From a bacterium (GTDB lineage: Bacteria > Patescibacteriota > Minisyncoccia > Phycocordibacterales > UBA2100): a stretch of DNA of 51,901 nucleotides. Below, one piece after another: positions 1-51,901 of this stretch. The stretch is from contig JAUSJH010000021.1 in the NCBI GenBank assembly GCA_030647655.1, forward strand, positions 1 to 51,901. Direction: 5' to 3'. Under the pieces are notes generated by a model that was given only the letters and a program-made list of their open reading frames with translations, made no database searches and was not told the DNA's origin. Within the stretch, counting starts at the first letter, position 1. Every line of letters begins with the position of its first letter. A program made the translations under genes and the position numbers.

Positions 1-142
1 TAAAAGGGGTGTGATAGTGTTACGGCATCAACCAGCGCTGATCCAGAGAAGGGGGATCGACCTACAACTCCAGCTAACTGACATTGATACCAACCGAGAC
101 CAAAATCTTTGTCGGTTTACAAACGAAAATTCTACATTGCAT

Positions 143-346
143 ATGCAAACAGGAACAATCGCCCGTCTCACCGACAAGGGTTTCGGGTTCATCAAGCGCG
201 AGGGGCAGGAAAAAGATCTCTTTTTCCACTCCAACGAGCTCGTCGGCGTATCGTTCGACGAACTTCGCGAAGGTGACACAGTGAGCTTTGAAGTCGCTGA
301 CAGCCCGAAGGGGCCTAACGCGGTCAAGGTCTCCCGCGTCTCTTAA
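143..346 (+). CDS. Cold-shock domain protein (CspA family)
   Basis: Translation MQTGTIARLTDKGFGFIKREGQEKDLFFHSNEL has the RNP1/RNP2-like KGFGFI and LFFH motifs; internal ATG of ORF 11..346. Confidence 0.93.
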   Translation: MQTGTIARLTDKGFGFIKREGQEKDLFFHSNELVGVSFDELREGDTVSFEVADSPKGPNAVKVSRVS

Positions 347-361
347 GACTTCGGTCTTGAC

Positions 362-402
362 AAAAAACGCCCCCGCCAGTTGGCGGGGGCGTTTTGTTTT
401 GT
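362..402 (+). terminator. Intrinsic terminator after csp
   Basis: AAAACGCCCCCGCC-agtt-GGCGGGGGCGTTTTGTTTT hairpin with T-tract. Confidence 0.9.
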
Positions 403-434
403 GACATCCGTTGGCGTAATGGTAGAATGGAGCT

Positions 435-561
435 GTGGATCCCGTTAGAAGCTACGGAAGTTCAGTAGAGCATAGGCGCGTGGTATGTTTCGTAGATAAT
501 AGAATAGTTACTAGATATAAACACGAGTCGGAAGCGCAAGCTTCCTGCTTCTAAACGGGAT
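435..561 (+). promoter_or_regulatory. Structured 5' leader of hpf (candidate riboregulator)
   Basis: ATCCCGTTAGAAGC (439-452) pairs with GCTTCTAAACGGGAT (547-561, contains the ATG); inner stems CTACGGAA/TTTCGTAG and GGAAGC-gcaa-GCTTCC; TAGAAT -10 at 423-428. Confidence 0.55.
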
Positions 562-928
562 GGACATACGCATCAAGGCAGCGAATCATGAACTTGCTCA
601 AGAGACGCGAAATTACCTCGACGAACGTCTAGCCTCGCTCGAGAAATTCCTCGGCGACGACACATCGCTCGTGCGCTGTGAAGTGGAATTGGGCCGCGAC
701 GCAGGCCGCCCGCGGCACGGCGCAAACATGTGGTTTGCTGAGATACACATCATAGAGCCGGGGAGCGCGCGCGTGTACGCGCGCAACAATGCCGCCTCTG
801 TGAATGCCGCGATAGATGATGTGAAAGAGGAGGTGGAGCGTCAGCTGCGCCAGAACAAGAAATTACACATGCGTGTATTGCGCAAGACGGGCGCCGCGGT
901 CAAGAGGTGGATGCGGTTTGGAAATTAA
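560..928 (+). CDS. hpf: Ribosome hibernation-promoting factor, HPF/YfiA family
   Basis: MDIRIKAANHELAQETRNYLDERLASLEKF...; size and motif pattern of HPF. Confidence 0.88.
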   Translation: MDIRIKAANHELAQETRNYLDERLASLEKFLGDDTSLVRCEVELGRDAGRPRHGANMWFAEIHIIEPGSARVYARNNAASVNAAIDDVKEEVERQLRQNKKLHMRVLRKTGAAVKRWMRFGN

Positions 929-1806
929 ATCGCTCGGGCTCCCGAGCGCAGGAAATCCTGATATACCATTTCTTTTTTGCCTTCGGGCTTCACTATGTCG
1001 ATAACGAGCTTCTCGTTCTCTATATGGGCGTCGAGGATGCCGACGCGGATTTTCTTCCCGTTTCGCTCGAAGAAAGCGTGTGTGCCGACCGTCGTGTCGA
1101 ATGCGCGTATTTTCAGAAGATTTTTATACGGGTCACCGTTCAAATCTAGAAGGGCGTCTTCCTTTGTGTATTTTGGGCACAGCGTTGCGATATCGTGATT
1201 CTGCTCGCGCGCTTCGATATCTCCCTCGAGCCAACTCGGCAGTATATTGATGAGAAGCTTGGCGCTCTCGTGCGTAGCAGTCTCCTCCAGCTCGCTCGCT
1301 TTTGGAGGCCATTCTGGTGTGACCAATTTCTTTTGCGCGATAACGGGCCCGTGGTCTATCTTTTCGTCGAGTAAAATAATCGATATCCCCACTTCACGAT
1401 CATCATTCGCTATGGCCGCGCGCACTGGCGAGGTGCCGCGCCACCGCGGCAAGAGAGAAAAGTGGATGTTGAGCGTACCGTGCCTCGGAATATCTAAGAC
1501 AGCGCGCGGCAGGACTTTGCCGTAATAGATAACAATAAACAGCTCACAGTTCACAGCTGACAGTTGACGGTAAAATTCGTCGTCAAGTTTTTCTGGTTGG
1601 AGAACAGGGATTTTTCGCTTCTCTGCCCACTCTTTTGTCGGTGGGGAAACAACCTCTAGCCCACGTCCACGGGGTTTGTCGGGCACCGTCACAACGAGTG
1701 AAGGCACGAGCGACGCCCCCGCAAGTTCGTCCAAAAAAACGCATGCGAGTTTCGGCGTGCCGAAAAACGCGAATTTGACATCATTATTTTTCTTTGGGTT
1801 CGTCAT
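925..1806 (-). CDS. fmt: Methionyl-tRNA formyltransferase
   Basis: FAFFGTPKLA..., LNIHFSLLPRWRGTSPVRAAIANDD...GISIILLDEKIDHGP motifs; start at MTNPKKNND overlaps def stop. Confidence 0.95.
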   Translation of the reverse strand: MTNPKKNNDVKFAFFGTPKLACVFLDELAGASLVPSLVVTVPDKPRGRGLEVVSPPTKEWAEKRKIPVLQPEKLDDEFYRQLSAVNCELFIVIYYGKVLPRAVLDIPRHGTLNIHFSLLPRWRGTSPVRAAIANDDREVGISIILLDEKIDHGPVIAQKKLVTPEWPPKASELEETATHESAKLLINILPSWLEGDIEAREQNHDIATLCPKYTKEDALLDLNGDPYKNLLKIRAFDTTVGTHAFFERNGKKIRVGILDAHIENEKLVIDIVKPEGKKEMVYQDFLRSGARAI

Positions 1807-2329
1807 ATACCTTTTTCGACTTGTCTGTATAGAGAATACCCTCGAGGTGGTCCATTTCGTGCTGGAATACATGTGCGAGAAAACCAGAGGCGCCGCGAGT
1901 AAATGGCTGACCCTTCTCGTCGTACGCGCGCACGCTCGCTTTCTCGGCGCGCGCGACCATGCCCCATTTGCCGCGAATGGAAAGGCAACCTTCATGTTTC
2001 TCTTTTTTCATCCGCGACATCTTCGTTATGACGGGGTTGATATATATTTGGTCCGGTGGGGGAGGCAATTGCGACTCCGCGTTCTTTTCTGGTTCATCCG
2101 GCGAGTTACGCGAATCTCTGGCAAGCGCTCTTCCAGAAACGATAAAAAGTCGCAGGGGCTCGCCAACCTGCGGGGCTGCCAGCGCGACTCCATATTCTTC
2201 TTTCGCCAAGAGAGCTTTCATCTCGGCGATGAGTTTCTGGATGCGTGTGCCGCGAATGTCGGCAACGGAAACATCCGTGGCGCGCAGGCGCAGTGCAGGG
2301 TTTTCCTTTTCGGGCAAAATGACATGCAT
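1784..2329 (-). CDS. def: Peptide deformylase
   Basis: GVALAAPQVG, EGCLSI and HEMDHLEG motifs. Confidence 0.95.
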   Translation of the reverse strand: MHVILPEKENPALRLRATDVSVADIRGTRIQKLIAEMKALLAKEEYGVALAAPQVGEPLRLFIVSGRALARDSRNSPDEPEKNAESQLPPPPDQIYINPVITKMSRMKKEKHEGCLSIRGKWGMVARAEKASVRAYDEKGQPFTRGASGFLAHVFQHEMDHLEGILYTDKSKKVYDEPKEK

Positions 2330-2586
2330 AAGAGAAACTATATGGTTGAAAAGGATAAAAAGAAAGCGTCCCACCGATGGCAGAACGCTGAAGGGTGGGG
2401 GGAGCAGAAGCCAAGATTCATGGATTTGAGTTATGCCCCGATCCATGACGACTCCTCCGCTTGACGAGAGCGGCACAGGGCGACGATCTGCGTCTCCCCC
2501 TCAGCTCCGGCGGAGCCATACTCGACCTCCGAGAGATCTGGCTGCAACTGCCGAAGCAACTAAAACTACGGGCTTTATAACACCTA

Positions 2587-2883
2587 TTGTATGCACTGTA
2601 TACTGGCTCTGTGAAGCACATCGCCACACATCTCAAACACTCGATAAAAGACGCACACATCACGGAACGTGGAGAACTCATGGAGTACTTTTGCGAGAGG
2701 CTCAATCGAGACCGTACGCAAGACGGTTACTCCAAAATAACGCTAGGACGCATGGGAAAGACATTGGAAAAGATACCAACCAAAGACCTTTATTACTTAA
2801 AGAAAGTTTGCGATGACGCGGGCAATTTTTCCAAGAAATTCTGGTATCTATTAAATCCTAAGAAACATCAGGAAGAAAGGTGA
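2587..2883 (+). CDS. Hypothetical protein
   Basis: Plausible 98-aa ORF in a gap with no competing frame; no recognised family. Confidence 0.45.
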   Translation: MYALYTGSVKHIATHLKHSIKDAHITERGELMEYFCERLNRDRTQDGYSKITLGRMGKTLEKIPTKDLYYLKKVCDDAGNFSKKFWYLLNPKKHQEER

Positions 2884-2885
2884 AA

Positions 2886-3075
2886 GGGCCGCCGCACGAT
2901 GGTGCGCAGATATGCGGCGGCCCAGTCTATCGTCCGACGGTACTCAAATCGGACGAAAGCTCGAAATCGGCGAAAAGAGCTGGGGTTGGCGAACGCCGGC
3001 AGGTACGTGTTGCCGGCATCCGCCTACCAGTTTGTTCGACCGGAGGCTTAGGGAGGCCAAGGAATCCGGTCGAAC
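2886..3075. ncRNA. Candidate structured non-coding RNA (strand unknown)
   Basis: Five consecutive perfect stems, including GGGCCGCCGCA/TGCGGCGGCCC and GTTCGACCGGA/TCCGGTCGAAC, in a region with no convincing ORF. Confidence 0.45.
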
Positions 3076-3149
3076 TTACCGACCTGAAATAGTAATAATT
3101 TCATGCATTTTGTCAAACTCTGCTTTGCAGATACAATGGTTCTCCTCTT

Positions 3150-4166
3150 ATGGCATTCTCATTTTCACCTAAGTTGGGCATAGACCTCGGCACGACGACC
3201 GTGCTGGTCTTTCTACCCGGCAAGGGCATCGTCTTGAACGAGCCCTCCGTCGTCGCCGTGTCGGTGCGCGACAACAAAATACTCGCAGTGGGTAACGAGG
3301 CAAAAGAAATGGTGGGCCGCACTCCGGATGAAATAATCGCGTACCGACCGATGAAAGACGGAGTCATCGCGGATTACCGCGTGACGGAGGCGATGTTGCG
3401 CTATTACATCAAGAAGTCCCTCGGGAAATGGAACCTTTTCCGACCCGAAGTCATGATTTCCGTCCCCGCGGGGGTGACCTCGACCGAGCGGCGCGCGGTC
3501 GTCGAGGCGGCGACAAAAGCCGGCGCGCGCGAAGCATACGTGGTCAAGGAGCCGATACTCGCGGCAATTGGAGCGGGCATTCCCATACACGAGGCGCGCG
3601 GGCATATGATAGTGGACATCGGAGGCGGTACCTCGGACGTCGCGGTGATTTCCCTCGGCGGCATCGTCGCTTCGACTTCGGTGAAATGCGCCGGCAATGC
3701 AATAGATCACGCGATAGCTGATTACATCAAGAAGACCTACAACCTCGGTATCGGCGACAAAACGGCGGAGGAGGTGAAGATACAAATCGGCTCGGCGGTG
3801 CCCGTGGAACAGGAGCTCACGATGACGGTGAAGGGACGCGATTACCTGACCGGTCTTCCGCGATCCATCGAGATAGGGACCAATGAGATAGTGCGTGCGA
3901 TAGGTAAGGAGTTGCGCACGATGGTGAACGCGATGAAGGACGTCTTGCAGGAAACACCGCCGGAATTGGCCGCCGACATCATAGACAACGGCATAATCAT
4001 GACGGGCGGCTCATCACTTTTGCGCAATCTCGCCGAACTAGTCTTCCGACGGACGGGAGTGAAAGCGCGCGTCGCCAAAGACGCGCCATATTGCGTTGCG
4101 AAGGGGACAGGCGAAGCGCTCAAGCATCTGGACGCATATAAGAAGGCGATAATCTCAAAACGATAG
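3150..4166 (+). CDS. mreB: MreB-family actin-like protein (paralogue 1)
   Basis: LGIDLGTTTVLVFLPGKGIVLNEPSVVA; IVDIGGGTSDVAVISLGG; MTGGSSLLRNL. Confidence 0.95.
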   Translation: MAFSFSPKLGIDLGTTTVLVFLPGKGIVLNEPSVVAVSVRDNKILAVGNEAKEMVGRTPDEIIAYRPMKDGVIADYRVTEAMLRYYIKKSLGKWNLFRPEVMISVPAGVTSTERRAVVEAATKAGAREAYVVKEPILAAIGAGIPIHEARGHMIVDIGGGTSDVAVISLGGIVASTSVKCAGNAIDHAIADYIKKTYNLGIGDKTAEEVKIQIGSAVPVEQELTMTVKGRDYLTGLPRSIEIGTNEIVRAIGKELRTMVNAMKDVLQETPPELAADIIDNGIIMTGGSSLLRNLAELVFRRTGVKARVAKDAPYCVAKGTGEALKHLDAYKKAIISKR

Positions 4167-4254
4167 TCTATTTGACCCCGCCGCCGTGTCGTATTAGTGT
4201 TGTCCGCGGAAGTGATGCGGTAGCACCGCGTCGCGTAATGGTCGGAGGACTACG

Positions 4255-4644
4255 ATGCCCACGAAAAAACCAAAGCTCAATGTGGCGGCTTATGCCGAGG
4301 GCATCCGTATCGCCCTCGCGATGCTCGATGATCTCGGTTTGACCCTGCTGGAAAAAGTCCGGTTGTTCGGCCTTGACGGACGGATGGTCGGCGAAGACGT
4401 TGCGGCTTTTGAGCGACAACTGACGCTGATGCGAAGCTTCGACATTGAGGCCCGCTACGAACTCGTCTTTGACATCAAATCGCGATTGGAAGGGCTGTTC
4501 GGCGTCGATTCCGAAGAGCAGCGTCACTGGATTGAAAAGACGCACCACCAGCTCGACGGTCGCACGTTCAAATCGTTACTCGTCTCAGGCCAGATGGCCG
4601 AGCTCGAGCGTGCTGAAGGTTTTTTGTACCAAATTACCGGCTAA
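4255..4644 (+). CDS. Hypothetical protein
   Basis: 129-aa ORF preceded by GGAGG Shine-Dalgarno-like site. Confidence 0.65.
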   Translation: MPTKKPKLNVAAYAEGIRIALAMLDDLGLTLLEKVRLFGLDGRMVGEDVAAFERQLTLMRSFDIEARYELVFDIKSRLEGLFGVDSEEQRHWIEKTHHQLDGRTFKSLLVSGQMAELERAEGFLYQITG

Positions 4645-4659
4645 TCGAAAGCCGCAACA

Positions 4660-4700
4660 AAGCCGCGAGTTGGCCACGAGCCACTCGCGGCCTTCTCATT
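4660..4700 (+). terminator. Putative intrinsic terminator
   Basis: GCCGCGAGT...ACTCGCGGC hairpin followed by pyrimidine-rich tract. Confidence 0.6.
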
Positions 4701-4719
4701 TGTGCATCGTCATACTGTG

Positions 4720-4746
4720 ATCCAAGAGGCGTCACCTCTTGGATTT
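4720..4746. repeat. REP-like palindrome at the 3' end of the RAYT gene
   Basis: ATCCAAGAGG-CGTCA-CCTCTTGGAT; RAYT stop codon lies in the loop. Confidence 0.85.
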
Positions 4747-5427
4747 GAACTCGCGGTTGAGGTCGGCGTAATAGTCGCGCATTTCAGCGAGCACCACGGA
4801 AAATCGCGGAAGACGGTCTATCAAGACGCTTCGTGCCGATTCATCCAGAATACCTCGCTCTATTCGCTCGATATCGCTTGCGTAGTCGGGGAAACTGGAA
4901 AATGGATACTGCGCGAGTTTTCGCTGAAGCGCAACCAGATTGGACACCTTACCGCGCTTCCACGAATGCTCGAATATTTCTACGGCATTAAGATGGATAT
5001 ATTGAGCAACTCGGTATAGGTATGTGTCGGTTGATACGTGCTTTGAACGAAACGGCTTCACGAAGATGTTGCCGACGCGGCCATGTTTTTCGTTGAAATA
5101 CATGCTGTATCCAGTGCCAACTTTCTGCATGAATCTCGATATGCCATCATCCTCGATCTCTTGAATAAGGAGATGGTAGTGATTCCTCATCAAACTATAT
5201 GCGCCAATCGCGACTATGGGACGTGTCCGGGGCATTCGAAGGATATCTTCATGTTTCCGGTGATAAAAGTTTTCACGCCGAATGGGCTCACTATCATTAG
5301 CCAGATAAAGTAACTCGGTGAATCGCTCCGCATCACGTTCATCCGTGAAGACAATACGCTTGTCTATGCCACGGGAGTAGCAGTGATACCACTCATCGGG
5401 CGCGAACGGTACTCGCCTGTACCCCAT
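4732..5427 (-). mobile_element. REP-associated tyrosine transposase (RAYT, IS200-like Y1 transposase domain)
   Basis: MGYRRVPFAPDEWYHCYSRGIDKRIVFTDERDAERFTELL...IVAIGAYSLMRNHYHLLIQE; HYH-type HUH motif; flanked by matching palindromes. Confidence 0.93.
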
Positions 5428-5444
5428 TACTCCAGCCTAGCACA

Positions 5445-5472
5445 AATCCAAGAGGTGACGCCTCTTGGATTC
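5445..5472. repeat. REP-like palindrome upstream of RAYT
   Basis: AATCCAAGAGG-TGACG-CCTCTTGGATT, inverted copy of the 4720-4746 palindrome. Confidence 0.85.
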
Positions 5473-5913
5473 TTATTGCTTCGGTTGCTGGAGCCTTTCA
5501 ATATCCTGCATGAGTTTACGCAAGTCGCTCTGAATATCCACGAGCGTTTTTTTCTGGTCGGCCTTGCGTGCATCATCCTCCGTCTCGTCCTCGGTAATTT
5601 CCTCGACGTCCTCCTGCAGTTCATCCACATCTTCCTGAATTTCACCAATGTCCTCCTGCATCTCCTCGACGTCCTCTCCGATGTCCTCGACCGCTTCGGT
5701 CGTGTAGTTGATGGTCATCTGGATAAGCAGAGAAAGATAGATAGCCTCGAGCGAGACTATGGTGGTGAGAATGAGAAGCATCTCCTCGAAAGGGACGTAG
5801 TCGTAATGCACCGCGAGAAAGCTTGCGATAAAAAGGACGGTGTGGATTATGAGGGAAGCCGGCGAACCCACCCATCGCGTGACGGCGAGCGCGGTCTTTT
5901 GTATCCTCTTCAT
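5473..5913 (-). CDS. Small membrane protein with two TM segments and long acidic heptad-repeat coil (DUF1003/low-affinity iron permease-like N-terminal part)
   Basis: MKRIQKTALAVTRWVGSPASLIIHTVLFIASFLAVHYDYV...; EDVEEMQEDIGEIQEDVDELQEDVEEITED repeat. Confidence 0.75.
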   Translation of the reverse strand: MKRIQKTALAVTRWVGSPASLIIHTVLFIASFLAVHYDYVPFEEMLLILTTIVSLEAIYLSLLIQMTINYTTEAVEDIGEDVEEMQEDIGEIQEDVDELQEDVEEITEDETEDDARKADQKKTLVDIQSDLRKLMQDIERLQQPKQ

Positions 5914-5918
5914 GCGAG

Positions 5919-6044
5919 GAGTATACCCCGTGAGATAAGAGAATCTTGGGTTATCCACTTGCTCGGATGTGTGTAACTTTTTGTATGTTGGCATCAAAAT
6001 CGGCAGGACTATCTCATGGGGTATACCCCGTGTATTGCTATACT
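5919..6044. promoter_or_regulatory. Divergent promoter region with dyad TATACCCCGTGAGATA / TATCTCATGGGGTATA (copy 1)
   Basis: Left arm 5922-5937, right arm 6010-6025; TATACT -10 boxes 6 nt before the ATG on each side. Confidence 0.75.
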
Positions 6045-6050
6045 GGATCA

Positions 6051-6710
6051 ATGCAATCGAGGCTTGTGGGTAACGTGCAACTTGTCGCCGGGGACGCCAA
6101 TCTCATTCCAGAGGTACTCGCGCTTCTCAAAGACAATGGTATGAAAGTAGAGGGTAATCCTGATGTGTATGTGCGCGAGTATAAGTACTTCAGTGTCGAC
6201 GACGCGCGCGAGCTACGCGAGCGCGCATCGCTCCGGCCTTTGGGCGAGCGGCGTGTTTTCATAATAGCGGCGCCGGACATGAACCACAACGCACAGAACG
6301 CGCTTTTGAAAATCCTTGAAGAGCCATCGGCGAACGCCCTTTTCTTCTTTATCGTTCCGGCGCCGCACGCACTTCTCGCGACACTCCGCTCGCGCGCCCA
6401 GATGCTCACGCTGGGCGCACATGCAGGCCCGTATTCAATGATTGATACAAAAGAATTTCTGTCGGCGACGCCCCACAAACGACTTGAGATGTTGAAGCCA
6501 CTCCTTGAAAAAGATGAGGATGAAAAGCGCGACCTTGGTGCCATCCTCGCATTCCTTTCATCGCTTGAGCAGACACTCGCCCATTCGACTAACTCAGGGC
6601 AAGCAAAAAAACCAGAGGGACTTCATGCCGTTTATAGGGCGCGGAAGTATATGGGGGATAAAGGGGCGCTCGTTAAACCACTGCTTGAGCAAATTGCTTT
6701 ACTGATATAA
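6051..6710 (+). CDS. holB: DNA polymerase III delta'-like subunit
   Basis: MNHNAQNALLKILEEPSANALFFFIVPAPHALLATLRSRAQ clamp-loader signature. Confidence 0.8.
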   Translation: MQSRLVGNVQLVAGDANLIPEVLALLKDNGMKVEGNPDVYVREYKYFSVDDARELRERASLRPLGERRVFIIAAPDMNHNAQNALLKILEEPSANALFFFIVPAPHALLATLRSRAQMLTLGAHAGPYSMIDTKEFLSATPHKRLEMLKPLLEKDEDEKRDLGAILAFLSSLEQTLAHSTNSGQAKKPEGLHAVYRARKYMGDKGALVKPLLEQIALLI

Positions 6711-6738
6711 TCGTTTCGCTGGGCTATAATACCCCAAT

Positions 6739-7293
6739 ATGGCAAACTACGACTTCAAGATATTCGACACCAAGATTGCTGATGCGCGGGAATGGCTCGC
6801 GCGTGAGTATCGCGGCTTCCGTACGGGGCGCGCGGCTCCTGCCATTCTCGAAGGGGTGTCCGTCTCTGCGTACGGCTCGATGACACCCTTGAAACAAGTG
6901 GCGAATGTCGGTGTCGAAGACGCGCGGACACTGCGTGTGAGCGCCTACGACGCTGGGCTTATCAAAGATATAGAGAAAGCTATTTCCTCGGCAAATCTTG
7001 GCGTAGGCACGTCCTCCGACGGTGCGAATGTCCGCGTCACATTTCCCGAGCTCACATCCGAGCGCAGAGAACAACTCGTGAAGCTCGCCAAAGGCAAATT
7101 GGAAGAAGCGCGTACGACCGTGCGCATCGCTCGCGATGAAGCATGGAAAGAAATACAGACGCGCGAGAAAGAGGGCACGCTGACCGAAGACGACAAGTTC
7201 GCTCTCAAAGAAGAGTTGCAAAAGAAAGTGGATAAGGCAAATGAGGAATTGGAAAGTGCGTTCGAGAGTAAGGAGAAAGAGATGAGTGCGTAA
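6739..7293 (+). CDS. frr: Ribosome recycling factor
   Basis: REYRGFRTGRAAPAILEGVSV; conserved C-terminal coiled coil. Confidence 0.96.
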   Translation: MANYDFKIFDTKIADAREWLAREYRGFRTGRAAPAILEGVSVSAYGSMTPLKQVANVGVEDARTLRVSAYDAGLIKDIEKAISSANLGVGTSSDGANVRVTFPELTSERREQLVKLAKGKLEEARTTVRIARDEAWKEIQTREKEGTLTEDDKFALKEELQKKVDKANEELESAFESKEKEMSA

Positions 7294-7295
7294 GT

Positions 7296-8387
7296 ATGCT
7301 GACCGCGCTTCTCGTCATCGCTATACTCGTCCTGCTTATTGTTGCGCACGAGCTCGGGCATTTTATCGTTGCAAAGGTTTTTCGGGTCCGCGTGGAGGAA
7401 TTCGGAGTTGGGTATCCGCCGCGTGCGTTTACGCTCGGGAAATGGGGCGGCACCGAATACACCATCAATTGGATACCTTTCGGCGGGTTCGTGCGGCTTT
7501 TCGGAGACGTGGGGGAAGGGGAACACGGATATGGAAGCTTGGTGGATTCGCATCGCGGGGTGCAGGCCGCGATTCTCGTCGCCGGAGTTGCGGCAAATGC
7601 CGTCGCGGCGTGGGCACTCTTTGCAGTCGCACTGCACCTTGGTGTGCCGCAGTCGGTGGATGTGCCGCCGGCAAACCAGCCGGTCCATCTTCTTGTTGCG
7701 TATGTCGTTCCCAGCTCGCCGGCATGGGCGGCGGGAATACAAACGAGCGATGAGATAGTCGGCATCAGTAGCAACAAGGGCGAACAACTTGCGACACTCG
7801 CCCCGACTACTGTAATGGATTTCGTGAGAATGCGTGGCGGCAAGCCCATCAGCGTTACGTATATACATGCCGGCGTCACTTCGACCGTGTCTATGACTCC
7901 GGCGAATGCTGTGCTTCCGAACGCCGCAGGACAGCCTGCGCTCGGAATAGCACTCGTACTTGTCGCCAAGGTGTCGCTTCCGTGGGGGGAATCGGCCGAG
8001 CGTGCGCTCACGCAGACGTGGAGCTCGTTCGGACGTGTTGGCTCGGACCTCTGGACGCTCGCGCGCGGCGCTTTGCATGGAGCACCGGATCTCGCTGGCG
8101 TGGTAGGGCCCGTGGGAATCGTGAGCTATGTGGGGGAAGCTTCGCAAAGCGGCTTTGGCGCGATACTCCTTCTCGCCGCTCTTATTTCGGTGAATCTTGC
8201 CATAATAAACCTCATTCCCATTCCCGCACTCGACGGCGGGCGACTCGTCATCCTCGCCGTCGAAGCAATTATGCGACGCGATGCCCCGCGACTCGCGCTT
8301 CAATTACTGAACGCGCTCGGCATCGGGCTCATCATTCTGCTGATGGTCGTCGTAACGTACAACGACGTCGGGCGACTTCTCGCATAA
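7296..8387 (+). CDS. rseP: Site-2 intramembrane metalloprotease (M50, RseP-like, PDZ)
   Basis: HELGHF zinc motif, PALDGGRL near C-terminus. Confidence 0.95.
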   Translation: MLTALLVIAILVLLIVAHELGHFIVAKVFRVRVEEFGVGYPPRAFTLGKWGGTEYTINWIPFGGFVRLFGDVGEGEHGYGSLVDSHRGVQAAILVAGVAANAVAAWALFAVALHLGVPQSVDVPPANQPVHLLVAYVVPSSPAWAAGIQTSDEIVGISSNKGEQLATLAPTTVMDFVRMRGGKPISVTYIHAGVTSTVSMTPANAVLPNAAGQPALGIALVLVAKVSLPWGESAERALTQTWSSFGRVGSDLWTLARGALHGAPDLAGVVGPVGIVSYVGEASQSGFGAILLLAALISVNLAIINLIPIPALDGGRLVILAVEAIMRRDAPRLALQLLNALGIGLIILLMVVVTYNDVGRLLA

Positions 8388-8391
8388 AATA

Positions 8392-8419
8392 AAAACCCCC
8401 GGTGCCGAGCGGGGGTTTT
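8392..8419 (+). terminator. Intrinsic terminator after rseP
   Basis: AAAACCCCCG-gtgccgag-CGGGGGTTTT. Confidence 0.9.
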
Positions 8420-8444
8420 GCGTTATCTCGCGAACCTGAGTCGG

Positions 8445-8789
8445 TCACTTTGTCCTGTCGAGCGGCACGTAGATTGGCAGTTCAGCCAGCATTTCATGCA
8501 ACATCCACGCGGCTACGGCGTCCTGCATGCGTTGCATCACAGGCGAGTTGTCCATGACCGTTGTTGCTGTTATCGCCAAGAAGCATCCCATCTGCCGGGT
8601 GACGACTTCCGGATCTTTCGAACGCGGCCTCCATTTGGTGCCGTCGGCGCCACCGCCGCGACGAGAATCTGCGGCAAATCGATTCCATTCGTTGTCTGGC
8701 TGCCGAAACTGCGTGGGACACTGCCGATACAATTCACCGATACTCGGTCCGTCGGATTCTCCAGGAACCCTCTCAAAGAGCTGATTCAT
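8445..8789 (-). CDS. Hypothetical protein
   Basis: ORF from internal ATG MNQLFERVPGESDGPS...; purine-rich GAAGGA upstream; no known family. Confidence 0.5.
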   Translation of the reverse strand: MNQLFERVPGESDGPSIGELYRQCPTQFRQPDNEWNRFAADSRRGGGADGTKWRPRSKDPEVVTRQMGCFLAITATTVMDNSPVMQRMQDAVAAWMLHEMLAELPIYVPLDRTK

Positions 8790-8885
8790 TGTCGTGGTCC
8801 TTCGTTGTGGTGAAGGCAACATTGTAGAATAAGCAACGACTCTGTCAACTACTGAACTCAATGATATGCGTTAGAATGAGCCGTC

Positions 8886-10139
8886 ATGAGGCAATCACAG
8901 CTCTTCACCAAAACCCGCAAGCAAGCACCGAAAGACGAAGTCGCAAAGAACGCGCAACTCCTTATTCGAGCAGGATTCATCCACAAAGAGATGGCGGGCG
9001 CGTATTCGTACCTTCCGCTCGGACTCCGCGTATTGAACAATATCGTACAGATAATTCGCGAGGAGATGGATGCCATCGGGGGGCAGGAAATGATTCTCAC
9101 GGCGTTGCAATCTCCGAATAATTGGAAGAAATCCGATCGCTGGCGGGACGACGCGATAGATGTGTGGTTCAAGACAGAGCTTAAGGGCGGCGGCGAGCTC
9201 GGGCTCGCGACGACGCACGAAGAGCCGCTGACGGCACTTATGTCGGAATACGTTCAGTCGTACAAAGATTTGCCGAAGTATGTCTATCAATTCCAGACGA
9301 AATTCCGCAACGAACTTCGCGCGAAGAGTGGCATAATGCGCACACGCGAATTTGTCATGAAAGACCTGTATTCTTTTAGCCGAAACGAAGAAGAGTTCAG
9401 GACGTTCTATGAAGAAGTCGCAAAGGCGTACATGAAAGTTTTCGCGCGCATTGGGCTTGGCGACAAGACATTTCGCACGTTTGCTTCCGGCGGCTCATTC
9501 TCAAAATTCAGCGACGAATTTCAGACCATATGCGACGCGGGCGAAGACACTATCCACCTGCATCGCGGCAAAGGTATCGCGGTCAACAAAGAGATCTATA
9601 CCGATGAAATACTCGCTGACCTGTCTCTCAAGAAAAACGAGCTCGAAGAGGTGAAGGCCATCGAGGTCGGCAACATTTTCCCGCTCGGAACGCGATTTTC
9701 GGAAGTACTCGGTCTCACTTTCAAGGACGAGAGTGGAAATGCACAGCCGGTCGTTATGGGTTCTTATGGGCTAGGGCCGGGGCGTCTTATGGGCACGATC
9801 GTCGAGGTCCTTTCGGATGAGAAAGGCATCGTATGGCCGAAGGAAGTCGCGCCTTTTTCCGCACATCTTATTTCTATATCGAGCGGGAACTCGGATGTAG
9901 TCGCAGAAGCCGACCGGCTCTACGAGCTTCTGCGCGAGCATGGCATTGAGACCTTGTATGACGACCGCGACGTACGCGCTGGGGAGAAATTCGCCGACGC
10001 GGACCTCATCGGTGTACCTAGCCGCGTTGTCGTTTCGGAAAAGACAATGTCGGAAGGAGGCGTCGAAGTATCAAACCGCAGTAACGGCGGGACGGCAATC
10101 GTTCCAGATAGTGAGATAGTCGAGCGGTTGAGAAACTAA
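8886..10139 (+). CDS. proS: Prolyl-tRNA synthetase, short form without insertion/editing domain
   Basis: AGAYSYLPLGLRVL, TKFRNELRAKSGIMRTREFVMKDLYSF, MGSYGLGPGRLMG; 417 aa with no ~180-aa INS insertion. Confidence 0.95.
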   Translation: MRQSQLFTKTRKQAPKDEVAKNAQLLIRAGFIHKEMAGAYSYLPLGLRVLNNIVQIIREEMDAIGGQEMILTALQSPNNWKKSDRWRDDAIDVWFKTELKGGGELGLATTHEEPLTALMSEYVQSYKDLPKYVYQFQTKFRNELRAKSGIMRTREFVMKDLYSFSRNEEEFRTFYEEVAKAYMKVFARIGLGDKTFRTFASGGSFSKFSDEFQTICDAGEDTIHLHRGKGIAVNKEIYTDEILADLSLKKNELEEVKAIEVGNIFPLGTRFSEVLGLTFKDESGNAQPVVMGSYGLGPGRLMGTIVEVLSDEKGIVWPKEVAPFSAHLISISSGNSDVVAEADRLYELLREHGIETLYDDRDVRAGEKFADADLIGVPSRVVVSEKTMSEGGVEVSNRSNGGTAIVPDSEIVERLRN

Positions 10140-10140
10140 T

Positions 10141-11223
10141 ATGAGTGGATTAATGGAAGCAATACGCAGGTACAAGGACCGGATATTAGGTTTCTTATCA
10201 AATGATATCGGTATTGACCTCGGTACGGCCAATACGCTCGTCTACGTCAAAGGCCGAGGAATCGTCATCAACGAACCTTCTATCGTTGCGATGAACCAAA
10301 AGACGGGGGCTGTGGTCGCGGTCGGCGCGCAAGCCAAAGAGATGCTCGGCCGTACACCAGCGCACATCGTCGCGGTACAGCCTGTTGTAGACGGTGTCAT
10401 TTCCGATTTCGAAGTTACATCCGAAATGCTCACGTATTTGATAGGGAAGGCGCAGGCGGGACATGCCAAACTTTTGGGCCCGCGCGTTGTCATCGGGGTG
10501 CCCTCGGGCGTAACCTCTGTCGAGGTGCGTGCTGTGCGCGATGCCGCGCGCGCCGCAGGCGCTCGCGAAGTGCACATCATTGAAGAGCCGATGGCCGCGG
10601 CGATAGGCATCGAGTTGCCGGTACACGAGCCCTTAGGGAGCATGGTAGTCGACATCGGTGGCGGGACGACCGACATCGGTGTCATATCTTTGGGCGGGTT
10701 GGTAAACGCGCGCAACGTACGCATCGCAGGCGACAGGTTCAACACCGATATCGTGAGTCACGTTCGCAATGAATTCAAAATGCTCATCGGCGAGAAAAGC
10801 GCCGAGGAGACAAAGATTGCAATCGCATCGATTGCAATAGGCCGGCTGCCGCTCGAGACCTTGGTGCGCGGGCGCGATCTTGTGACGGGGCTTCCGCACG
10901 AGATGCGCATTACCGATCAGGATATCAGAAATGCAATCGGGCACTCCATAGAAGAGTTGGTCGAAGCTGTCAAAGATGTTCTGGAAACGACGCCGCCCGA
11001 AATAATTTCCGATGTTATGCAACGTGGCATTTACTTGGCTGGCGGCGGTGCCCTCATCCGCGGTATCCCCGAATTTTTGACGAGCGCTTTGGGCGTTCCC
11101 GTTATCGTTGCGCCCGATCCATTGACCGCGGTCGTGCGCGGGACATCCATCGTCTTGAATGACCTTGATGCGTATCGCGACGCACTCCTTAAGTCCGATG
11201 ATGAACTCGTACCGACAGAATAA
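10141..11223 (+). CDS. mreB: Rod shape-determining protein MreB (paralogue 2)
   Basis: IGIDLGTANTLVYVKGRGIVINEPSIVA; immediately followed by mreC. Confidence 0.97.
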   Translation: MSGLMEAIRRYKDRILGFLSNDIGIDLGTANTLVYVKGRGIVINEPSIVAMNQKTGAVVAVGAQAKEMLGRTPAHIVAVQPVVDGVISDFEVTSEMLTYLIGKAQAGHAKLLGPRVVIGVPSGVTSVEVRAVRDAARAAGAREVHIIEEPMAAAIGIELPVHEPLGSMVVDIGGGTTDIGVISLGGLVNARNVRIAGDRFNTDIVSHVRNEFKMLIGEKSAEETKIAIASIAIGRLPLETLVRGRDLVTGLPHEMRITDQDIRNAIGHSIEELVEAVKDVLETTPPEIISDVMQRGIYLAGGGALIRGIPEFLTSALGVPVIVAPDPLTAVVRGTSIVLNDLDAYRDALLKSDDELVPTE

Positions 11224-11980
11224 AAGGCCGTACCGGCGGCTCTTTGCGGCAACAATTCTCGTTGTCGTCTTATTCATTGCGGACATCGTATCCGGCGGCA
11301 CACTGCGCTATACACTCCGCTCCGGCGTGGCCACGTTCTCCAGTTGGGTAGGAAGCGCGACGGGTATACTTGGCGCAAACGAGATATTCTCTTCGCGCCG
11401 TGCGCTCGAGAGCCAAAATCGCTCCCTTAGCGACACGCTTGCGCAGCTCGAAGATCGTGCCGCCGGCTTTGATGCGATACGGGTGGAGAATGAAGAGCTA
11501 CGTGCGCTTTTGCAGGTCGTGCAAGCTACCTCACAAAAAAGTGTGACTGCACCCGTCGTATCGTCAATACGCTCATCTCCCTATGGGACATTTCTCATAG
11601 GCGCGGGGAGTGCGGATGGGATTACTCGCGGGAGTCTTGTGCAGACGAGCGGGGGATTCGTCGTGGGAAAGGTGAGTGACATGGGAGCGCATACGGCGAC
11701 TGTCACCGAAGTGTTTGCACCAGGCGTGTCACTAGACGCCATCCTTGGCACCGCGGCGATATCTGTGCGCGGCTCGGGGGGAGGGAACGCACGGGCGGAG
11801 GCGCCGCGCGGGCTTTCTATCGCACTCGGTAGTCCGGTCTTTGCGCCGGAATTCGGACAGCGTGCGATCGGCATCGTCGGCGCCGTCGCATCAAGCTCCG
11901 GCAGTGCTGTCCAAGACGTTTTCATCCGTCTGCCGGTGAATTTGGCCTCGCTTAAGTTCGTCTACGTCATAAAAAATTAA
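11201..11980 (+). CDS. mreC: Rod shape-determining protein MreC
   Basis: N-terminal TM, coiled coil and MreC beta region; overlaps mreB end. Confidence 0.9.
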   Translation: MNSYRQNKRPYRRLFAATILVVVLFIADIVSGGTLRYTLRSGVATFSSWVGSATGILGANEIFSSRRALESQNRSLSDTLAQLEDRAAGFDAIRVENEELRALLQVVQATSQKSVTAPVVSSIRSSPYGTFLIGAGSADGITRGSLVQTSGGFVVGKVSDMGAHTATVTEVFAPGVSLDAILGTAAISVRGSGGGNARAEAPRGLSIALGSPVFAPEFGQRAIGIVGAVASSSGSAVQDVFIRLPVNLASLKFVYVIKN

Positions 11981-11985
11981 CCAGT

Positions 11986-12249
11986 ATGCTTCTTGACCGC
12001 ATCCGAACCATTCTTGCACTCATAGGACTGTGCGGGGCGCTGTTCTTTTCGTGGTGGATTCTACTCGTTATTATGACCCTTCTTGCGCTCAGGTGGCGCG
12101 CATGGGAAGTGCCTTTTCTTGGCCTTGTCGTCGACCTGCTCTGGCTTCCTTCGGTAGGATTTTTCTATCCCATTCCCTTTTTCACACTTTTCGGTCTCGC
12201 GGTCGTGTGGCTCTTTGAACCCTTGAGGAATCAGTTTCTCATTCAATAG
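11986..12249 (+). CDS. Small membrane protein in the mreD position
   Basis: 87-aa hydrophobic protein between mreC and PBP2. Confidence 0.65.
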   Translation: MLLDRIRTILALIGLCGALFFSWWILLVIMTLLALRWRAWEVPFLGLVVDLLWLPSVGFFYPIPFFTLFGLAVVWLFEPLRNQFLIQ

Positions 12250-12261
12250 ATTTGTTTGGCC

Positions 12262-12364
12262 TGCCCCGTGAGATAAAAAATCTGTCTTTTACCGGTGATC
12301 CCGCATTATTCGGAGAGTTGTATATTGCGCAAACTTTGGGACCGATTATCTCATGGGGTATAGT
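12262..12364 (+). promoter_or_regulatory. Dyad promoter element (copy 2) upstream of PBP2
   Basis: CCCCGTGAGATAA (left) and TTATCTCATGGGGTATA (right, 12346-12362); TATAGT 6 nt before ATG. Confidence 0.7.
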
Positions 12365-12370
12365 GCACGC

Positions 12371-14110
12371 ATGAGCTCGTGGTTTAAAACACGTCGCGTG
12401 CACGAGATAGCGCCTGACGAGATATTTCTCGACTCTTCCAATTTGCCGGCGCACGAAGCGAGCCAATTCGAAGGTCGCGTCATCTCTGCACTCCCGCGCA
12501 GGAGTGTCTTCGCGGTCGGGATAGTGTTTGCAATTGTCGGGCTCGCATTTATGATGCGCGCTTTCAGTCTTGAAGTGACACATGGCCCCTCGTATGCCGA
12601 TGTATCGCGGGAAAACACACTGGAGCGCTCCATTATTTTCACGACGCGCGGATTATTGTTGGACAGAAATGGAAAAGAGTTGGCGTGGAATGAGGCCCCA
12701 TTGGAAAGCTCCGCTTCCAACGGGGCAGGCGCTACCAGTTCGACATTTTCACTTAGAAAATACACCCGACTCTCCGGTCTCGCGCACATTCTCGGCTTCG
12801 TGCAATACCCGAAGGCCGACGCGAAAGGCAATTGGTGGCGCGAGGAAACGACCGGTATGTCAGGTGGCGAGCTTGCATATGACACGATGCTCAAGGGCGC
12901 AAACGGCAGTCGCATGGTGGAAAGAGATGCTCGCGGCGAGATACAGCGCGAGGATTTAATGGCTCCACCGGAAAACGGGCGCGATCTCACACTCTCAATA
13001 GATGCGCAGGTGCAAAGCGAGCTCTACCGGCTTCTTTCCGCTCATGCCGCGAATCTGGGTTTTAAGGGCGGAGCCGCCGTTATCATGGATGTGCAAACCG
13101 GGGAAATCCTCGCGCTCACCAGTTTTCCCGAATATGACAATCAGGCAATAACAGACGGCATCTCATCGATTGTGCGCGCCGCAAATACGGACCCGCGAAC
13201 ACCACTTTTGAATCGCGCCGTAAGCGGGCTATATGTACCCGGCTCTATCGTTAAGCCTATCTTTGCCGCCGCCGCGCTGAATGAAGGGATTATCACGCCC
13301 GAAAAGCAAATCTTGTCGACAGGCTTCATTTCCATTCCAAATCCGTATGACGCGGCGCATCCCTCCATCTTTCGCGACTGGACGGTGCACGGCCTCGTCG
13401 ATATGAGAGTGGCGCTTGCGGTCTCGTCGGACGAATATTTTTATACCATCGGAGGAGGATACGAGGGGCAAAGGGGTCTTGAGATCGCAAAACTCGATGA
13501 GTACGCCCGAAAATTCGGGCTTGCGCAACCGACCGGCATCGCGCTCTTTGGTGAGGCAGTCGGCGTTATTCCGACTCCGGAGTGGAAAACGCAGATGTTT
13601 GGACCGAATGATCCGTGGCGCATTGGCGACACGTACCACACGGCAATCGGTCAGTACGGTTTCCAGATAACACCTCTTCAGGCGGTGCGCTACATAGCGG
13701 CGATTGCGAACGGCGGCAAACTCTTGACGCCGCAACTCATTGCTCGCCCCGCCGTCGGCGGGGCAGGTTCAACACCAGAATGGGTCTCTGTCGGCATTCC
13801 AGACCAACACCTGCAGGTGGTGCGTGAAGGTATGCGACTCGCTGTTACATCCGATAGGAAAGATGCGACGGTGAAATTTCTCAATATTCCGCAGATCCAT
13901 ATCGCCGCAAAAACGGGGACCGCGCAACTCGGCATGCGGAACGAGGCGGTGAATTCATGGTCGGTCGGCTTTTGGCCCGCAGAAAATCCGCACTGGGCCT
14001 ACGCGGTCGTTTTGGAACGCGCGCCCGCGGGCACACCCTCCGGCGCCGCACAGGGGCTCCAGCCGTTCTTCCAATGGCTAGTCGCAAACCATCCTGAGTA
14101 TGTCGATTGA
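12371..14110 (+). CDS. mrdA: Penicillin-binding protein 2
   Basis: PGSIVKP (SxxK), SSD, KTGTAQ motifs; follows mreBC. Confidence 0.95.
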   Translation: MSSWFKTRRVHEIAPDEIFLDSSNLPAHEASQFEGRVISALPRRSVFAVGIVFAIVGLAFMMRAFSLEVTHGPSYADVSRENTLERSIIFTTRGLLLDRNGKELAWNEAPLESSASNGAGATSSTFSLRKYTRLSGLAHILGFVQYPKADAKGNWWREETTGMSGGELAYDTMLKGANGSRMVERDARGEIQREDLMAPPENGRDLTLSIDAQVQSELYRLLSAHAANLGFKGGAAVIMDVQTGEILALTSFPEYDNQAITDGISSIVRAANTDPRTPLLNRAVSGLYVPGSIVKPIFAAAALNEGIITPEKQILSTGFISIPNPYDAAHPSIFRDWTVHGLVDMRVALAVSSDEYFYTIGGGYEGQRGLEIAKLDEYARKFGLAQPTGIALFGEAVGVIPTPEWKTQMFGPNDPWRIGDTYHTAIGQYGFQITPLQAVRYIAAIANGGKLLTPQLIARPAVGGAGSTPEWVSVGIPDQHLQVVREGMRLAVTSDRKDATVKFLNIPQIHIAAKTGTAQLGMRNEAVNSWSVGFWPAENPHWAYAVVLERAPAGTPSGAAQGLQPFFQWLVANHPEYVD

Positions 14111-14158
14111 ACGGTGTTGTTGCACTGGCAGAATCCTGTATAATGCGCGCGCACCAAT

Positions 14159-14626
14159 ATGAACGATGATACCAATTATTTAAGCAAAGAGAAGTTCGAC
14201 GAGCTCACGACCGAGCTTGAGCACATGAAGACAGTCCGCCGGCGCGAAATCGCCGAGCAGCTTGAATATGCTCGCTCGCTCGGGGACCTTTCGGAGAATG
14301 CCGAATACGAGGAAGCCCGCAACCTGCAGGCGGCGACCGAAGATAGAATACGCGTCATCGAAGAACAGCTCTCCCACGCCCGTATTATAGAGCACCCGAA
14401 AGGCAATGCCGTATCGCTCGGCTCTATCGTCACGATACAAAAGCAGGGCGAGAAAGAAGAGCACACCTACGAAATTGTCGGCTCTGCGGAGGCCAATATG
14501 CAGGAGCACAAAATATCGCACCTTTCACCATTGGGCTCGGCATTGATGGAAAAAAAGCGCGGGGACATATTTGCATTCGAGACACCCAAAGGCGCACAAA
14601 AATACAAAATAGTAAATATCAAATAA
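14159..14626 (+). CDS. greA: Transcription elongation factor GreA
   Basis: YLSKEKFDELTTELEHMKTVRRREIAEQLEYARSLGDLSENAEYEEA. Confidence 0.97.
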   Translation: MNDDTNYLSKEKFDELTTELEHMKTVRRREIAEQLEYARSLGDLSENAEYEEARNLQAATEDRIRVIEEQLSHARIIEHPKGNAVSLGSIVTIQKQGEKEEHTYEIVGSAEANMQEHKISHLSPLGSALMEKKRGDIFAFETPKGAQKYKIVNIK

Positions 14627-14719
14627 CAGTGTTTATTTATAGGCCAGTACTACAAATGCGGCGCTTTGAGTAAGAGCCAAATACCGCCTTTAAGACCAGA
14701 ATTGGGGTAGAATGGTAGT

Positions 14720-16576
14720 GTGGGCTTTCTTGATAAATATCAAGCTCCTCGAACTCCGCCTGACGTTGATAGCGGTGGCAGGCCGAGTGACGAAGGCGCT
14801 GACTCTGAAGATTTTGTTGAACCATTGAGTTTGCGGAGGAGATTGCGAGGCGAGATTCCTCCCGTTTATTCCGACCCCAATACGAGAAGAACTGTATATA
14901 GTGAACTTGAGTTACCGGAATCTACCCTGACGAAGATTAAGAAAAGAGTGAGAAGAGAAGAAGGAGAAGAAGGAGAAGAAGTTGCCGTGGATTTGACCGC
15001 AACCTATACCGAGTATTCAAAGGAGTGGAGAGCTCAACAAGACGCTCTGCGTGACCCTGAGGAGAAGAGAGATTTGCTACCAGCAGCGGAATTGTTCGTT
15101 CCTGACGAACTTAGCGGCAAAACACCTTACGAGATATTTGGAGTTTCTGAGGGAGACGATATTGAAGCGCACAAAGCATATCGCACGCTGATGCGCTCCC
15201 TTCATCCGGACATTGTGAACGCAGAGATTGATAAGGTAATTAAACAGGCACTTGGCGGATCCGACGTTGCGTGGCAGATGCTCAAGGCATATACATCAAA
15301 GTTTGACGATTGGCTGGAAAAGCAACAGGAGACGCTGACCGAAGAACAGCTTGCGGCATTAAGTGAGGACGAGCGGAATAAGTACGTTGCAGAGTTTCGC
15401 AGTTGGGAGGAGAACAAACCTTCCGAAGACAGCATAGTGGCACTGAAGGAGGAACTTAAGCAACGTGCGGGAAAGAAGGCACAAATACTGAATATTGCGT
15501 GGGATAAGATAAAGAAAGGGCTTTCCTACGAGAACATTGTCGGTCTCGCTTCCGTATGGACTACGAGTATTGGTGAATCTAGGTACTTGATGCCGCATCA
15601 GATCATCCGACTTGAGGGTGATGCAGAATTATATCGGGACCTTGACTTCACCGTGACTGACACCGGTGAAGTTGTTCTTGGTAGAGCACACCCTGCATAC
15701 CTCGCGTTTGCGTTTGGATATGACCAACAGTTAGGCATATATGAGCAATACCGGGAATTCTTTCCTCTCAAACACCTGTTTGCTTTTCTGGAACATCGGG
15801 ATGGTCGCAGAGTGAATTCTGCGCTTCTCTCCGACATAGCAGAAGAACACAATTTAACAGCTTTCGATGTAAGAACGCTTCAAGATTTGTTGAGTCAACA
15901 AGCAGAACTATCTCGCATGTGCGAAGAGTTGAGAATAGAGCCGCTGTTTGAAGAGCCTTCTTTGTTTGCTAACAGTGCTGTGAAGATTAGCGATGTGGTG
16001 AGAGTGCTTGTTCACTACGAGAGGTTGAACGATGAAGACAAAAAGCGCTTTATGACAGCGGGGTACACCATTGAGGCACTCGCGACACTTGAGAGTTTTG
16101 TTTCTGTCATGCGCAAAAAGGCGGAAGAGTCCCTTCGAAATTGGAATAACAGTATTATCTATGATGTTGCCAGACAGAGGGTAGAAACGTTTGCGCAAGT
16201 GAAACGAGAAGGCGGAGGAATGTTGTATAAGTCAGACGAAGAGAACGAAGGATTTCTGGCAGGGGAAATCTTACGAGATTTACGCGACGCTCAATCGAAA
16301 CCAGAGCGTTTTACGAGGGCTATTTTGGAGATACTGGACGGACCAACATACACGCTACATGAAAATGACGTAACAGGATACAGAGTGGGTATTGAGTTCG
16401 GGCGAGATGGGTTGCGGCTGTTACTGCCCAAGCAGGAATCTCTCAACCACTACGACTTCTCATCTTTGACCGAAGTCTTTTTCAATCGGAATGATTTAGG
16501 GGTTATGAGAGAAGTGGCCTATGGACGCAGTCTTTCAAAAGGAGGCGCTAAAGCGATCGATAACAAAAGATCGTGA
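14720..16576 (+). CDS. J-domain-containing hypothetical protein (GTG start)
   Basis: TPYEIFGVSEGDDIEAHKAYRTLMRSLHPDIV resembles a J-domain with HPD; rest unrecognised. Confidence 0.75.
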   Translation: MGFLDKYQAPRTPPDVDSGGRPSDEGADSEDFVEPLSLRRRLRGEIPPVYSDPNTRRTVYSELELPESTLTKIKKRVRREEGEEGEEVAVDLTATYTEYSKEWRAQQDALRDPEEKRDLLPAAELFVPDELSGKTPYEIFGVSEGDDIEAHKAYRTLMRSLHPDIVNAEIDKVIKQALGGSDVAWQMLKAYTSKFDDWLEKQQETLTEEQLAALSEDERNKYVAEFRSWEENKPSEDSIVALKEELKQRAGKKAQILNIAWDKIKKGLSYENIVGLASVWTTSIGESRYLMPHQIIRLEGDAELYRDLDFTVTDTGEVVLGRAHPAYLAFAFGYDQQLGIYEQYREFFPLKHLFAFLEHRDGRRVNSALLSDIAEEHNLTAFDVRTLQDLLSQQAELSRMCEELRIEPLFEEPSLFANSAVKISDVVRVLVHYERLNDEDKKRFMTAGYTIEALATLESFVSVMRKKAEESLRNWNNSIIYDVARQRVETFAQVKREGGGMLYKSDEENEGFLAGEILRDLRDAQSKPERFTRAILEILDGPTYTLHENDVTGYRVGIEFGRDGLRLLLPKQESLNHYDFSSLTEVFFNRNDLGVMREVAYGRSLSKGGAKAIDNKRS

Positions 16577-16642
16577 ATATCAAGTGAGTTGGTAGCTTTA
16601 TCCACTTGACGCTTGGTTTAGAGAGGGTACGCTGATGGCATT

Positions 16643-17602
16643 ATGAAATCGCGAGCGGCCTCTTCCTTCCCCGATCTTGCTCTTGAGTTCGTGCGGGTAA
16701 CGGAAGTGGGTGCCATCGCCGCCGCGAAGTGGATAGGCAAGGGTGATGCACATGCAGCCGACAAGGCGTCGGTGGATGCTATGCGCGAATATTTCAACAA
16801 AATAGATTTCAGGGGTGAGATCGTCATCGGTGAGGGTGCGAAAGATGAGGCGGCGGAGCTCTATATCGGCGAGAAGTTGGGGAGCGGCAACGGTCCGCTT
16901 ATCGAAATCGCGATAGACCCGCTTGAATGCACTGATTCGGTCGCCAATGGGCGACCGAATGCTATCTCCGTTATCGCGACAGGCCCCGAAGGCTCCCTCT
17001 ATCATGCTGCCGATTCATACATGAATAAGCTTGCTGTCGGCCGCGCCGCAGCAGACGTCATAGACCTTGATGCGCCAGTCAAAGACAACGTGAGAAAAGT
17101 CGCACACGCGCTCGGCAAAGACATTGGAGAGATTACCGTGGCGACACTCGATCGTCCGCGCCATGAAAAACTCATACAGGAAATACGGAATGTCGGTGCG
17201 CGCGTACAACTTTTTACCGACGGCGACGTCGCGATGGCAATCGCAACGTGCCTTCGCGATTCTCCCATCGATATTCTCATGGGGATCGGGGGGAGTGCGG
17301 AGGCAGTCATTTCTGCGGCCGCCTTGCGCACTCTAAACGGTGAGATCCTCTGCCGGTGGCAACCGAAAGATGAGAAGCACATCAAACGCCTTAACAGCGC
17401 GGGTATCACCGACTTCTCCAAAATTATGAGGACGGAAGACCTTGCGCATGGAGACAACATCAGCTTCACGGCGACCGGCGTCATCACGGGTCCCTTGGTT
17501 GAAGGTGTCACTTTCATCCCCGAAGCGATAACCACGCACTCGATTGTTATGGCTACAAGCTCCAAAACGGTCAGATTTATCAAAACGAGGCATATGCAAT
17601 AA
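16643..17602 (+). CDS. glpX: Fructose-1,6-bisphosphatase class II
   Basis: IDPLECTDSVANGRPNAISVIATGPEGSLYHAADSYMNKL; IGGSAEAVISAAALRTLNGE. Confidence 0.96.
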   Translation: MKSRAASSFPDLALEFVRVTEVGAIAAAKWIGKGDAHAADKASVDAMREYFNKIDFRGEIVIGEGAKDEAAELYIGEKLGSGNGPLIEIAIDPLECTDSVANGRPNAISVIATGPEGSLYHAADSYMNKLAVGRAAADVIDLDAPVKDNVRKVAHALGKDIGEITVATLDRPRHEKLIQEIRNVGARVQLFTDGDVAMAIATCLRDSPIDILMGIGGSAEAVISAAALRTLNGEILCRWQPKDEKHIKRLNSAGITDFSKIMRTEDLAHGDNISFTATGVITGPLVEGVTFIPEAITTHSIVMATSSKTVRFIKTRHMQ

Positions 17603-17609
17603 TACACAC

Positions 17610-18635
17610 ATGAATACTAATACTCTGCGAGAAGTGGCGAAACAAATGGTGGCACCTGGTAAGGGAATTCTTGCGGCCGATGAAAGCACTGGTACGTGTG
17701 AGAAGCGTTTTGCGAAAATAGATGTTCCGTGCACGGAGGAGAACCGCAAAGCGTACCGTGGAATGCTGTTCGCAACACCAGGGCTCGGCGAATACATTTC
17801 TGGCGTCATTATGTACGACGAGACCATACGCCAAAGCGCACCAGACGGAACATCTTTCGTGCAAATACTCCAGAATGCCGGCATTTTGCCGGGTATCAAA
17901 GTCGATCAGGGAACCACGGCGATGGAAGGTTCGCCGAATGAGAAAGTTACGAAAGGATTGGAAGGTCTGCCGGAGCGCTTGAAGGAATATGCCACTCTCG
18001 GCGCGAAATTTGCCAAATGGCGGGCGGTTATTACCATAGACGCTGTTCTGCCTACCGATGCAAATATTCGTCAAAATGCGAAAGACCTCGCCGCGTACGC
18101 AAAAGCCTGTCAGGAAGCCGGCATAGTACCGATTGTCGAACCCGAGGTCCTCATGGATGGAACTCACTCGATGGAACGTTGTAGGGAGGTGAGCGAGCGC
18201 GCCCTTACGGCCCTATTTGAGGAGCTCAAGAATGCCAGCGTTTTGATAGAAGGTATTATCTTGAAGACCAACATGGTAATTCCCGCGAAGGAGAGTGGAG
18301 AGAAAAAGTCGGCGAGCGAGATCGCCGAAGCGACCGTCGCGCTCTTTAGAAAGATCTTGCCTGACAATTTGCCTGGGCAGGCATTCCTGTCAGGTGGGCA
18401 AAGCGAAGTGGAGGCGACAGAGAATCTCAACGCGATCAACAAGCGCGGGCCCCACCCGTGGAAGCTCTCATTTTCCTACGGTCGGGCCCTTCAGGACTCG
18501 GCTCTTAAAAAGTGGAAAGGCTCCAAGGAGAACGCGCCTGCCGCACAGAAAATCCTTCTCCATCGCGCGAAAATGAACTCACTCGCAACACTTGGCAAGT
18601 ACTCGAGCGAGATGGAAAACCGGAGCACGTCTTGA
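17610..18635 (+). CDS. Class I fructose-bisphosphate aldolase
   Basis: MVAPGKGILAADESTGTCEKRF; IVPIVEPEVLMDG; FLSGGQSEVEAT. Confidence 0.96.
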   Translation: MNTNTLREVAKQMVAPGKGILAADESTGTCEKRFAKIDVPCTEENRKAYRGMLFATPGLGEYISGVIMYDETIRQSAPDGTSFVQILQNAGILPGIKVDQGTTAMEGSPNEKVTKGLEGLPERLKEYATLGAKFAKWRAVITIDAVLPTDANIRQNAKDLAAYAKACQEAGIVPIVEPEVLMDGTHSMERCREVSERALTALFEELKNASVLIEGIILKTNMVIPAKESGEKKSASEIAEATVALFRKILPDNLPGQAFLSGGQSEVEATENLNAINKRGPHPWKLSFSYGRALQDSALKKWKGSKENAPAAQKILLHRAKMNSLATLGKYSSEMENRSTS

Positions 18636-18674
18636 ATTTACACGGGGCGGGCGATAGTATACCCTGTCTCAAAC

Positions 18675-18745
18675 GGGCTTATAGTAAAGTGGCATTACGC
18701 GGCATTCGCATTGCCGAGTCCCGGGTTCGATTCCCGGTAAGTCCA
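18675..18745 (+). tRNA. tRNA-Ala(CGC)
   Basis: Cloverleaf; CGGCA-TTCGCAT-TGCCG anticodon arm; G3:U70 acceptor pair; CCGGG-TTCGATT-CCCGG T-arm; no encoded CCA. Confidence 0.93.
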
Positions 18746-18746
18746 A

Positions 18747-18813
18747 AAAAACAAGAAGCGTAGCGACTATGTTTTTCTCGATGCAGCAGTACTCTGCGGC
18801 GCCAAAAATTAGT
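18747..18813 (+). repeat. Post-tRNA hairpin element, copy A
   Basis: AAAAACA-AGAAGCGTAGCGACTA-TGTTTTT followed by GATGC...GGCGCCAAAAATTAGT; matches the element at 21785-21881. Confidence 0.6.
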
Positions 18814-19291
18814 TTAACCACCAAATACCGAGCGAGAGATAGGCGGCGAAGAATATCCATGCTAGATAGGGGAGCATGAGATGCGCGGCGCGACGATCAA
18901 TTCCCCACGCGCTTGCGATGAGTGAGAGCACGGTGAATCCGAGGAACAGCACATCCACAAATGCAACAAGCGCCGAGTGGAGCCCGAAGAAAAACACCGT
19001 CCATGCCGCGTTAAGAAGCAGTTGCAAAAAATAAAAACGCACCCATGCGCGCGTTTGCTCCGATTGCTGCTTCTTCGTCCAAACGATCGCGAGCGCAAGC
19101 GCCATAAGAAAATAGAGAACGAGCGAGACGATGATGACCACCAAATCAGTGGGCGTGAGCGGCGGCTTCGCGAGTCCTGCATACCAACTCGAGACCCGCG
19201 TATCAACAAATAAATATCCGACCAGTCCCGCCCCCAAAGTGGCGAGGAACGCCATCCCTACCCGAATGAACGGGTCCATGATCTTCAGCAT
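18809..19291 (-). CDS. TspO/MBR family protein
   Basis: SSWYAGLAKPPLTP; LLLNAAWTVFFFGLHS; PYLAWIFFAAYLSLGIWWLN. Confidence 0.95.
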   Translation of the reverse strand: MLKIMDPFIRVGMAFLATLGAGLVGYLFVDTRVSSWYAGLAKPPLTPTDLVVIIVSLVLYFLMALALAIVWTKKQQSEQTRAWVRFYFLQLLLNAAWTVFFFGLHSALVAFVDVLFLGFTVLSLIASAWGIDRRAAHLMLPYLAWIFFAAYLSLGIWWLN

Positions 19292-19334
19292 ATGCCCGCA
19301 CCATTGGGTTGTCCACAGGAGGAAGAATCCTTTA

Positions 19335-19405
19335 TCGGGCCGCCGAGAATCGAACTCGGGCTACAAGACCCCCAGCCTTGCGTACTGCCACTATACGACG
19401 GCCCG
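19335..19405 (-). tRNA. tRNA-Pro(GGG)
   Basis: Minus strand CGGGCCG...CAAGG-CTGGGGG-TCTTG...CCGAG-TTCGATT-CTCGG-CGGCCCG; C1-G72 pair. Confidence 0.9.
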
Positions 19406-19441
19406 TCTGTTTTGAAGTTCTCTATCGGGCCGCCGGGAATC

Positions 19442-19461
19442 CCTGCCTGCCGGCAGGCAGG
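19442..19461. repeat. 20-bp perfect palindrome CCTGCCTGCCGGCAGGCAGG
   Basis: Splits a T-loop (GGGAATC|...|GAACCCGG); same core as 47262-47281. Confidence 0.85.
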
Positions 19462-19524
19462 GAACCCGGTCTCTACCCGCTTCGCGGCCGCAGGATGCTA
19501 CGCACATCCGGAGAAGCTCTTTTT

Positions 19525-19595
19525 TCGGGGTGCCGGGAATCGAACCCGGTCTACACGCACCCGAAGCGTGCGTACTACCGGTATACTACACCCCG
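19525..19595 (-). tRNA. tRNA-Pro(CGG)
   Basis: Minus strand CGGGGTG-TA-GTATACCGGTAGTAC-G-CACGC-TTCGGGT-GCGTG-TAGA-CCGGG-TTCGATT-CCCGG-CACCCCG. Confidence 0.93.
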
Positions 19596-19807
19596 AAAAA
19601 AGAGCTTCTCCCCAAAGCGCATGCCGTAAGGTACCGGTATACTACGGCCCGATAGAGAACTTCACCTTGTGGTCACAACTCTCGCTCGCTTCCGCTCGCT
19701 CGGTCGCGACCCCGCCTCACGGTCGCTCGCGTCCTCTACGCTCGCGACATCGTTCCGGCTTGCACAGCCGCACTCAATTTGCCGAAGGGCAAATCTCGTG
19801 TCGGCTG

Positions 19808-19881
19808 TGCACCCTTCAGGATTCGAACCTGAGGCCTTTCGAATGTGAATCGAATGCTCTAACCAACTGAGCTAAGGGTGC
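19808..19881 (-). tRNA. tRNA-Val(CAC)
   Basis: Minus strand GCACCCTTAGCTCAGTTGGTTAGAGCATTCGATTCACATTCGAAAGGCCTCAGGTTCGAATCCTGAAGGGTGC; loop TTCACAT. Confidence 0.95.
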
Positions 19882-19946
19882 GTGGTTGAGATTATCCACT
19901 AAAACTGATGCGTTCTCAAGCGTCCTCTGGTATACTCTGGTTCAAC

Positions 19947-20903
19947 ATGGAGTACAAGATCTTCAGCTTGGGTGGAAACGACGGACTTGCCAAGAAGATA
20001 TCAGCGCGTCTCGGCATGCCTCTCGGCGAGATAAAGTGCCGCTCTTTTAGCGATGGTGAACAGCAGGTGCAATTTTTGGAGAACCTGCGCGGCAAGAATG
20101 TCTTCCTCATACAGCCGACGAACCCTCCGGCGGAAAATTGGGTACGGCTCATGCTCGCGATAGACGCCGCGCACGGCGCTTCTGCGCGTGAGATAACCGC
20201 AGTCGTACCGTATTTCGGATATTCGCGGCAGGATAGGAAGTCGAAGTCGCGCGAGCCCATCTCGGCTCGCGTTTTCGCGACGACACTCGAGACCGTCGGC
20301 GCGACGCGCTTTCTCACGATGGACCTTCACAACGACGCTATCGGAGGATTCTTCCGCCACACCATCGTCGACAATCTCTACGCGCGTCATGTGTTCGTTC
20401 CGCACTTCAAGGAGCTTTTCAGAAGCGCGCTCGCGGCGGACAAACTCGTCGTTGTCTCACCTGACGCTGGCGGTGTAGTCCGTGCGCAATCATACGGCAA
20501 GCGGCTGATGAAAGACGGCGAGCTCGCGATAATCCACAAAGAGCGGGACATGCCCAATAAGATCGCACGTATGAAATTAATCGGAGACGTGAAGGGGAAG
20601 GTCGCACTCATTGTAGACGATATGGCGGATACCTGCGGCACACTCGCCCGTGCGGCCGGCCTTTTGGCAGAAAGTGGAGCTCGTGAAGTCTATGCGACAG
20701 CAACACACGGCCTGCTCTCGGGAGATGCGCTCAAAACGCTCGAAGATTCGCCTATCAAGAAACTTTTTATTACTGATACCATCTCCGCCGACCGCCCGCT
20801 CAGCGAAAAGATAGAGGTCGTGTCGGTGGGCGACATATTCGGCGACGCGATACAACGTATCGAGTCGGGGGAGTCGCTTAGCGCTTTGTTTGAGACCGAA
20901 TAG
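19947..20903 (+). CDS. prs: Ribose-phosphate pyrophosphokinase
   Basis: SLGGNDGLAKKISARLG...FSDGE...RQDRKSKSREPISARVFATTLE; VSPDAGGVVRA; IVDDMADTCGT. Confidence 0.97.
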   Translation: MEYKIFSLGGNDGLAKKISARLGMPLGEIKCRSFSDGEQQVQFLENLRGKNVFLIQPTNPPAENWVRLMLAIDAAHGASAREITAVVPYFGYSRQDRKSKSREPISARVFATTLETVGATRFLTMDLHNDAIGGFFRHTIVDNLYARHVFVPHFKELFRSALAADKLVVVSPDAGGVVRAQSYGKRLMKDGELAIIHKERDMPNKIARMKLIGDVKGKVALIVDDMADTCGTLARAAGLLAESGAREVYATATHGLLSGDALKTLEDSPIKKLFITDTISADRPLSEKIEVVSVGDIFGDAIQRIESGESLSALFETE

Positions 20904-20929
20904 GGGGAGGAGTGATGAGATGACCTCGA

Positions 20930-21001
20930 GCTCTCGTCGTTCAATGGATAGGATGGCTCCCTCCGAAGGAGCTGATGCAGGTTCGATTCCTGCCGAGAGC
21001 A
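20930..21001 (+). tRNA. tRNA-Arg(CCG)
   Basis: GCTCTCG...GCTCC-CTCCGAA-GGAGC...GCAGG-TTCGATT-CCTGC-CGAGAGC. Confidence 0.95.
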
Positions 21002-21049
21002 ATTGTAAAGTGAGCGGCAGCACTTCGTCTGATATGCTAGAGTGAACAT

Positions 21050-21529
21050 ATGGAGGGCACAAAAACTTCGACACTTATTCTGATTGCGCTTGGCCTTGCG
21101 GCCGTAGTAGCTTTTCTTTTGTATATCTCGTCGCTCGGCGCCGAGAAAAGAATGGCGTCAGTCAGCAATTTCGAAGAATGTGCCGCGGCGGGGAACCCGA
21201 TTATGGAGTCCTATCCCGAACAGTGTCGCGCGCCCGATGGTCGGACATTTGTGCGCGATATTTCAAACGATGCAAGCAACGGAAGGACGGGAGATCAGGT
21301 AGTATCCAATGGTTGTGCGGTCGCGGGCTGCAGTAGTCAATTGTGCGTATCTGCGGAAGAAGCATCGGGGATCGTAACGACCTGTGAATATCGCGCCGAG
21401 TATGCATGTTATCGAGAGGCCTCCTGCGAACCACAGGCGGACGGGAAGTGTGGTTGGACGCAAACGTCGGGATTGCAGAGCTGCCTTGCGAATCCTCCCG
21501 CAATTGATACAAGCGTTCAGGTCTACTAA
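21050..21529 (+). CDS. Membrane-anchored eight-cysteine-cluster-type secreted protein
   Basis: N-terminal TM then Cys-rich GCAVAGCSSQLCVSAEEA...CEYRAEYACYREASCEPQADGKCGW. Confidence 0.8.
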   Translation: MEGTKTSTLILIALGLAAVVAFLLYISSLGAEKRMASVSNFEECAAAGNPIMESYPEQCRAPDGRTFVRDISNDASNGRTGDQVVSNGCAVAGCSSQLCVSAEEASGIVTTCEYRAEYACYREASCEPQADGKCGWTQTSGLQSCLANPPAIDTSVQVY

Positions 21530-21570
21530 TCGCGAGGATTTTTGGTAGGATAGCTGCGAAGCGAAATAGA

Positions 21571-21641
21571 GGGCCTATAGTTCAGCGGTAGAACGCGTCC
21601 ATGGCATGGACGAGGTCGGGGTCCGACTCCCCGTAGGTCCA
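21571..21641 (+). tRNA. tRNA-Ala(GGC)
   Basis: GGGCCTA...CGTCC-ATGGCAT-GGACG...CGGGG-TCCGACT-CCCCG-TAGGTCC; G3:U70 pair; C at T-loop position 55. Confidence 0.9.
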
Positions 21642-21647
21642 ATAGGT

Positions 21648-21681
21648 CAGAAAATGCCGGATTAATTTCCGGCTTTTTCTG
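21648..21681 (+). terminator. Terminator-like hairpin after tRNA-Ala
   Basis: CAGAAAatGCCGGattaatttCCGGCttTTTCTG. Confidence 0.75.
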
Positions 21682-21695
21682 TACCTTACCATGCA

Positions 21696-21782
21696 GGGGA
21701 GTCGGACCGCGGGCCGCAGGCGTCGACGAGACGCTGAAGGTTTCGAGCACAGCAGTGCGAGAGGCGACTCCCCGTAGGTCCA
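21696..21782 (+). repeat. tRNA-tail-mimicking structured element, copy 1 (after tRNA-Ala)
   Basis: Antisense T-arm GGGGAGTCGGACC, core GCGGGCCGCAGG...GAAGGTTTCGAGC...GAGAGG, then CGACTCCCCGTAGGTCCA identical to the tRNA 3' end. Confidence 0.8.
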
Positions 21783-21784
21783 CA

Positions 21785-21881
21785 GAAATAAGGAGCGAAG
21801 CGACTATATTTCGTAGGATGCCGTGCGGAGACACGACGCCACAAAATTAGTATGCCGTGCGAATACGCGGCGCTACAGAAT
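21785..21881 (+). repeat. Post-tRNA hairpin element, copy B, plus tandem ATGCCGTGC...ACAGAAT units
   Basis: GAAATA-AGGAGCGAAGCGACTA-TATTTC; 21818-21847 and 21852-21881 near-identical hairpin units. Confidence 0.65.
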
Positions 21882-21900
21882 ATCCGCGATTTCTGGATGA

Positions 21901-21968
21901 TATACCCCATGAGATATTTGCCTGTACATTGTTACAAAGTTTAACTTCTTTATCTCACGGGGTATACT
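21901..21968 (+). promoter_or_regulatory. Dyad promoter element (copy 3) upstream of FAD oxidase
   Basis: TATACCCCATGAGATA (21901-21916) / TATCTCACGGGGTATA (21951-21966); TATACT 6 nt before ATG. Confidence 0.8.
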
Positions 21969-21974
21969 TGCCTA

Positions 21975-23645
21975 ATGGATTTACGCGCCGCGATAGCGCC
22001 ACTCATTAAAGGCGACGCTCTTGACGACGCTGAAACGCTCCGAAAATTCAGCCGCGACACGAGCATTTTCGAACGAAAGCCCGCTCTTGTCGTATCGCCC
22101 AAAGATGCAGATGACGTTTCGGCGCTCGTGCGATTCGCAACTGAGGCAAAAAAGCGCGGCGAGAACATCTCTCTCACTGCCCGTAGCGCGGGGACCGACA
22201 TGTCGGGAGGCCCCCTCACTGACTCCGTCGTTGTCTCCTTCACGAAATACATGAATAAAATGGGTGAAATCGGCTCTGATTATGCGATAGCTGAGCCGGG
22301 CGTGTACTATCGTGATTTTGAAAAACAAACGCTCGCAAAAAACGGGTCTATCCTTCCTCCATACCCTGCCTCGCGTGAGATGTGTGCTTTGGGCGGCATG
22401 ATCGCGGACAACGCAGGCGGCGAGCTGACTCTGCGATACGGCAAGATGGATCGCTATGTGCAAGAGCTCGACATGGTGCTTTCTGACGGTTCGCGGGCAA
22501 CATTTAGCCCACTCGGAGCAACGGATCTTGCCAAAAAGAAAGCCGAACAATCCATCGAGGGAGAAATATATCGTCGTATGGACGAGCTTATCAGGAGCAA
22601 TCAAGACATTATCGGAGCGGCTCGCCCGAACGTAACGAAAAATTCGGCGGGGTATGCGCTGTGGGACATCTGTGATCCGAAGAAAGGCACGTTCGATCTT
22701 ACAAAACTAATCGTCGGTTCGCAGGGCACACTCGGCCTTATCACGAAAGCTCGGTTCTCACTCCTCAAAACGAAACCACATCACGCCATGCTCGTTATAT
22801 TCCTTTCTGATCTCGTGAAACTGCCGGAAATAGTGCGGCGCGTACGCGCATTCGACCCGGAATCATTTGAATCGTACGATGACCACACGTTCAAGCTCGC
22901 GGCTCGCTATGCGTACGACTTTCTCAAGCACATGGGATTGTGGCAATCTATTACGCTCGCCTTCGCTTTTCTTCCTGAAGTTTGGATGGCCATAACCGGT
23001 GGTATTCCCAAACTCGTCCTCCTAGCGGAATTTGCCGAGGACACCGATGAAGAGGCGCAAGACAAAGCTCATAAGGCGCGCGCAGCACTCTTGGACCTGT
23101 CGGTGTCAACAAAAATCGCCATTGGAACAATGGAAAAGAAATACTGGAAGATTAGGCGAGAAAGCTTTGCGCTCCTGCGGAAACATGTGCACGGTCTCCA
23201 CGCAGCGCCATTTATCGATGACATCGTCGTTCACCCCGACGACTATCCGAAATTCCTACCGGAATTGAATGCGCTCCTCGCGCAGTATGACATCATGCAT
23301 ACGATCGCAGGACACATCGGTGATGCAAACTTCCACATCATCCCGCTTGTTGACCTTGGCAATCCGGCGCATCGGAAAGCAATAATGGAATTAACCCCCA
23401 AGGTCTACGAGCTTGTCGCCAAATACAAGGGCTCGATAACGGGTGAACATAACGACGGCATCATCCGCACGCCATATCTACACATGATGTACGGTCCGAA
23501 GATACTGGAATTATTTGCCGAAACCAAACGCATCTTTGACCCTCAAAATATTTTCAACCCCGGCAAAAAGGTCAGCTTGCCTGGGGAGGGCGGCACCATC
23601 GCCGACATCGAAAAATACATGGCCCGACCCGTTGTTTCGCACTGA
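21975..23645 (+). CDS. FAD-binding oxidoreductase, GlcD/D-lactate dehydrogenase-like
   Basis: FAD_binding_4-type N-terminus (ARSAGTDMSGG), C-terminal IFDPQNIFNPGKK. Confidence 0.9.
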   Translation: MDLRAAIAPLIKGDALDDAETLRKFSRDTSIFERKPALVVSPKDADDVSALVRFATEAKKRGENISLTARSAGTDMSGGPLTDSVVVSFTKYMNKMGEIGSDYAIAEPGVYYRDFEKQTLAKNGSILPPYPASREMCALGGMIADNAGGELTLRYGKMDRYVQELDMVLSDGSRATFSPLGATDLAKKKAEQSIEGEIYRRMDELIRSNQDIIGAARPNVTKNSAGYALWDICDPKKGTFDLTKLIVGSQGTLGLITKARFSLLKTKPHHAMLVIFLSDLVKLPEIVRRVRAFDPESFESYDDHTFKLAARYAYDFLKHMGLWQSITLAFAFLPEVWMAITGGIPKLVLLAEFAEDTDEEAQDKAHKARAALLDLSVSTKIAIGTMEKKYWKIRRESFALLRKHVHGLHAAPFIDDIVVHPDDYPKFLPELNALLAQYDIMHTIAGHIGDANFHIIPLVDLGNPAHRKAIMELTPKVYELVAKYKGSITGEHNDGIIRTPYLHMMYGPKILELFAETKRIFDPQNIFNPGKKVSLPGEGGTIADIEKYMARPVVSH

Positions 23646-23664
23646 CCGGCACGAGACTATGCCG

Positions 23665-23982
23665 CTATACAAGCTTCAGGACGTGAAGTAGGAAGAATCC
23701 TGCGATGACACCAACGGCCAGAATAACGGCAACAGTCTCTAAGAAGATTATTGTGGAGAGCCGCGGCGCATGTTTCAAACGTAATGTCAGACTAGCGACG
23801 GTGAACAATCCGAGTGCGAGAGCGCCCTTGCCGAGCCAGTGGTGATAAAACGTCGCCTTGAGCCAATCCTTAAGTGCGGGTGTTTCTTCCGCGCTGACGA
23901 TGAGTACTGCAAGCATCAATGATGTCACGATAGTCGCGATTGCGACTGAACGAACCCACGAAGCGAGTGGTGAGTTCATCAT
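23665..23982 (-). CDS. Small membrane protein
   Basis: 105 aa, three hydrophobic segments; ATGA overlap with upstream gene. Confidence 0.7.
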   Translation of the reverse strand: MMNSPLASWVRSVAIATIVTSLMLAVLIVSAEETPALKDWLKATFYHHWLGKGALALGLFTVASLTLRLKHAPRLSTIIFLETVAVILAVGVIAGFFLLHVLKLV

Positions 23983-24425
23983 ATTGAGCCGGAGACAAAC
24001 ATGCCTGATGCCGCCGTTGCCACTCCGATTACTAGCGCTACGAACGTCAAAAGCGCCGTGCTTTTTCGAAGCCCGTCATCCGGATTTGCACGTAGATATG
24101 AAGCGCAAAGTGCGATTGAGAGCGCGACGAATGGCAGAACGAGGAAAATATGTTCCTTCGTCTCCATAAAGAAAGTATGCGCGACGGGCGCGGCCCCTGC
24201 GAGTATTCGCGGTTTGACCGCCGTGCCGTAGTACGTCACGTAATAATAGGCCGATGTCGCCCACGATAATAAGAAGAGTGCCGCGGCTGACCACGCGAGG
24301 CGCGAGATAAACACGTAGTTCGGTGCTTTCTTGAGGAGGTGCATTAGGACGACGTTGTGCATGCCTATCGCGATAATACCGCCGATGACGTGGACAATGA
24401 GCAGGGCGGCAAGGGTAGTCGTCAT
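23979..24425 (-). CDS. Integral membrane protein with conserved histidines
   Basis: IVHVIGGIIAIGMHN..., HTFFMETKEHIFLVLPF. Confidence 0.75.
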   Translation of the reverse strand: MTTTLAALLIVHVIGGIIAIGMHNVVLMHLLKKAPNYVFISRLAWSAAALFLLSWATSAYYYVTYYGTAVKPRILAGAAPVAHTFFMETKEHIFLVLPFVALSIALCASYLRANPDDGLRKSTALLTFVALVIGVATAASGMFVSGSI

Positions 24426-24925
24426 ACTTTTCGTGGTGCGTGTGTGCGGGCGCGTATCCAACGCAAACCAAGACCTACCAGCACGATAGCAATCGCGTAG
24501 TATGTCAGTATTTCAAAATAGGATGCACTGGTTTTACCGATGACTCCCAGAACGAGCGCGGCATACCATGAGGTGAGCGACACCGCGGCGCCTACAGCGA
24601 ACGGCATTATTCGCGCCTGAAGAAGGATTGCGTTCCCGACAAGGACTGCGACAACGGTCATTTTGGCCCAGAACGATGGACTGGTGAGGATTCCCACGTG
24701 TTCTGTGAGCCGGAAATACAGCAAAAATCCAAAGCCCGATATGACGAGCAGGAAAAGCCCCGTCCGCATGACGGTATAGGTTACCGCGAGCACCTTCCGC
24801 TCTTCATCGTTGACGATGTCGTCGCTATTGAAACGTGTGTAATATATTTCGGCAAATGTCGCCGCGCCGACACCAAGGACGGTGCCGATCACATGCATGA
24901 TAACCAAAAGTTCCATTAACGTCAT
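24422..24925 (-). CDS. Integral membrane protein
   Basis: MTLMELLVIMHVIGTVLGVGAATFAEIYYTRF; four or more hydrophobic segments; ATGA overlaps on both sides. Confidence 0.75.
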   Translation of the reverse strand: MTLMELLVIMHVIGTVLGVGAATFAEIYYTRFNSDDIVNDEERKVLAVTYTVMRTGLFLLVISGFGFLLYFRLTEHVGILTSPSFWAKMTVVAVLVGNAILLQARIMPFAVGAAVSLTSWYAALVLGVIGKTSASYFEILTYYAIAIVLVGLGLRWIRARTHAPRKV

Positions 24926-25506
24926 ATACCTTGTGATCCTAATTCTCGTACCTGCGCCACCCATGCATCGTGCTTCACCGGTTCTGAATGCTCGGCCGGT
25001 CCCATTGTCGTTACGTGCACATCCATACCTGAGAAACCGAGGATGCCGCGCGATATCTCATTCGTATAATCGCCGTATTTCAACCGTGTCATAAAAGGAC
25101 TATGAGCTCCGTCAACGACGATGACGCGAGCCGTCTTACCCTTCAGCAATTCTACTACATCGTGAGTCTCCTTATCAAAATGAAATGCGAAGCCAGGCAA
25201 CCATATCCGGTCGAACATACCCTTGAGGAGAGCGGGCATGCTCGTCCACCAATTCGGGTACAAAATTACCACATGGTCAGCCCAACGTATGTTCTCCTGC
25301 ACGAGCTTAAGATCTGGCTCAAGAGGTTGAATTTCACTGTACCCCTTGTGCAGGATGGGATCGAATCGTAACTCACTGAGATTAACTCGCTTGGTTTCAT
25401 TGCCAGCAGCGCGAGCCGCATTTTCGTAGGCGTCGGCAAGCTCTCCAGTAAATCCATGGAGATGGGAATGACCGACCAATATGAATATCTTACGACTTGA
25501 TGCCAC
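24922..25506 (-). CDS. NAD(P)H-quinone oxidoreductase, flavodoxin-like (KefF/MdaB family), GTG start
   Basis: KIFILVGHSHLHGFTGELADAYENAARAAG...YPNWWTSMPALLKGMFDRIWLPGFAF. Confidence 0.9.
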   Translation of the reverse strand: MASSRKIFILVGHSHLHGFTGELADAYENAARAAGNETKRVNLSELRFDPILHKGYSEIQPLEPDLKLVQENIRWADHVVILYPNWWTSMPALLKGMFDRIWLPGFAFHFDKETHDVVELLKGKTARVIVVDGAHSPFMTRLKYGDYTNEISRGILGFSGMDVHVTTMGPAEHSEPVKHDAWVAQVRELGSQGI

Positions 25507-25512
25507 GGGTTC

Positions 25513-25527
25513 AGTATAGCGTATAAT
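25513..25527. promoter_or_regulatory. Back-to-back divergent -10 boxes for leaderless GTG-start genes
   Basis: Minus TATACT (25513-25518) and plus TATAAT (25522-25527), each 6 nt from GTG. Confidence 0.75.
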
Positions 25528-25533
25528 AAACAC

Positions 25534-25917
25534 GTGAAAAAGGTATATTGGGAAATACTAATCAGCGCAACTTTTGTCCTCGGGGGCGCTTTTTTAATGT
25601 ACGGTCAACTGGAGGGCAAAACGGCATTTTGGGATGCGCAGTCTGTTTGGAGCGTGGCGCTTGTCACCTGCTGGACGATGGTTGCGGCCGGATATTATTA
25701 CCAAGGCTGGATGATACACCATGGACACACATCGGTTAACGTTTCCGCTGTCCTGCCGTCAATTGTTTTTGTTGTGCAGTGTATTTTGTTCATTAAAGGC
25801 ATCTTTTTTCACGACTGGTCACTGATTTCCGGTGCTCTTATTGTGAACTCGGGAGTTGTTTTCTGTCTCTACCAGATCATCAAAGCAGAAAAGAACTGGA
25901 CTCCATCAAGACACTAA
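25534..25917 (+). CDS. Four-TM membrane protein, unknown function (GTG start)
   Basis: Hydrophobic 127-aa ORF with own promoter. Confidence 0.75.
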   Translation: MKKVYWEILISATFVLGGAFLMYGQLEGKTAFWDAQSVWSVALVTCWTMVAAGYYYQGWMIHHGHTSVNVSAVLPSIVFVVQCILFIKGIFFHDWSLISGALIVNSGVVFCLYQIIKAEKNWTPSRH

Positions 25918-25921
25918 GACA

Positions 25922-27508
25922 TCAACCCCACTCGATAGTCGCAGGCGGCTTGTCGGAAATGCGATAGACAATGGCACCCACTTCGCGCACCTCGTTGGTG
26001 ATACGGCGGGAGACGCGATCGAGAAAGTCGTAGGGAAGCTGTGCAAAACGCGCCGTGAAGCCATTCACACTCCAAACAGCCCATAGAGCGACCACAGCGC
26101 CTTGGCCGGCATCATCGCCCTTGGAGACGGTGTGTTTTGAGTGTGTGAGCGTAGCTCCTGCTTGCCAGACTGTTTTATATAGGTCAGTGACACGCAATTC
26201 TTCTATATAAATGCCGTCTATGGCACGGGCGATTTTGAGGTTCTCTGCAGTTACTTCGCCTTCAATTCGCACTACCAAGCCAGGGCCGGGGAAGGGGTGA
26301 CGCACCAAAAGGTCCTCGGGAACGCCGATATCTCGGCCGATGTTGCGAGCGGAATCTTTGACCTGGTCTTCAAGTGGAATAAGTTCTGGAACGGAAAATC
26401 CGAGCTTTACGTTGTGGTGCACTTTTATCTCCGCGACGCGCGCGCCGGTTGCGTGCCCATGTCCGCTTTCACGTATATCGGTATAGAGCGTACCCTGTGC
26501 GATAAAGTCAGCGCCGAAGTCTTTTATTTTCTCCTCCAGCACTTTTTTGTATACGTCGCGCACCGCAAGCCGTTTCTCGCGCATGTCGGTCTTGCCTTTG
26601 AGTGCTTTCAAGAAGTCTTTTGTGGCGTCGGCAATCTCGAGCTCCATCCAGTTCTCGTTACCGAAATACTTTTTCACATACGCTTCGTCATCTGGTCGGT
26701 CAATACCACGGATATAAATCCCCTTAAGTTTGGCGCCCGCTTCTTTCAGAAGATATGCGACGACCGAGGAATCCGAACCTCCGGAGAGAGCGATAAGCAC
26801 TTTCTTGCCGCTGGCGACCTTCTTCAACTCTTGGATTTTCTCCTGCGCTACATTGTGCGCAGGGAAACGGTCGGTAATGCCGCAGAGATTTACAAAATTC
26901 TCATATATTTTGGGGCCTTCTTCGGTGTCCGTCACTTCCGGATGAAATTGCACACCCCAGAGATGTTTATATCTTCCCGCCGCGACAGGCGCATTATCCG
27001 TCGAGCCGAGATTTTCGAGTGCAGAGCCTTCTTCGACAGAGTCTCCGTGCGTCTCAAGCACCTTACTCTCTCTCGCGATTCCTTCAAAGAGTGGATCATT
27101 GCCAGTCGTTTTGAAAGTATGTATGCCGAATTCACGCTTCTCGTGTGGGGTGACTTTTGCACCGACATGCTTTGCCCACATCTGGAATCCGAGACATACG
27201 CCAAGAGTGGGAATACCGAGGTCGAAAATATTCACGTCGAACGGTGGCGGTTCACTGTGTACAGAGGCGGGGCCGCCAGAAAGAATGATGCCGGCAGGCG
27301 CAACCTTTTTCACATCCGCCGCCTTTACACTCGCTGGGTCCGCAACGACACAAAAGACCCCGAGCCTAGCTAACTGCTGCACGATTAGATGGTCGAATTG
27401 TGAGCCCATTGAGAAGAGGAGAATGAAATGCTTTGTTTGTCGCACGTGCATCTCTTCATCTATCCCTTCAAGCGCTTCTTTCGAGGCTGTTTTGAAGATC
27501 TTCAACAT
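25922..27508 (-). CDS. guaA: GMP synthase (glutamine-hydrolysing)
   Basis: LGVCLGFQ, LWGVQFHPEVTDTEEG, ALSGGSDSSVVA, RHPFPGPGL. Confidence 0.97.
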   Translation of the reverse strand: MLKIFKTASKEALEGIDEEMHVRQTKHFILLFSMGSQFDHLIVQQLARLGVFCVVADPASVKAADVKKVAPAGIILSGGPASVHSEPPPFDVNIFDLGIPTLGVCLGFQMWAKHVGAKVTPHEKREFGIHTFKTTGNDPLFEGIARESKVLETHGDSVEEGSALENLGSTDNAPVAAGRYKHLWGVQFHPEVTDTEEGPKIYENFVNLCGITDRFPAHNVAQEKIQELKKVASGKKVLIALSGGSDSSVVAYLLKEAGAKLKGIYIRGIDRPDDEAYVKKYFGNENWMELEIADATKDFLKALKGKTDMREKRLAVRDVYKKVLEEKIKDFGADFIAQGTLYTDIRESGHGHATGARVAEIKVHHNVKLGFSVPELIPLEDQVKDSARNIGRDIGVPEDLLVRHPFPGPGLVVRIEGEVTAENLKIARAIDGIYIEELRVTDLYKTVWQAGATLTHSKHTVSKGDDAGQGAVVALWAVWSVNGFTARFAQLPYDFLDRVSRRITNEVREVGAIVYRISDKPPATIEWG

Positions 27509-27605
27509 GTTTCCGCCATCGTACCACGTAGGGGAGCCAATCTCCTAAACGGATGAGGATTCCATGAAGGTGTGGATAACTGGCTTGCGGTGGGGTATAG
27601 TGGTA

Positions 27606-27635
27606 TATACTCTATGACAGTGGGAAAAAGTGGGA
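27606..27635 (+). promoter_or_regulatory. mraZ promoter with MraZ-box-like direct repeats
   Basis: TATACT (27606-27611) then TGGGA-N5-TGGGA (27621-27635), 18 nt before the mraZ ATG. Confidence 0.7.
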
Positions 27636-27652
27636 AACAGACACTTCATGCT

Positions 27653-28087
27653 ATGTTCATCGGCGAATACGAGCACAATCTCGACGAGAAAAATCGAATA
27701 TCACTGCCGAAGGCTTTCAGATCGGCGTTCGGTAAAAGATTCGTCATGACGCGAGGGCTCGACAATTGCCTCTTTGCATATCCGCGAGCGAGTTGGGAGA
27801 AGGTCGCAGCAAGGCTGCAAGAACTTTCTTTCGCCCAAGCGGATACGCGCGGCTTCAACCGATTCATGCTCTCAGGAGCCACAGAAGTGGAAGTGGATGG
27901 CGCGGGAAGAATTCTCATTCCCGAACATCAACGAAGCTTTGCTGGCTTGAGGAAACGCGTGGTCTTCGCAGGGGTTTCGGACCGTATAGAGGTCTGGGAC
28001 GCCGAACGGTGGACAAGCTACAAAGCAAAGATCGAGAAGGACGCAGAGAGGATGGCCGAGAAATTGGGCGAGATCGGCGCACTCTAA
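27653..28087 (+). CDS. mraZ: Transcriptional regulator MraZ
   Basis: MFIGEYEHNLDEKNRISLPKAFR; VEVDGAGRILIPEHQR. Confidence 0.95.
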   Translation: MFIGEYEHNLDEKNRISLPKAFRSAFGKRFVMTRGLDNCLFAYPRASWEKVAARLQELSFAQADTRGFNRFMLSGATEVEVDGAGRILIPEHQRSFAGLRKRVVFAGVSDRIEVWDAERWTSYKAKIEKDAERMAEKLGEIGAL

Positions 28088-28126
28088 TTTCGTAATGCCA
28101 GACCACTGGAAGACCTTTTAAACGTC

Positions 28127-29056
28127 ATGCGCACGCGACGCCCACAGTCTTCCAGTGATCCGGTGTTGGGAACACAGCACCGACCCGTTCTTTTACACGA
28201 AGCAGTCGAATTCCTAGCTTTGAAACCAGACGACACGGTTGTTGATGCGACACTCGGAGAGGCAGGGCATGCACTCGCCAGTATAGGGGAACTTGGCGAG
28301 CACGGAATATTTGTCGGATTCGATCTCGATTCCGATGCAATCGAGCGAGCCAGAGAAATGCTCAAAGGTGCTGCACCCGAAGTCCATATCGTCGAGGCGA
28401 ATTTTCGCGCTCTCGCTCGCGAACTTTCAACGCGAGGAATATCGCGGGTCGACAAAGTTTTGTTCGACCTTGGGTGGAGCTCCCGCCAGCTCAACTCCGG
28501 AAGAGGATTCTCGTTGAAGGGTGATGAACCGCTCCTCATGACGTACTCCAAGGGCGTGACAGCGCTCACAGCGGCAACCATCGTAAACAAATGGTCCGAG
28601 GAGTCGCTAGCTGATGTCATCTTCGGATGGGGAGAGGAGCGATACTCGCGACGAATCGCAAAAGCTATTGTCGAGCATCGTTTCGAAAAGCCGTTCACAA
28701 CAGCGCGAGAACTTGCGGAAGCAATCTATGCGGCAGTGCCTCCGAGATACCGCCACGGTCGTATACATCCCGCCACGCGAACGTTCCAAGCACTTCGTAT
28801 TGCGGTCAACGACGAGCTAGGGGCGCTTCGAGAAGGTCTCGCAAATGCATGGAAAGTTCTTTCGAAAGACGGGAGGATAGCCGTCATAACCTTCCACTCG
28901 ATAGAAGATAGGCTGGTGAAGCAAACTTTCAAACTATGGGAGGACAGTGGTGAAGGGAAGCGACTGACAAAAAAGCCTTTGACTCCGAGCGCCGAAGAGA
29001 TTAGAGACAATCCTCGGTCTCGTAGTGCAAAACTTCGTGTGATCGAAAAACTATAA
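28127..29056 (+). CDS. rsmH: 16S rRNA (cytosine1402-N4)-methyltransferase
   Basis: RPVLLHEAVEFLALKPDDTVVDATLGEAGHA...TFQALRIAVNDEL...ITFHSIEDR. Confidence 0.96.
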   Translation: MRTRRPQSSSDPVLGTQHRPVLLHEAVEFLALKPDDTVVDATLGEAGHALASIGELGEHGIFVGFDLDSDAIERAREMLKGAAPEVHIVEANFRALARELSTRGISRVDKVLFDLGWSSRQLNSGRGFSLKGDEPLLMTYSKGVTALTAATIVNKWSEESLADVIFGWGEERYSRRIAKAIVEHRFEKPFTTARELAEAIYAAVPPRYRHGRIHPATRTFQALRIAVNDELGALREGLANAWKVLSKDGRIAVITFHSIEDRLVKQTFKLWEDSGEGKRLTKKPLTPSAEEIRDNPRSRSAKLRVIEKL

Positions 29057-29063
29057 AGAAAGT

Positions 29064-29465
29064 ATGAGAGCCCGTATACATAAAATAAGCAGACACGTCC
29101 CCTCGATATTTCAGGGGAGGTTGGATTTTAATACTACACAGCACCGTATTTCGCTCTCTATTGAGCACCCCGCGGAGCTACTCGCGCTCCGCGTGCTCGC
29201 CATCGCACTCATCGCACTCGTTTGCGGCTATCTTTATTTCGTTTCTGCGTCTGTCCTCAACGTGATGTCGCGCAAAGAAGCACTTACTCGTACTGCTCTT
29301 ATACAGGGAAGTATAGGTGGATTGGAACAAGAATATTTCAAATTGTCACAAAGCGTCAAACCGAATTCAGGTGCGGCTTTGGGGCTTTCTCCTGTTTCGC
29401 AGACGCAATACGTATATCGACCCGGTAATGTTGGAGCTGTTACAATTGTTCGCAATGAAATCTAG
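29064..29465 (+). CDS. FtsL-like single-TM protein
   Basis: Position between rsmH and ftsI; single TM; size. Confidence 0.6.
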   Translation: MRARIHKISRHVPSIFQGRLDFNTTQHRISLSIEHPAELLALRVLAIALIALVCGYLYFVSASVLNVMSRKEALTRTALIQGSIGGLEQEYFKLSQSVKPNSGAALGLSPVSQTQYVYRPGNVGAVTIVRNEI

Positions 29466-29477
29466 CCGCGAGACCCT

Positions 29478-31184
29478 ATGAGGTCCCGTTTTATTTTCCG
29501 CACAAGGGTTTTGTGCGGACTGTTTATCATCGTGGCGCTATTTCTCATCGTGCGTTTGTATGTTGTGCAGATCGTGCGCGGCGCAGGGTATCAGAGAGAC
29601 GCGACGGCACAATATGTGGCACCAAATCCTGATACGGGAAGCCGCGGCAGTATTCTTTTCCGCGCGAAGAACGATGAGCTCGTTTCGGCAGCTATCATGC
29701 AAACGGGCTGGCGTATCGCGATAAAGCCCGAAGATATAAATGAGCCAGAAAGCGTGTACGAAAAGTTGAACGCGCTTACCCCAATCGATCGTGAGCGTTT
29801 TTTCGTGAATGCAGCGAAAAAAGACGACCCGTATGAAGAGGTCGCTTTTCGTGTGGCCGACGATGTCGGACCTAAAATTCGCGCGCAGAAGATTCCCGGC
29901 GTAATACTCGTGCAGGATCAGTGGCGCTTCTATCCGGCGGGTACCCTCGCGGCACAAACAGTCGGGTTCGTTGGCTTCCGAGGAGCGACCAAAGCGGGGG
30001 TCTATGGGCTCGAGAATGAATGGGAGGAAACCCTCTCGCAAAAGAGAAGTGACCGCTATGTGAATCCGTTTGCGGAGATATTTATGAACATCGAAGCTGT
30101 GGCATCGAACGATCCCTCTGCGCATGAAGGTTCTATCGTGACTTCCATCGAGCCGTCTGTGGAGCAGCAACTTGAAACGACACTCGAGGCTGTGATGAAG
30201 ACATACTCGCCTCGCCTCGCGGGCGGTGTCATCATGGACCCGCATACAGGAGAAATAATCGCCATCGCAGCACATCCCACATTTGATCCCAACGCGTACA
30301 GTATTGTCGAAGACCCGGCTGTATTTTCGAATCCGCTCGTCGAAAATATCTATGAAATGGGTTCCATCATGAAGCCGCTTACGATGGCTGTGGGTATCGA
30401 CAGGGAAGTCGTCACGCCTTCGACCACGTACGACGACACGGGTTGCATCGAGAAAAGCGGCAAAAAGATATGCAATTACGACGGCAAAGCGCGCGGCGTC
30501 GTTTCTATGCAGGAAGTCTTGAATCAGTCATTGAATACCGGCGCGTCGTTCGTCGTGGACAAAATCGGGCACACCATCTTTGGCACCTATGTGAAAGCGC
30601 TCGAGCTCGGGAAAAAGACCGGCGTCGACCTGCCGAACGAAGCGACGGGGCGTATTCAACCAATAGAAAATGGATACGATGTGGATTACGCGAGCGCCTC
30701 CTTCGGACAGGGAATATCTGTTTCTCCGATTGCGATGACGCGCGCGCTTTCGGCACTTGCAAATGGCGGGGTCCTGCCAAGCCCGCACGTCGTAACCGCT
30801 ATCAAATATCAAAGCGGCATTACCCGCACTATCAAACCAGAGGAAGGACCGCGTGTTTTCAGTGCGACATCGACGGATACGGTAACGCGCATGCTCGTAA
30901 CCGTTTTCGACAAGGCGCTCTTGGGCGGAGTACTGAAACAAGAGCATTATTCCATCGCGGCGAAAACGGGCACCGCACAAATCGCGGTTTCCGGCGGGTA
31001 CTCTCCTGATCGCTTCCTCCACTCATTTTTCGGATACTTTCCGGCACACGACCCGAAGTTCATCGTTTTCCTTTTCGCGGTCGAGCCGCACGGCGCCGAA
31101 TTTGCCTCTGCGACGCTCGCACGACCCTTCCTCGAGATTGCGAAGTTCCTCATCAACTACTACAACATCCCACCGGATAGATAA
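29478..31184 (+). CDS. ftsI: Peptidoglycan transpeptidase, FtsI/PBP3-like
   Basis: MGSIMKP (SxxK), AAKTGTAQ, position in dcw-like cluster. Confidence 0.92.
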   Translation: MRSRFIFRTRVLCGLFIIVALFLIVRLYVVQIVRGAGYQRDATAQYVAPNPDTGSRGSILFRAKNDELVSAAIMQTGWRIAIKPEDINEPESVYEKLNALTPIDRERFFVNAAKKDDPYEEVAFRVADDVGPKIRAQKIPGVILVQDQWRFYPAGTLAAQTVGFVGFRGATKAGVYGLENEWEETLSQKRSDRYVNPFAEIFMNIEAVASNDPSAHEGSIVTSIEPSVEQQLETTLEAVMKTYSPRLAGGVIMDPHTGEIIAIAAHPTFDPNAYSIVEDPAVFSNPLVENIYEMGSIMKPLTMAVGIDREVVTPSTTYDDTGCIEKSGKKICNYDGKARGVVSMQEVLNQSLNTGASFVVDKIGHTIFGTYVKALELGKKTGVDLPNEATGRIQPIENGYDVDYASASFGQGISVSPIAMTRALSALANGGVLPSPHVVTAIKYQSGITRTIKPEEGPRVFSATSTDTVTRMLVTVFDKALLGGVLKQEHYSIAAKTGTAQIAVSGGYSPDRFLHSFFGYFPAHDPKFIVFLFAVEPHGAEFASATLARPFLEIAKFLINYYNIPPDR

Positions 31185-31189
31185 ATAGT

Positions 31190-31528
31190 ATGCAATGCAA
31201 GACATGTAAAGTAATCTCGCGTTTTTCCGGCAAGAAATTCCTCATGCCGCTCCTCGGTCATCGGTATTCGATAATTACTCTCGAGGCAGTGCGAGTGCAC
31301 GTGAGCGACCTCGATCTTGAGATAGGGGGAGGATTGGAAACCCGCGGGTGGACCTCCAATGATATAGATGTGAACGGCACTCGGGCCGATGTGTCGGTGT
31401 TTGCGAAGCGGCTCAAACAAAACGGGATAGAGCATCCGGTCCATTACTGTGGTCCGCATACAGGGCACTCACACGTTCTCTGTGCATTAAATGGCATCAA
31501 GCTGGCGCTCACGGGGAGAGGGTACTAG
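31190..31528 (+). CDS. Hypothetical protein
   Basis: Compact ORF downstream of ftsI. Confidence 0.6.
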   Translation: MQCKTCKVISRFSGKKFLMPLLGHRYSIITLEAVRVHVSDLDLEIGGGLETRGWTSNDIDVNGTRADVSVFAKRLKQNGIEHPVHYCGPHTGHSHVLCALNGIKLALTGRGY

Positions 31529-31533
31529 TTGAT

Positions 31534-32226
31534 ATGCCAACAGATTACACCTACGCGTACACTCTGCTCGTTTGCTTCTTCACGCTTGTATGGGTAATTT
31601 TATTTATTATACGTAAGGATCTCCGGCGAGAAATGTTCATCATGTCTCTCCTCGCGGCCCCGCTCGGGCCTTTCGGTGATTTTTTCTATCAGCGCGATTA
31701 CTATCTACTTCCCATCCTGAACGGACATTACTGGTGGATATATTCTCTCGCGTGCGGTTTCGTCTATGGCGGTGTAGCGGCGGTGCTCTATGAGACGCTC
31801 TTGAAAGAACATCACCGTATCCAGCGGGGTATCCGTAAAAAACAGGGGAGGCATTATTGGTGGTTTTGGGCCGTCTTTTTAGGCGGCGGTGCCTTCATGT
31901 ATGTGGGCACATTCTTACTGCAGATAAACTCGATTTATGTTTCTTTTTGCGTGATGTTTTTGGGGGCTTTATGGATCGGCTATCAGAGGAAAGATTTGTT
32001 GGTCGAGGCTGTCGGAAGCGGACTTGCTCTCATGGCAGTAACGACAGTTTTCTACCTTGTGCTCCAACTCGTATTTCCCGGGATATTTGAGACTCAATGG
32101 AACATCGCAAGTCTCTCGGGCCTGTTTATTCTCGGGATTCCGGTAGAGGAATACGTATGGGCCTTTATGTGGGGTCTTATCACAGGACCCGCGTATGAGT
32201 ACGTAATGGCTATAAAGATGCGATAA
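31534..32226 (+). CDS. Polytopic membrane protein, lycopene cyclase-domain-like
   Basis: Repeated TM helices and PVEEYVWAFMWG motif. Confidence 0.65.
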   Translation: MPTDYTYAYTLLVCFFTLVWVILFIIRKDLRREMFIMSLLAAPLGPFGDFFYQRDYYLLPILNGHYWWIYSLACGFVYGGVAAVLYETLLKEHHRIQRGIRKKQGRHYWWFWAVFLGGGAFMYVGTFLLQINSIYVSFCVMFLGALWIGYQRKDLLVEAVGSGLALMAVTTVFYLVLQLVFPGIFETQWNIASLSGLFILGIPVEEYVWAFMWGLITGPAYEYVMAIKMR

Positions 32227-32271
32227 ACACTTCCGTTTTGTCTTAATTTGAAATACAATCGCCCAGTGTGC

Positions 32272-32343
32272 GGCTCCATCGTCTAACGGTTAGGACGGAA
32301 GCTTCTCAAGCTTCAAATCGGGGTTCGATTCCCCGTGGAGTCA
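32272..32343 (+). tRNA. tRNA-Glu(CTC)
   Basis: GGCTCCATCGTCTAACGGTTAGGAC...GAAGC-TTCTCAA-GCTTC...CGGGG-TTCGATT-CCCCG-TGGAGTC. Confidence 0.95.
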
Positions 32344-32371
32344 AAATTTTGGCGCAGCCGAATATTTGGCC

Positions 32372-33013
32372 CTACAGCGAAGTGATACACTTCGCGTGGG
32401 GAATTGAACCGCGGGCCGCAGGGCTCGAAGAGAGCCCGAAGGTTTCGAGCGTGCCAACGCGAGAGGCGATTCCCCGTGGAGTCACAATGTAGAATTTCGG
32501 CAGGAGTGAGCGAAAAACTCCCGCGCGCATAAGCTCAAACGCTCCCAACAAGGAAGCGGTGTAAACGATGTCGCCCGTGAGCATATTGCGTAGAAATGGA
32601 ATACCGAGTTCGTACGAATACAAAAGACCGAAAATACTCTTTTCGTACCACGGCGAGAAAAGCCACACCGCGGCATTTGTAATAAGGAAGAAAAATAGTG
32701 ATGACGCAATGACCGAAAGAAAGACAGGGAGAACTCCGCTATATTTCCTACTCATCCAGCTCCAGCATCCGATGAGGGCAAAAGAGCCGTACACGCTCGC
32801 CATGATTTTCCAATCATAAAAACCGATGAACATATCTGACAAGAACAGCGCACAGAGAGGAAGAAGCATAGACCATCGCTTGCCGAGATAGATGCTGCCC
32901 GCGAAAGCAATCGCGGTTATAGGCGTCGCGTTGGGGAGATGCGGCAGTAAACGTACCATGATGCCAAAGCAAACGAGCGCACCCGCCGCGAGCAAGATGT
33001 GGTTGCGCCGCAT
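32372..33013 (-). CDS. DUF6580/ECF-type substrate-binding membrane protein
   Basis: LLPHLPNATPITAIAFAGSIYLGKRWSMLLPLCALFLSDMFIGFYDW; C-terminal tail read out of the tRNA-tail element. Confidence 0.8.
   Translation of the reverse strand: MRRNHILLAAGALVCFGIMVRLLPHLPNATPITAIAFAGSIYLGKRWSMLLPLCALFLSDMFIGFYDWKIMASVYGSFALIGCWSWMSRKYSGVLPVFLSVIASSLFFFLITNAAVWLFSPWYEKSIFGLLYSYELGIPFLRNMLTGDIVYTASLLGAFELMRAGVFRSLLPKFYIVTPRGIASRVGTLETFGLSSSPAARGSIPHAKCITSL
32398..32484 (+). repeat. tRNA-tail-mimicking structured element, copy 2 (after tRNA-Glu)
   Basis: GGGGAATTGAACC, core GCGGGCCGCAGG...GAAGGTTTCGAGC...GAGAGG, then CGATTCCCCGTGGAGTCA identical to the tRNA-Glu 3' end. Confidence 0.8.
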
Positions 33014-33016
33014 AGG

Positions 33017-33451
33017 CTAGAATGTAGATTCGCCAAAGTACCACTCGACGGAATCACCACCCTTCAAAACGTACGCATCCGCACCAATTTGAGGCATAAC
33101 CCCGTTCACTTTGTACTGCCAATATTTCTTATCAGTACCATTTTTATTCCCATGCATCCCGTCAACCAACGTGCCCAGTCCCGAATACTCTTTCGTAGAA
33201 AGCTGAAGCTGTGAATCTCCTGTATTCATTGTCTGCAGTATTCCAAGCACCGTGGCGTTCTCTGATATTGGCACGGATTTGTTCGTATACAGACCCTCAA
33301 TCGTGATAGATACGGTACCTGTCTGCGTAACTTCCTGCCGCGCAGAGCTAGCCGGTGATGTTGTTTTGCCCGTGTATGCAAATAATCCCGCGACAAAAGC
33401 GAGGAGCAACAATCCAATTCCTATTATCTGCCAAGTTCGTTTTGAGCTCAT
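33017..33451 (-). CDS. DUF4430 (transcobalamin-like C-terminal fold) membrane-anchored protein
   Basis: N-terminal TM; TVSITIEGLYTNKSVPISENATVLGILQTMN...KKYWQYKVNGVMPQIGADAYVLKGGDSVEWYFG. Confidence 0.88.
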   Translation of the reverse strand: MSSKRTWQIIGIGLLLLAFVAGLFAYTGKTTSPASSARQEVTQTGTVSITIEGLYTNKSVPISENATVLGILQTMNTGDSQLQLSTKEYSGLGTLVDGMHGNKNGTDKKYWQYKVNGVMPQIGADAYVLKGGDSVEWYFGESTF

Positions 33452-33518
33452 ATCGTCCGTATCTGATTACGAATATAACGGTGGTGTTCCATCGTCTCCA
33501 TTCCTCATGTATAGCATA

Positions 33519-35861
33519 TTACGACGAGGAAACCGCTTCGCCTGAAGGCACCGCGACATCAATGTCACAGACGCCGCCAACACACGCGAGTTCTTTTCTC
33601 TGCTCGGTTTCGTCTGAGTGTTCATAGGTGACAAGTTTGCTGTAATCGATGCGTGGGAAACTTGCAGCGAGTTCCTCATATCTTTTTTTGTCTATTGTCT
33701 CGTATGGTGCGAGACGATATACATGGTCAAAGCGCGGCAGGAAAGATAGCCCGCCGATTATATCCCAGTTTTTTTGTATCCAATCTACGACACCAATCCA
33801 CTCATCCTCGCCGACCGAAATAGTCGCGGAAGGATTATGCTCCGTGTAATTGAGCTTCACAATTTTCCAATATTCCAACTGTTCAATGGAAGTCACATCG
33901 TCTTTGAACACTTCGCTATCAGGTGCCTCTACGGGAAATTCCAAGACGTAGGTACTTGCACTACCATCCGATTGACCGACTTCCGGATGATGCGGGACAC
34001 CTTGGTCCTTGAGCATCTGGAAAAGCGAGTCGGTTGCAGAGATGCGCACTCTACGGATATAGTATTTCGCGTGACGCGGATGAATACCCGAGGAGCAGTT
34101 GAATGTTTGAGAGACGGTTCCGGAAGGTTTGACCGCCGTGACGGACATCGAAGGTTTGATGCCGAAACGTTTTGCATACGATGCATTGGCTTTGATCGCT
34201 TCATCACGCATAGCGCGTAGAGTTTCCGGTTTACGTGCTTCCGCGCTGTCCCACTGGCCTGTGACTGATACGCCGAGCAGTCTCTCTTCCTCGCAGTGTT
34301 TTTTCCATGCTTTCGAAATATAGCGGAAATTGGTGAGCATCGATTGGTATGTACCCAAAAGCGCGGCGAGCCGCGCCTTGCGCACAAGAGTCTCGTGCGT
34401 GTCCTCCGCGCGAGCGATAACCTCGGAAAGGTTGCAGAATTGCTTGGATTGCAAGATAATCTCGCCGCACGGGTTTGTCCCTATAGGGCCTTGCACAACG
34501 CCATCTTCATCAATAAAACCGGCTCTTTTGAAGTATTTAGCGCGTCGTTTTGGGAGAGAGTTCCGTAGTGCGCCGCGATTAAAAATGCCGCGCTCACCCG
34601 AACCGCTCTTCATAAGCGCCGCCCACTCTTCTATGAGTTCCGTATTGGAAGGCTTCGCCTCATACACTGCCGAATTGTTGGCTACAGAACGATGCGGCTC
34701 GGTGAGGAAGAATTGCCCTTTCTTTGCATCGCGTAATTCGGCGTCATCAAGATCGGAGAGGCTGATCATGGCTGTGCGACGCACGCCACCCGAGACAACG
34801 CATTCGCCGATCTTACAAATGATGTCGTGCACATCAATGCTCCGGAGCCGCCTTCCTTGCCGCCGCAATATTTTTTCGCGAGCGAACGCGAGAAGCGAAC
34901 GCAGTGGTTCCGGACCTGATGCCTTACCACCCATAGTCTTGAGCCGCGCGCCGGCGGGACGGATGAGAGAAAAATCAAATTCAATATCATAACCCTTGTA
35001 CCAAGTTTGAAGTCCGAGTGTTAGCGCATCACACCAACCTTCTTTTGAATCCTTTATGACATGTGTCGGCGACTTCTTCTTTGTCTGTTTTTTGATCTGA
35101 GGCAGTTGTTCTATATTTTGGCTCTCGACAGCAAATCCCACGCCGCATCCCTGCATTGAAAGATACATAATCTCGGCAAGATCTCCGATCTTTGTCGGAG
35201 CAATGAATGAGCAGTTGTATGCACAGGTATTGCATCTGCGTGCAGGCTCTCCGGCAAACTGCATCAGCCGCATCGAAGGCATCACTTCCTGCCGTAGGAT
35301 CGCATCACGTAGCTCGGAATATTCTTCCGCGGCGAGTTTGTCGCCCACGTTCTCTTTCATGAACTCCATATAACGATCGACAGTTTCTATCCACGTCTCA
35401 CGTCTGTTTTCTCCTACCTTCCAACGCGCATAGGTCCTCAAGTAAACAAATTCGCCGAGCAGATTACCTTCGAAATATTTCTTGCTCTCCTCGGCAAGCG
35501 CGCGGATGTGTTCCGGAACGTCTCCCCGCATTTCCCGAATGCGAGTGCGCTCGGCTCGATAGAGAATGTAGGCTTTGGCTGTTGCGGGAAATTTGTGCAA
35601 CATCAATTCTGCCTCAACCATGTCTTGCACGCCTTCGACCGTTGGGACAAACGAAGTGTCCGACTGTTTTTGTGCAAGCAATTTATTGGAAATAGTATCA
35701 GCTATTTTTTCCGCGGCACCGTCTTTAAATTCATCGGACGCTCGCATTGCCTTTTTTACTGCAAGGATGATTTTATTTGCGTCAAAAGGAACGACAGAAC
35801 CACCCCGCTTTCTTATTGCGAATAGTTGTGTCGGGCCGTTGACGACGTGACTACTTTTCAT
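33519..35861 (-). CDS. nrdJ: Adenosylcobalamin-dependent (class II) ribonucleotide reductase with ATP-cone
   Basis: N-terminal ATP-cone (IRKRGGSVVPFDANKIILAVKKAM), NPCGEIILQSKQFCNLSEV, KPSGTVSQTFNCSSGIHPR, C-terminal CVGGVC. Confidence 0.95.
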   Translation of the reverse strand: MKSSHVVNGPTQLFAIRKRGGSVVPFDANKIILAVKKAMRASDEFKDGAAEKIADTISNKLLAQKQSDTSFVPTVEGVQDMVEAELMLHKFPATAKAYILYRAERTRIREMRGDVPEHIRALAEESKKYFEGNLLGEFVYLRTYARWKVGENRRETWIETVDRYMEFMKENVGDKLAAEEYSELRDAILRQEVMPSMRLMQFAGEPARRCNTCAYNCSFIAPTKIGDLAEIMYLSMQGCGVGFAVESQNIEQLPQIKKQTKKKSPTHVIKDSKEGWCDALTLGLQTWYKGYDIEFDFSLIRPAGARLKTMGGKASGPEPLRSLLAFAREKILRRQGRRLRSIDVHDIICKIGECVVSGGVRRTAMISLSDLDDAELRDAKKGQFFLTEPHRSVANNSAVYEAKPSNTELIEEWAALMKSGSGERGIFNRGALRNSLPKRRAKYFKRAGFIDEDGVVQGPIGTNPCGEIILQSKQFCNLSEVIARAEDTHETLVRKARLAALLGTYQSMLTNFRYISKAWKKHCEEERLLGVSVTGQWDSAEARKPETLRAMRDEAIKANASYAKRFGIKPSMSVTAVKPSGTVSQTFNCSSGIHPRHAKYYIRRVRISATDSLFQMLKDQGVPHHPEVGQSDGSASTYVLEFPVEAPDSEVFKDDVTSIEQLEYWKIVKLNYTEHNPSATISVGEDEWIGVVDWIQKNWDIIGGLSFLPRFDHVYRLAPYETIDKKRYEELAASFPRIDYSKLVTYEHSDETEQRKELACVGGVCDIDVAVPSGEAVSSS

Positions 35862-36053
35862 GGCATACGAGCGTTAGATTAATAATGGTCAATAGATTAT
35901 AGTATAGATGAATGTCTGGAAGTATAGAAAAACTGGGGAAAAGCGGCCGTCTCGGGTTCCACGCACAGTTTCCTGCGAAGAAAGGCCTTATACCAAGCGT
36001 TTTAATTGGAATATAAGAGAGTACTGTCCGAATAGGCCGTGTACAATGCATGA

Positions 36054-36521
36054 ATGCACTACCTACACACCATGGTACGGGTTGAAAACCTCGAACGGGC
36101 TTTGGATTTTTATTGCGGGAAGCTTGGGCTGGAGGAAGTTTACCGTCATAGCAACGAGAAGGGGAGATTTACAAACGTTTTCCTCAAAGCGCCCGGCGAT
36201 AGTGTCGGCGAGGCGCCAGCAGAGAAAAAGATGGGCATGAGCGGTTCCGTTGCACCTGTACTCGAACTCACGTACAACTGGGACGCGGAGAAATATGCGG
36301 GTGGGCGCAATTTTGGACACCTCGCGTACGCTGTGGAAAATATCTACGACTACTGCAAAAATTTGATGGAGAAAGGCATCATCATCAATCGTCCGCCGCG
36401 CGACGGGCGCATGGCTTTTATCCGCTCGCCGGATGGTATTTCAATCGAACTTTTGCAAATAGGCAACGCACTTGCGCCGCAGGAACCGTGGAAATCTATG
36501 CCGAGCACGGGCACTTGGTAG
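36054..36521 (+). CDS. gloA: Lactoylglutathione lyase/glyoxalase I family
   Basis: [57 protein letters not shown]. Confidence 0.93.
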
Positions 36522-36551
36522 AAAAAGCCCAATGGCGTAGAGTCTCTGTGT

Positions 36552-37325
36552 ATGTACAAACGTATCGTTGTGAAAGTGGGGACAAAAGTCCTTTCGAAGA
36601 AGGATGGAAGCATTGATACCAAGATCGTCCGACACGTCGTCGAACAGATTTCCGCGTTAAAGAAAAAAGGAATACAGGTTATTTTAGTAACTTCCGGTGC
36701 GGTGGGCACGGGAAGAGCTCTTCTTTCAGCCAAGGATAGCGGATACGTTCCGCAAAAGCAGATGTTTGCGGCAGTAGGGCAGGTGAAGCTTATGAGTATG
36801 TATGCTGAGCTTTTTGTAAAACGTGGGTATCTGTGCGCGCAGGTGTTGGCGACCAAAGAAGATTTTCGCGACCGCGAGCATTATGTGAATATGAAGAATT
36901 GTTTTGAGAAATTGTTGCACGAGAGTGTCGTGCCGATCGTCAACGAAAATGACGTGGTTGCGATTGCCGAACTTGTTTTTACCGATAACGACGAGCTCGT
37001 CGGACTCGTCGCGGCGCAGTTGCATGTCGACGCGGTGATTATCCTCACTGGCGTTGACGGGGTTTTGGCCGATGGCCGGACGGTCGCTCTTGTCAATTCT
37101 AAGAACGCCGCGGGTGTAAGAAAATATATTACTGCGGAAAAATCTACCGGCGGACGCGGAGGAATGCACACCAAATTCAATGTTGCGCTCAAGCTAGCGA
37201 AGCGAGGAATTACCACCTACATCGTGAATGGAAAGAAACGAAACGTACTTGTTGATGTTGTAGCTGGGAAACGTCTCGGTACAAAGTTCTTTCCGCGCAG
37301 TAAAGCCATACAGCGTAAACGATGA
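36552..37325 (+). CDS. proB: Glutamate 5-kinase, kinase domain only (no PUA)
   Basis: RIVVKVGTKVLSKKDGSIDTKIVRHVVEQI; IVNENDVVAIAELVFTDNDELVGLVA; GRGGMHTK. Confidence 0.92.
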   Translation: MYKRIVVKVGTKVLSKKDGSIDTKIVRHVVEQISALKKKGIQVILVTSGAVGTGRALLSAKDSGYVPQKQMFAAVGQVKLMSMYAELFVKRGYLCAQVLATKEDFRDREHYVNMKNCFEKLLHESVVPIVNENDVVAIAELVFTDNDELVGLVAAQLHVDAVIILTGVDGVLADGRTVALVNSKNAAGVRKYITAEKSTGGRGGMHTKFNVALKLAKRGITTYIVNGKKRNVLVDVVAGKRLGTKFFPRSKAIQRKR

Positions 37326-37337
37326 TATCCTACAGCC

Positions 37338-38276
37338 ATGTCCCACATACTCGTTTCCGGCTCTATTGCATATGACAGAATCATGGATTTCCCCGGGCTG
37401 TTCAAAGAGCACTTTGTTGCAGACATGCTGCACAGCATCAATGTCAGTTTCGCCGTGCAGGGATTCACTGAGAACTTCGGCGGGACGGCGGGGAACATTG
37501 CCTACAATCTCGCCGTTTTGGGGCAAACACCGCGCATCATCGCGACAGCCGGCTCGGATTTCGAGCGCTACGCAGGCCACCTACGCTCGGTCAAAGTTGA
37601 TCCGACGTCGGTGAAGATTGATACTCAGGGCTCCACTTCGTCCGCGTTCATCATTACCGACAGAGCGAACAACCAGATAGCCGCGTTCTCTATGGCGGCT
37701 GGTGGCACGGAATATCTTCCACTTCCCGATACCGATGGTGTGCGCACTGCTATCGTCGGCGCGGGTTGTGTGCAAGATATGGAAAACTTGCCTGCATACT
37801 ACCGCGCGCAGGGCATAGAATACTTTTACGATCCCGGCCAGCAGATACCCGCGCTATCGAGAGAACAGCTTCGCGATGGCATCACGGGTGCTAGAGGATT
37901 ATTTGCAAATGACTATGAGTTGAGCCTCATAACGAAAAAAACAGGATTGGACGAGGCCGGATTACTCCAAAAGGTGCCGGCGCTCATTGTGACGTTGGGA
38001 GAGAAGGGCTCACGCGTCGTCACAAAGGAAGGTGAGGCGAGCATAAAAGCAGTTCCTGTAACTAAGGTGGTGGATCCTACGGGCGCAGGAGATGCATATC
38101 GCGCCGGATTCATTGCAGGATTTCTCAGCCAACAGCCTCTCGAGAGGGCTGCCAAAATCGGAAGTGCGGCCGCTGCGTATGCTGTCGAGAAATATGGGAC
38201 GCAAAGCCACCGATTCACAATTGCAGAATTGGGGGAGCGTTACAAAGCCGCATACGGCGAGACACTTTCGCTCTAG
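37338..38276 (+). CDS. PfkB-family carbohydrate kinase, adenosine-kinase-like
   Basis: GFTENFGGTAGNIAYNLAVLG; KVVDPTGAGDAYRAGFIAGFL. Confidence 0.92.
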   Translation: MSHILVSGSIAYDRIMDFPGLFKEHFVADMLHSINVSFAVQGFTENFGGTAGNIAYNLAVLGQTPRIIATAGSDFERYAGHLRSVKVDPTSVKIDTQGSTSSAFIITDRANNQIAAFSMAAGGTEYLPLPDTDGVRTAIVGAGCVQDMENLPAYYRAQGIEYFYDPGQQIPALSREQLRDGITGARGLFANDYELSLITKKTGLDEAGLLQKVPALIVTLGEKGSRVVTKEGEASIKAVPVTKVVDPTGAGDAYRAGFIAGFLSQQPLERAAKIGSAAAAYAVEKYGTQSHRFTIAELGERYKAAYGETLSL

Positions 38277-38280
38277 CGCT

Positions 38281-38351
38281 GTATACCCCGTGAGATAAAA
38301 TATTTTAAAATCGTGTAGCGGGTAGTATTTGGTTATCTCACGGGGTATACT
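38281..38351 (+). promoter_or_regulatory. Dyad promoter element (copy 4, perfect 18-bp arms) upstream of ahcY
   Basis: GTATACCCCGTGAGATAA (38281-38298) / TTATCTCACGGGGTATAC (38333-38350). Confidence 0.85.
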
Positions 38352-38360
38352 GGTGGCCAA

Positions 38361-39614
38361 ATGGAATACGATATTAAAGATAAAGCGTTGGGGAAGGAGG
38401 GGGCGAAGCTTATAGAATGGGCGGCGCGGGACATGCCCGTCCTGCTTACTATTCGGGAGCGCTTCAAAAAGGAGCAACCATTCAAAGGTAAAAAAATCGG
38501 GGCATGCCTGCATGTGACCGTTGAGACGGCCAACCTTATGATAACGCTCAAGGATGGGGGCGCAGATGTCGCACTTGCAGCATCGAATCCGCTTTCCTCG
38601 CAAGACGAGGCGGCGGCGGGGCTTGTCGAGGCGCATGGGATTCCTGTGTATGCCATCGCGGGCGAGGACCGCGATACATTTTTCAAGCACATCAAAGCGG
38701 TCATCGCGACGAAGCCCGATATCACGATGGATGATGGCGCAGACCTCGTTACGACGATACACAAAGATAATCCCGAACTTCTGAAGACACTCACCGGAGG
38801 CACGGAAGAGACGACAACCGGCGTCATCCGATTGCGCGCGATGCATCGCGATGGAGCGCTGAAGATGCCGCTTGTCGCAGTGAACGACGCGAAAACGAAA
38901 AATCTTTTCGATAATCGCTACGGCACAGGACAGTCGACACTCGAGGCCATCATTCGGGCGACCGACATGCTTGTCGCGGGCCGCACGTTCGTTATTGCCG
39001 GATATGGCTGGTGCGGCAAAGGGCTTGCAATGCGTGCGCGCGGCATGGGAGCCAACATCATTGTGACAGAAGTAGATGCTGTGAAAGCACTTGAAGCGGC
39101 GATGGATGGCTTCCGCGTACTCCCGATGGGCGAAGCGGCCTCCGAGGGAGATCTATTTTGCACCGTGACGGGAGATGTCAACGTCGTACGGAGCGAGCAC
39201 TTTAAGCGCATGAAAGACGGCGCATTCGTGTGCAACGCAGGGCATTTCGATGTGGAAATAAATGTAAAAGAATTGGAAAAGCTTGGGGGCAAGCCAGTGC
39301 GTGTACGTGAACATGTCGACGAGTACACTGTTGGAGGTAAAAAAATATATCTTCTCGCCGAAGGGCGACTCGTGAATCTCGCGGCGGCCGAGGGACATCC
39401 CGCGTCCGTCATGGATATGAGTTTTTCCACGCAAGCACTTGCATGTGAGTGGCTCGTCAAACAGAAGGAGCGCCTTGCTCCGGCAGTCTACGATGTGCCG
39501 GAAGAAATCGAGAATATCGTCGCGAAGTTGAAACTTGCTTCAATGGGCATTTCGATAGACGAGCTTACTCCCGAGCAGAAAAAATATCTGACCAGTTGGC
39601 AAGAGGGGACGTGA
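38361..39614 (+). CDS. ahcY: Adenosylhomocysteinase
   Basis: LHVTVETANLMITLKDGGADVALAASNPLSSQDE; VAVNDAKTKNLFDNRYGTGQSTLEAI; FVIAGYGWCGKGLAMRARGMGA. Confidence 0.96.
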   Translation: MEYDIKDKALGKEGAKLIEWAARDMPVLLTIRERFKKEQPFKGKKIGACLHVTVETANLMITLKDGGADVALAASNPLSSQDEAAAGLVEAHGIPVYAIAGEDRDTFFKHIKAVIATKPDITMDDGADLVTTIHKDNPELLKTLTGGTEETTTGVIRLRAMHRDGALKMPLVAVNDAKTKNLFDNRYGTGQSTLEAIIRATDMLVAGRTFVIAGYGWCGKGLAMRARGMGANIIVTEVDAVKALEAAMDGFRVLPMGEAASEGDLFCTVTGDVNVVRSEHFKRMKDGAFVCNAGHFDVEINVKELEKLGGKPVRVREHVDEYTVGGKKIYLLAEGRLVNLAAAEGHPASVMDMSFSTQALACEWLVKQKERLAPAVYDVPEEIENIVAKLKLASMGISIDELTPEQKKYLTSWQEGT

Positions 39615-39616
39615 GT

Positions 39617-40492
39617 ATGCGACCGTGCCACGTCGTTGAAATAATCACTCCGAAGAAATATGTACTGAACGGTCTGTGGTTCGGGCCCCAAAAGCCGAAG
39701 CAAGTTATCATTTTCATACATGGGCTCACCGGCTCGGCGTTCAGCGCGCGCAATATCACTGACGCCTTACGTGATTCGCAAACTGCCGTTATCACGTTTA
39801 ACAATCGTGGATCCGAGCACATAAGCGAATTCAAACAAAAACGCGGGAAAAAATCGGTATGGAAACGAGGAGGGGGGGGACATGAGATATTCACGGAGTG
39901 CGACGATGATATTCAGGGAGCTGTTAGCTTTGCACGTAGAGCTGGGGTGAAAAACATCTATCTCGCGGGGCACTCCACCGGCTGCCAAAAAGCTGTGTAC
40001 TGGGCAAGCAAGAACAACGGCGGGCGTGGGGTAAAAGGACTTATCCTTTTCGGACCCTTGAGCGATTACGCGATTGCGCTCGAGCAAGACCGCAACGGCA
40101 AACTTGCAAAATCGGTCGCATACGCGCGAAAATTGGTTCGTGCAGGCAAGCGGCACAAATTGATGCCAAGGAACCTCGAACCGTGGTTCGTATGCGACGC
40201 GCAAAGATTCTTGAGTTTATATACGCCGGACAGCGCGGAGGAAATCTTCACCTACGCACAACCGAAGAAAAATCCGCGCGCACTGCACTTTGTCCGTACC
40301 CCGACACTGGTTGTTCTTGCGGGTAATGAGGAACACACGAAGCGACCGGCAAAAGAAATCGCTGCATGGTTCGAGAAGCACACACGAAGCAGAAGGTTCA
40401 AGTCGGTCATTGTTCCGAGAGTTGGGCATGGCTTCAAGGGGGGAGAGAAAATTGTTGCGAAATCCATTCGGGCCTTTATCAAAGGGATATAA
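39617..40492 (+). CDS. Alpha/beta hydrolase
   Basis: IIFIHGLTGSAFS, LAGHSTGCQKA, PTLVVLAGNEEHTKRPAKEIA. Confidence 0.88.
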   Translation: MRPCHVVEIITPKKYVLNGLWFGPQKPKQVIIFIHGLTGSAFSARNITDALRDSQTAVITFNNRGSEHISEFKQKRGKKSVWKRGGGGHEIFTECDDDIQGAVSFARRAGVKNIYLAGHSTGCQKAVYWASKNNGGRGVKGLILFGPLSDYAIALEQDRNGKLAKSVAYARKLVRAGKRHKLMPRNLEPWFVCDAQRFLSLYTPDSAEEIFTYAQPKKNPRALHFVRTPTLVVLAGNEEHTKRPAKEIAAWFEKHTRSRRFKSVIVPRVGHGFKGGEKIVAKSIRAFIKGI

Positions 40493-40520
40493 GCCTCGCG
40501 ATATGCTAAAATCCTAATTC

Positions 40521-41264
40521 ATGGAGAAAGGAATTCACGTGGTGCTCGCGCCAGAGGTTCTCGGCACGCTATGGGGCATTCCTATCACGAATACACTCAT
40601 CACGAGCTGGATAGTCATTGCGCTCCTTGTGGCTCTCGCGTTTGCTATCGGCTCACGACTCAAGATGACTCCCAGCCGCTTCCAGACACTCTTCGAGTGG
40701 CTCGTCGCCTTCATCTACGACTACGTGGCGGAGGTTCTTGAGAGCAGGGAGCTTGCGCGCCGGTTCTTCCCGCTTCTTGTGACGCTGTTTCTCTTTATAT
40801 TTACCGCGAACCTCATCGAATTCACTCCAGGCATCGGGAGTGTGGGATTTTTCAGATCGTGGGGCGGAGAATTTGTTCCCTTATTCCGGAGTGTCAACAC
40901 GGACCTCAATGTTACGCTCGCGCTTGCCGTCATCGCGTTTGTAGTGATTGAGATTACCGGTATCGCGGTATTGGGAGCCCTGAAATATGGTTCCAAGTTC
41001 ATCAATTTGCACTCTCCCATCGGCTTCATCGTTGGCATCATTGAGTTCTTCTCGGAGATCGCGCGCCTCATCTCATTTTCCTTCCGTCTTTTCGGCAACA
41101 TCCTTGCCGGCGAGGTGTTGATACTCGTTGCGACCTTCTTCATTCCGTACGCGGGGCCGGTGCCCCTCATGATGTTCGAGGTCTTCGTCGGCTTCATCCA
41201 AGCAGCCATCTTTGCACTCCTGACCCTCTTTTTCATCAAAATCGCTATCACCCCGGCGCATTGA
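40521..41264 (+). CDS. atpB: ATP synthase subunit a
   Basis: LARRFFPLLVTLFLFIFTANLIEFTPG; ARLISFSFRLFGNILAGEVLI. Confidence 0.96.
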   Translation: MEKGIHVVLAPEVLGTLWGIPITNTLITSWIVIALLVALAFAIGSRLKMTPSRFQTLFEWLVAFIYDYVAEVLESRELARRFFPLLVTLFLFIFTANLIEFTPGIGSVGFFRSWGGEFVPLFRSVNTDLNVTLALAVIAFVVIEITGIAVLGALKYGSKFINLHSPIGFIVGIIEFFSEIARLISFSFRLFGNILAGEVLILVATFFIPYAGPVPLMMFEVFVGFIQAAIFALLTLFFIKIAITPAH

Positions 41265-41334
41265 AACACCGAACATGCATGATAGTATGGGGTGGTCGAA
41301 ATCGAATTTACTAGACATTATTAGTTAAAATTAG

Positions 41335-41571
<237 letters not shown>

Positions 41572-41589
41572 CGCGAAGCGTGTTCTCGT

Positions 41590-42039
41590 ATGGGTGAACT
41601 TTTTGCGACTTTCGGCGTTGATTGGAAACTGCTTGTCATACAGGCGGTCAATTTCGGTCTGCTTCTTTCGGTCCTGACGTATTTTCTCTACAAACCTATT
41701 TTGAAGATCATCGACGAACGTCGCGAGAAAATAGCCGAAGGTGTGCGTACTGCCGAAGCGGCATCGAGGCGGCTCGCAGAGGCCAAGGAAGAGGGAGAAG
41801 GCATTGTGGGGACTGCGGCGCGCGAAGCAGAGGGCCTCGTCGCTTCCGCGCGAAGCCGCGCCGACGAAAAAGGTAGTGAGATAATGAAAGTTGCTGAAGC
41901 GCGTGCGGCGGCCACTATCAAGGAAGCGGCAGAGCGTGCGGAAGAAGCGAAGCGACAGGCACTGAAAGAAAGCGAACACGAGATCGCACGCGCCGCCATG
42001 CTTGTAGCGGAGAAGATTCTCCGTGAGAAATCCGCTTAG
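41590..42039 (+). CDS. atpF: ATP synthase subunit b
   Basis: TM plus FLYKPILKIIDERREKIAEGVRTAE. Confidence 0.95.
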   Translation: MGELFATFGVDWKLLVIQAVNFGLLLSVLTYFLYKPILKIIDERREKIAEGVRTAEAASRRLAEAKEEGEGIVGTAAREAEGLVASARSRADEKGSEIMKVAEARAAATIKEAAERAEEAKRQALKESEHEIARAAMLVAEKILREKSA

Positions 42040-42091
42040 TTCGACTACGCTCCTTCGATAAACTCAGGATAAATCACTATAAATAATTATT

Positions 42092-42478
42092 ATGGAAACA
42101 GCATACGCGATGGCATTGTGGAAGATGGTGGCAGAAGGAATGGATGCCAAAAAGGCCGTCCACGCGCTTATCGATGTGCTCGCGAAAAATGGCCGTAGCT
42201 CGCTTACGCCGCGTATTGCTCGCGCATTTTTACGTATCGCCCAAAGACAGCTGCGAAAAGACGCCGCGACACTTACGGTCGCTCGCGACAAGGACGAGCG
42301 GTACGCAAAGGCCGCCGTGAAGGATGTATTGGAAGAACTCGGAATTGTCAGCAAAGACCTCAAGACGCAAGTCGACGATACGCTCATCGGCGGTTGGCGG
42401 CTGGAGGCCAAGGGGACACTCGTTGACGCGAGCTATAAGAAACAGCTTATAGAGTTGTATAATCGCTCTACCGCATAG
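42092..42478 (+). CDS. atpH: ATP synthase subunit delta
   Basis: Position; C-terminal [25 protein letters not shown]. Confidence 0.88.
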
Positions 42479-42480
42479 AT

Positions 42481-44052
42481 ATGAACACTTCAACCGTAGA
42501 AAAGATAATCAAAGAAATACAACAGCTCACACCCAAGAGCGAGAGGCATAGCGTGGGCTCCGTAACAGCGGTGGGTGACGGTGTTGTCGCTATCGATGGG
42601 CTTTCGAATGCGGTGATGAGCGAGATTATTTTGTTTGAAGAAACCAAAGGGAAAAAACTTGCCGACGCGCTCGAAACGCAAGGCGAGCTATACGGACTCG
42701 TATTGAATCTCGAAGAAGATGGGGTACGTGCCACCATACTCGGTGATACCGCGCGCGTGAAAGAGGGAATGACGGTAAAATCTACCGGACAAATTCTTTC
42801 TGTTCCATCAGGCGAGGAACTCTTGGGTCGTGTGGTAAATGCGCTTGGTGAGCCTGTTGACGGCAAGGGTCCGTTCAAAAATACGACCATGATGCCGGTG
42901 GAGCGGCAGGCGTCGGGCGTCATTGACCGCAAATCTGTATCGGTCCCGCTCCAGACCGGCATCAAGGCGATAGACGCAATGATTCCCATCGGCCGCGGCC
43001 AGCGCGAGCTCATCATCGGCGACCGCGGCACCGGCAAGACTACGGTGGCGATAGACACCATCATCAACCAGCGCAACGAGCCCAAAGGCAAGCGGCCCAT
43101 TTGTATTTACGTCGCTATCGGCCAGAAGGAGTCGAAAACGGCGCGAATCGTTGAGCAATTGCGTCAAGAGAACGCTCTCGAATACACAATCATTGTCGAT
43201 GCTCCCGCATCTGCTCCGGCAGCTCTGCAGTTTCTCGCGCCGTTTTCCGGCGTCGCTATCGGAGAATATTTCATGGACAGCGGGCGCGATGTACTCATTG
43301 TGTACGACGACCTCTCCAAACAGGCTGTTGCGTATCGCCAGCTCTCGCTTCTTCTCCGCCGTCCGCCCGGTCGCGAAGCCTATCCCGGAGACATTTTCTA
43401 TTTGCATTCACGTCTTCTCGAGCGCTCTGCATGTTTGAGCGAGGAAAAAGGCGGCGGCTCCATCACGGCGCTTCCCATCATCGAGACGCAGGAAGGCGAC
43501 GTTTCAGGCTACATTCCGACCAACGTCATCTCGATTACCGACGGCCAGATATTTCTTATGGCGGAACTCTTCAACAAAGGTGTGAGACCAGCTATTGATG
43601 TGGGCATCTCGGTTTCGCGTGTAGGCTCCAGTGCGCAGACGAAGTCCATGAAATCCGTTGCCGGAGGCCTTAAGCTCGAGCTTGCGCAATTCCGCGAACT
43701 TGAGGCGTTTATGCAATTTGCCGCAGATCTTGACAAAGTGACCGCCGATCGAATCGAATCGGGGCGACGCATGGTGGAGGTCTTGAAGCAAAAAAACGGC
43801 GCGCCCATCCCTGTCGAAAAACAGGTCGCTATTCTGTATGCGGCTGGTGGCAAATTTTTCACCGATGTGCCGGTCGGGAAAGTAACCGCGGTAGAAGCAC
43901 AGCTCGCCAACTACTTGGACGGTCAGCACGCAAAGACGCTCGCCTCTATAAAAAAGACAGGCGCCCTCTCCGACGATCTCAAAAAAGAATTGAATAAGGC
44001 ATTTGAACAATTCCGCCTCGCGCATCCGGAGTCGTTCGCGGCGGCAAAATAA
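42481..44052 (+). CDS. atpA: ATP synthase subunit alpha
   Basis: [39 protein letters not shown]. Confidence 0.98.
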
Positions 44053-44120
44053 TCGCTCCCTCGCTACGCTCGGGATGAAGAACTTCTAATTCGTAAAAAC
44101 TCATAAGAATCTCTAATCAC

Positions 44121-45038
44121 ATGGCTTCGCTCAAAAACATCAAGCTAAAAATCCTCTCGTATAAAAAGACGGGGACGGTAACCCACGCGATGGAAGCCGT
44201 CTCGGCGGTGAAAATGCGCAAGGGGCAGGAGCGCGCGCTTTCGGCCCGCGCATACGCGGCCTCGGCGCTTTCCATGCTAGAGAGGCTCGCGGGCACTGCC
44301 GATATCGGCCGTCATCCACTAATGCGTGAGCGGAAGGGAAAAACCTGTTTCATTGTTGTCACAAGCGATAAAGGGCTCGCGGGCGCCTTGAATAGTGGCG
44401 TTATCCGTCGAGTGGAGAAAGAAATAGCAGAACACGGACTCTCAAAAGACGAAATTATCATCGTTGCGATTGGTAGGCGAGGCGGCGATTATTTTGCAAA
44501 CCGAGGCTTCGATGTACATGAGAAGCACGAGAACGTGGCTGACGGTGTGTCTGAAGACGAGATACGAATGGTAACCGACAAACTCATCACATTACACACG
44601 GGCGAGGTGGGAACATGCGTCATCGCGTATCAAAATTTTATTTCTACCTTCGAACAGCAACCGACGGTACGGCAGATTGTTCCCATTACTACGAGCGGCA
44701 TGCAGGAAATCGTCCGCGGCATCCGCCCTGCGCGTGGAAAGTATGCCCCCCAACACGATGAAACGTCGCCTCATCGTATCCCAGCGTACACGATAGAGCC
44801 GGACAGCAACGAGGTATTGATGGTTCTCCTCCCAAAACTCCTCAATATTGCCATATTCCATGCGCTTCTTGAGAGCAAAGCATCGGAACATTCAGCGCGC
44901 ATGGTCGCGATGAAGAGCGCTACCGACAAGGCCAAAGAAATGGCGGGCGACCTCACGCGCACGTTCAACAAAGTCCGCCAAGCCGCCATCACGCGCGAAG
45001 TCTCCGAAATCACTTCGGGCATTGAAGCGATGAAATAG
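44121..45038 (+). CDS. atpG: ATP synthase subunit gamma
   Basis: ASLKNIKLKILSYKKTGTVTHAMEAVSAVKMRK; VTSDKGLAGALNS. Confidence 0.96.
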   Translation: MASLKNIKLKILSYKKTGTVTHAMEAVSAVKMRKGQERALSARAYAASALSMLERLAGTADIGRHPLMRERKGKTCFIVVTSDKGLAGALNSGVIRRVEKEIAEHGLSKDEIIIVAIGRRGGDYFANRGFDVHEKHENVADGVSEDEIRMVTDKLITLHTGEVGTCVIAYQNFISTFEQQPTVRQIVPITTSGMQEIVRGIRPARGKYAPQHDETSPHRIPAYTIEPDSNEVLMVLLPKLLNIAIFHALLESKASEHSARMVAMKSATDKAKEMAGDLTRTFNKVRQAAITREVSEITSGIEAMK

Positions 45039-45042
45039 TCCT

Positions 45043-45660
45043 ATGCGCTTCGATCACTTCTCCAAAAAAGAGTTACCGTCAGAACAAATCCCTAAGGACA
45101 TTGATTCATTGATTGAGCCGGAGCGCGTTGCTCGCTTTTCACATCAGCTTGGGGTTATGTATGACCGCATTATGATTACGGGTGATTGGGAAGGGGAACA
45201 TTTAGAGCGCAGAGATACCGGAAACATTTTTGACGATATTCACTATGTTTCCAACACAACTCAGCTCGCTGACGGTATCGATTCATTTCTCGCTAAGTCA
45301 AAGATGGAGATACCAGTGGCTATAAATCCCGAAGACCTATCCGAACCAAACGAGCGAAGAGATTTTAATAGACGTTTGTTCGTCGAGGTCCTTAAATATA
45401 CAAAGGATATTCTTCGCGGCGGCAATAAAGAACAGATTTTGGAGCTTGAGAAAACTATCGATGAAAACATGACATACTTTCGGGACCTTCCGTTCCCGCT
45501 TCCTGGAGGTCACGGGAAGTTCGACACGCGAAAATTGAAAAAGGCCGATACTAACGATGACGATTGGAAAGCGATGGAAGGGCTCAAACGCATTACTGAT
45601 AGGATAGTCGCGAGCATTGCTATTGCCCAGCTAGACGAGCCACCGCGTAAAACCTTGTAG
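45043..45660 (+). CDS. Hypothetical protein inserted between atpG and atpD
   Basis: 205-aa ORF in operon gap, no recognised family. Confidence 0.8.
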   Translation: MRFDHFSKKELPSEQIPKDIDSLIEPERVARFSHQLGVMYDRIMITGDWEGEHLERRDTGNIFDDIHYVSNTTQLADGIDSFLAKSKMEIPVAINPEDLSEPNERRDFNRRLFVEVLKYTKDILRGGNKEQILELEKTIDENMTYFRDLPFPLPGGHGKFDTRKLKKADTNDDDWKAMEGLKRITDRIVASIAIAQLDEPPRKTL

Positions 45661-45700
45661 CATGTATGAGTTTTAGCAATTTCTTAGAAAGCAGTTATAA

Positions 45701-47086
<1,386 letters not shown>

Positions 47087-47092
47087 CGTTCT

Positions 47093-47389
47093 ATGGCCGA
47101 ACATCCGAACACATTCCATATGGTAATCGCAAGTGTCGGCGAGACACGATTTGACGGGCCGGCGGTTTCGGCGACATTTCCCGGAGAGGCGGGCGAATTC
47201 ACCGTTCTACCGCATCACGAGCCGTTTGTTACCACACTCAAAAAAGGCACGATAACCGTGCGCCTGCCTGCGCAGGCAGGCGAGCACGTTGCGTCCTCCG
47301 AAGGGGGAGCCGCCTCCGGCGGAAAGAAATTTTCCGTCGACTCCGGTGTTGTAGAGATATCGGGCAACCGCGCCATCGTACTTTTATAG
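47093..47389 (+). CDS. atpC: ATP synthase subunit epsilon
   Basis: FPGEAGEFTVLPHHEPFVTTLKKGTI...; in-frame palindromic insert. Confidence 0.93.
   Translation: MAEHPNTFHMVIASVGETRFDGPAVSATFPGEAGEFTVLPHHEPFVTTLKKGTITVRLPAQAGEHVASSEGGAASGGKKFSVDSGVVEISGNRAIVLL
47262..47281. repeat. Palindrome GCCTGCCTGCGCAGGCAGGC inside atpC
   Basis: 20-bp perfect palindrome; core shared with 19442-19461. Confidence 0.85.
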
Positions 47390-47432
47390 TTTTCAACACA
47401 CTGACTCCCTACAGTCCTCTCAAAAGGATACA

Positions 47433-49436
47433 ATGAATGCAATGCGCTCTCTCGCCACCCTTTTATTTTTGTCTTTTCTTGTACCTTTTTTCGCATCGGC
47501 CGCTCTCACCCAATCACCGGCGGGGAGCCAAGCACCTCCAGTCGTTGCGTCGAAGTGCCCCAAGGGCTATTCGACGGGGGATCCAAGTGGGACAAGGTCT
47601 TTTAGTCAGTCGCAGATATCCACTCTCCAATCGTATTTGCAACAGGCAATATACTGCGCCAACGCATGTTTTGATGTGCGCACGTCCATTTCTATTTCCA
47701 GCACGGATAGCTCTCTGTCGGTCAGGACCACAGCGACGAACAGGTGTGCCAACAAAGAAAAATTGGCGCAGGACCAGACACCGCCTCGAGGTTGTGCCAA
47801 AGGACAAACACAGCCAACCGTCATTGCGGATGTCCCCGCTATAATAAAGCTCGGATTCACTATCGAGCCTCCGCACAAGATAGGGCCAAAATCGAGATGT
47901 GATACAAGTATTTCGAGCATCGTGAACTCAATGTTCGGTCGCATCGGGAACAGCGATCTTGACGGCTTTCGGAGCGATATCGCATCACTTCAGAATCTTC
48001 CGTCAGTAACGCCGCCATCTATTAACGTAGGCCCCGTGAATGGGTCGGAACAAATAGCAAAAGAACTTGCCGCGGGGACAGGTATCGATATCTCGGCGGC
48101 GAGGAAAAAAGTGGCAGAGGACCCCATAGCGGCCATCGCTGCCATCAATGCTATCTCGACTGGAGATGATGAGCAGGCCAAACGAGCGGTAAGAGCCCTC
48201 GGACTGAATCCCGATCTTGCGGACAGGGCTGCCCTGCAAGCCGCCATCATTCAGAATAACGGATTATCGGACCCAAATGAAGACAAAACGCGGGAAACAG
48301 AATTCGGTCTTGACAGGACAGGATTTACACAAGGTTCGCAAGTGCTACCACACGACGTCTTGAATGGCGGGCAAGGTGCATGCTACGTTGTGACCAACAG
48401 CTTCGGAACTCAGCCCGCTTGTATGTTTACTCCGGATCAAGTCGATCAACTCAAGGGGAATCTTGTCCCAGTCGTTGCGTCATATTATTGTACCGGATCG
48501 AGTATTGAGCAGACTTCCTATGGTGGCATTTGCAATCCGAACGGCTTCAATATCGCAAGCAAAGAATTGCCGAACGGCACCCGCGTTCTGCTTTTCAATC
48601 CGCAATCAGGGCAAGCCATCGTTGCAACGGTGAATGATCGCGGACCTTTTGTGCGGGGGCGCGACGTCGATCTCACGCAGGGTGCAGCGCAGGCGCTCGG
48701 AGTTTCAGGTGTCAACAATCTTCATATGGTCGTCCTGGGTTCTTCCGGATCAATTGGCTCTCTTGGTCAGTACGCAAGTGTGGACGTGGCACTCAAAGCA
48801 TACCAAGACACCAACGGCGCAATCGCCGTGGGCGACGGTAATATTAGTGTCGTAGCTTCACGTGCCGTGAGTCCCTTCGCATCATTCTTGGGGGGCTCTA
48901 CCTCGGGAAGTGTAAACACATACGGAAGCCCGTTCGCCAATCTCTCTCCCGTTCCTATCGGATATCCCACGACTACTAGCGCTCCAACAGGCGGCTACAC
49001 AGCCCCTTCGCAAACCTTCCAACAAACACCGACTCAGCAACAACCCGTTTCGCAGACACTTTCGCAGACCACGCAAGGGCAGAGCACATCCGGCCAATCT
49101 TCAATGGCACAACAACTCATTGACGCTTTGCGCGGAGGGCCTGCCACCACGAGCGTAAGCGGGCCAAGTAATCCGCCGGTCGCTACCATCATCGTCCAGC
49201 CTCATACAATCTTGAGAGGGAACTCAATCACCGCCTCGTGGTCTTCGGTGGGTATGAGTAGTGCCTCACCGTGCCAAGTGTTTGTAAACAAAGTCTTTTT
49301 ACTGGGGCAGGGTAACGAAGGCTCGAAGCGGGTCGCAACGGACTCTAGCACCTCTGCGACACTTACGTTCACGCTTCGTTGCACGACACAATCGGGGCAG
49401 ATAATGGAAAGAAACGATTCTGCGACCATTCACTGA
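47433..49436 (+). CDS. Secreted RlpA-like double-psi beta-barrel protein with long N-terminal region and C-terminal Ig-like domain
   Basis: Signal peptide; VASYYCTGSSIEQTSYGG...ASKELPNGTRVLLFNPQSGQAIVATVNDRGPFVRGRDVDLTQGAAQALGV. Confidence 0.88.
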   Translation: MNAMRSLATLLFLSFLVPFFASAALTQSPAGSQAPPVVASKCPKGYSTGDPSGTRSFSQSQISTLQSYLQQAIYCANACFDVRTSISISSTDSSLSVRTTATNRCANKEKLAQDQTPPRGCAKGQTQPTVIADVPAIIKLGFTIEPPHKIGPKSRCDTSISSIVNSMFGRIGNSDLDGFRSDIASLQNLPSVTPPSINVGPVNGSEQIAKELAAGTGIDISAARKKVAEDPIAAIAAINAISTGDDEQAKRAVRALGLNPDLADRAALQAAIIQNNGLSDPNEDKTRETEFGLDRTGFTQGSQVLPHDVLNGGQGACYVVTNSFGTQPACMFTPDQVDQLKGNLVPVVASYYCTGSSIEQTSYGGICNPNGFNIASKELPNGTRVLLFNPQSGQAIVATVNDRGPFVRGRDVDLTQGAAQALGVSGVNNLHMVVLGSSGSIGSLGQYASVDVALKAYQDTNGAIAVGDGNISVVASRAVSPFASFLGGSTSGSVNTYGSPFANLSPVPIGYPTTTSAPTGGYTAPSQTFQQTPTQQQPVSQTLSQTTQGQSTSGQSSMAQQLIDALRGGPATTSVSGPSNPPVATIIVQPHTILRGNSITASWSSVGMSSASPCQVFVNKVFLLGQGNEGSKRVATDSSTSATLTFTLRCTTQSGQIMERNDSATIH

Positions 49437-49439
49437 TAC

Positions 49440-49742
49440 ATGCAAAAGAGACGTTTCCAAAAGCGTGTTGAAAATTTCGTGTGTGAGCATTGTGGTACCG
49501 AAGTTAAAGGGAACGGGTATACCAATCACTGTCCGAAATGCTTGTGGAGCAAGCACGTCGATGTGAATCCGGGGGATCGCGCGGCTTCTTGCGGCGGGAT
49601 GATGAAGCCGGTAAGTCTTGAGGGCACTTCACCCAACTACCGCATCATTCACCGGTGCGAACATTGTGGCCTTACGCGCCCCAATACCGTAGATGCTAAT
49701 GATGATACGCAAGCAGTCTTGGGTCTTGCAGGAATGTCCTGA
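49440..49742 (+). CDS. RNHCP domain protein
   Basis: ENFVCEHCG...TNHCPKCLWSKHVDVNPGDRAASCGG...HRCEHCG. Confidence 0.9.
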   Translation: MQKRRFQKRVENFVCEHCGTEVKGNGYTNHCPKCLWSKHVDVNPGDRAASCGGMMKPVSLEGTSPNYRIIHRCEHCGLTRPNTVDANDDTQAVLGLAGMS

Positions 49743-49759
49743 CGTGTCATCATTGGCGC

Positions 49760-50470
49760 ATGACATTTGAAGGGCGTCCGGATGGGCAGGGCGGCGGAGA
49801 TGATGGTGAAAGCGGCGGGCGCGTCGACTCTGTTTGGAATATACCAGGTATCGCGTGGGCGGCGATTCCGCACTACTATGGCGACGCGTCGCGCCAGCTT
49901 TTGCTCGGGGCGGCGGCTCTCATGCTCATCGCCTCTCCTCTCTATGGAGACAATCTTCGGATTGAATTTCCCTTTGAGGTCCTTGGTGCGTTTCTTGCCG
50001 TCGGGCTGGCGGCGCTCACGAATCCGCGCGATAGATGGGCCTCGATGGGAGATGCTGTCCTTTCCGGTGTCGGCATGGTCACCTACGCGACATGGGGTAT
50101 TTTTGAGTACGATTCGATAAGCCCGATAGCATTCGTTCTTCGGCTCGTGATAGCTCTTTTGTTCCTATTTGCTTTCTATTTCAGCATGAAGACCGTGCGC
50201 TCATTCGCGCTCAGTCAGATAGGCAGACGGGAGACGATGGATGAGTTTGACGATACTGCGGAGGCAGGTGAAGACGAACCTGTATTTGTGCAAAATACAC
50301 ACAACTCGCCACCTTTCAATTCCTTCGCGCGCTTCAAGCCGGAAAGCGAGAGAAAGCGCCCCGTTCCTGATGAGGGTGATAGTCATGAAGAGACTCGGAG
50401 AGCAAGGATTTCTGATGAAAGAAAGAGGGATGATGAAGCCGCGCAGAATATCGCGGACGGCAGGGCTTGA
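49760..50470 (+). CDS. Membrane protein, unknown function
   Basis: Three to five hydrophobic segments, acidic/basic C-terminal tail. Confidence 0.75.
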   Translation: MTFEGRPDGQGGGDDGESGGRVDSVWNIPGIAWAAIPHYYGDASRQLLLGAAALMLIASPLYGDNLRIEFPFEVLGAFLAVGLAALTNPRDRWASMGDAVLSGVGMVTYATWGIFEYDSISPIAFVLRLVIALLFLFAFYFSMKTVRSFALSQIGRRETMDEFDDTAEAGEDEPVFVQNTHNSPPFNSFARFKPESERKRPVPDEGDSHEETRRARISDERKRDDEAAQNIADGRA

Positions 50471-50474
50471 TCGT

Positions 50475-51068
50475 ATGCCCCACAAGAAGATTCTGGTGCT
50501 TTTGGGGCACCCTGACAAAAGTGGCTTTTGCGGGGAAATAGCCGACGCTTATTGCGAGGGCGCTCGCTCGAGAGGACACGTCGTGGAGCGGATGAATATC
50601 GGCGAAATGCAGTTTGACCCCATCCTTCACAAGGGGTATCGCGAGCGGCAGGAACTCGAGCCCGACCTCAAGCGATTTCAGGAGCTCGTGATGTCCCACG
50701 ACCATTTTGTTGTTATATATCCCGTCTGGTGGGTGGGGATGCCCGCGCTCTTGAAAGGCCTCTTTGACCGCGCGTGGCTTCCGGGCTCTGCATTTCGCTA
50801 CATCAAGACACATGCAGGTAATCGCACTATTTTCTGGCACCGGCTTTTCCGCGGCAAGAGTGCGCGGACGATTCTGGCGAGCGGAACACATCCACTCATG
50901 GTCCGCTTTTTGCCGGGCAACGTGAACGCTCAATTGAGATGGGGCATTTTGTGGTTTGCCGGATTCTCTGTGCGCTCGACGTGGTTCGGGCCGTCAGAGA
51001 ATATTCCAGAGGCGCGCAAAGCGCGTTGGCTCGCGAAGGTTCGAATACTAGGCGGCAAGGGGGTATAG
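50475..51068 (+). CDS. NAD(P)H-quinone oxidoreductase paralogue (KefF/MdaB family)
   Basis: KKILVLLGHPDKSGFCGEIADAY...FDPILHKGYRERQELEPDL...YPVWWVGMPALLKGLFDRAWLPGSAF, parallels 24922-25506. Confidence 0.92.
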   Translation: MPHKKILVLLGHPDKSGFCGEIADAYCEGARSRGHVVERMNIGEMQFDPILHKGYRERQELEPDLKRFQELVMSHDHFVVIYPVWWVGMPALLKGLFDRAWLPGSAFRYIKTHAGNRTIFWHRLFRGKSARTILASGTHPLMVRFLPGNVNAQLRWGILWFAGFSVRSTWFGPSENIPEARKARWLAKVRILGGKGV

Positions 51069-51085
51069 CCGAAAAAAGGTTCCTG

Positions 51086-51112
51086 ACACCGTTTACCTGA
51101 CACCTTTTACCC
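51086..51112 (+). repeat. CCTGACACC direct repeat
   Basis: CCTGACACCgTTTACCTGACACCtTTTACC. Confidence 0.6.
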
Positions 51113-51208
51113 ACCTCCAAATCTCTAAAATCGCTCTTAAGGAACCACTCAAAATCGTAACTGAGCGGTGCCCTGTTGCACTGGGGGTTTTGGATATACA
51201 GTGGCGGT

Positions 51209-51568
51209 ATGCAGTCACAGAACCGAGGCGCGTCAGGATTCCTTCTTTCCGCGCTGTTCATTACGACTCTGCTTGCCGTTCCAGCCTATGCCCAGGCTAC
51301 GGAGTGGCATATTCAAGACAACGCTACGGGCGGAGATTGCGCCTCGATCGGTACGTGGGACGCACCGGCAAAAACGTGTACGCTGACGCAAGATTTGAAT
51401 CAGGGAATAATCATAGATAACGACAACGTAACCCTTGATGGCAGCGGGCGCATGGTCATCGGGAGTGGCGTGGGAAGCGACGTTTTCCTATTCTTTAAGG
51501 TTAAATTAACAGGCATTGCCACAGACCGATTTTCGGCTATTTTGCTAGAAACAACCGATTATTTATGA
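51209..51568 (+). pseudogene. N-terminal fragment of parallel beta-helix surface protein, apparently truncated
   Basis: Signal peptide then CTLTQDLNQGIIIDNDNVTLDGSGRMVIGSG, followed by unrelated sequence and stop. Confidence 0.55.
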
Positions 51569-51901
51569 CAAAGCTTAACCTCAAATCAGGACTTCTCTTT
51601 GCGACCCGCCTTGCGTTGGCGGCGGTTTTTGCCGTCATATTCTTCGGCGTATTTATCACACCCGCAAACGCAACAACATCTTATCCTGTTGGCAGTAATC
51701 CAACAGGAGTTGCCTTTGACAATGTTACCAACTCTATGTGGGTGACAAATATGGGTTCACACACCATTAGCAAATTAGACATCAACACGGGAACCAGAAC
51801 CGATTATCCTGTTGGTGACAATCCCCTTGGTGTTGCCTTTGATAATGTTACTAACTCTGTATGGGTGGCAAATCAGTTATCCAGCACTGTTAGTAAAGTG
51901 A
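51565..51901 (+). CDS. Secreted YncE/NHL-like beta-propeller surface protein (5' part, runs off the window)
   Basis: Signal peptide, then repeats YPVGSNPTGVAFDNVTNSMWVTNMGSHTISKLDINTGTRTDYPVGDNPLGVAFDNVTNSVWVANQ; not in the ORF track because incomplete. Confidence 0.75.
   Translation, partial: MTKLNLKSGLLFATRLALAAVFAVIFFGVFITPANATTSYPVGSNPTGVAFDNVTNSMWVTNMGSHTISKLDINTGTRTDYPVGDNPLGVAFDNVTNSVWVANQLSSTVSKV

Follow-up and report, generated by a model that had tools for sequence, protein, structure and literature searches.

A tRNA gene of an ultra-small bacterium is followed here by an element whose ends are copied from the adjoining tRNA, unlike the product of ordinary integration, which raises the question of how such an insert is made. 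In the window (the whole stretch of 51,901 nucleotides that was analysed), an intact tRNA-Glu(ctc) gene, called by ARAGORN and Rfam, occupies 32272–32343 of the + strand. Its last 18 nt, CGATTCCCCGTGGAGTCA (32326–32343, S1), recur 141 bp further on at 32467–32484 (S2). Between the two copies, all on the + strand, are a spacer (32344–32397) in which sequence and fold indicate a hairpin, GCGAAGTG/CACTTCGC at 32378–32396, in the slot held by a terminator hairpin in other copies; an antisense copy of the host T-arm, GGGGAATTGAACC (S′, 32398–32410), forming the 5′ strand of stem P1; and a 56-nt core, GCGGGCC...GAGAGG (32411–32466), recognised by covariation and model hits, with stems P3 (32421–32437) and P4 (32445–32464). 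The T-arm part of S2 is the 3′ strand of P1. A sister copy, also on the + strand, follows tRNA-Ala(ggc) (21571–21641; S1, 21624–21641) and consists of a spacer (21642–21695) with a terminator-like hairpin, AGAAAATGCCGGA/TCCGGCTTTTTCT (about 21649–21680), S′ GGGGAGTCGGACC (21696–21708), a perfect antisense match to the host T-arm, down to the unusual C55 of that arm, a core (21709–21764) and S2 (21765–21782).

The module (S′, core and S2) spans 32398–32484 at tRNA-Glu and 21696–21782 at tRNA-Ala. As a preliminary description of this DNA had stated, the tRNA 3′ end and its duplicate are 141 bp apart at both genes (32343 to 32484 and 21641 to 21782), the Glu module begins 54 bp past the tRNA, and the two modules align without gaps (67 of 87 columns identical), with common constant blocks and with variable blocks that differ by base-paired exchanges. 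The module is 87 nt long, not 88 as was given there, and while its end blocks do track the host tRNA, GGGGAATTGAACC falls one base short of an exact T-arm antisense (GGGGAATCGAACC), and this difference gives a T.G wobble in the stem. The equal 141-bp lengths turn out to be ordinary, and we rejected them as a meaningful constant, because tRNA-to-module distances in the family are mostly 46–68 bp (1–97 bp in 67 of 70 copies). The genome that contains the window (G000; 0.9 Mb, 21 contigs, 41 tRNA matches) has copies or decayed copies behind eight tRNA genes (Glu, Ala, Gln, Leu(gag), Asn, Ser(cga), Arg(gcg) and Arg(tct)), with two units in a row at Ser(cga).

The element belongs to a family that is patchily distributed. 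A covariance-model search, which the preliminary description had suggested, found carriers in 19 of 397 genomes of the same order; it reached E = 7.6e-25 in other genomes, the best of which were in the training set, and E = 7.1e-22 for new copies. A pattern search of 60 relatives gave five carriers, and a pattern scan of one genome per species across 85,462 species gave 56 stretches, nearly all from Paceibacteria (Kaiser-, Nomura-, Harrison-, Lipton- and Niyogibacteria); the viral contigs scanned had no match. One stretch labelled Gracilibacteria (L129) has the sequence of L021 from this order, and we took it as a naming difference rather than an outlier. A same-strand tRNA was recognised upstream of 70 of the 81 distinct copies, and the family follows 26 tRNA species. 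The other 11 include several behind tRNA-Asn-like 3′ ends that ARAGORN does not call, one that is the later of two units in a row, one close to the end of a contig, and L097 (Gemmatimonadetes), which has no tRNA and was rejected as a chance match. The tRNA-Asn-like 3′ halves (L034, L106, L121, L151) possibly represent a tRNA-Asn split by a group I intron that also bears a module; some are preceded by TATAGTCC-like sequence. Cores are about 56–112 nt and inserts about 100–250 bp long, and tandem units occur, such as three 100-bp units behind tRNA-Leu at L150.

Chance similarity is ruled out by the composite pattern read backwards, which had no match, by the model E-values and by the loss of pairing when partners are slid (see below). 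The host tRNAs in the collection all have G52-G53 before the T-loop, a uniformity biased in the wider set by the collecting pattern, which demands [TC]G[AG]ACC, so that arms tracking an A52 tRNA would be missed; the A52 tRNAs of G000, read by eye without the pattern filter, have no module. No new loci emerged when the core's 3′ half was used to look for a larger version that carries genes. Rfam returned only tRNAs above threshold and nothing credible at E up to 10. We found no description of the family in the open-access literature, and it is apparently undescribed, a provisional statement since most subscription journals fell outside the search.

Comparison with relatives shows that the insertion parts a tRNA from its former downstream DNA. 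In G035 and G024, tRNA-Ala(ggc) is followed directly by AGAAAYAAGRAG..., which is the sequence downstream of S2 in the window. These loci are empty sites, so that S2 and the DNA beyond it are old, and S1, spacer, S′ and core are new. Since the flank after S2 consists of a repeated hairpin, what carries the argument is that this flank comes right after tRNA-Ala in both relatives. At tRNA-Trp in G018, the second 3′-end copy is followed by CCAG, as in the module-free genome G003. The tRNA stays intact because its 3′ end stands on both sides of the insert; in between come first a hairpin or terminator, next the tRNA 3′ end in antisense, and finally the core. Patchy spread (19/397 genomes), the 26 tRNA species and the tandem units are signs of mobility.

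The repeated hairpin of the flank, AAGNAGCNNAGCGACTATNTTT plus a GC-rich hairpin, is present at 18753–18774 and 21790–21811 (+) of the window, close behind tRNA-Ala(cgc) and close behind the S2 at tRNA-Ala(ggc); in G035 and G024 it likewise trails tRNA-Ala, and its loop motif recurs within type II cores. Elsewhere in the window, between tRNA-Pro(cgg) and tRNA-Pro(ggg), there is a broken tRNA-Pro 3′ end (19420–19520, −) whose T-loop region holds the palindrome CCTGCCTGCCGGCAGGCAGG, with another tRNA-Pro-like fragment near 19620–19655.

At the level of sequence, the arms are shown to belong to the host tRNA and the core is shown not to. The base opposite T-loop position 59 agrees with the host in 66 of 66 copies (36% with other hosts), and positions 63, 64 and 65 agree in 67, 52 and 47% of these copies (32, 25 and 33% with other hosts). 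Selection for P1 pairing could by itself keep the match at position 59. It is insufficient for the arms, because at sites where S2 departs from the host S′ is still host-like in 73 of 154 cases (43.5 ± 4.7 expected with other hosts), and because in L021 and L119 the antisense copy, 23 nt long, extends to the tRNA 3′ end though S2 is truncated. S′ is a copy, and more than a compensated stem. The same 73 of 154 sites uphold the earlier argument that att-site integration leaves the antisense part unexplained: integration with fixed ends fails to account for arms in which S′ keeps a host match that S2 has lost. That the host tRNA is copied at both ends, with no fixed ends, was likewise borne out copy after copy. 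When end blocks were checked against their own host tRNA there were just two partial exceptions, L005 and L011, which match it only in part and count against our preferred explanation.

Cores cluster by genome (p = 0.018) and not by tRNA (p = 0.64), on which ground we rejected isotype-specific element lineages. The Arg(gcg) and Arg(tct) cores of G000 are identical at 108 of 112 positions, with unrelated spacers and arms that match their own hosts, and the Tyr and Trp cores of G018 (55/56 identical) stand behind different tRNAs. In Liptonbacteria, the Ile and Tyr copies share both cores (56/56) and spacers (48/54). Such near-identical cores of one genome each bear the arms of their own host. 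The duplicated acceptor half of S2 decays freely, and in many copies the acceptor-side host matches are gone, while the T-arm stem and the core persist.

The spacer has a regular geometry. A terminator-like hairpin lies between tRNA and module in 39 of 58 spacers, and one is often also found after S2. Over the 46 spacers whose hairpin is good, the distance from tRNA end to hairpin start has a median of 1 nt, and the arm beyond the hairpin is about as long as the stretch of tRNA that runs from G52 to the 3′ end; the asymmetry between the two has a median of −1 nt, with quartiles of −3 and +3.75. In L144 and L122 a palindrome with small interruptions spans T-arm, tRNA end and hairpin; in four copies (G018-Tyr, L113, L116 and L149) the direct repeat extends past the tRNA into the start of the terminator. 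The left half of the insert is folded back, symmetrically in length, about the terminator hairpin. The simplest history would have the tRNA 3′ end and half of its terminator mirrored at that hairpin, and the product linked to the core at the T-loop. In L015, L052 and L144, S2 is broken by small hairpins such as GAATYAGCARATTC.

The module folds by pairing of S′ with the 3′ half of the second T-arm (P1), while the core contributes a constant GCC/GGU helix, P3 and P4. Covariation is extensive: in nine copies, 28 cells changed on both sides (8.6 in shuffles), and in 51 distinct copies both-side changes numbered 241 (76.5 in shuffles), with pairing in 94.4% of cells as against 36–45% when partners were slid by 1–3 columns, although the 51-copy alignment leans towards the structure because it was fitted to the covariance model. 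G.U makes up 2.2% of P3/P4 pairs, compared with 5.5% in acceptor stems, and among P3/P4 mismatches G.T (13) outnumbers A.C (4). P1 carries a constant AA bulge on one side, P2 has an almost invariant G.U, and the module also contains tandem G.A motifs, internal loops and a variable tip. A second core type has the common frame CGAACCGNNGG[hairpin]TYTCGA[small hairpin]GAGAGGCGA. Small inserts can be nested: the cores of L043, L045, L046 and L049 have an extra hairpin, CTCCCGATTTTC...GAAAATCGCAGTCC, ahead of P3, which is common to the Ser and Arg copies of G000 and has a similar counterpart in G360.

The explanation that we favour, at roughly even odds, is a small non-autonomous hairpin cassette that inserts at the T-loop and duplicates the tRNA 3′ end, its inverted arm arising by fold-back DNA synthesis. 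Beyond the insertion, the arm copying and the fold-back geometry, we infer the steps as follows. The insert would be made through DNA, with a nascent strand copying the tRNA 3′ end into the terminator, folding back at the terminator hairpin and copying itself as far as the T-loop to give S′. It would then switch to a core template via the shared T-loop word TCGAACC, and return via CGANTCC to the tRNA 3′ end and the old flank; the same shared words would let the core be copied between tRNAs. Later template switching between the inverted arms would keep the T-arm stem matched, and selection would continue to act on P1 and the core in their folded form, most likely as single-stranded DNA that mobility requires. 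Template switching during DNA replication has a known capacity to form perfect stems and to repair them (PMC8794818). It would cover the fold-back, the way in which arms track the host and the low share of G.U, and leaves unexplained the repeated arrival of the same core at the same point; so precise a choice of the T-loop points to an enzyme more than to template switching without guidance, and a putative enzyme recognising the hairpin is likely. Also weighing against the favoured explanation are the loss of acceptor-side matches in many copies, the match at position 59, which pairing selection alone could keep, and the spacer shared by the Liptonbacteria Ile and Tyr copies, which moved or was homogenised with the core, so that the spacer is not always new. 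More tentatively, and with somewhat less than an even chance, dedicated folded single-stranded cassettes may target tRNA T-loops in general and copy the target for their own arms, with a putative recombinase or transposase recognising the core hairpin. If so, one core could colonise any tRNA harmlessly.

None of three helper candidates (PF00589, PF00078 and PF01797) correlates with presence of the family. PF00589 is represented mostly by one strong Xer-like gene per genome in carriers and non-carriers alike, with a second in G000; these proteins are mostly of the housekeeping Xer type in appearance. RVT_1 (PF00078) had no match in the carriers G000, G360, G050 and G040. Y1_Tnp (PF01797) was not detected in the carriers G040, G094, G102, G380, G386 and G415, which are draft genomes. 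The window itself has a Y1_Tnp (RAYT-like) gene at about 4733–5470 (−), with its PF01797 match at 4993–5244, flanked on both sides by the hairpin ATCCAAGAGG...CCTCTTGGAT; it is possibly a single-copy transposase with its own hairpins.

Two other readings deserve some weight, both of them unlikely. The module could be an attC-like site whose target is the T-loop, mobilised as a geneless circular cassette (S1-terminator-S′-core) by a tyrosine recombinase such as the housekeeping Xer. The tandem arrays fit this, as do a folded stem that mirrors the target duplex, with its constant one-sided AA bulge and variable tip (attC sites bear extrahelical bases, to which the bulge may be compared; PMC2727003), and the presence of one strong PF00589 protein in nearly every genome. 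However, no dedicated integrase lies alongside the elements, a circle that brought the 3′ end of one tRNA into a second tRNA would disrupt the latter whereas cores span isotypes with arms of their own hosts, and S2 lacks the T-loop TT, so that a GTTRRRY-type box is absent. Marginally less probable still is a gene for a structured small RNA, transcribed to use or regulate the adjoining tRNA, in which the structure is kept for RNA function and the arms match through duplication of the tRNA tail. Very strong covariation, the almost invariant G.U of P2, the tandem G.A motifs, the restriction to one strand, the excess of G.T over A.C in P3/P4, and the terminator-like hairpin often found past S2 would suit such a gene. 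Yet a terminator-like hairpin usually parts the module from the tRNA promoter and leaves little room for another, the acceptor half of S2 decays, the spread is patchy with no tie to a single tRNA, G.U pairs are less frequent than those in tRNA stems, Rfam gave no match, and template switching can itself yield compensated stems (PMC8794818). The particular form proposed in the preliminary description, an RNA acting as a mimic or competitor of the tRNA tail, is unsupported because the acceptor half decays while the T-arm stem and core persist, and because a terminator-like hairpin intervenes in 39 of 58 spacers.

Copying by a reverse transcriptase, with self-primed copying of a terminated pre-tRNA giving S′ and template jumping adding the core, is very improbable. 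The fold-back does start at the terminator and stop at the T-loop, whose modified bases are common sites of reverse-transcriptase stops. But templating by reverse transcription, also raised in the preliminary description, goes unsupported because RVT_1 has no match in four carrier genomes, among them G000 with about nine copies. We give an equally small chance to a remnant of a conventional tRNA-targeted integrative element with phage or satellite att sites: a duplicated tRNA 3′ end together with an empty site is what integration at tRNAs typically shows, but members of one core family stand behind 26 tRNA species with inverted arms specific to the host, neither cargo nor an integrase was seen, and viral contigs had no match. 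A TnpB-type guide RNA was rejected, since S2 as a guide would cover S2 and not S′, and the acceptor half of S2 decays.

Among known systems, attC sites are closest in shape to the module, while box sequences, cassette genes and fixed arms disagree. Integron attC sites and cassette arrays share with it an imperfect hairpin, an asymmetric bulge, a variable tip, head-to-tail units and a target-like stem, and the AA bulge of P1, the internal loops and the variable tip answer to the extrahelical bases and unpaired spacer of attC, a resemblance of shape only. The R″/R′ box consensus of attC is RYYYAAC ... GTTRRRY; here, S′ ends in TCGAACC and S2 starts with GG-CGANTCC without GTT in the collected copies, a feature that the collecting pattern favours and with which the covariance-model matches agree. 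The PF00589 matches, mostly one Xer-like gene per genome, gave no clear integron integrase, no attI or cassette genes were seen, and the targets are tRNA T-loops, with host-specific arms. MITEs, REP/REPIN and palindromic dispersed elements are similarly small, non-coding, hairpin-forming, non-autonomous and dispersed, but their termini are fixed and borne by the element whereas the inverted arms here are copied from the target, and they are associated with a Y1/RAYT transposase whereas Y1_Tnp went undetected in six draft genomes of carriers. Group I introns in tRNA genes are also small structured inserts that recognise tRNA sequence by pairing; in contrast to these, the module lies in duplicated DNA past an intact tRNA and matches no Rfam model.

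Quasi-palindrome template-switch mutations likewise create and repair inverted copies of local sequence, and template switching can create and maintain perfect stems (PMC8794818), but such switching alone does not carry a conserved core to one and the same place in many tRNA genes. Covarying, seemingly functional RNA structure may arise and persist at the DNA level, which calls for caution in covariation-based RNA discovery. For Paceibacteria, the family adds a spreading element of about 100 bp with a testable mechanism. Phages, ICEs and satellites that target tRNA genes also restore the tRNA 3′ end, with a direct repeat as the result, and the module has both this repeat and an empty site; those elements differ in having integrases, att sites fixed for one tRNA and no antisense copy, while integrase, cargo and fixed att were not found here. 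Mobile elements at tRNA genes normally carry ends fixed for one tRNA, whereas a conserved core behind 26 tRNA species, with arms made from the host, implies DNA insertion templated by the target.
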